Assembly: GCA_001564135.1 (NCBI GenBank)
Contig: LKNH01000002.1
Span: 1 to 37,379 of the forward strand
Length of the DNA: 37,379 nucleotides
Reading direction: 5' to 3'
Source: Halobacteriaceae archaeon Tc-Br11_E2g27
GTDB taxonomy: Archaea; Halobacteriota; Halobacteria; Halobacteriales; Haloarculaceae
The position numbers and the translations under genes were made by a program. This document shows positions 1 through 37,379 of this stretch, piece after piece. The notes under the pieces were generated by a model that saw only the letters and a list, made by a program, of their open reading frames with translations, was not told the origin of the DNA and searched no databases. Position 1 is the first letter of the stretch, and each line of letters opens with the position of its first letter.

Positions 1-341
1 AGTAGAGTGACTATGAGTGCTTTTGGTTAGTCAAACTCTGCCGAAAGTGCTGTCAAGCAAACTCCAAGAGTGTAGCTCGGACCGGTGGTCAGATGATTTC
101 TGCAACCGTGTACAAGAACGTGAAGAGTTAACCAACATGGTGCCGACGGGCATGTCATTGTTGGTTAGTGGGTTAGATTATTAACTACCTACTCACTCGG
201 ATTGACTGGGTCTTCATCAATCTCAAACTGAGGATGGACCGACAGGACAGCAGGATACGGGTCGGAATCGGGTGTCAACCGGTCGAGTTCGAAGCCATTC
301 TGTTCGTGAGATTCGGATCTACGGTGGGTTTGAAGTTAAGT

Positions 342-761
342 TCAAAAGGAAGGATCATCCTCATACAATGCAGTTCGCCAGCATTTAAACACGGCCCTGG
401 TGACGAGTTCCGGCTGTTCAACCTCGATACACGAACGAACACGGTTCCTGGCGTCAGGTGGTTCGTGGAAGTGTTTTTCTGGCGTATTTGGTTCGGGATG
501 GCGGTCAAATCGAAAATCAATCCCTTCGGTTTCCGTATAGTGGAAATTATAGTAGTTCCTCTCTGTCCACACAATATCAAACCGTCCACTACGACTCTCT
601 CCAAACCCAACCTCGACACTCACGTGTAGTTCCGGCCGCGGTTCCAGTCGATCATCAAGACTGTACCGACTGACAAGTGGTTCAGTTTCTAAGATAGTGT
701 CACGTATCAGTTCGAGTGCGTCGTAATCAATTGGGCCCGTATCGCCATGCAACCCTGTCAT
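342..761 (-). CDS. Haloarchaeal hypothetical protein, partner of the upstream HTH protein; may be frameshifted near its 3' end
   Basis: 139-aa ORF starting 3 nt after the stop of the upstream HTH gene; acidic composition. Coding-like sequence continues in the same frame beyond the stop down to about 195. Confidence 0.6.
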   Translation of the reverse strand: MTGLHGDTGPIDYDALELIRDTILETEPLVSRYSLDDRLEPRPELHVSVEVGFGESRSGRFDIVWTERNYYNFHYTETEGIDFRFDRHPEPNTPEKHFHEPPDARNRVRSCIEVEQPELVTRAVFKCWRTALYEDDPSF

Positions 762-764
762 CTG

Positions 765-1316
765 TTAGACGACAACCCGTTGTGCATCGTAGAAACTGAG
801 CGCTGCTTTGACAAGGTACAAATTTTTTTGCGTGGTCTGCCACATTGTGTGGTCATCCCAGCCTTCGCTGTCAGTCGGGTCGAGTTCCTGAGCGAGTTCT
901 GTTGGCGATTCCACGGCATATTCAGCTCTGAACGAATTAACCGTCTCTTTGAGCGACTGCAGTTGGGCAACAAGTTCACTCTCAGTGTACTGGTTCTGGA
1001 TTTCGACAACCTGCTGGTAGATATACATTTGGTCGTTGCGCTTGTAGAGCCTTCCCTGTCCAGTTTCTTGGCTCTGTACAAGTCCCATATCAACAAGATC
1101 AGCTAACGTATCACGGACCACAGGTTCGCTTGCCCGGGCACGCTCTGCGACAACTGATGCTGGTGTTGGTTCATGAGTCCGCTGGATGACCGACCGGATA
1201 CGCTCTCTCGTTGTGGTCTCTTCGACCCACTCCTCAACAACTTCCTCGTTAACATTGTCGTACTCCTCTGGAGGTTCAATTTGCATAGCTTTCTCTAGCT
1301 TCAGTGATTTGGCCAA
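765..1316 (-). CDS. Winged-helix/HTH transcriptional regulator-like protein (haloarchaeal family)
   Basis: 183 aa with HTH-like segment 'TRERIRSVIQRTHEPTPASVVAERARASEPVVRDTLADLVDMGLVQ'; tightly coupled to the 342-761 ORF. Confidence 0.7.
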   Translation of the reverse strand: MAKSLKLEKAMQIEPPEEYDNVNEEVVEEWVEETTTRERIRSVIQRTHEPTPASVVAERARASEPVVRDTLADLVDMGLVQSQETGQGRLYKRNDQMYIYQQVVEIQNQYTESELVAQLQSLKETVNSFRAEYAVESPTELAQELDPTDSEGWDDHTMWQTTQKNLYLVKAALSFYDAQRVVV

Positions 1317-1500
1317 ACGTGTTGATTCTCAATCCAGTGCGCATAGTATACATAATATATAATCTGGCTTGGTAATATATGTTTTCACACAACGCAACTG
1401 TCAGACAATATAGGTTCTCAGCAGTGCACTCAATAACCGAACTATATCAGTTGACTATGGATCCGAATCCAGAGCAGATACACGTCTCCAGATACAGGTA

Positions 1501-2091
1501 ATGAGTATGGTGGATACTCAGTGGAAAGCATATGCAACTGCCCTCGAATCGGGCGATGCAGACCAGGTCAACGATGTAATTGAGAAAGTCAAAGAGATGG
1601 ATCTAGACAAGCGAATCCGCCTATTTGAGGTTTGTTTTGATGACCTCACTGAGATCTACACAGAGACCGATGATGGATATGTTCGACAGTCAACAGTACG
1701 AATGGCTGACAAACTGACGCCTGGCATTGCGCTCGTTTTTACAGCGACTGAGAGCGAACAACAGCCAGCGGTCGTCGAATCGGCGGTTCGTGAACAAACC
1801 GATGCCCTCTGTGGTTTTTTGCTAGAGGCGATGACTGACCAAGATGGCCGAGTCAGACAATCCGCCCAGCGTGGATTGAAAGACGTATTCAGAACGTACG
1901 AGTCACTTGAGGACACGCAGACGATCAAAGCCTTAGCAGTTGAACTTGAGGAGATGGCGACAGAGTTCGACGACAAGCGGCGCGATCATCTGCTTGAAAC
2001 GAAAGAAGACGCTGAATTCTTTCTGCAATCAGGATTCGGGCGTATCCTCGACGGTTTCCAGAAAGAGTTCGGTGATTCGTTGCGGGACTGA
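1501..2091 (+). CDS. Hypothetical protein, HEAT-repeat-like helical
   Basis: 196-aa acidic ORF with repeated alpha-helical character ('QDGRVRQSAQRGLKDVFRTYESL'); no clear enzyme motif. Confidence 0.6.
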   Translation: MSMVDTQWKAYATALESGDADQVNDVIEKVKEMDLDKRIRLFEVCFDDLTEIYTETDDGYVRQSTVRMADKLTPGIALVFTATESEQQPAVVESAVREQTDALCGFLLEAMTDQDGRVRQSAQRGLKDVFRTYESLEDTQTIKALAVELEEMATEFDDKRRDHLLETKEDAEFFLQSGFGRILDGFQKEFGDSLRD

Positions 2092-2235
2092 TCATGCCAT
2101 ACCCTTCGTTGGACCCGTCGTATCACTCCCCGGTCAGTCTCCAAATGTTACTCGCCTCTGTGACCGTGCGCTTGAATGATACCACTACCGTACCGGTTCT
2201 CAATCCCTCTGAGACAACTTAATTCGATGAACTGG

Positions 2236-2631
2236 TTAGTACTCCTCGACGTTAACAACGCGTTTCGTCTCTTCGTGAGTGAGGTCTCGGTCACTGGAGA
2301 CTACCGGCGCGTCAAGTTCACGACCGACCGCGGCAATCAATCCATCGGGTCCATCTAAATAGGGGCCAGATGGCTCGATTTCGTCCGCGATTCGTCCTGC
2401 AGTGACGGCTGTGTGCTCATCGACGGGATGAATGTCGATCCAGGCCAAATCCGCCCGGGCTCCGTCAACGTCCCCGCTCGGGAGGTTCCCTTCACCGATG
2501 AGTACCTCCGCGAGCGCTGGGACTGGAGCAACCCACCGGATCTCATCACCGCCGTGCTTTTCGTAAAACTTGCGAGTCGCCTCAACTCCGTCCAAGTAAT
2601 CGATCAGAAAGGTCGTATCGAGAACCTTCAT
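2236..2631 (-). CDS. vapC: PIN-domain ribonuclease toxin, VapC-like
   Basis: N-terminal 'MKVLDTTFLIDYLDG', conserved acidic residues ('PALAEVLIGEG', 'DGLIAAVGRELDAPVVSSDRDL'); overlaps the VapB-like ORF by 4 nt. Confidence 0.85.
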   Translation of the reverse strand: MKVLDTTFLIDYLDGVEATRKFYEKHGGDEIRWVAPVPALAEVLIGEGNLPSGDVDGARADLAWIDIHPVDEHTAVTAGRIADEIEPSGPYLDGPDGLIAAVGRELDAPVVSSDRDLTHEETKRVVNVEEY

Positions 2632-2876
2632 GCAGCGTCCTCGCCACGCTCGCGCATCCGACCCTTCCGTTTCTCCTTCGCCTTCTGTCGACCCTCACGA
2701 ACGCGGTCAGCTTCTTCGTCTGACCATCTACCAAACCCGTCGTAGAAGTCGCCAGCGTCCTCTTTGTCGAGGATACGTTCAAGGGCATCGTTGTAACTCT
2801 CACCCTCTCGACGCCGTCGTTCAATTTTCCGTTTCACCGTCTCGCTTACTCTGATCTGTTCATCTGCGACGCCCAT
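2628..2876 (-). CDS. vapB: VapB-like antitoxin
   Basis: 82-aa basic/acidic protein 'ADEQIRVSETVKRKIERRRREGESYNDALERIL' immediately upstream of and overlapping vapC. Confidence 0.8.
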   Translation of the reverse strand: MGVADEQIRVSETVKRKIERRRREGESYNDALERILDKEDAGDFYDGFGRWSDEEADRVREGRQKAKEKRKGRMRERGEDAA

Positions 2877-3251
2877 ATTACGTTGACGTTAGTGTTGACG
2901 CTACTTTTCTTTTTGCCCGAAAACACTCGTCAAACCAACCCGTCCCTGATCAAATATACTACAGTGAAAACCGATGGGGTGTTATTGCAAGAGTTGCACA
3001 GAAGGGTCCCTTATTGAGTCAATATTGTGTATAAGTAGTTTCGTGACATGATTGCACAGTAGACAAGTGTTTTTTGCACTGAGCAAACACAGCGAAATAT
3101 CGAAGGAACAGTCTACAAGCGATACTGAGTGCTACAGCGTATACCACTGTTACGACTATTCTATCGGGCTGACGAACAAAACCTGAAAAAGACCGTTCGG
3201 ATAACTGCAGGTCCCGCGATTGGATTAAGGTTGTAACATGGTGGTCACTGC

Positions 3252-3473
3252 TTATGCCGTCCCGCCTACCTTCATCCAGATTCGCCAGCGGTCAGGGTGT
3301 AGCTTCCTTGAGAACCACATTAATGCCAAACCACACAACCCCACGTTTGCGCCACTCCAGTACCCACTTGCCAGTAAGTGCTAACCTGCCGTTACTGACA
3401 GACCACCTACGATCATGTGCGCTAGCCGGAGGTCAAGATACTCGCCGTCATTCAGATATCTTCCGTTGCTCAT
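3252..3473 (-). pseudogene. Small membrane-protein-like ORF interrupted by one in-frame TAG
   Basis: Minus-strand reading from ATG 3473: MSNGRYLNDGEYLDLRLAHMIVGGLSVTAG*HLLASGYWSGANVGLCGLALMWFSRKLHPDRWRIWMKVGGTA*, amber codon at 3381-3383. Confidence 0.5.
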
Positions 3474-3763
3474 GTCAAATGATTCTCACGGAGGGTGTTC
3501 AGTATTCGGCTACAGAGGGTGCCGTGGCTCGCCTCAAATCATCACCCAGTACTGAGCTCAGAGCAAGCAGTGACCGGTGAGGTGTGCTTCTTGCCAAATA
3601 TTCATCTGAAGTGTTGTGCAAGATGCAGAGAATGACGGCACTGTAGAAAGGGTAGCCGATGAGTGATTAAAATCCATTGAATAACTCTTTTCTAACTTTG
3701 GTCTATAATTTTTATGAGTTATCTACCTCAAGAAGCCGTTAAATCAATAACTTGGCTAATAAC

Positions 3764-4327
3764 GTGTTTAAAGAAAATAACGAACATCAGCAGGAAAAGT
3801 TATTCTCGCCTGTAAAAGACCTCCCAGACGGCATAGATGAGAAATTACAGAATCACTAGTCTACTCACTTTTATCAACACATCTTTACCCAGATTGATGA
3901 AACGAAATTCGGACGGCTATACCATGATGGGTATAGCCGTCCGAACAAGCCCGTCAATGAGCTTGTTTCCTTGGAGATTATCAAACACCTGCTCGACCTC
4001 TCTGACGAAGAGCTTGAATACGCCTACATCTTCGATTTTCGCGTCAGAAACGCACTGGGGAAAGAAACACTCGGCGACAACATCTGTGAGAAGACATTCA
4101 CCAATTTCCGCCGCCGGTTGATGGAACACGAAGAAGAGACTGGTCAAGATCTGTTACACGAGGTTTTCGAAGATCACCGCAGCTATTTCCAAGAACAGTT
4201 TGACATCGATGCCAGTACCCAGCGGATGGATTCGACGTTCATTGAGGCTAATATCAAGCAACTGTCCCGTGTTGATCTCCTCGCCAAAGTTCTCCACAAC
4301 TTCCTGCTGGCATCGACGACTTCGTAG
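3764..4327 (+). pseudogene. Degenerate transposase (IS1182/IS5-like N-terminal domain), amber-interrupted and C-terminally truncated
   Basis: In frame from GTG 3764: VFKENNEHQQEKLFSPVKDLPDGIDEKLQNH*STHFYQHIFTQIDETKFGRLYHDGYSRPNKPVNELVSLEIIKHLLDLSDEELEYAYIFDFRVRNALGKETLGDNICEKTFTNFRRRL...; TAG at 3857-3859; catalytic C-terminal half absent. Confidence 0.8.
3908..3945. repeat. Perfect 16-bp inverted repeat with 6-nt loop
   Basis: ttcggacggctatacc-atgatg-ggtatagccgtccgaa, inside the transposase remnant. Confidence 0.95.
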
Positions 4328-4600
4328 ACACCGATAACCTAGAGCTCTCATACCAGCATTGGCTTGCAACGGGGTTTCGTCAAAGACAGTTACATATAAA
4401 GCCTGAATGTATGAAGAGTCACTTTAATGCTTTTATCAGATTATTATTTATATGTGCGAAAAAGTTGCCGAGCGTATCGTTCGCTTGGCTAAAGTTAAAA
4501 AATAAGCAACCGTCGCTCTGAAGAGCGTGATTCGAGTGTTGGTGGTCTACCGAGGTGTTGACTCAAGCGACGAATCCCAACAGGTCCAAACCTACTGACG

Positions 4601-5821
4601 ATGTCACAAACAGAAACACCAGAGAACGAAACATACGACTCTGACGGTCAGCGGGGCCCGTCAACATCCCGGCGGAACTTTCTACAACTTGCTGCAGGTG
4701 CGGCAGCCGGGACAGTCATTACACAGTATAGCACGGAGATTAGCGCAGCATTCGAACAAGTAACCAACGGGGAACTTGACGTCGTGTGGCTACAGGGCCA
4801 GGCCTGCACAGGCTGTACAATATCAGTTCTGCAAGGCCAGTATCCCTCGCTTGAAGAGGTATTGAGCGAGTTTCGGCTCGACGTCACATTCCACCCAACA
4901 ATCATGCCTGAAGCGGGTGAACCAGCCATTGAGGCGATGAGCGATGAGCCTGACGTACTCATTGTTGAAGGTTCCATCCCAATGGATATCCCAGAGGCGG
5001 CAACGGTTGGGACGACAGCGGATGGCGAGAGTAAACCCATGGTTGACTGGGTGATGGAGCTTGCTCCTGAGTCGGAATACGTCATTGCAGTAGGTAACTG
5101 TGCATCGTTCGGTGGGTGGCCCGCCGCAGAAAACAAACGGAATCTCCACGACCTCGGTGCAAATATCACCGGAGCCCGTGGTCTCCAGTTCGAAAAGCGG
5201 GAAGAAAGAGGGGTTCTTGGCCCTGATTTCACCTCGGGTGCAGACCTCCCCGTCATTAATTTGGCTGGCTGTCCAGTCCACCCGGATTACGTGCTCTTGA
5301 CGATTGCAACCGTGCTCAATGGGCATGTTCCAGAACTCGATGAGTATAACCGGCCGAAACCGTTTTACGAACCACTCGTTCACGACAACTGCCCGCTTCG
5401 TGGGTATTTCGACCGGGGCGAATTTGCCGAGAAGCCGGGAGACGAGGGCTGTCTAATTAAAACGGGGTGTGCTGGACCGTACACGTATTGTGATGACCAG
5501 AGTCGGCTGTGGAACGACGGAACAAGCGTCTGTCTGAATGTTGGTGCCCCATGTATCGGTTGCATGGAGCCCGGATTCTGGGATCGCTTTGCACCGCTGG
5601 ATGAAGAGATTGAGCGGCAATCCTTCTTTGGTCCTGTTACGGCCGAGCAAGCAGGATGGGCTGGGCTGGCTGCGGCTGGCGTCGGAATTGGTGCGCATGC
5701 CGTGCGAAAAGCAACTGGGTATGGGTCTTTCGGTGAAGATGGTGAGCAACCCACGTCTACGACTGATACGCAAGAATCGGCGGACGAACGTACCTCGGAT
5801 GAAGCGACGAAGGAGGAGTAA
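4601..5821 (+). CDS. [NiFe]-hydrogenase small subunit, Tat-exported, C-terminal membrane anchor
   Basis: Twin-arginine signal 'SRRNFLQLAAGAAAGTVI'; 'CTGCTISVLQG', 'GNCASFGGWPA', 'LAGCPVHPDY', 'HDNCPLRGYFDRGEF', 'GCLIKTGCAGPYTYC', 'PCIGCMEPGFWD'; hydrophobic C-terminal helix 'GWAGLAAAGVGIGAHAV'. Confidence 0.96.
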   Translation: MSQTETPENETYDSDGQRGPSTSRRNFLQLAAGAAAGTVITQYSTEISAAFEQVTNGELDVVWLQGQACTGCTISVLQGQYPSLEEVLSEFRLDVTFHPTIMPEAGEPAIEAMSDEPDVLIVEGSIPMDIPEAATVGTTADGESKPMVDWVMELAPESEYVIAVGNCASFGGWPAAENKRNLHDLGANITGARGLQFEKREERGVLGPDFTSGADLPVINLAGCPVHPDYVLLTIATVLNGHVPELDEYNRPKPFYEPLVHDNCPLRGYFDRGEFAEKPGDEGCLIKTGCAGPYTYCDDQSRLWNDGTSVCLNVGAPCIGCMEPGFWDRFAPLDEEIERQSFFGPVTAEQAGWAGLAAAGVGIGAHAVRKATGYGSFGEDGEQPTSTTDTQESADERTSDEATKEE

Positions 5822-5823
5822 CT

Positions 5824-7392
5824 ATGGTAGAAATAACGATTGACCCAACGACACGAATCGAAGGACACCATGGAACAGTGCTGGAGGTTGAAGACGGTCA
5901 GGTCGTCGAAGCCAAAAGTCAGATGAAGATGTTTCGTGGAGCAGAGATTATCACGATTGGCCGACAGCCCAATGATGCTGCCCAACTTACCGGGATGGTC
6001 TGCGGCGTTTGCTTCCTCTGTCATCGACTTTGCTCATCAAAGGCGTCAGAAGATGCCGCAATGAACGCAGGCGTCTACGACGGGCCACCACGGAATGCGG
6101 TGTTGCTTCGTGATGCTGCAGAAGGGATTTTCTATTTGTGGAATCACGCAATCCATTTGTTTGCACTTGCCGGGCCGGATTACAGCGATGCCGTAGCTGA
6201 CACGGGATTCGACCGCATAGACCCACTTGAGGGTGACGGATATCAGAGTGCGTTGGCAAACCAGCGCAAATTAATGAAGGCGCTGACAGAGTTCGGTGGG
6301 CGAGCACCACACCCAGTGGGCTACATCCCAGGCGGGTTGGCGACGAAAGCGGATGCGTCGACAATCGAACAGGTGAAATCGAGAGTTCGTGAGGTAAGCG
6401 AGTGGCTTGGTCCAACGGATGCGATACCCGAAGTCCTTGAAAACGTCCAAAATGGTGAGTTTGACCCAACGCTCGGTGAGGGGCTTCACGATGTTGTATC
6501 AATCCTCGTTGGCGCTGCACAGATGGGCGCTGCCGAACTCGGAGAAGGTCCAAACCGGTTCTACAGTAACGGGATATTCGAGGACCCAGATACTGGCGAG
6601 TTGTTCCTGCCACGAGGTGTCTATCGGGACGGACAGGTAGAACTGATGGACAAAGAAGAGATTGTTGAGGGTATCACTGAGGATACAGAGTATTCCTGGT
6701 ACACCGACGAGTCAGCAGGAGCGCCAACCGAAGCGCCGCCGCCAGAGCCCGACCTAGACAAAGAAGATGCCTACTCATGGGGGAAAGCACCTCGGTTTGA
6801 CGGACAGTCGGTAGAAGTTGGCCCGTTGGCAAGGCTGGTCGTAGCGGACCTCGACCCGTTCGACCTTCGGGAAACACTCGGTGGTGGGAGTGCTGAAAGC
6901 AATACGCTTAATCGGCTGATTGCTCGGGCACAAGAGGTTGTCCTCGTTCGCGACCAAGTGCTCGAATGGCTTGACGCAATTGACCCCTCGGAACCGTTCG
7001 TCAACGACTTCCCGAAAGAGTTCACAGGTGAAGGCGTTGGATTGTTCGAACCCTCACGTGGCGCGTTGTCACACTATGTCGACATCGAAGATGGAATAAT
7101 CGAGCGATATCAGATTATCACCCCCACGTTATGGAATATCGGGCCACGAGATGGTGAGGGTCAACCGAGTATCATGGAAGAGGCAATCGTCGGTGACCCA
7201 GTCGATGATGTGGAAAATCCGCTTGACATTTTGCGAACGGTTCGCTCGTTCGACCCGTGTTTGGCTTGTGCAGTCCACGTCAGAAGCCCAGAAAGTGAGT
7301 ATGAAACAATAATCGAACCGGCACGGCCAGAGATGGCTGGCGCCGGCGCTTCCTGTGAAGTACGGGATTCCCCCATGATGGACGATGACTAA
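5824..7392 (+). CDS. [NiFe]-hydrogenase large subunit
   Basis: N-terminal 'TTRIEGHHGTVLEVEDGQV', L1 'GMVCGVCFLCHRLCSSKASED', 'YSWGKAPRFDGQSVEVGPLARL', C-terminal L2 'SFDPCLACAVH'; starts 2 nt after the small subunit gene. Confidence 0.96.
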   Translation: MVEITIDPTTRIEGHHGTVLEVEDGQVVEAKSQMKMFRGAEIITIGRQPNDAAQLTGMVCGVCFLCHRLCSSKASEDAAMNAGVYDGPPRNAVLLRDAAEGIFYLWNHAIHLFALAGPDYSDAVADTGFDRIDPLEGDGYQSALANQRKLMKALTEFGGRAPHPVGYIPGGLATKADASTIEQVKSRVREVSEWLGPTDAIPEVLENVQNGEFDPTLGEGLHDVVSILVGAAQMGAAELGEGPNRFYSNGIFEDPDTGELFLPRGVYRDGQVELMDKEEIVEGITEDTEYSWYTDESAGAPTEAPPPEPDLDKEDAYSWGKAPRFDGQSVEVGPLARLVVADLDPFDLRETLGGGSAESNTLNRLIARAQEVVLVRDQVLEWLDAIDPSEPFVNDFPKEFTGEGVGLFEPSRGALSHYVDIEDGIIERYQIITPTLWNIGPRDGEGQPSIMEEAIVGDPVDDVENPLDILRTVRSFDPCLACAVHVRSPESEYETIIEPARPEMAGAGASCEVRDSPMMDDD

Positions 7393-8326
7393 TCAGGAAC
7401 AAAAGCCAACGGAAGAGGTACGCTCCGATGGCGGGCAGCCAAAAGCAAAACGTGTCGTTAGTTCGGATGAGAGTGTCGGAGTAATCGAACGACTCCCAGG
7501 TGGGTCGTTCGTTGCCAACCTCTGGTGGTCGCTTGCATCTCGGTATGAGCCGTACGTAACGCTTGAGAAGGATAACAAAGAGTCAATCAAGCGCTGGGGC
7601 TATGGCTCGATTATCTCCCATTGGGTGCTAGTGTTCCTGATGGGAGTGGTTGCAGCCACAGGGTTTCTGTTCTGGACAGGGTGGTATGGACCCCTCAACA
7701 TCGGTATCTGGGATGGATACCAGGTATCGTTTTATCTCCATATTTATGGCGGCATAGTGCTGGCAGTGATCGCACTGCTAGTCTTCCCATTCTATCACAA
7801 ATTCGCTGATGGTCACAAACTCCTCGTATCACCCCGCCAGATTAAAGAGGAGATTATAGTCGCCCTCTCATTCCTCGGACTAGTGAAATACATCCCGGGA
7901 TACAAGCAAGCGCGTCGAGCCTATGATGAAGATGAAAAAGAGTGGGTCGGTTATCACCCAATGCAAACTGTCTTCTGGTACGTCACGTGGGGATTCGTTA
8001 TCATCCTCACGCTGACTGGGTTTGCACTGTGGGCTGCGCTGGCAACAGACCCTGCGTGGTGGGTATCGGCGCTTGGATTCATGGCGGGATGGACCACCTA
8101 TGAAACAATGTTGCGACTGCATCTCATCGCCACGTTTTGGGTACTCGCAGCGATTGCAATTCACGCATACTTCGCTGTGATGCCGGGTAATTGGGATGTG
8201 ATGAAGTCAATGGTTGTCGGCACAATCCCGGGCTGGCGGGTTGACGAAGAAACACGGCCCTCGCTTCCCACTGAGCGAAATGATTCGTCAATTGACTCAA
8301 CACCAGAGGAGCATGACCATGAGTGA
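7385..8326 (+). CDS. Membrane cytochrome b subunit of the hydrogenase (cytochrome b561/HupC-like)
   Basis: Multiple TM helices with His residues ('GSIISHWVLVFLMG', 'FYLHIYGGIVLAV', 'MLRLHLIATFWVLAAIAIHAYFAVM'); overlaps the large subunit gene. Confidence 0.88.
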   Translation: MTNQEQKPTEEVRSDGGQPKAKRVVSSDESVGVIERLPGGSFVANLWWSLASRYEPYVTLEKDNKESIKRWGYGSIISHWVLVFLMGVVAATGFLFWTGWYGPLNIGIWDGYQVSFYLHIYGGIVLAVIALLVFPFYHKFADGHKLLVSPRQIKEEIIVALSFLGLVKYIPGYKQARRAYDEDEKEWVGYHPMQTVFWYVTWGFVIILTLTGFALWAALATDPAWWVSALGFMAGWTTYETMLRLHLIATFWVLAAIAIHAYFAVMPGNWDVMKSMVVGTIPGWRVDEETRPSLPTERNDSSIDSTPEEHDHE

Positions 8327-8924
8327 AAAACTGAATGCGGCCCCGACGCGTCCTGAGAGCGTAGTTGAAGCTGGAGCTGAGTTAGAAGCGAGAGTATCGG
8401 GGAACAGTGCGAATGCAGCGATTATCGGAATTGGAAACCGATTACTCCGAGATGATGGCGTCGGTCCACGTGTTATTGACGCGTTGGAAGAGTCACAAGA
8501 CCTGCCGGAAGGTGTTAGATTGTTCGATGCAGGGACGACTGGATTTTTAGCGCTTGAAGCGATGAGTGGCTGTGAGCGTGCAATCGTTGTTGATGCAATT
8601 CAAACTGGAAAAGAGCCAGGAACTGTTCAAGAGTATCGGTTCAAAGATGGAGAGTTCTCTGAAGAGATACCACAGATGACGATGCATGACATCTCGTTCA
8701 CGGAAGCACTCATCTATGCACGTGAGGTGTACGAACTGCCAACCGATGTCCGAATCATCGGTGTTGAACCTGAATCATTGAGTACTGGGCTTGAGCTCAC
8801 CACACCAGTCACAGCGGCTATCCCTGAAATTCTCGACCGTATCGCAAGCTATGAACCACTAATTGACCCTGAACAGCTAGCGGAATATCAAGTGAGACCC
8901 CCACAAATGGTGAAAGACAAATGA
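8313..8924 (+). CDS. Hydrogenase maturation endopeptidase (HyaD/HybD/HupD family)
   Basis: 'AAIIGIGNRLLRDDGVGPRVIDAL...VRLFDAGTTGFLALEAMSGCERAIVVDAIQTGKEPGTV...MTMHDISFTEAL...IIGVEPESLSTGLELTTPV'. Likely start at 8313 or 8319, after 'gagga', rather than 8214. Confidence 0.92.
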   Translation: MTMSEKLNAAPTRPESVVEAGAELEARVSGNSANAAIIGIGNRLLRDDGVGPRVIDALEESQDLPEGVRLFDAGTTGFLALEAMSGCERAIVVDAIQTGKEPGTVQEYRFKDGEFSEEIPQMTMHDISFTEALIYAREVYELPTDVRIIGVEPESLSTGLELTTPVTAAIPEILDRIASYEPLIDPEQLAEYQVRPPQMVKDK

Positions 8925-9103
8925 AATCAGTATGGTACTGTACAGAGTGTGAGGCACGGATTACCAGCGAGGAGATTGACCAACATGAGGAGGACGGCCA
9001 TCACGTCAGAGGGCAAATACAGCCTGATAGACTACTGGGGAATGACCCGCACAACGTGACCGTCCTGACACAGGACGAGTTGGACAACAAGGGAGGTGAG
9101 TGA
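8921..9103 (+). CDS. 60-aa CxxC/His-rich (zinc-finger-like) protein embedded in the hydrogenase operon
   Basis: 'MKSVWYCTECEARITSEEIDQHEEDGHHVRGQIQPDRLLGNDPHNV...'; ATGA overlap with the upstream protease gene; followed within 4 nt by hypC. Confidence 0.8.
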   Translation: MKSVWYCTECEARITSEEIDQHEEDGHHVRGQIQPDRLLGNDPHNVTVLTQDELDNKGGE

Positions 9104-9106
9104 CTG

Positions 9107-9496
9107 ATGTGTCTCGGAATACCCGGTGAGATACTCTCGATTGATGGGCATACAGCGCGTGCAGAGTTCTGGAACGTTGAAAAGACCGTCCGGTTAGATA
9201 TCGTTGGCGAGACGGTGGAAAAAGGAGATTATATCCTGAATCACGCCGGATTTGCGATTCGAAAAATACCCGATGAGGAAGTAGAAGAGACGATTGCAAT
9301 TTATGAGTCATTCTTGGAAGGTGACGAAGATGAAGCACTTGAGGAAATTGGTGCAACGGACGCGACACTTGAATTTGGTGACCGTCCCTCTGCAGTGAAC
9401 AACAAAGACGCCACCCCAATAACCCCAGACCCAGGTGACCGACGGCAAGGACCGGACGCAGATGTTACAACAGAGGGGAACACAGATGGCAACTGA
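9107..9496 (+). CDS. hypC: Hydrogenase assembly chaperone HypC/HupF
   Basis: N-terminal 'MCLGIPGEILSIDGHTARAEFWNVEKTVRLDIVGETVEKGDYILNHAGFAIRKI'. Confidence 0.95.
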   Translation: MCLGIPGEILSIDGHTARAEFWNVEKTVRLDIVGETVEKGDYILNHAGFAIRKIPDEEVEETIAIYESFLEGDEDEALEEIGATDATLEFGDRPSAVNNKDATPITPDPGDRRQGPDADVTTEGNTDGN

Positions 9497-10592
9497 GGCT
9501 CCCCTACAGTTTCGGGACCCGGACGCAGCAACGGAGCTTGCAGACCGTCTAGAGGAATTAATGAACGAAATCAGTGAGCCAGTGAATGTGATGCACGTCT
9601 GTGGCTCGCACGAACAGGCTATCGCAAAATTTGGACTGCGTAGTCTGCTTCCTGACGGTCTCTCCGTTCGGATGGGGCCCGGTTGTCCTGTTTGCGTAAC
9701 CAACATGCCAGAAGTCGATGAAGCAGTGTCACTGGCTGAGGACGGCGCGATTGTGGTAACGTATGGTGATATGTATCGCGTACCTGGAACCAGTAAAAGT
9801 CTCGCTGATGCAAGCGCCGAGGGTGCGGATGTCGAGATTATCTACTCCGTGAGTGAGGCCGTTGAGTTGGCTGAAGAACATCCAGAGCGCGAGGTGGTAT
9901 TCTTCGCGACTGGCTTTGAAACGACCGCTGCACCAACGGCTGCTGTCCTCGCTGCAGGAGTTCCAGATAACTTCTCGGTGCTATCAGCACACAAATATGT
10001 GCCACCTGCAATGGAAGTCGTTGCAGCCCTTCCCGAGACCGATATCGACGGGTTTCTCGCTGCAGGCCATGCCGCAACAATAACTGGCTACGAGTTGTTT
10101 GAGGATTTCGTCGACGAATACCAGATCCCGGTCGTTGTCGGTGGGTTCGAACCGCTTGACGTCTTACTCGGCATAGAACGGCTACTCGAACTAATCCGAG
10201 ACGAACGGGCTGGATTGGAAAACGCGTATCCACGGTGTGTGAGCGAAGAAGGGAATACCGCTGCCTTGGATATCCTGTGGGACGTATTCGAACCCACTGC
10301 AGGAGAGTGGCGAGGGATAGCGAACATCCCCGATGCGAATCTCATAATTCGCGAGCAGTATGCTGACTACGATGCCCGAAAGCGGTTTGATATCGAACCG
10401 GATACAGGTGCTGCTAACCCACTGACAGAGCAATGTCTCTGTGGCGACATAATGGCAGGAACAGCCGACCCTGATGAATGTGCGCTCTTTGGAGAGGAGT
10501 GTACACCCGCAAACCCTGTTGGTGCATGCATGGTAAGCAGTGAAGGAACTTGCAAAATCTGGCTCGAATATGGAGGGAGACCTGACCTTTGA
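9486..10592 (+). CDS. hypD: Hydrogenase formation protein HypD
   Basis: 'NVMHVCGSHEQAIAKFGLRSLLPDGLSVRMGPGCPVCVTN', 'FFATGFETTAAPTAA', C-terminal Cys-rich region. Start ATG at 9486 (MATEAP) preferred over 9435. Confidence 0.95.
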   Translation: MATEAPLQFRDPDAATELADRLEELMNEISEPVNVMHVCGSHEQAIAKFGLRSLLPDGLSVRMGPGCPVCVTNMPEVDEAVSLAEDGAIVVTYGDMYRVPGTSKSLADASAEGADVEIIYSVSEAVELAEEHPEREVVFFATGFETTAAPTAAVLAAGVPDNFSVLSAHKYVPPAMEVVAALPETDIDGFLAAGHAATITGYELFEDFVDEYQIPVVVGGFEPLDVLLGIERLLELIRDERAGLENAYPRCVSEEGNTAALDILWDVFEPTAGEWRGIANIPDANLIIREQYADYDARKRFDIEPDTGAANPLTEQCLCGDIMAGTADPDECALFGEECTPANPVGACMVSSEGTCKIWLEYGGRPDL

Positions 10593-10593
10593 T

Positions 10594-11688
10594 ATGACCA
10601 CCAACAAACAAACATCGCAGAAAGACCACGAGACAGAAAGTCACCCAGAGGCAGATGAAGAGGTAATCACGCTTGCCCACGGCGCTGGTGGCGAAGCAAT
10701 GCGTTCTCTCGTGAACGAACTGGCTATCAACCGGTTTGAAGAGAACACACCGTCGTCAGAGGGAACTGTCGGCTTATCGGCGCTGGATGACGGTTCAGCC
10801 CATCCCCTTCCTAACAGCGACTCATCACTGGTCGTTACGACTGATAGCCACGTGGTGAGTCCGCCAGTGTTTCCCGGTGGTGATATCGGACGACTCTCAG
10901 TCGCAGGTACGGTCAACGACCTTGCGGTAATGGGTGTCACTGACCCTATCGCTCTCACCTGCTCTTTAGTGATCGAAGAGGGAACTCAAAGGGCACAGTT
11001 GGATGAGATAATGGAGTCAATGCGAGAGACCTGCAAAGAAGCGGGAGTGAGTATTACGACCGGCGATACGAAGGTGATGGGTCGTGGAGAACTCGATGGC
11101 CCGGTGATAAACACCACTGGTGTCGGCGTGGTCAGCACTGAGACGGTCGTTGCCGATGCTGGACTCTCACCAGGTGACGCGATCATTGTCTCGGGAACGG
11201 TTGGCGACCACGGCATTGCACTCCTAGCTGAGCGTGAGGGTTTCGATTTTGGCGACAACCTCAAAAGTGATGTTGCACCAGTCAATGACATTGTAAGAGC
11301 GGCAACCGATGCCGGACGAATAACCGCGATGAAAGATCCAACTCGCGGTGGATTGGCGACGACTCTGAACGAAATGGCAGAAAAAGCAAACGTCGGCATC
11401 GAAATCAAACAGGACGATATCCCAGTCAATGATGCAATTGCCTCAGCAGGGGAAATACTTGGAATCGACCCCCTTTCAGTCGCCAACGAAGGGAAAGTCG
11501 TCTTTGGGGTTGACCCAGACGACAAAGAGGCAGTTCTCAGTGCGATACGTGCTCATCAAGGCGGGGAGGAAGCAGCAATTATCGGAACGGTCACCGAAGA
11601 GCAGGCTTCTAGAGTTGTCTTGGACACTGGGTTTGGAAGACGCTATCTGAGTGAGCCGACCGGAGAGACGTTACCACGAATTTGTTGA
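10594..11688 (+). CDS. hypE: Hydrogenase expression/formation protein HypE
   Basis: 'ITLAHGAGGEAMRSLV', 'DSHVVSPPVFPGGDIGRLSVAGTVNDLAVMG', C-terminal 'TLPRIC' with terminal Cys. Start at MTTNKQ. Confidence 0.95.
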   Translation: MTTNKQTSQKDHETESHPEADEEVITLAHGAGGEAMRSLVNELAINRFEENTPSSEGTVGLSALDDGSAHPLPNSDSSLVVTTDSHVVSPPVFPGGDIGRLSVAGTVNDLAVMGVTDPIALTCSLVIEEGTQRAQLDEIMESMRETCKEAGVSITTGDTKVMGRGELDGPVINTTGVGVVSTETVVADAGLSPGDAIIVSGTVGDHGIALLAEREGFDFGDNLKSDVAPVNDIVRAATDAGRITAMKDPTRGGLATTLNEMAEKANVGIEIKQDDIPVNDAIASAGEILGIDPLSVANEGKVVFGVDPDDKEAVLSAIRAHQGGEEAAIIGTVTEEQASRVVLDTGFGRRYLSEPTGETLPRIC

Positions 11689-11694
11689 AAAACC

Positions 11695-12150
11695 ATGCAT
11701 GAACTCAGTATCGCGATGGGAATCGTTAACCGCGCCCTCGAGACAGCCGAGGAACACGGTGCAGAGACAGTAACAGCGCTCACCGTGGAACTTGGGTCGG
11801 CAACGCACGTTAACCCAGCTCAACTCAAATTCTGTATTGAAACAGCCGCCAAGGAAACACCTGTGGCAGAGGCGGTCGTGACAATTGAAGAGGTGACACC
11901 ACTTGCCGAATGCGTTTGTGGCTGGGAGGGAACACCCGGAACTCTCGACCAGGCAATGGTGTATGCTCCAGATGTGACCTGCCCGGAATGCGGAGACCGG
12001 ACGACACTGATACGCGGACGTGAATGTCGACTTGCTACTGTCGAGTTACCAGACGAACAATCACATCAGAAATCTGCGCAGGAGACACCAGCCCCGACCC
12101 AGAACAAACCTCCAGAAGAGAAACGCCTGCTACAGGATAACAAATCATGA
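11695..12150 (+). CDS. hypA: Hydrogenase nickel-insertion protein HypA
   Basis: 'MHELSIAMGIVNRAL', zinc motif 'ECVCGWEG...VTCPECGD'. Confidence 0.94.
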   Translation: MHELSIAMGIVNRALETAEEHGAETVTALTVELGSATHVNPAQLKFCIETAAKETPVAEAVVTIEEVTPLAECVCGWEGTPGTLDQAMVYAPDVTCPECGDRTTLIRGRECRLATVELPDEQSHQKSAQETPAPTQNKPPEEKRLLQDNKS

Positions 12151-12962
12151 TTCACCACGTCCAGAAGACTATTCCGAACCCGATGAACAGCACAAGAAAA
12201 ACACTCAAACGTATTGAGGACGCAGTCGGGCCAATCCGGTTACATCGGTTTGGACACGACCATGGGCATGCCCATGATGAGTCGGTAAGCGATGTCGAAG
12301 CTGACGTCCTCGCCGAAGTTCGAAAGCGGGCCGGAGAAATTCATGAACGGTTAGCTCACGAGCACGGCGTTTATTGCGTCGAGTTTGCCGGCTCAACCGG
12401 AGGTGGGAAAACCATGCTGATTGAGCGCTTACTTGAGCGTGCCTCCGAAGATGAGGTCATTGGCGCAGTTGTTGGAGATGTTGCCGGTGAAGATGACGCC
12501 AAACGCTTCCGAGCACATGGTATTCCAGTCGAAAACGTAAATACCGAAAAAGAATGCCATCTGGACCCGACGATGGTTTCAGAAGCGATTGAGTCGTTCG
12601 ATTTAGAAGAGCTCGATACCCTGTACCTCGAAAATGTCGGTAACATGGTCTGTCCAGCAGATTTCCCGCTCGGTGCTAACCGACGTGTTCTCGTAGTGAG
12701 TACAACAGAAGGCGACGATGTCATCAGAAAACATCCAATGTTGGTGCAGACAGCAGATATCGTGGCAATTAACAAAATTGACGTGGCCGAGGCAGTTGGC
12801 ACCGATGTTGACCGTATTTGTGATGATATCGAAGCAGTTGCTCCTGGCACACCGATTGTAGAAACAGATGCGAAAAACGATGTCGGGATTGACGAACTAG
12901 CCGCAGCACTTGAGCCTGATGGTACCCACGCCCACCACGGTGAGGCCCCTCATTCACACTAA
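12147..12962 (+). CDS. hypB: Hydrogenase nickel-incorporation GTPase HypB
   Basis: P-loop 'EFAGSTGGGKTMLIERLL', 'VVGDVAGEDDAKRFR', 'LYLENVGNMVCPADFPLG', 'NKIDVAEAVG'; His-rich N- and C-termini. Confidence 0.95.
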   Translation: MIHHVQKTIPNPMNSTRKTLKRIEDAVGPIRLHRFGHDHGHAHDESVSDVEADVLAEVRKRAGEIHERLAHEHGVYCVEFAGSTGGGKTMLIERLLERASEDEVIGAVVGDVAGEDDAKRFRAHGIPVENVNTEKECHLDPTMVSEAIESFDLEELDTLYLENVGNMVCPADFPLGANRRVLVVSTTEGDDVIRKHPMLVQTADIVAINKIDVAEAVGTDVDRICDDIEAVAPGTPIVETDAKNDVGIDELAAALEPDGTHAHHGEAPHSH

Positions 12963-13015
12963 GACATAACATCCAATTTAGGCGAACAGTCCAATAGTGA
13001 CCCGTACGAGAACTA

Positions 13016-13095
13016 ATACTGCCGGATGTAACTTCGTAAACGTACTCGCCACGCCGGGGTGGCGAGATGGTTTAAATGCTTACGTCCGGTAGTAT
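13016..13095. repeat. Nested imperfect palindrome between hypB and hypF
   Basis: Outer arms 13016-13031 / 13080-13095 (16 positions, two G.T), plus a short central AT helix, plus inner ctcgccac (13045-13052)-gccggg-gtggcgag (13059-13066). Confidence 0.9.
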
Positions 13096-13113
13096 AAGTG
13101 TCCCCAAAGGAGG
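13071..13113 (+). promoter_or_regulatory. Candidate hypF promoter and ribosome-binding site
   Basis: TATA-like 'tttaaat' at 13071-13077 and 'ggagg' at 13109-13113, placed 5 nt before GTG 13119. Confidence 0.45.
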
Positions 13114-13118
13114 CAGAC

Positions 13119-15560
13119 GTGAATCAAACTAATACAACCCCAATTCGTGTCGAACTGACCGTGACCGGTGTGGTTCAAGCAGTTGGATTTCGACCGTTTG
13201 TCTACCGACGGGCAACAGCCCATGGGCTTGGTGGATCAGTCAAGAACACAGGCGATGCCGGGGTTGAAATCGTTTTGAAGGGTGACTCAACGGCTGTTGA
13301 TGCGTTTCTTGAGGAGCTCCAAGAGAGCCCTCCACCCCTGTCCGTTGTGGAATCGGTAGATATTATTCGGCGTGAGCCACTTTCGGAGACGACAAATCAA
13401 CAACAGGACAAATCGCGTCAGTTTACGATAGCCCAGTCCACTACAGATGAGAGTGGCTCTGGAACGATTCCACCTGACACTGGAATCTGTCAGGCGTGTC
13501 TTGAGGACGTTCGCGATACTGATTCGCGATATCACAACTACTGGGCAACTTCCTGTGTTGATTGTGGACCGAGATATACCGTGATTGAATCACTACCATA
13601 TGACCGCCCGCAGACGACAATGGAGCCGTTCTCCTTGTGTGATGACTGCCAAGAGGAATATACTGACCCCCAAGATAGACGATATCACGCCCAAACGATT
13701 GCCTGCCCTGCGTGTGGACCGGAGCTGTCGCTTTTAAACCGTGACCGGGAGACACGTGCGAAGGGGCATGATGCAATTACTGAGGCGACTCACCGGCTTC
13801 GAAATGGCGATATCGTTGCAATTCGGGGCATCGGCGGAACACACTTAGCTTGTTTAGCAACCAACCAAGCAGCGGTCCAAACGCTACGGAATCGCACAAC
13901 CCGACCTGGAAAACCGTTTGCCCTCATGGCCGAATCGACTGAGGTAATCGAGCAATTCGCCCGAGTCACTGAGAAAGAGCAGGCATTGCTCACTGACGTT
14001 CGGCGACCAATTGTCGCACTAGAAAGACTGACTGACCCTAAAAACGAATTCGAATGGCTAGATGCAGTGGCGCCCGGCCTCCACACTGTTGGAGTGATGC
14101 TCCCCTATGCAGGATTACACCATTTGCTGTTTGATGATATATCGAGCCCACTCGTAATGACGAGTGCAAATCACCCGGGAAAACCAATGGCAACCACCGT
14201 TGCTGACATTTATGACGATGTCGGCAACGTGATTGATGCTGCTCTGGCACATGATAGACGTATCGCCGCCCGATGTGATGACAGTGTTGTGCGCGTCGTC
14301 GATGGAACACGCCGGTTTCTCCGACGGTCTCGAGGCTGGGTGCCAAAACCATTGCCACGTCATGTTGACGGGCCGCCACTCCTCGCATTCGGCGCGGAGT
14401 TTGACAACACGATTGCCATTGCTCGTGATGACGAAGTAGTACTCTCACAGCACCTCGGTGATATCGATGGGCCTGAAACAGAGGCGTTTCTTAGGGCAAC
14501 TCAGACACATCTCACCGAACTCTTAGGTGTTTCACCTGCGGTCGTCGCCTGTGACCGCCACCCACAGTTTGTCACTTCAGCGCTAGCCGAATCGTACGCA
14601 GACCGTCTCATAGACGAGACAGGAGCCAGTAAGCAGACAGAACCAGTTCGGGTTCAACATCACCACGCCCATGCAGCAGGGTTGCTTGGTGAACATAACA
14701 AGGAGCGTGCAATCGTTATAACGATCGATGGGACAGGATATGGTCCAGATGGAACAATCTGGGGAGGCGAAATACTGGACGCCACAAGAGAGAGTTTCGA
14801 ACGAGTTGGCGGACTCAGTGAATTTACTCTCCCGGGCGGAGAGGCAGCTGTCCGAGAACCAACGCGCATCCTTGCAAGTTTGTTAGATAACCGCTCTGAA
14901 ATTCTTCGTTTGCTTTCGACCCAGACTGCCCTTTCAACCGACGAAGCCGACACCGTGTACGAGAGTGCGAAAGCAGGTGTAAATGCCCCGGTGACGACCA
15001 GTGCGGGGAGATATCTCGATGCTGTGAGCGCCTTACTTGGCATTTGCACAGAGCGAACGTATCAAGGAGAACCAGCACTCCGGCTTGAGTCACGGGCAAG
15101 TAAAGCGGAATCGGTCCCTTTCAGTCACGGGTTCAGCCCTGACTGCGATGATGTTCGTAAGATGGTAACTGCGGGAACAAGCGAACTAACTGTCCCATAC
15201 ACCGAGCGTGAAGGGAAACCAGTTATCGATACACCTCGACTGGTGAACAAACTAAACGAACTCCGTGACGCTCATTCAACCGAAACGCTCGCTGCAACCG
15301 CACAGATGGCACTTGCCGAAGGGTTAGCTATTCTTGCAATCGAAATGGCGACTAGAAGAAATGTTTCAGAGATTGGCATCAGTGGCGGTGTGACATACAA
15401 TGACGCCATTTCACAGCGAATTCGAGAACTAGTCGAAGCGACCGACTGCCGATTCCTTGCACCAACGCTGGTTCCTCCCGGTGATGCAGGGATATCGTAT
15501 GGACAAGCGATTGTTGCGAGTGAGCTGTCGACACACAAGGCTAGCCACTCGGGCTCCTGA
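13119..15560 (+). CDS. hypF: Carbamoyltransferase HypF
   Basis: Acylphosphatase domain 'VQAVGFRPFVYRRATAHGLGGSVKNTGDAGVEI', paired CxxC zinc motifs, YrdC-like 'AIRGIGGTHLACLA', 'VQHHHAHAAGLLGEH'. GTG 13119 preferred over 13098 because of GGAGG spacing. Confidence 0.95.
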   Translation: MNQTNTTPIRVELTVTGVVQAVGFRPFVYRRATAHGLGGSVKNTGDAGVEIVLKGDSTAVDAFLEELQESPPPLSVVESVDIIRREPLSETTNQQQDKSRQFTIAQSTTDESGSGTIPPDTGICQACLEDVRDTDSRYHNYWATSCVDCGPRYTVIESLPYDRPQTTMEPFSLCDDCQEEYTDPQDRRYHAQTIACPACGPELSLLNRDRETRAKGHDAITEATHRLRNGDIVAIRGIGGTHLACLATNQAAVQTLRNRTTRPGKPFALMAESTEVIEQFARVTEKEQALLTDVRRPIVALERLTDPKNEFEWLDAVAPGLHTVGVMLPYAGLHHLLFDDISSPLVMTSANHPGKPMATTVADIYDDVGNVIDAALAHDRRIAARCDDSVVRVVDGTRRFLRRSRGWVPKPLPRHVDGPPLLAFGAEFDNTIAIARDDEVVLSQHLGDIDGPETEAFLRATQTHLTELLGVSPAVVACDRHPQFVTSALAESYADRLIDETGASKQTEPVRVQHHHAHAAGLLGEHNKERAIVITIDGTGYGPDGTIWGGEILDATRESFERVGGLSEFTLPGGEAAVREPTRILASLLDNRSEILRLLSTQTALSTDEADTVYESAKAGVNAPVTTSAGRYLDAVSALLGICTERTYQGEPALRLESRASKAESVPFSHGFSPDCDDVRKMVTAGTSELTVPYTEREGKPVIDTPRLVNKLNELRDAHSTETLAATAQMALAEGLAILAIEMATRRNVSEIGISGGVTYNDAISQRIRELVEATDCRFLAPTLVPPGDAGISYGQAIVASELSTHKASHSGS

Positions 15561-15590
15561 TCATAATTTCACAGTCAAGGTTCGATGTCA

Positions 15591-16370
15591 CTATGGTTCT
15601 AACAAGGCCTGTAAGTCTGGGTGGCTCTTTACAGACGTGCTCACCGTTTTGTCTCGCTGGAGTCTGTCTCGGATTTCTTGCCATCCAGCGTGACGACGGT
15701 GAATTACGACTGGAACGTGATCGAGATCAAGAATTTTTGCAATCGCCAGCCGATGTTGACCATACGTTCGCCAGTAGAACGTCCCGTCGCGACCAATGTC
15801 GACGTTGATTTCTCCATAAACGTGGGCTAACCGGGGTGTTTTCTCCTCGGCGAGTTCGACTTGGGTACGGTAGCCATGGGTTCGAATCGACTCGTAGAGC
15901 CGATCTATCTCTTGGCACCGAGCCTCGAAGCCCGCGATAGAATAATATCCCCAAGCATTTCCAAAGCGCCTGAGCTGGTCAGTGAACGCGTCAAACAGCG
16001 CAGTTTGTGCCCAAGGTTTGCCCTCTTCATAACGTTCGCATAAGCCCTGGTAGACTGGTCGCTGTCCAAACGGCTCCCATCGTTGGTCCCAGTCACCCCC
16101 AACCACCCGACCCCATTGTGGATGCTTTGGAATCCACTCTAAGACGCTTCTGTTGATTGAATCCGGGTCAACCCAAACGATAGCAAAGGGATCGGAATCG
16201 GTGTAGCGGTGAGAGAAGAGCCGGCGCCGCATGCGATGATAACGCCGACATAGTTCAAGAGGCGTCTTTGCGCCGATTGGTGCAATCAACCAGCGACGAG
16301 TCCCCACGATAAGCTTTCCGCGGAGAGACAACAGGAATGACCGAAAATCCGCTTGAGTGTCAAGATTCAC
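15591..16370 (-). CDS. ParB-like-fold haloarchaeal protein
   Basis: 'VYGEINVDIGRDGTFYWRTYGQHRLAIAKILDLDHVPVVIHRRHAGWQEIRDRL' resembles a ParB/sulfiredoxin-type core. Confidence 0.65.
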   Translation of the reverse strand: MNLDTQADFRSFLLSLRGKLIVGTRRWLIAPIGAKTPLELCRRYHRMRRRLFSHRYTDSDPFAIVWVDPDSINRSVLEWIPKHPQWGRVVGGDWDQRWEPFGQRPVYQGLCERYEEGKPWAQTALFDAFTDQLRRFGNAWGYYSIAGFEARCQEIDRLYESIRTHGYRTQVELAEEKTPRLAHVYGEINVDIGRDGTFYWRTYGQHRLAIAKILDLDHVPVVIHRRHAGWQEIRDRLQRDKTVSTSVKSHPDLQALLEP

Positions 16371-16758
16371 GGCGATAAAGCACGGCGAGAATGACTACAA
16401 GGGCTACTTGTGCAGTCTTGTCGATGGCTTCTAACATGAGATCTGTACTACCGGGGTCGACCAGCAGCCAGAAGATGATTTGACTCCCTGTGTAGGGGAT
16501 ACCGATTAAATAGAGTAGTGGCCGCTGGACATTTGCAAGGAAGAGGAGCACCGCACAAACAAAACCCCCCGTCGATAGCAGAAAAAGAATACCCATCCAG
16601 TGGGGGAGCATCTCGAGACCCAGTATCAAGTGTACCGTTGCAGTAACGAGTGCCATTGCAATCGCGAACCAGTGCAACGGCGTTACCGACGACGTATCAA
16701 ACTGAGTCCCCGACACGGTTACTATTGTATATGTTAACGCGAATAAAATCGTTTGCAT
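16360..16758 (-). CDS. Four-TM haloarchaeal membrane protein
   Basis: 132-aa hydrophobic ORF 'LHWFAIAMALVTATVHLILGLEMLPHWMGILFLLSTGGFVCAVLLF'. Confidence 0.7.
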   Translation of the reverse strand: MQTILFALTYTIVTVSGTQFDTSSVTPLHWFAIAMALVTATVHLILGLEMLPHWMGILFLLSTGGFVCAVLLFLANVQRPLLYLIGIPYTGSQIIFWLLVDPGSTDLMLEAIDKTAQVALVVILAVLYRRES

Positions 16759-16806
16759 ACGAGCAAGACGGACGGTCTATAGTAGCCACTGACTGTGAGA
16801 ATTGTA

Positions 16807-17292
16807 TCAATCTGGCTTCTCAGCTTGCTGTTGAAATCCAGGCGGCAGACTGGCGTGTTCGATACCTGCCCAATCATCTATTCGAAATTCATAGAGACGT
16901 GTGCGTTCGGTTTCACTCGCCGTTTCGAAAAACTCTGGACGCCAACGCGGTTCCTGCTTACCCGTCAATTCTGCGCGCTTTTCAGCCGGAAGCTCCTCAA
17001 CTGTCCCAGTCAAGCTCACACTTTGCCAGTTGAACATCGTTTCAGCAGCGTACACGAGGAAACTTACTGTCTCGGCCTGTTCCAATAACTTTACTTTCCG
17101 ACTCTGGTCACTCACAATAAAATAGAAATATAGTCGTGCTCCACCATCGTAACCGTAAGACATTGGTAACAGGTACGGCTCATCTTCGGTCGGCAGTCCC
17201 AGAACGCCTAAACTATGACTCGAAAGAAACCGCTCCACTCTGTCGTCTTCCATTCGCTCCATGCCATATTCTTCGAGTTCTTCGACAGTCAT
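16807..17292 (-). CDS. Pyridoxamine 5'-phosphate oxidase-like FMN-binding split-barrel protein
   Basis: 'VERFLSSHSLGVLGLPTEDEPYLLPMSYGYDGGARLYFYFIVSDQSRKVKLLEQAETVSFLVY'. Confidence 0.85.
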   Translation of the reverse strand: MTVEELEEYGMERMEDDRVERFLSSHSLGVLGLPTEDEPYLLPMSYGYDGGARLYFYFIVSDQSRKVKLLEQAETVSFLVYAAETMFNWQSVSLTGTVEELPAEKRAELTGKQEPRWRPEFFETASETERTRLYEFRIDDWAGIEHASLPPGFQQQAEKPD

Positions 17293-17355
17293 TGTGTATG
17301 ATTATTTGTTATCGAGTGGTATAATCAGGCTGATGAGTCTCACTTACTGGTAACG

Positions 17356-18255
17356 CTACTCCGCCGGTAACTCGTCAATAAGCACAGCAGCTTCGCCTTC
17401 GACCACTTTCTGACCATCTTCGTCGAAAACATCGGTTGTCAACTCGTATTTGTTTTGGCCGAACGTCCCGACGATTTCACAGGCAGCGGTGACTTGTTCC
17501 CCAATTTCGACCGGGGAGAGAAAGGAAAGGTCCTGTGAGACATAGATTGTCAGTCCCGGCAATCGAGCAAGTGCAGCACTGATAAGACCGCTCACGAGAC
17601 TCCCATGGACGATACGCTTCCCGAATCTGGTTTCTTCGGCGTAGGCCTCCTCAAGATGTAGACGGTTCGTATCGCCGCTGACTTCGGCATATCTTTCGAC
17701 ATCGTGTTCGCTAAGTGTTTTGCTAAACTCAACTTTGTCACCAACTGTGGTATCGGTTTCCGAGAGTCGACTACATTCAAAGCTCCAATCATCTTTTTCA
17801 TAGGCTGTCTCCGGGCGTGCCTGATAATACGAGTTACTCACAGCATCAGATTCTTCCTGTACTTCGTAGCGATGGAAAACCTGTGGCACGTATCGAATGA
17901 TATCATCGGTACTGACGAGACCGACGAGTTCGTCATCGTCGAGGACCACGAGGCGTGCAATTTCGTGCCCCTGCATGGTTGCCACGGCTTGGCCAACCGG
18001 TGTCTCTGGGCTCGTCGTGATAGCAGGTGCAGACATTACTTCTCGAACGGGCTGTTGGCCAGGTTCATGTGTGGTCGCAAGCGCTTCAAGAAGGTCCATC
18101 CCAGTGACAATGCCAACTACGTCTTCATCCGTCACGACGAGCGAGCCAATGTCTTTTTCAAAACACTCCGCCGCCGCAACTGCAACCGTCTCATCCACAT
18201 CAATTGTTTCCACTGGACTGCTCATAACGTCGGAAACTCGAATTGGAAAGGGCAT
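17356..18255 (-). CDS. Tandem CBS domains fused to a MaoC-like (R)-enoyl-CoA hydratase domain
   Basis: N-terminal CBS pair 'VSDVMSSPVETIDVDETVAVAAAECFEKDIGSLVVTDEDVVGIVTGMDLLEAL...VREVMSAPAITTSPETPVGQAVATM'; C-terminal 'YAEVSGDTNRLHLEEAYAEETRFGKRIVHGSLVSGLISAAL'. Start at MPFPIRV preferred over 18321. Confidence 0.9.
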   Translation of the reverse strand: MPFPIRVSDVMSSPVETIDVDETVAVAAAECFEKDIGSLVVTDEDVVGIVTGMDLLEALATTHEPGQQPVREVMSAPAITTSPETPVGQAVATMQGHEIARLVVLDDDELVGLVSTDDIIRYVPQVFHRYEVQEESDAVSNSYYQARPETAYEKDDWSFECSRLSETDTTVGDKVEFSKTLSEHDVERYAEVSGDTNRLHLEEAYAEETRFGKRIVHGSLVSGLISAALARLPGLTIYVSQDLSFLSPVEIGEQVTAACEIVGTFGQNKYELTTDVFDEDGQKVVEGEAAVLIDELPAE

Positions 18256-18416
18256 GTTCGGTGCTACGAACGAGTACCAATTTAATGTATGGGTGGGCCT
18301 CGTTGGATGAGAATACCCCAATTAGCCTGTTGCAGACATTGAGAGGTCTTTGACACCACCCTTTCAGAGAGATTGCCTTGGTTGGTGGTTAATCTATAGA
18401 GAAAGCAGGCAGAGTG

Positions 18417-18542
18417 CCTCGGGGTCGGACGGAAATCAAAGATCTCCGCGATCTTCAAAAGACCCTGCTCTTTTGGACCTCGCGGAGCAAAGCTCCGCTC
18501 AGTGACGAAACACTCCGTGTTTCGAACCACTTGACCCCGAGG
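18417..18542. repeat. Multi-branched inverted-repeat element (outer stem enclosing four hairpins)
   Basis: Outer cctcggggtc (18417-18426) / gaccccgagg (18533-18542); inner stem-loops at 18439-18455, 18457-18474, 18482-18498 and 18506-18524. Confidence 0.9.
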
Positions 18543-18561
18543 GTGAATGCCGTAAGCTCCA

Positions 18562-18680
18562 CTAGACGTGTTCAGTGCGTTCGATATACTGCTCAATAGT
18601 CTGGCTTGATACCTCACCTGCCGTTTCGACGTAGTACGATTCTTCCCAGAAACCACCAGTTACAGTATCTGTTTCAAAGA
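18562..18680 (-). pseudogene. IS200/IS605-type TnpA C-terminal remnant
   Basis: Minus-strand translation ILRLFETDTVTGGFWEESYYVETAGEVSSQTIEQYIERTEHV*, characteristic of Y1-transposase C-termini; no intact upstream part. Confidence 0.75.
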
Positions 18681-18748
18681 GTCGAAGAATTCAATCAAGA
18701 AGCCCCACGACTCGGTGTGAACTCCGGTAAGGAGGGAACTAAAGTAGG

Positions 18749-19486
18749 CTACTCTATCGATTCGTATGTGACTTCACCATCGTCAACGATTGCAAGCAAC
18801 GCGTTTCGAGCGAGTGTCGGGTTATGGCGGAGGTGATGTTCTGGAATCAGCGGCAGCGGGGCCGGTCTATATCCGTCAGCACGCATCTCAGTGACCGTTC
18901 CAAACTGGGCAACGAGACGTTCATCTCGAAATACCTGAAATTGTTTGTCAGAACGCTTGTACCGCACTGGGAACGCTGACGGCGTCGGACCGGGACAACT
19001 CAGCGACGCTATCGAATCGACCACTGCAATAATATCATCGTCAACGGTGAGCTGAATTGCTGGTGAGTCTGTTTCCGTACCTGGGTCAACCTCTGACCAT
19101 TGGAGGCTCCCTCGGCTATCTATACATGCGAAGCTCCCGTCAGTTAATCTAATACGATCTTCAACCGCGTAGAACTGACGGCGTCCATCAATTATATCTT
19201 CAACCGCAATTGGAGATGACAGTATCTCTATTACGTCTGAGCGAGTGTGTCGGTCTGTAACGATCACTGGCAACTTCCCTTGACGTGTCGCATTCTCAAC
19301 GGCGCTGACGACCGACAACGGTCGTCCGTCAAAAAGCGGAACAAAGGCGACCTGTTCGTCCAGTGTACTGATTTCAGCAGGAGGAGCAGGAACGGAAAGT
19401 CCCCAGTCGTGTGTCTTGACCTCAACCCCTCTGCTGATGAGATTATCATGTACAGAAGCCATTTGCCCCGACACTTGCCCTGTCAT
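18749..19486 (-). CDS. Haloarchaeal hypothetical protein
   Basis: 245-aa acidic ORF, no overlapping plausible alternative. Confidence 0.7.
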   Translation of the reverse strand: MTGQVSGQMASVHDNLISRGVEVKTHDWGLSVPAPPAEISTLDEQVAFVPLFDGRPLSVVSAVENATRQGKLPVIVTDRHTRSDVIEILSSPIAVEDIIDGRRQFYAVEDRIRLTDGSFACIDSRGSLQWSEVDPGTETDSPAIQLTVDDDIIAVVDSIASLSCPGPTPSAFPVRYKRSDKQFQVFRDERLVAQFGTVTEMRADGYRPAPLPLIPEHHLRHNPTLARNALLAIVDDGEVTYESIE

Positions 19487-19658
19487 TGATTATTTTCAGT
19501 GAGGAGCGAATATAAACAAGTGGTCAAGCTGTTGTGGGAAGCCAGGTTGAGAGCATCTGGTCTGCTCGTGTGTAGGTGCAGTGATTGAATAGCACGCGTC
19601 GCTACTTTCTCCGAACAGTATATTCAGGACCAAGCTATTTTTATGATTCAAATCCTGA

Positions 19659-19958
19659 ATGAGACCAGTGACAACGGAGTCTGACATTCCTGCCGACGTG
19701 CACACAGTGGTTGAACAATTGCTAGCAAGTTCCCATCAGGCGTTTGCAGAGGGGGATGTGTCAACTGGCCTGTCAGCAGTGAACACCATCTCAACAGTTG
19801 CCACGAACAAACTTTCAGAGGGCGAACTTCGTGAGTATCTCCTCCACGGTTGTGAACGCGTTATGATGGTCACGGAAACAGAATATGAAGGAAAAACCAT
19901 TGCGATGGAGTATGTCGCCGCGATGACCCGGCAATTCGAAACGATGACTACTCAGTAA
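19659..19958 (+). CDS. Small haloarchaeal hypothetical protein
   Basis: 99-aa acidic helical ORF; does not overlap neighbours. Confidence 0.6.
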   Translation: MRPVTTESDIPADVHTVVEQLLASSHQAFAEGDVSTGLSAVNTISTVATNKLSEGELREYLLHGCERVMMVTETEYEGKTIAMEYVAAMTRQFETMTTQ

Positions 19959-19963
19959 GTTTG

Positions 19964-20836
19964 TCAAGGCCAGTCGGAATCAACACCAACTAATTCAGCA
20001 CTGATTTCCCACAGACTCTCTGCGTGTTCCCGCTTGCTCGCCTCTGCTGAAGGAGTCTCGATACCGTTTCCAGTGAGGTACACGCCGCTTTGCTCAGCAA
20101 ATGTCGAATCTGTTGCTAATCGAAGGAGTCGCCGTGCTCCCTCTTGTTGTGTCGTTCCGACACCAGGAATGATCGCTGCACCTCGAATCAGGAAACGTGT
20201 CCAGAAAGGCGCATCCCGGAATAGATTCGTCGATGGAACAAACCCTGGGTGAAAACAGTTCGCAGTCACCTCAGTATCAGACAGGCGACTAGCCAGTTCC
20301 CTTGTGAACGCGATGTTCGCCAACTTTGAGTGCGAGTAGGCTTGAAGCCCATCATAATCGTTTGTGAACTGTAGATCATCAAAGTCGAACGTCGCTCTCC
20401 GGTGGATATCTGAAGCAGTGACGACTATTCTCGCCGGCGATGACTCTCTAAGACGATCCAACAGTTCGTGTGTCAGGAGATATGGTGCTAGGTGATTGAC
20501 GGCAAACGTCAGTTCGAGACCATCCTCAGTTTCTGTTCGGCTATTTGCTGACAGTCCAGCATTATGAACGAGAACGTCTATCCGACTGTAATCGTCACAG
20601 AGGTCCGCTGCAAGCGTCCGAACGGTTGCCTGAGAACTCAGGTCCGCCTGGTAAAAATCAATGTCACCAGCAAGGCTTGTGGCCTCCTCTTGAAGAGACC
20701 GACCCCTGTGCTCATTTCGACCGATAACTGCGACGGTTATTCCTTCTGAGGCGAGTTCAACTGCTGCGATGCGACCGATTCCGCTTGTCCCACCAGTAAG
20801 GACGACGACTTTGTTGGTATCAATAGAGTCGCTCAC
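19964..20836 (-). CDS. SDR-family NAD(P)-dependent oxidoreductase (retinol-dehydrogenase-like)
   Basis: 'VVLTGGTSGIGRIAAVELASEG', 'VLVHNAGLSAN', 'YSHSKLANIAFTRELA'. Confidence 0.9.
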   Translation of the reverse strand: MSDSIDTNKVVVLTGGTSGIGRIAAVELASEGITVAVIGRNEHRGRSLQEEATSLAGDIDFYQADLSSQATVRTLAADLCDDYSRIDVLVHNAGLSANSRTETEDGLELTFAVNHLAPYLLTHELLDRLRESSPARIVVTASDIHRRATFDFDDLQFTNDYDGLQAYSHSKLANIAFTRELASRLSDTEVTANCFHPGFVPSTNLFRDAPFWTRFLIRGAAIIPGVGTTQQEGARRLLRLATDSTFAEQSGVYLTGNGIETPSAEASKREHAESLWEISAELVGVDSDWP

Positions 20837-20884
20837 GTATTGGTCATGTATTCTCCGGCCACAACCGAATTGATTTCGGTAAAA

Positions 20885-21922
20885 TTAGTCCTGGTCCAGT
20901 TCATCCTCATCTGTTCCAAGGACTGGCTCATCGCGCTCAAAGCCACGGACAAGACCGAGCGCGATGGCTACATCGCGCAATTCGACTGGTCCGATAGCAT
21001 TGTACTCACGGATGTACTCGTTTGCGTCCGTTCGTTTTGAATTCGCTAGGTCGGTATCACCGGTTGCTCGGGCATCGGATTCTGCAGCCATCGTACCAGT
21101 GAATCCAACCGCGGCGTCTGCCCGTGACTCAAGTTGCCCAAGTAACTCCCGAAGGTCATCGAGTGCCACCGTTTCGACACGTGGGTGCCCATCGAATTCA
21201 TCTGTCCTCGCTACCGCATCCTCGAAGCTCTCGGTAATCTCCTGGTAGTCGTCACAAGCAGCACGAAATGCAGCCGAAGCCGCCTCATAGGAATCTTCCT
21301 GCCATTGACTGACAGCATGGTTGAACATCCGTATTGCTGCGGTTGTTCTCTCGTGGCCCTGCAAAACGCTTTCCCAAATTTCAATTCGTACGGCATAAAG
21401 GGGTATTCTGTCCTCTGGTTGGTTAGACATGATTTCCCGTGGGTCATCGTCGTGACCCAACCCAAGCACATGGCCAATCTCATGTTTTGTGGTGACGAGA
21501 ATTTTTCCGAATGGTCGCGCACCAGCAACAACCCGCGTTGTCACTGGAAGGTTTGGCCGACTGCCTGGTTGCAGGACCGGCGCACAACCCAGAACTCGCT
21601 CACTAAATCCCTCGACGGCTTCACAGCCACTTGGGTCATCAGCATACGCGATGACCACCTCCGGGTCATCGGCTGAAACGACCTCGAATTCGATGTCAAA
21701 TCCAACGTATTCCTGACTATTCTCTTCCCAGAACTCCAGCGCCTCACGAGCGTTTGCCTCTACGTCATGGTCAGTCTCGCTATTGTTATCGATACGGACA
21801 GCCACCGTCGAGTCAGCAAATGGATGTACTGGACTCCCTGAACCCGGATCCAGTGAAATACATCCCGCACTTGAACCCGCAACCCCCGTCACACTGGCTA
21901 CAATAAACTGCCGGCGTCGCAT
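20885..21922 (-). CDS. Metzincin-type (matrixin-like) zinc metalloprotease lipoprotein
   Basis: N-terminal 'RRRQFIVASVTGVAGSSAGC' (Tat/lipobox-like) and zinc motif 'HEIGHVLGLGHDDDPREIMS'. Confidence 0.85.
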   Translation of the reverse strand: MRRRQFIVASVTGVAGSSAGCISLDPGSGSPVHPFADSTVAVRIDNNSETDHDVEANAREALEFWEENSQEYVGFDIEFEVVSADDPEVVIAYADDPSGCEAVEGFSERVLGCAPVLQPGSRPNLPVTTRVVAGARPFGKILVTTKHEIGHVLGLGHDDDPREIMSNQPEDRIPLYAVRIEIWESVLQGHERTTAAIRMFNHAVSQWQEDSYEAASAAFRAACDDYQEITESFEDAVARTDEFDGHPRVETVALDDLRELLGQLESRADAAVGFTGTMAAESDARATGDTDLANSKRTDANEYIREYNAIGPVELRDVAIALGLVRGFERDEPVLGTDEDELDQD

Positions 21923-22136
21923 GTAAGCCTCATTTTGCGGCGAGAGGTATAAAATAACGTGTTAAAAACAACAGGGAGTTACAGATGACTTCGATGCGCG
22001 AATGGAAATGCAATTATTACTTGTTAGTGGACAGACTAGTCCTAGCTGAAACGATATCCTTGTGCTATATGACAGTTGTTGAAGTGGGAAAATCCAGTAC
22101 GGTTATTAAACAGGCACCAATGTGTTATACTACTAA

Positions 22137-24773
22137 ATGCCCGTTCCTGAGCGTATCACTGTTCTTCATGTCGATGACGACCCGCATTTCAGTGAGTTGG
22201 GTAAAGCGATGCTCGAACGCGAGGACGACAGATTTGAAGTTATAACTGAAACGAATCCAGAGCACGTTGAGAACCATCTTGAGGAGCATGCTGTTGACTG
22301 TGTTGTAACAGACTATAACATGCCCGAGATGGATGGGATAGCGCTTCTTAAACGGATTCGGAGCCGCGACTCGAAATTACCAGTAATTTTGTTTACCGGG
22401 AAGGGCACTGAGGAAGTTGCAAGCCGTGCCATCTCTGCCGGTGTGACTGATTATCTTCAAAAGGAGGGTGAGACGGACCAGTTTACCGTTCTCGCCAATC
22501 GGATTCGGAATGCTGTCGAGCATAGAATGGACCAGCGAAAGCGTGAGCAGTACCAGACCGTTGTTGAAACGGCTGGAGACGCTATGTATGCCCTTGATGA
22601 AGACGGCTACATCGAAATTGTTAATCACGCACTTGAACAGATGTCTGGCTACGACAGGGAAGAGCTGATTGGAAAGCACGTCTCAGACCTTCTCCCGGTT
22701 GAGCAGGTGGAACAGGGGGAAAAAGCAATTCAATCATTACGAGAGGGAGATTCAAATGAGAGTGAACGCTTTACGTTCCGTCTCCAGCGCTCTGATGGCG
22801 AATCTAATCTGTACGAATTGACATTATCATTACTCAATAAGAACGAATTTGACGGCAGCGTTGGTATTATTCGTGATATTACCGAAGACCGGCGCAAAGA
22901 TGAATTGCTCTCGGGATTATTCGAAAAATCAATTCATGGAATCAGTGTCATGGAAATCGTCACAGATGAGGACGGCGAACCTATCGACTACATTCACCAA
23001 CGAGTGAATGAGAGATTTGAGGAACTGACTGGCCTGGATGCAGATGAAGTCGTTGGAAATCGGGCAACGGAGGTCATTGAAGGACTTGAAGAGACGCCTT
23101 TCATTGAGATATATGGCGAAGTTGCACGAGAAGGGACAACAGCACAGTTCGAACAATACTCTGCGCCCCTCGACAGACACTATGAAGTATCAGCTTTTTC
23201 ACCGCGACCAGGCGAATGCATCAGCATCTTCGCTGATATCACCGACCGAAAAAAACACGAAGAGTCGCTTGAGCAATACAAACAACTGGTCGAGTACTCA
23301 CCTGACCTATTAGTGCTGTTGAACGAGGATATGACCGTCAGGTACCAAAGCCTCCCATCGCCGCTTTTGGAGTGGGAGCCGAAAGACGTGACAGGTGAAA
23401 ATCCGCTGGAACATATTCATCCTGATGATCATGAGAAAATCCTTCAACATTACACCCAACTATTCGAAAATCCAGGCCAAATTGCCACGACTGAGTTCCG
23501 TGCAAAGGATGCCAATGACCAGTGGCAATGGCTCGAAAGTCGAGGACAAAATCTGACCGATGACGATAGTATTAATGGCATTTTGGCTGCAATGCGTCGA
23601 ATTACCAACCGGAAAGAGCAAGAACAACAACTCGAACGATACAGCGAAACATTAGAAGAGTTACAGCGGACAACACAGGCGCTAGTTGAGACCACAGATA
23701 TTCAAACGGCAGGGAGGCAAGCAATCATTGCTTTTGAGAAAGTATTCGATTTCCATATTGCGGGGCTGTGGCTGAGCACACCAGAACGAGATGCGCTTGA
23801 GCCACTTGCTCTCTCAGAAAAGGGAAGTGATCTCATTGCTGACCCGCCAACATACTCTGCGGAAACACCGTCTCTCTCTTGGGATGTATATCAAGAACAG
23901 GAATCACGTTATATCCAAGATATGTCCGATTGCGAAAAACCGATTAACCAGGATACGCCGATTCAAAGCGAAGTTATCGTGCCACTTGGCCAATATGGAT
24001 TGTTGAACATCGGGTCTTTGGAAGTGGATGCGTTCAGTGACCATGAGATCCGTCTCATTGAGTTATGGGCCGACACGTTGGCTGTGGTCTTCGCACAAGT
24101 TCTCCAGTTTGAGTTGTTAACAGAGCGAGAGACAGCGCTTCGACAACAACGGAACCGACTGGATGAGTTTGCAAGCGTCATCTCCCATGATTTACGAAAT
24201 CCACTGAACGTTGCGACATTACGCACGGAACTTGCAAGCCGTGAGTGTGAGAGCGACCATTTAGCAGATGTATCGAAGGCACTATCTCGAATGGAGGAGT
24301 TAATTGATGACCTCTTGCTCTTAGCTCGACAGGGTGAAACCGTTGGAAAACGCGAGGAAATCAATCTTCACGATGTCGTTTCTACCTGCTGGCGTACCGT
24401 CGAAACTGGTGAGGCAACACTAACCATTGAAGACAAAGCAATCTTTAAAGCAGACCGGAGTCGATTGACGCAGGCGCTGGGGAATCTCTTTCGTAATGCG
24501 ATTGAGCACGGTGGTGAGAATGTGACGGTCACCGTCGGCGTGACAGATGAAGAAAATGGGTTTTACGTTGCAGATGACGGGCCAGGTATCCCTGAGGAAC
24601 ACAGGAAAGACATCTTTGGAAGTGGTTTCACGAGAAAGTCTGACGGAACAGGATTTGGTCTGGCAATCGTCAAGCAAATTTGTTCGGCTCATGGTTGGGA
24701 TATCACCGCTACCAAAAGTGAATCAGGTGGCGCGAGATTTGAAATTACAGGCATTGACTCAATCGACTGTTGA
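22137..24773 (+). CDS. Receiver-PAS(n)-GAF-histidine kinase hybrid
   Basis: Receiver 'ITVLHVDDDPHFSELG...DCVVTDYNMPEMDGIALL', PAS repeats, H-box 'FASVISHDLRNPLNVATLRTEL', 'NLFRNAIEHGG', 'VADDGPGIPEEHRKDIFGSGFT...GTGFGLAIVKQI'. Confidence 0.95.
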   Translation: MPVPERITVLHVDDDPHFSELGKAMLEREDDRFEVITETNPEHVENHLEEHAVDCVVTDYNMPEMDGIALLKRIRSRDSKLPVILFTGKGTEEVASRAISAGVTDYLQKEGETDQFTVLANRIRNAVEHRMDQRKREQYQTVVETAGDAMYALDEDGYIEIVNHALEQMSGYDREELIGKHVSDLLPVEQVEQGEKAIQSLREGDSNESERFTFRLQRSDGESNLYELTLSLLNKNEFDGSVGIIRDITEDRRKDELLSGLFEKSIHGISVMEIVTDEDGEPIDYIHQRVNERFEELTGLDADEVVGNRATEVIEGLEETPFIEIYGEVAREGTTAQFEQYSAPLDRHYEVSAFSPRPGECISIFADITDRKKHEESLEQYKQLVEYSPDLLVLLNEDMTVRYQSLPSPLLEWEPKDVTGENPLEHIHPDDHEKILQHYTQLFENPGQIATTEFRAKDANDQWQWLESRGQNLTDDDSINGILAAMRRITNRKEQEQQLERYSETLEELQRTTQALVETTDIQTAGRQAIIAFEKVFDFHIAGLWLSTPERDALEPLALSEKGSDLIADPPTYSAETPSLSWDVYQEQESRYIQDMSDCEKPINQDTPIQSEVIVPLGQYGLLNIGSLEVDAFSDHEIRLIELWADTLAVVFAQVLQFELLTERETALRQQRNRLDEFASVISHDLRNPLNVATLRTELASRECESDHLADVSKALSRMEELIDDLLLLARQGETVGKREEINLHDVVSTCWRTVETGEATLTIEDKAIFKADRSRLTQALGNLFRNAIEHGGENVTVTVGVTDEENGFYVADDGPGIPEEHRKDIFGSGFTRKSDGTGFGLAIVKQICSAHGWDITATKSESGGARFEITGIDSIDC

Positions 24774-24869
24774 ATACGCTGGTTGGGTCTGAATGCTTGG
24801 ACAGAATTCCGATATTGACCAGAAAATGACATTGTCACCCAGAACACTCACACCCAAATTCTCTTACGC

Positions 24870-25832
24870 CTAGCTACTATCTCTCTGTGTCAGAAAAGCC
24901 GCTGCTTGACTGCGTCCACGGTCGAGTAGTTCGTCGATAAACTCCGGACTCCGGTCAGTTTTTGTCGAATAGTCATACCGCTTCCCCATCTGAATACGGT
25001 GAATTTCTGGCTGAGAGAAATCGTCAGGTGAGAGTTTCCCGTCGTCAATCCACTGGTTGACTTGCTCGACGAATCGCAGCTCCTGATTTAACGAGATATT
25101 TCCGGAGAGTTCGTTGCGGCGGTCGGCAATTTCTTCGAGCGTTTTTGGTTCCCCTTCGAGTTCTTGCGGGTTGATTTGGATGACCCAGAGTTCGTCCGGT
25201 TTGCGGTCTGGTGGCTGGTGCAGAAGGTCCTTGACTGGTGGATTTTGGGAAAACAGTCCGTCCCAGTGCAGATTGCCATCGACTTCGACGGCCTTGAACA
25301 GACTCGGAACAGCAGCGGACGCGAGAACCGCCTCCACAGTAACGTCTTCGTTCACGAATGTATCGAAGACTCCTGCATTGATGTCGACTGTCCCAACGAC
25401 TAATTCCGGTGCGGTTCTTCGACAGTATCCCGGAATATCGTCGAATTCAATATGCCTTTCCAGTATCTCGGCAATTTTTTCTTTCCCAAGTTCTGACCCA
25501 GGGTTCTGATAGGGGCTTATCTGTGCAACGGGGAAGCCTGCGTTCTGAAGCCGTTGGTACGTCTGAAACCAGGCATTCGCTAGCTTGTCCGAATATTCCT
25601 TCGCCGCCAAGTCCTTCCAGATGCTGTTGACAAGTGCTGCAGCCTTTGCCTCGTCACCGGTGACAAGCCCGTACCATGCTGCAAGGGCATTGAATGCGCC
25701 ACCTGACGTGCCGCTGATTCCGACGAGTTCGTGTTCATCATCCCAGTTCTCGAAGAGGTGTTCAAGTACACCGGCAGTAAAGGCTGTGTGACTTCCCCCT
25801 CCCTGACAGGCAATTGCAATGTTAGTGGTCAT
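24870..25832 (-). CDS. Patatin-like hydrolase; candidate intracellular PHA depolymerase (PhaZh1-like)
   Basis: 'IACQGGGSHTAFTAGVLEHLF', nucleophile 'GISGTSGGAFNAL', 'HWDGLFSQNPPVKDLL' (DG dyad); downstream of a BdhA-like SDR. Confidence 0.85.
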   Translation of the reverse strand: MTTNIAIACQGGGSHTAFTAGVLEHLFENWDDEHELVGISGTSGGAFNALAAWYGLVTGDEAKAAALVNSIWKDLAAKEYSDKLANAWFQTYQRLQNAGFPVAQISPYQNPGSELGKEKIAEILERHIEFDDIPGYCRRTAPELVVGTVDINAGVFDTFVNEDVTVEAVLASAAVPSLFKAVEVDGNLHWDGLFSQNPPVKDLLHQPPDRKPDELWVIQINPQELEGEPKTLEEIADRRNELSGNISLNQELRFVEQVNQWIDDGKLSPDDFSQPEIHRIQMGKRYDYSTKTDRSPEFIDELLDRGRSQAAAFLTQRDSS

Positions 25833-25851
25833 ACGTTATGAAAAATGTTGA

Positions 25852-26712
25852 TTACTCGTAGGTGTTTGTATATCCACCATCCCAGAGCAGGTCACCGCCG
25901 TTAAGATGCTTCCCGTGGCGAGAGAAGGCAAACGTAAACAGATTTGCCACTTCTGCGGGCGTCATCATCTCCTTGGTCCGTGCTTGCCCGAGCATGACAT
26001 CTTCGACAACCTCCTCTTTTGAGATGCCCCGTTGGGCTGCCGTATCTGCAATCTGGTGTTCCATTAATGGCGTCAGGACGTATCCCACAGAGACTGAAAA
26101 CCCTCTGAGAGTTCCGTCACCTTCGGCGGCAATCGACCGTGTCAGGCCGTTTACTGCGTGTTTCGCTGTAATGTATGCAGGCTTTCGCTGTGTGGCAAAG
26201 TGCCCATGAACCGAGGACATCGTTCCGATTGCACCGACTCCATCGTCGGTCGATTTAATGTGGGGAATCGCTTCCCTCGCTGTGAGAAACGGTGCCCGAA
26301 CCATGATATCCTGTAAGAGGTCGTATTTTTCCATCGGATACTGCTCGATAGCGTCGATATGCTGCATTCCAGCAATATTGGCTACATATCGAAGCGTACC
26401 AATCTCAGCAGCGGTCTCGACAACCGCAGCAACCGCATCATCATCAGTCAGGTCAGTACCGACTGGTTCGATTGGCCCCTCCGCACCAATATCCGCAGCG
26501 ATGTCGACCGTATTTTGGAGTCCTTCTTCATCAATGTCAGCGGCCACTACGGTCAATCCGTTCGCGGCCAGACCAACTGCAGTGGCCTGGCCGATACCAG
26601 ACGCTGCACCGGAGACCAGTGCAACAGTTTGCTCAGTGAATCGGGGGTCATCGAGAAGGAGCAATGCATCACGAGTTAGTTCAGGAGAGTTCAACGAAAC
26701 GGTATCAGACAT
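25852..26712 (-). CDS. SDR family dehydrogenase, 3-hydroxybutyrate dehydrogenase-like
   Basis: 'VALVSGAASGIGQATAVGLAANG', 'GMQHIDAIEQYPMEKYD', 'SVHGHFATQRKPAYITAKHAVNGLTRSIAAEG'. Confidence 0.85.
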   Translation of the reverse strand: MSDTVSLNSPELTRDALLLLDDPRFTEQTVALVSGAASGIGQATAVGLAANGLTVVAADIDEEGLQNTVDIAADIGAEGPIEPVGTDLTDDDAVAAVVETAAEIGTLRYVANIAGMQHIDAIEQYPMEKYDLLQDIMVRAPFLTAREAIPHIKSTDDGVGAIGTMSSVHGHFATQRKPAYITAKHAVNGLTRSIAAEGDGTLRGFSVSVGYVLTPLMEHQIADTAAQRGISKEEVVEDVMLGQARTKEMMTPAEVANLFTFAFSRHGKHLNGGDLLWDGGYTNTYE

Positions 26713-26955
26713 AGAATAGTTTACACAAAGCAGGCTTATCAGTTGTTGGGAAACAGAATAATTCGACGCAATCCTGTTTGGCTGGTGAAAACATGCTACG
26801 ACTAGAGCTGAAATTCGACAAGATAGTAGCCTCGTCCACCCAGGCGCGAGGTTAGCTTTTCACCAATGTTCCAATCTGTGCTGCGGGAACAAGCCGAAAA
26901 AGTACCTGATGTGTATGTGAGCATAGTAAAGGTTCAAGCAAATCTAATATACATG

Positions 26956-28554
26956 ATGAGTTATACCCAACCCAACGGAAACACTGACGAACCGCTCAGG
27001 GGAGAACGTATTGCAGTCGTTGGTGCGGGCTTTGGCGGGCTTTCGGCAGCGTCATATCTCACTGATGCCGGCGCAGACGTGACGGTTTTTGAGCGAAACG
27101 AACACCCAGGCGGATATGCCGGCCGAATTGAACGTGATGGGTTCCGGATCGATACCGGGCCTTCTTGGTACCTGATGCCAGAAGTGTTCGATCGGTTTTT
27201 TCAGCACTTCGGTCGGGAAGTAGAGGAGTTCTACGAGCTGACCGAACTAGAGCCGCTGTACGAGATTTACTGGAAAGACGGTGATCATGCTGAGATACCA
27301 TCCACGCGTCAAGGACAAAAGCAGCTGTTCGAATCGTACGAATCGGGCGCTGGCAGCAAGCTTGACGATTACCTTTCGGATGCAGCAGAGGCGTACGAAC
27401 TGGGGATGGACCGGTTTGTCTATCCCAGTCGTTCGCGGCTACGGGACATGATGGACCTTGATATTATTCGGTCAGTACGTGCGCTACCGAAGTTACGGAC
27501 AATGGATACGTACGTCAAGTCCTACTTCACACACCCGAAACTGCGACAGATTGCCGAGTACAAACTGGTGTTCCTCGGCGGCTCCCCGTACAACACGCCT
27601 GCGATATACACGCTGATGAGCCACGTGGATATGAACCTCGGCGTCTACCATCCGACGGGCGGGATTGCGAGTGTAATAGATGGGATGGTGACGCTTGCGA
27701 CAGATCTTGGCGTTACAATCCATACTGATACGCCTGTAACATCGATTGAGCCTCTATCCCGAGCAGATGAGACCCGACAACAGTTTGATATTACGACCGG
27801 TAAGGGGCCAGACCGAAACACTGCTGAGACTGACGGCGGTCGGTTCGACCGAGTCGTTGCCAACGCGGCCCCGACCCACGTCGAGCGTGACCTCTTGCCG
27901 GAAGAATACGCAAACCGTGAAGCGTACTGGAACTCTCGGACGTACGCACCCTCGGCGTATCTCCTGTACCTCGGTGTAAACGGGGAAGTCGACGGCTTGG
28001 AACACCATTCACTTATACTACCAAATGACTGGCAGCCCCACTTCGATCGCATATTCGACGAGGCCGGGTGGCCGGATGACCCTGCATATTACGTCCACGT
28101 TCCGTCAAAAACCGACGATACGGTTGCCCCCGACGGCCACGAAGCCGTGGTCATCCTAGTGCCGCTCGCTCCCGGGCTCGAAGACGATACGGAGACGCTC
28201 GAGCAGTTTCGCAAACTGGTACTTGATGACCTCGCGGAGACCACAGGGGTTGAGTTCCGCGATCGAATCGTCCTTGAAGAATCGGCCTGTGTATCAACGT
28301 TTGCCGACCGGTTCAACGCTCCAGAAGGGACTGCACTCGCGCTGTCGCATACACTCGGTCAGACTGGCCCACTCAGACCGGCCCACCGTGCGCCAGGTGT
28401 CGACGGACTCTATTATGTCGGCGCCTACACGAACCCCGGAATCGGGATGCCCATGTGCCTTCTCAGCGGCGAACACGTAACGAACGCCATAATCGAAGAT
28501 ACTCGTAAAACGGGACTCCTCCCGCCTGTTGTGCCGACCTCGACGTTTCGGTGA
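26956..28554 (+). CDS. Phytoene desaturase-like (CrtI-family) FAD oxidoreductase
   Basis: 'IAVVGAGFGGLSAASYLTDAGADVTVFERNEHPGGYAGRIERDGFRIDTGPSWYLMPEVFDRFF', 'GLYYVGAYTNPGIGMPMCLLSGEHV'. ATG 26956 is likelier than 26866. Confidence 0.92.
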   Translation: MSYTQPNGNTDEPLRGERIAVVGAGFGGLSAASYLTDAGADVTVFERNEHPGGYAGRIERDGFRIDTGPSWYLMPEVFDRFFQHFGREVEEFYELTELEPLYEIYWKDGDHAEIPSTRQGQKQLFESYESGAGSKLDDYLSDAAEAYELGMDRFVYPSRSRLRDMMDLDIIRSVRALPKLRTMDTYVKSYFTHPKLRQIAEYKLVFLGGSPYNTPAIYTLMSHVDMNLGVYHPTGGIASVIDGMVTLATDLGVTIHTDTPVTSIEPLSRADETRQQFDITTGKGPDRNTAETDGGRFDRVVANAAPTHVERDLLPEEYANREAYWNSRTYAPSAYLLYLGVNGEVDGLEHHSLILPNDWQPHFDRIFDEAGWPDDPAYYVHVPSKTDDTVAPDGHEAVVILVPLAPGLEDDTETLEQFRKLVLDDLAETTGVEFRDRIVLEESACVSTFADRFNAPEGTALALSHTLGQTGPLRPAHRAPGVDGLYYVGAYTNPGIGMPMCLLSGEHVTNAIIEDTRKTGLLPPVVPTSTFR

Positions 28555-28723
28555 CCGGTCAAACTCCAAATGTATCAGGCCTTCAGTTTTGGAGACAGGT
28601 ACCTGCTTGAAAGATGTAGATGTTGTAATACTGAGGACTTTATCCACGGTGGCACCATTACTCCCTGCGTACGGACGATCCACTGCTTACCGGTCCAGCT
28701 AATCTGAAAGAGGGCAAAATACT

Positions 28724-29167
28724 TTGCTGATGCCCACACAGCAGTTAGATAGAGGGCTGATTACCGTGGAAATCTCTCATAAACTACTCTGTCTGTTCAG
28801 TGCTACTATCTCGGAGTCGTCTGATAGCTACCGGATCGAAATTCCGAAACGGGAAATCGAAACAGGAACCGTAGAGCCCGGTGAAACCTATCGTGTTGCA
28901 CTTATTTCTCCTGACGACGAGTCAGGAGCGGACACTACGGTCGACCGTTCGCGAAGCCCGGACGAACCACAACCACCCGTCGAACCCGGGGAAATCCGTT
29001 ACGTCGAAATTGAAGACCTCGGTAAACAGGGTGACGGAATCGCCCGCGTCGAGCGGGGGTACGTCATTATCGTCCCAGAGACTGATGTTGGTGAACGGGT
29101 GAAAATTGAGGTTACGGAAGTGAAATCAAACTTCGCTGTAGGCCAGCGCGTCGAAGAGCCGGTGTAA
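28724..29167 (+). CDS. TRAM-domain protein
   Basis: 'VEIEDLGKQGDGIARVERGYVIIVPETDVGERVKIEVTEVKSNFAVGQRVE'. Exact start uncertain. Confidence 0.85.
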   Translation: MLMPTQQLDRGLITVEISHKLLCLFSATISESSDSYRIEIPKREIETGTVEPGETYRVALISPDDESGADTTVDRSRSPDEPQPPVEPGEIRYVEIEDLGKQGDGIARVERGYVIIVPETDVGERVKIEVTEVKSNFAVGQRVEEPV

Positions 29168-29337
29168 AAAGTCGGCGTAAAGATTGGTCAGCAGTTGTTT
29201 CTGTGTTATACCAGTAGCGAACAGTCACGAGATGTCCATCGACCGGTAAAGTCAATAATACTGTTTTCTCAGCGTCTCTCCCGCGATTAACCGTCTGTAC
29301 CAAACTCCCTATAAGTGTATTCTCGGTATGTGTTAGT

Positions 29338-29586
29338 ATGAGCGCGACTGTCGAAACCAGCACTGATGCAATAGGACTCTCAGAAAAACAACGCTGTATC
29401 CTCGCCTTTCTGGAAGCGAACGTCGATGAACAAACCTATTTCAAATCACGCCTCATTGCTGACGAGGTTGGGATGTCCGCAAAAGAAGTTGGAACAAACA
29501 TGACAGCTATCGCAGAGGGTGACGTTCCGATTTCCGTCGAAAAGTGGGGATATTCATCCAGTACGACATGGATGGTTACCGCTTAG
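29338..29586 (+). CDS. Small haloarchaeal winged-helix-like protein
   Basis: 82 aa, 'LSEKQRCILAFLEANVDEQTYFKSRLIADEVGMSAKEVGTNMTAIAEG'. Confidence 0.75.
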   Translation: MSATVETSTDAIGLSEKQRCILAFLEANVDEQTYFKSRLIADEVGMSAKEVGTNMTAIAEGDVPISVEKWGYSSSTTWMVTA

Positions 29587-29649
29587 GAACCGAACACGTA
29601 GAGAAACCAATCAGTATCACCTTTGCTCGTTGGCGCTGTAGAGACCATT

Positions 29650-30090
29650 ATGCACGACCATTACGAAGAAGTCCCAGCAGGTGAGTCAATGGAATTGGGG
29701 ACAATCAGCGTCACTAAAGAAGAAATCAAGGAATTCGCGGAGAAATTTGACCCACAATCGTTTCACCTCTCGGATGAATCGGATGGACCATTTGGCGGCA
29801 TTATTGCAAGTGGCTGGCACACAGCATCGATGACAATGCGGTTATTGGTTGATGACTATCTCGGTACAGCAGGTGCGATAGGTTCGCCTGGACTGGCGGG
29901 TCTCGAATGGTCCCACCCAGTCCGTCCAGGTGATACGCTTGGTGCGAGGCTTACCTTTGGAAAAAAGGAGCCGTGGGACAAACGTCGAGGTGTAGTCCAT
30001 TTAGAGGTTGAAACGGAGAACCAGAACGGAGAGCGTGTTCTCTGGATGGACTCGAAAGTACTCTATCCGCGAGGGGAGACAGGACAGTGA
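29650..30090 (+). CDS. MaoC-like acyl dehydratase
   Basis: 'ITKEEIKEFAEKFDPQSFHLSDE'-type hot-dog motif (actual 'VTKEEIKEFAEKFDPQSFHLSDESDGPFGGIIASGWHTASMTMRLL'). ATG 29650 preferred. Confidence 0.9.
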   Translation: MHDHYEEVPAGESMELGTISVTKEEIKEFAEKFDPQSFHLSDESDGPFGGIIASGWHTASMTMRLLVDDYLGTAGAIGSPGLAGLEWSHPVRPGDTLGARLTFGKKEPWDKRRGVVHLEVETENQNGERVLWMDSKVLYPRGETGQ

Positions 30091-30374
30091 CCGAACGGCC
30101 CACAAAAGCACAACTTGAATCGGCGTTTGCCCGACGGTTTGATGATTCTGAAGCGAAGCGAGTTGCTGTTGCTCGGCAGGCGGGTGACCTACTGGATTCA
30201 AAGCAACTCATCGATGACCTGGGCACGCAGCCAACCCCGGAACAGCTCTGTGAACATCTCTCTGATGCCCCGGATGGCTATACGCTCGCCGAGCGATGGA
30301 ACTGGTGGATTGGCTCATTAGAACTCGCATTCGGTGGATATCTCGAATTCAGAGTTCACGGGGAGAGTGAATGA
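30087..30374 (+). CDS. Small hypothetical protein coupled to the MaoC-like gene
   Basis: 95-aa acidic ORF overlapping the MaoC gene stop by 4 nt. Confidence 0.65.
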   Translation: MTERPTKAQLESAFARRFDDSEAKRVAVARQAGDLLDSKQLIDDLGTQPTPEQLCEHLSDAPDGYTLAERWNWWIGSLELAFGGYLEFRVHGESE

Positions 30375-30422
30375 GAGCGTCTATACCGCAAAGTATCGGA
30401 AGTGGCGAGAGCTCAGGTAGTA

Positions 30423-32120
30423 TCAAGCCAGCACGGCTGCGGCAGTCACAAGTATCGCCCCAACAATGATATAGAACAAGACAGGAATTAAATTAAGTCG
30501 GATAACGCGACCTTCTTTTCCAACCAGCCCGACGGTAGCGAGTGCAGCAATAACGTTATGTATGGCGATTACGTTGCCGATGGCACCACCAACCATCTGT
30601 GCGCCGACAATAACGTGTTCGGGGAGTCCTGCCTGCGTTGCCACCTCAAACTGCAATCCTGTGAATGTGATATTTGAGACAGTGATAGAACCAGTAATGA
30701 ACGTTCCGAGGATACCGACTGGAACAGCAACAACCGTATAGAACTCACCAAACAGGGTTGCAGTGCCATCTGCGAGCACAACGAGCATACTATCGCCACC
30801 CGGTGCCTCCGGATACTGCCCAGATTCGAGCATAATCCCAACCATACCGATAACGAAAACGAGCGCAATAGCAGGAGTCCGAATGGTCTGTCCAGCCTCT
30901 CGCCACGCGCTGGTCACTTGTTGTTTTGTCATTCCGAACACCGGGATAGCAATGAGTGCGCTTGCGAGAAGCCACGTTCCTGGGACGTAAGCCCATTCAA
31001 TACCCTGAACGATAGTCGTTCCAAGAATTCCATCCCATGTCGGGGCAAAAATCGGATGGTCCGTGAGCAGTTCACCGATTGGCGTAAAGTCACGAGTGAT
31101 GATAAGCAATATGACAAGCAGAAGATACGGCGACCACGCACGAAGGAGCGACATAGAGCGCTGGTCGACAGTGACGGAGGATGTCGTCTGGTCGTCACTG
31201 CTCCCCCCAGGCTCTACTGAACCAACCCAGTAGTCCGGCCACTCATCCCGGTCAGGGAATGTCCAGTCCTCTTCAGGAACAAAGTACCCGGCTCGAAGCG
31301 TCGCGACAACAACCAGGATACCGACCATCGAACCGATTATCGATGGAAATTCTGGGCCGACAAAAACGGCGGTAAGGGTGAATGGAGCGACAAACGCGAC
31401 GCCGGAAAAGAGACAGAGTGGCAGGACTTCCCAGACGGGTTCAAGTGACCGTTCGTCTGGGTCACCAAAGAAGTATACAACCATCCCAACGGTCAACAGA
31501 GGCATTGCAATACCAAAGACGGCTTGATACAATGCACCAGTGGCAGTTGCCTGAGCAACCAGTTCGGAGAGTTCCGTATCGGATAACGTCCCGACAGCGT
31601 CAATCGGTCCTCGAATGCCTGGGTTAACGGGAACCCCTACGGCACCGAAAGTGGTCGCTATCGAGTGTCCAACGAGTGCAGCGACAACAGCAGCCATCGC
31701 CGGAAACCCAAGCGCAAGCAACAGAGGGGCAACGACAGCCGCAGGCGTCCCGAACCCAGCGACACCTTCGAGAAACGTCGCCATGAAGAACCCAAGGAGA
31801 ATAACCTGAATCCGGCGGTCCTCGCTGATAGCCGCAAAGCCCTCATTAATCTTGTCGATAGCACCGACTTGCATCAGTGTATAAAGTAGTACAAGTGCTC
31901 CAAAGACAATCCAGAGTATTTCGATAGCAAGCAAAACACCCCAGAGGCTAGTTGCGAACACCCACTCGATTGGCATACCCCAGACAGTCGCGCCAACAAC
32001 GGCTGCCGTCGCCCAGGCCACTGGCATCGACTTGACCGCAGGCCAGAGCAGCCCAATGAGAAGGGTTGCAACAACAACCAACGGTGCGAGGGCTGCCAGG
32101 ACGAGCGATGTCTCTACCAT
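30423..32120 (-). CDS. L-lactate permease family transporter (LctP)
   Basis: 565 aa, many TM helices; 'FLEGVAGFGTPAAVVAPLLLALGF', 'GSITVSNITFTGLQFEVA', 'VIVGAQMVGGAIGNVIAIHNVIAA'. Confidence 0.93.
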   Translation of the reverse strand: MVETSLVLAALAPLVVVATLLIGLLWPAVKSMPVAWATAAVVGATVWGMPIEWVFATSLWGVLLAIEILWIVFGALVLLYTLMQVGAIDKINEGFAAISEDRRIQVILLGFFMATFLEGVAGFGTPAAVVAPLLLALGFPAMAAVVAALVGHSIATTFGAVGVPVNPGIRGPIDAVGTLSDTELSELVAQATATGALYQAVFGIAMPLLTVGMVVYFFGDPDERSLEPVWEVLPLCLFSGVAFVAPFTLTAVFVGPEFPSIIGSMVGILVVVATLRAGYFVPEEDWTFPDRDEWPDYWVGSVEPGGSSDDQTTSSVTVDQRSMSLLRAWSPYLLLVILLIITRDFTPIGELLTDHPIFAPTWDGILGTTIVQGIEWAYVPGTWLLASALIAIPVFGMTKQQVTSAWREAGQTIRTPAIALVFVIGMVGIMLESGQYPEAPGGDSMLVVLADGTATLFGEFYTVVAVPVGILGTFITGSITVSNITFTGLQFEVATQAGLPEHVIVGAQMVGGAIGNVIAIHNVIAALATVGLVGKEGRVIRLNLIPVLFYIIVGAILVTAAAVLA

Positions 32121-32390
32121 GTACCTTCCATAGCGCTTTGTTTATCAGAGCAAGTAGGTACCAGTCCGCCACGAGATTTATCCAATTGGTCAAAATCTGT
32201 GGGCATACTTATGGATGTGCTTCCACACGAAATAAATTCGTGGTTTTGTCGCTATTATACTGAATTAATCATTATTTTTAGAGGGATGAGGTATAAATTT
32301 ATTAAGGTTTAAATTTTCAACACGGTAACAAGCCACAATAACTGAATTGGAACTTGGCCGTCTTTATCGGTAACATCCACAGCGTATTTT

Positions 32391-33395
32391 CTAGCTGAAA
32401 GAGGCTAGTGCATCACGGACAGTCAACCCCTCATCAACAATGTCCCGCCGATAATGCATATAAACTGCCCCAAGAGGTGGTTGCAGGACGTATGCAAGCG
32501 CAATTGGTAACACAGCAGTATCTGGGATTGTTGGTGCCGCGACGACGATTGCTACCGCTATCGAGAGATTGCGCATACTCGTTGCGTAGACGAGTGCCAC
32601 ACCGCTTTTTGTATCAAGGAGGAGCCGACCGAGTCCAGCGCCGACACCAAGTATCACGATGTAAAATAGTATCAGTGGAACGATGACAATCGCAGAGGCA
32701 ATCGGGTCCGCCAGTATACTTTGAGAGCGCATCGCCATAGCGATGAATACGATTAACATCACCCCGAAAGAACTGAGGCCGCCAAACAATGGCTTCAGTC
32801 GTTTAAAACCATCCGGGCCATACTGTCGAAGCAGGATGCGTCGAGTAACGTTTCCAGCCACCATCGGCAATATGATAATCTGTGCTAGCTGCTGATAGAG
32901 GGCGCTGGGGTCGAATCCGACACTTGCTGGGATTAAAACAGAGAGATAGAGAGGCAAAATGGCCACTGCTAACAGAAGGTTAACTGCCATCGCAACAAGG
33001 GCAGAGCCAAGATCGCCGTTTGCGAGACCTGCCCACGCCGCCGTCATGCCCGACGTAGGGATTAACGCAATGAAATAGAGTCCAATCGCATACTCGATAT
33101 TGCCTGCAAAAAACAATCGAGCAAGTCCCACCGCGACGAGCGGAGCCACAACAAAATTTACGAATACGCTCAAGAGTACCGTCCCAGCGTGGCTACGGAC
33201 GTTGACGACCTCCTTCAGGTCTATGTTTATCATCATCGGATAAATCATAAGGAACAACACCGGGACAACTGCTGCCTGCAACAAATCCCGTGTCCCATCC
33301 CCGGCTACCTGGCCAAACGCCAAGCCGATCGCAAGCGAAGCGAGAACAACAAAGATGAGATTCGATTTCAATCCGAGTAGGAACCTACGTATCAT
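32391..33395 (-). CDS. Acr3/BASS-family transporter (arsenite/bile-acid symporter superfamily)
   Basis: 10-TM-like protein with 'LIPTSGMTAAWAGLANGDLGSALVAMAVNLLLAV' and 'ALVYATSMRNLSIAVAIVV'. Confidence 0.85.
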   Translation of the reverse strand: MIRRFLLGLKSNLIFVVLASLAIGLAFGQVAGDGTRDLLQAAVVPVLFLMIYPMMINIDLKEVVNVRSHAGTVLLSVFVNFVVAPLVAVGLARLFFAGNIEYAIGLYFIALIPTSGMTAAWAGLANGDLGSALVAMAVNLLLAVAILPLYLSVLIPASVGFDPSALYQQLAQIIILPMVAGNVTRRILLRQYGPDGFKRLKPLFGGLSSFGVMLIVFIAMAMRSQSILADPIASAIVIVPLILFYIVILGVGAGLGRLLLDTKSGVALVYATSMRNLSIAVAIVVAAPTIPDTAVLPIALAYVLQPPLGAVYMHYRRDIVDEGLTVRDALASFS

Positions 33396-33480
33396 AGTGT
33401 ATAGTATTGTTATTACTATACAATAGTATTTCGGAAAGTATATTGTCCAACCCAGGACCGATCTTAGCTTTCAAAGCGGA

Positions 33481-34059
33481 TCAAAACGGAGATTTAGCAT
33501 CGTCAAGCGTTACCGGCTCTCCCGGAAAGGCCTTTTCCCCGGCCTCGATTCGTACGTCGAGCCAGTTTTCCATCGGAATGAGCGGGCAGTCATAGGCTTC
33601 GTTGTACGCACACGTTGGGTTGTACGCGAGATTGAAATCGACAACCCACCCATCTTCAGTTCGGTGCTGGGACTCGGAAAGGTCGAGATAACGCCCCGCA
33701 CCGTACGTTTCTTCACCGTTGGTTTCGTCCCGAAATGGAACCCAGAGAGTGTCGCTGTCTGGTGAATCTCTGTACGCCTGTAGTGTGTACGAGTCGTCGC
33801 CATGTTCGAACGTGAATTCACCCCAACGGAGATACTCACGTTTTCCGTCAGCGGTCGTCTCAACTGTGATGGTCTCTTTAGTTTCGTGTTCAGACAACGG
33901 TACCTGAAACCAGTAGTCCGGGTCAACGGGAAAGTACGCCAGTCCGGGGAACGAATCACCTTGCTGTTCTCGCGCTAACGGAGAGCCGTCTCCCGACCGA
34001 AACTGTTTGTCTTTTTGTTCACGATACTGCTCAACATTCGCCACATATTCGTCTGTCAT
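33481..34059 (-). CDS. DUF1684-family protein
   Basis: 'PVDPDYWFQVPL', 'GRYLDLSES', 'VVDFNLAYNPTCAYNEAYDCPLIPMENWLDVRIEAGEKAF'. Confidence 0.9.
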   Translation of the reverse strand: MTDEYVANVEQYREQKDKQFRSGDGSPLAREQQGDSFPGLAYFPVDPDYWFQVPLSEHETKETITVETTADGKREYLRWGEFTFEHGDDSYTLQAYRDSPDSDTLWVPFRDETNGEETYGAGRYLDLSESQHRTEDGWVVDFNLAYNPTCAYNEAYDCPLIPMENWLDVRIEAGEKAFPGEPVTLDDAKSPF

Positions 34060-34207
34060 ACCGTTTGGTAGGATTTCCGGACAAAAAACCCCTCGTCAGT
34101 GCTGACGTTTCTGACCCATTTCTCAAAATCGAGTTTACCACCCGTCCATTCGATTGCTGGCGCAACGGTGAGTTCGCTCAGTCAGACTTTTGCAAAATAG
34201 CAATTAA

Positions 34208-35227
34208 TTACCTCGTGGAAAGTGACTGCATAGCTTTTCTCCGCTGCCAAAGATAGATAATCCCGACGACAATCGAAAGAAACCAGATGACGCCACCAAC
34301 CACGTAGAGCCACTGATATTTCGGCCAACTGGTGTACTCACCGATGGTTTCCGTATCCCGATAGATAACAAACGGAAGCAATCCGGTGAGAATTAGAATT
34401 GCTATCCCAGCAAACGTTTCAGGGAGCATCTCCAGGGTTGCTATCACCAATATCCACGCGACAACCGACCCCGCAATAGCCCCTTCCCACTTTCGAGAGG
34501 GTGGCCCTGATACTTCATGCGGGTCAGCAGGCTCCTGGTTCTCAGCAGGTGCTGGCGCTTCTGGAGTGGCCTCTGTTGTCTGAACCGTATCAGCTTCAGC
34601 TGTCTCCTCAGCAAGAGCAAGAAAATCCAGATACTCAACGACGAGATCCCCCGCCTCATGTTCGTCAATGAGCGCAATGAGGTCGTCGCCGTTGATGAGT
34701 TTGACATTCAACCGTTCGGCCAGTTCCCGTGCCTGTTGTGTGAACTCATTTGTTGTCACAACAACCACCTTATCCACGCCGTCGTACTGATTTTTCAAAC
34801 TGGCGTACTGCTGGATATCCGGCGAGCCAACGGTCGTATTTGGCCCATACCGTTTGGCCTGAATGAGTGTTAACTGGTCATACGGGAGACTTTTCCGCGC
34901 GGTGACGTCAACTCCCTGGTCCGCCGACTCCGTCGAGACTTCTGTCTCCCACCCCATCCGTTCCCACAGGTCCCCCACAAAATACTCAAACTCGTAGGGG
35001 TCCATCTGCTGAAGGGCTGCCTTGAGTTGTCCCGGTGTTTCTAACGGTTGCCCGTCATCCGGAAACTGGCTCATATCCAGCTCCGAGTAGCGTTCCCGAA
35101 GAGGACGCTCTTCTTCTGCCTTGTCGGGTTCTACCGGGTCACTGGAATCGTTGGAGGAATCCCTTCCGAGTTGACGGAGATACCGGTAGACTTCTCGGTA
35201 GAGAATATACCGAAAAAGCCGTTTCAT
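34208..35227 (-). CDS. Membrane-anchored Mrr-type restriction endonuclease-like protein
   Basis: 'MDPYEFEYFVGDLWERMGWETEVSTESADQGVDVTARKSLPYDQLTLIQAKRY' (D..QAK nuclease core) plus C-terminal TM helices. Confidence 0.9.
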   Translation of the reverse strand: MKRLFRYILYREVYRYLRQLGRDSSNDSSDPVEPDKAEEERPLRERYSELDMSQFPDDGQPLETPGQLKAALQQMDPYEFEYFVGDLWERMGWETEVSTESADQGVDVTARKSLPYDQLTLIQAKRYGPNTTVGSPDIQQYASLKNQYDGVDKVVVVTTNEFTQQARELAERLNVKLINGDDLIALIDEHEAGDLVVEYLDFLALAEETAEADTVQTTEATPEAPAPAENQEPADPHEVSGPPSRKWEGAIAGSVVAWILVIATLEMLPETFAGIAILILTGLLPFVIYRDTETIGEYTSWPKYQWLYVVGGVIWFLSIVVGIIYLWQRRKAMQSLSTR

Positions 35228-35276
35228 ATTCGTTCGTTTGGATGCCAGTTAGTTAGCAGTTTGGGCAAAAAAGGTG

Positions 35277-36533
35277 TCAGTCACGCTGTTCGACAGAAAA
35301 AATCATTCCGGCATCACGTAGCCGTTCGACGAGCGGCTGACCGATACCCGACGCAGGAGTGAGAATACCCCCTGACAGCGACGAGGTACACTCATTCCGG
35401 ACCAGACACATCGCAGCCTCGCCGAGCATCTTTGCGGTTGCGCCATAGCCAGGGTCACGGTCCGCGCTAACCGTCCCCTGAATTTCGAAGGGCCCACTGG
35501 TGGCGATACCACGACCAATAAGCCGAATCGTAAAGTATCCGTTCTCTATCTGCTCTCTCGTTGGCCCTTCACCAGGGTCAGGAAAAACAAAGCGGCGTAG
35601 GGCCTCTCGAGTTGGTCCGAATCGCATCCCAGCGGTCGCAACCGCAAGCCCGGCTGAAGCCGCGCTGGCACCCACAAAGCCAAGTGGCCCACGTCCGGTT
35701 GTTGCAACTTCTCGGCACGTGAATTCCTGACCGTAAGGATACTCAAGAAGCGCGTTGCTCCGATGGATGACGCGCTCGTTAATGAGAGCCATCGGAGAGG
35801 GTGCCGTCCACGCGTTACGGAGTGGGTCGTATTTCGGACCAATCTGTGCTCCGGTATCGACACCACTGCGCTTTCCTTTTGGAGCAAGCGAATAGGGGTT
35901 CGATATCGTCTGTTTGGCAAGTGGGTCACGCGAGACTGCCTGAAACAACTCGACCATGCTGGCCATCGTGCCGCCACTAACCCCACCGCGTCCCTCCTCC
36001 AGATACAGGGTTACCATATCACAGGGAGCGTCAAACGTTTCGAGGGCGTATGACTGTACGAGCTGCGTTCCAAGGTCTGCAGGGATTGAATCAAAGCCAC
36101 AGCTGTGCACGATGCGCGTGTGTGAGTCAACAGCCTGCTCGTGATACCGGTCAATCATCTCCCGGACCCAATTGATTTCCCCAGTGAGGTCACAATAATG
36201 GGTTCCGCCCTCGACACAGGCTTCAACCAGCGGCGTCCCATATTTCGTATACGGTCCGACCGTTGTACAGACAACACGGGTATCCTGGGCAATCGAACGG
36301 AGACTGTCTGGGTCAGTCGCATCACCGAGCACAAGCGGGATGTCCTCCCACCCCTGTTGTTCTGAAAGCAATGCCGACCGGATTTCATTTAATCGCCCTT
36401 CGTCCCGTCCACCGATCGCTAGCGAGAGCGAATCCGGCGTGTATCGTTCGGTGAGATGCTCGGCAACAAGGCGACCAGCCACGCCTGTTGCTCCCCATAT
36501 GACAAGGTCGTACGGCCTATTATCGTATTTCAT
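35277..36533 (-). CDS. Saccharopine dehydrogenase-like / trans-acting enoyl reductase family protein
   Basis: 'YDLVIWGATGVAGRLVAEHL', 'VVCTTVGPYTKYGTPLVEACVEGGTHYCDLTGE', 'HSCGFDSIPADLG'. Confidence 0.92.
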   Translation of the reverse strand: MKYDNRPYDLVIWGATGVAGRLVAEHLTERYTPDSLSLAIGGRDEGRLNEIRSALLSEQQGWEDIPLVLGDATDPDSLRSIAQDTRVVCTTVGPYTKYGTPLVEACVEGGTHYCDLTGEINWVREMIDRYHEQAVDSHTRIVHSCGFDSIPADLGTQLVQSYALETFDAPCDMVTLYLEEGRGGVSGGTMASMVELFQAVSRDPLAKQTISNPYSLAPKGKRSGVDTGAQIGPKYDPLRNAWTAPSPMALINERVIHRSNALLEYPYGQEFTCREVATTGRGPLGFVGASAASAGLAVATAGMRFGPTREALRRFVFPDPGEGPTREQIENGYFTIRLIGRGIATSGPFEIQGTVSADRDPGYGATAKMLGEAAMCLVRNECTSSLSGGILTPASGIGQPLVERLRDAGMIFSVEQRD

Positions 36534-36581
36534 GATTCGTATTTGTATGCTGTGGACACAATGGTTTGTTTGTCACAATCA

Positions 36582-37379
36582 TTATCCGCTTGTCAGCCCC
36601 AGTTTTGCCCGTGTTTCACGGAGTGACTGTGTTACCGCGAGTGGATGAGGCAATCCAAGCCGATATCTGAGCCGGTCCTGTTGTTTGAACGGGGCAAACA
36701 GGGCTGGTTCTTTGAGTTGATAAATCGATGCAGGTGACCCACCGTGTCGACTCATAATAGCATTCGCAGCCCGGCGACCCGCTTCGTTTGCCGATTCCAT
36801 GGACGCCAAGTCACTGTTCGTCCGAACAAAATCTGCTGCGATTGTAAGATTCGCTACTGGGGTATCTGCTGGAGGTCGATACCGAAGCGAGTCGACCGTG
36901 TTGATGAGAAGTGGTGATGTGTTTTTCACCCCTTGCTCCGTCTCGACAATGGCAGGGTCAAGAAACCAGTCAACGAGTAACTCATCCCGAAGAACCGTCT
37001 CGTCAGTGTCGAGATGGCGTTTCAACTGCTCCCAAATTTCCTCAACAATCTCTTGTCTGGTACATCGGCGGGCAGGTTTGCCATGGACGATTCCCGGTGT
37101 ATCCCAGTCTGAGGCGATGACTGAGAGGACACCTTCTATCTCAGCAGGTGCATTCTCTTCGAAGTCATACCGGTCCCAGAACTGTCGTTGCGAAATAGAC
37201 GTCAGCGCCCATGGTGCGTCGGCGTACACCTGGTGGCCCGCAGAGAGTTGGATGTCTTCCCGTAAATAAAACTGAATGCCGTTCATCCAGGCGGTATCGA
37301 GGTTCCGTATGCCGGAAAGCTCGGAACTCTCGAGCGAATCCGGAATCAACGACGGAGCCACCTCGACAGGGACGGCAAG
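36582..37379 (-). CDS. FAD-dependent amine oxidase/desaturase-like protein, C-terminal part (runs off the window edge)
   Basis: 'NLTIAADFVRTNSDLASMESANEAGRRAANAIM' C-terminal FAD-binding signature; open frame reaches the window edge. Confidence 0.75.
   Translation of the reverse strand, partial: LAVPVEVAPSLIPDSLESSELSGIRNLDTAWMNGIQFYLREDIQLSAGHQVYADAPWALTSISQRQFWDRYDFEENAPAEIEGVLSVIASDWDTPGIVHGKPARRCTRQEIVEEIWEQLKRHLDTDETVLRDELLVDWFLDPAIVETEQGVKNTSPLLINTVDSLRYRPPADTPVANLTIAADFVRTNSDLASMESANEAGRRAANAIMSRHGGSPASIYQLKEPALFAPFKQQDRLRYRLGLPHPLAVTQSLRETRAKLGLTSG

Follow-up and report, generated by a model that had tools for sequence, protein, structure and literature searches.

Small mobile repeats that carry no transposase have been described in Haloquadratum walsbyi as SMR-A (HqIRS42, HqIRS43, and HqIRS55). 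They are approximately 110 bp long, have inverted terminal repeats, and insert without target duplication, mainly into the palindromes close to the termini of IS605-type transposons and PATEs (PMC3119063). In the 2011 Haloquadratum paper, the mobilisation of SMR-A was called "enigmatic" and inactivation of IS605 was proposed (PMC3119063); no later papers on SMR-type repeats were found in the open-access literature, the scope of our search. A second comparable group are the REPs, which have a tetranucleotide at the foot of their hairpin and occur as inverted doublets (PMC6006769); the REPs of one subclass also occur inside tnpA genes. Here, we analysed a four-hairpin region at positions 18417–18542 of the window (the whole 37,379-nt stretch of DNA under study). 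The region consists of two nested things, the end palindrome of an IS605-type transposon and a repeat inserted in it. The 105 inserted nucleotides very probably constitute a transposase-free, SMR-A-like mobile repeat in the loop of the right-end palindrome; this level of confidence applies to the identity of the insert as such a repeat and excludes the enzyme that moves it.

The right end of an IS605-type transposon

The original prediction described a perfect outer stem enclosing four stem–loops, approximately 20 nt from a decayed Y1 tnpA with no tnpB following. The outer stem was seen, with cctcggggtc (18417–18426) paired to gaccccgagg (18533–18542) and the hairpins inside, and three of the four hairpins are in the register kept by the relatives. 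The remaining one, aagatc-tccgc-gatctt, straddles two family hairpins and is an alternative register; at that position, the fourth hairpin of the relatives is CGGAGATC-TTT-GATTTCCG. The element was read on the minus strand because the neighbouring tnpA remnant lies on that strand. When the 161-nt region was folded with RNAfold, a check that had been suggested at the outset, it reached -70.1 kcal/mol, whereas shuffled sequences averaged -48.2 (z -5.24) and 0 of 200 were as low. No Rfam family matched the region above the gathering score.

The remnant (18562–18657, minus strand) comprises the last 31 codons of tnpA and the stop codon, the HUH motif being lost. Its codons (18565–18657) match Pfam Y1_Tnp (PF01797) over positions 95–120 of the 121 in the profile (E 4e-6), and 27 of the 31 residues are identical to those of the TnpA of locus L005. 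Between the stop codon (18562) and the stem (18542) there is a gap of approximately 20 nt, and no tnpB adjoining the region was seen in the window; both points agree with the first description. The neighbouring gene in the window (17359–18264, minus strand) encodes, according to Pfam, a fusion of CBS domains with a MaoC-like dehydratase domain.

BLAST searches against 101 relatives and plasmids retrieved the same tnpA 3' end followed by a right end, yielding both the related copies and the tnpA–tnpB parents that the original prediction had proposed to look for. The parents are of the IS605 type and carry, divergent from tnpA, both tnpB and a small DUF2080 gene. In nine loci (L005, L008, L011, L013–L015, and L017–L019), the right end is plain, consisting of CCTCGGGGTCAAGCCCCGAGG, which in some loci varies by one or two bases, and then GCACTCGGCCTGCTCCGCCTGTAGA or a similar sequence. 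L034 and L035 have an identical 22-bp palindrome at both ends, plain in each case. In L016:998–1587, an unrelated insertion of approximately 460 bp interrupts tnpA. Because the relatives show the tnpA 3' end and then the plain palindrome, which is repeated at both ends, the outer stem is the near-terminal palindrome at the right end of an IS605-type transposon, and to that extent the suggestion of a structured IS200/IS605 end holds. A near-terminal palindrome common to both ends and next to a Y1 tnpA is what was found.

On the minus strand, the window palindrome is divided into a proximal arm with the loop, CCTCGGGGTCAAG (18530–18542), and a distal arm, CCCCGAGG (18417–18424), which are directly joined in the plain right ends of intact relatives (CCTCGGGGTCAAG^CCCCGAGG). 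The distal arm is followed by the right-end tail of the host, CACTCTGCCTGCTTTCTCTATAGA (18393–18416, minus strand), whose boundary was set by homology to ...CTGTAGA; the tail is common to the relatives, and unrelated flanks start beyond it. The palindrome loop in the window contains the 105-nt insert (18425–18529), which follows the last G of TCAAG and stands out as an extra segment relative to the plain IS right ends. Loops filled by two or four hairpins were found in the window and in L006, L009, L010, L012, L020, and L025, and most of the inserts in these palindromes belong to one family. Each part occurs without the other, the inner part in L027, L038, L062, and L065 and the outer stem in the nine plain loci above, so the region is not a single five-way-junction RNA of one element. 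The idea of a MITE derivative comes close for the inner part, very probably a transposase-free mobile repeat in its own right, inserted in that palindrome.

Structure and distribution of the repeat family

The short or core form of the repeat (52–60 nt) is composed of two inverted copies of a 27-nt unit that abut tail to tail. The unit has the layout T-S-G-NN-stem-NNN-stem'-T-S'-A, in which the stem has 8 bp and S and S' are complementary, and both ends of the element start with TSGTTCGA or a variant. In the long form (105–118 nt), a further two hairpins separate the two retained end units, and the stems of these hairpins vary in sequence with pairing kept in each element shown. The window carries this four-hairpin form, TGGTTCGA...GTCCGA on the minus strand. 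Its unit U1 (18503–18529, minus strand) is TGG-TT-CGAAACAC-GGA-GTGTTTCG-TCA, the 27-nt unit found in dimers throughout the family, and its unit U2 (18425–18452, plus strand), which is inverted (read on the minus strand as CGGAGATC-TTT-GATTTCCG-TC-CGA), corresponds to the 3' half that the family conserves. The middle part (18453–18502, minus strand), which is missing from the short form, contains the two extra hairpins GCGGAGC-TTT-GCTCCGC and CAAAAGA-GCAGGG-TCTTTTG; equivalents with other but paired stems are present in L027, L037, L038, L039, L065, and L006. Model R1 matches the region twice (18479–18529 and 18425–18477), and the copies closest to that of the window are long forms in the genomes G005 and G092.

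The pairing of the family is maintained by compensatory changes, as the original prediction had proposed to examine. In the alignment, 94.3% of cells were paired and 10 pairs had changed on both sides; for example, the 2/28 pair is G-C in 18 sequences and C-G in five. The covariation score was 0.247, against 0.086 for shuffled and at most 0.061 for slid controls, although kinship among the copies can raise such counts. Across 382 kb of loci, 219 of the 27-nt units were found, with none in shuffles; they are essentially always dimeric, and apparent solo units have a decayed partner.

Far from being a unique, unconserved sequence, which had been named as a possible refutation, the family is widespread: its covariance model matched 220 of 251 genomes of relatives, including 163 of the 182 of good quality. 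When more candidates were scored, there were up to 85 model hits in a genome and tens in several genomes; since the element is nearly symmetric, many copies were counted on both strands, and copies are therefore fewer than hits. In genome G069, of which 2.0 Mb were scanned with strict criteria, there were 12 dimers, all 12 at G^C, together with eight perfect units with decayed partners, and most of these copies lay in near-terminal IS605/PATE palindromes. Plasmids are also hosts, among them those of Natronorubrum, Haloferax mediterranei, Natronomonas pharaonis, and Haloarcula, and nearly all of the repeat sites on them have no annotation. Neither viral sequences, searched with a longer pattern, nor GenBank phages gave a match to the repeat.

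Insertion sites and routes of movement

Among 89 distinct copies, G precedes the insert in 87 and C follows it in all 89, in a sample skewed toward IS605 ends, as some of its members had been retrieved with an IS query. Comparison of the joined flanks with other loci revealed an uninterrupted site, with no gap at the junction, for 54 of the 89 elements. For example, the right ends of L010 and L011 agree at 99% over 104 nt across the empty site, and a site in the tnpA coding sequence, just upstream of the HUH motif, agrees at 91% over 140 nt between L006 and L036. Judging from flank junctions and uninterrupted sites, insertion is precise, with neither duplication nor loss of the target. The hosts of the repeat are IS605/PATE palindromes, tnpA itself, and other, non-IS loci, and further target contexts include GAGCG^CAGCGAG (G250 and G005), GGCTTGG^CCC (G069), and GTTG^CTCCTTGAGG (G000 and G060). 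The proposition that targets are generally hairpins is unsupported outside the IS605 palindromes, since 16 distinct contexts had no greater tendency to form hairpins than random G^C sites (mean -8.4 kcal/mol, against -7.9 for the random sites); the IS605 palindromes are thus favoured in another way, or the repeat spreads together with them. In IS605 palindromes, the orientation of the repeat is fixed: the TGG end lies toward CAAG in all 56 copies whose ends are unlike (TGG/TCG), which may reflect targeting or common descent.

Several loci show further arrangements. Three insertions inside the tnpA coding sequence, just before the HUH motif (L006:1301–1354, L014:1776–1829, and L019 near 1776), share one G^C site. 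In L045:2090–2143 and L012 near 1726, the repeat lies at junctions that join either an IS left-end palindrome to internal tnpA sequence or one tnpA site to another, which suggests deletions through recombination between two inserted copies. L021, L029, L032, and L033 are terminal-only PATEs in which the left and right ends are fused at the 22-bp palindrome, with the repeat inside. An intron was also considered and rejected, as the junctions, inspected by eye, do not fit the archaeal bulge–helix–bulge motif.

All of the evidence is comparative: for mobility, it consists of filled sites and their empty relatives, and no movement was observed between strains. The mechanism that we propose for the insertion between G and C, without target duplication, in the palindrome loop of the IS605-type element is an enzyme acting in trans, which would recognise the two inverted hairpin units at the ends and join them to G^C. 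The leading candidate, put forward tentatively, is a single-strand enzyme of the HUH/Y1-like type, which would use hairpins exposed while the DNA is single-stranded, a route proposed for REPINs. The hairpin ends, the lack of duplication, and the fixed orientation in transposon hairpins favour such an enzyme, whereas the constraint on both flanks speaks against it. IS200/IS605 enzymes specify the 5' side of the target. A resident Y1 transposase does not appear to be required, in view of several near-complete, element-rich genomes with no listed Y1 match: genomes such as G022, G084, G091, G191, G198, and G245 (99% complete) each have at least 14 model hits and no Y1 among the matches listed, an absence that past or plasmid-borne enzymes could explain. 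The next candidate, a two-ended transposase, is nearly as likely and equally tentative.

The reading of the repeat as a MITE of an ordinary transposon, with TSGTTCGA as its terminal inverted repeats and a full-length parent to move it, is a version of this mechanistic step and not an alternative to insertion. The inverted-repeat ends and the symmetrically constrained target (G^C) accord with it; however, the target is not duplicated, the ends are hairpin units rather than simple repeats, and neither lone units nor longer same-ended versions were found in the 382 kb of loci or the 2.0 Mb of G069, a small sample. We regard this version as rather unlikely.

The relationship between the SMR-A-like repeat and its host can be followed in G069, where contig C1 carries a PATE of approximately 440 nt near positions 46717, 615800, 666859, 705615, 1295622, 1643329, 1783257, and 1834509. 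These eight copies share approximately 440 nt and are 84–94% identical to one reference copy (itself 100%). In all eight, the left palindrome is plain and the right is filled, and the outer flanks are unrelated; the insert is 97.8% identical among them, compared with 89.4% for the PATE body. A close PATE relative at 334143 has a different insert at the same site, and in L024 and L031 the left and right ends of one element carry different forms. Most simply, filling of the right end leaves an element able to transpose, although the repeat may instead have arrived by later invasion or conversion. The eight loci with the repeat in the end hairpin argue against a simple inactivation of IS605, unless the repeat entered after dispersal.

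The exclusive right-end position in these eight copies with unrelated flanks, the better conservation of the insert than of the body, and the fixed orientation in IS605 palindromes would also suit a native right end owned by IS605, in which the hairpins are the recognition structure of the transposase and the plain ends are deletion products. This is improbable, because the same element occurs inside the tnpA coding sequence and at non-IS loci, many tnpA-bearing elements are plain at the right end and two complete ones are plain at both, and the form differs at the same site in the close PATE and between the two ends of L024 and of L031.

A guide RNA relic, as raised by the original prediction, would here be the omega RNA of a lost tnpB. 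The parent elements do contain tnpB, and in Halobacterium the omega RNAs are structured, with a hairpin from the transposon end as one component (PMC12558985). However, tnpA and tnpB are divergently oriented in the parents, an arrangement in which an omega RNA would leave the element by its other end, and the region is not at the 3' end of a tnpB with a guide beyond the element end. Many intact elements lack the insert, which has no counterpart in Rfam and whose copies lie at either end of an element, in the tnpA coding sequence, and at unrelated loci outside any IS; its two units are optimal on opposite strands, as one pair, G-U in 22 of 23 sequences and A-U in one of 23 in unit 1, does not form in 21 of the 23 in unit 2 when the same strand is read. 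These observations make an omega RNA relic very improbable. Palindromes are prone to replication template switching, and many copies sit in palindromes, but a product of such switching, rather than a mobile element, would scarcely have a conserved family sequence, fixed ends, and exact junctions across genera, or an insertion in the tnpA coding sequence without a notable hairpin, and we give this origin almost no weight.

Relation to described systems

The IS200/IS605 elements with divergent tnpB and tnpA are the source of the outer palindrome, the right-end tail, and the tnpA remnant of the window. The insert differs from them in lacking tnpA, in its almost nil distance from end to hairpin, and in the constraint on both flanks. 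PATEs (PMC3119063) are likewise related as hosts of the insert, the outer stem and tail of the window being IS605/PATE right-end sequence; they have their own near-terminal palindromes and ends (GTGAA...TGTAGA), whereas the insert has neither.

REPINs, or REP doublets with RAYT (TnpA-REP) transposases (PMC3116915, PMC6006769), are also short, free of a transposase, and composed of two inverted hairpin units, an organisation found here, and the short foot of the insert (G|TGG or G|TCG) recalls theirs. Unlike REPINs, the units directly abut, the target G^C is fixed on both sides, and the element is archaeal. Because the REPIN-type transposase (NF047646) exceeded the cut-off in 0 of 61 relatives, no cognate RAYT/TnpA-REP flanked by REPs was found, and the element is not filed as a REPIN. 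It is conceivable, and here we are speculating, that the family is a counterpart of REPINs across the Halobacteria, served by an enzyme other than a REP transposase or a resident IS200 transposase, which would join inverted units to G^C without duplication, and that it rides the end hairpin of its host without stopping the spread of that host.

The closest match is SMR-A, to which the insert was likened by the published description; it fits in the features tested. These are the length (approximately 110 bp for SMR-A, against 105 nt in the window and 105–118 nt for long forms, alongside which the 52–60-nt form exists), the inverted ends, the lack of target duplication and of a transposase, and the preference for palindromes, which was seen in the window copy and in the G069 scan, with sampling elsewhere partly IS-biased. 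The Haloquadratum plasmid PL47 (L277) gave no match to model R1. Unlike SMR-A as described, the family extends over 220 of 251 haloarchaeal genomes, has a short form, a defined 27-nt unit, and an exact G^C target, and is also inserted in tnpA and at non-IS loci. The unit, the exact target, and the spread make the movement of SMR-A and the inactivation of IS605 directly testable, and the family covariance model allows unannotated repeats to be counted or masked in archaeal genomes.
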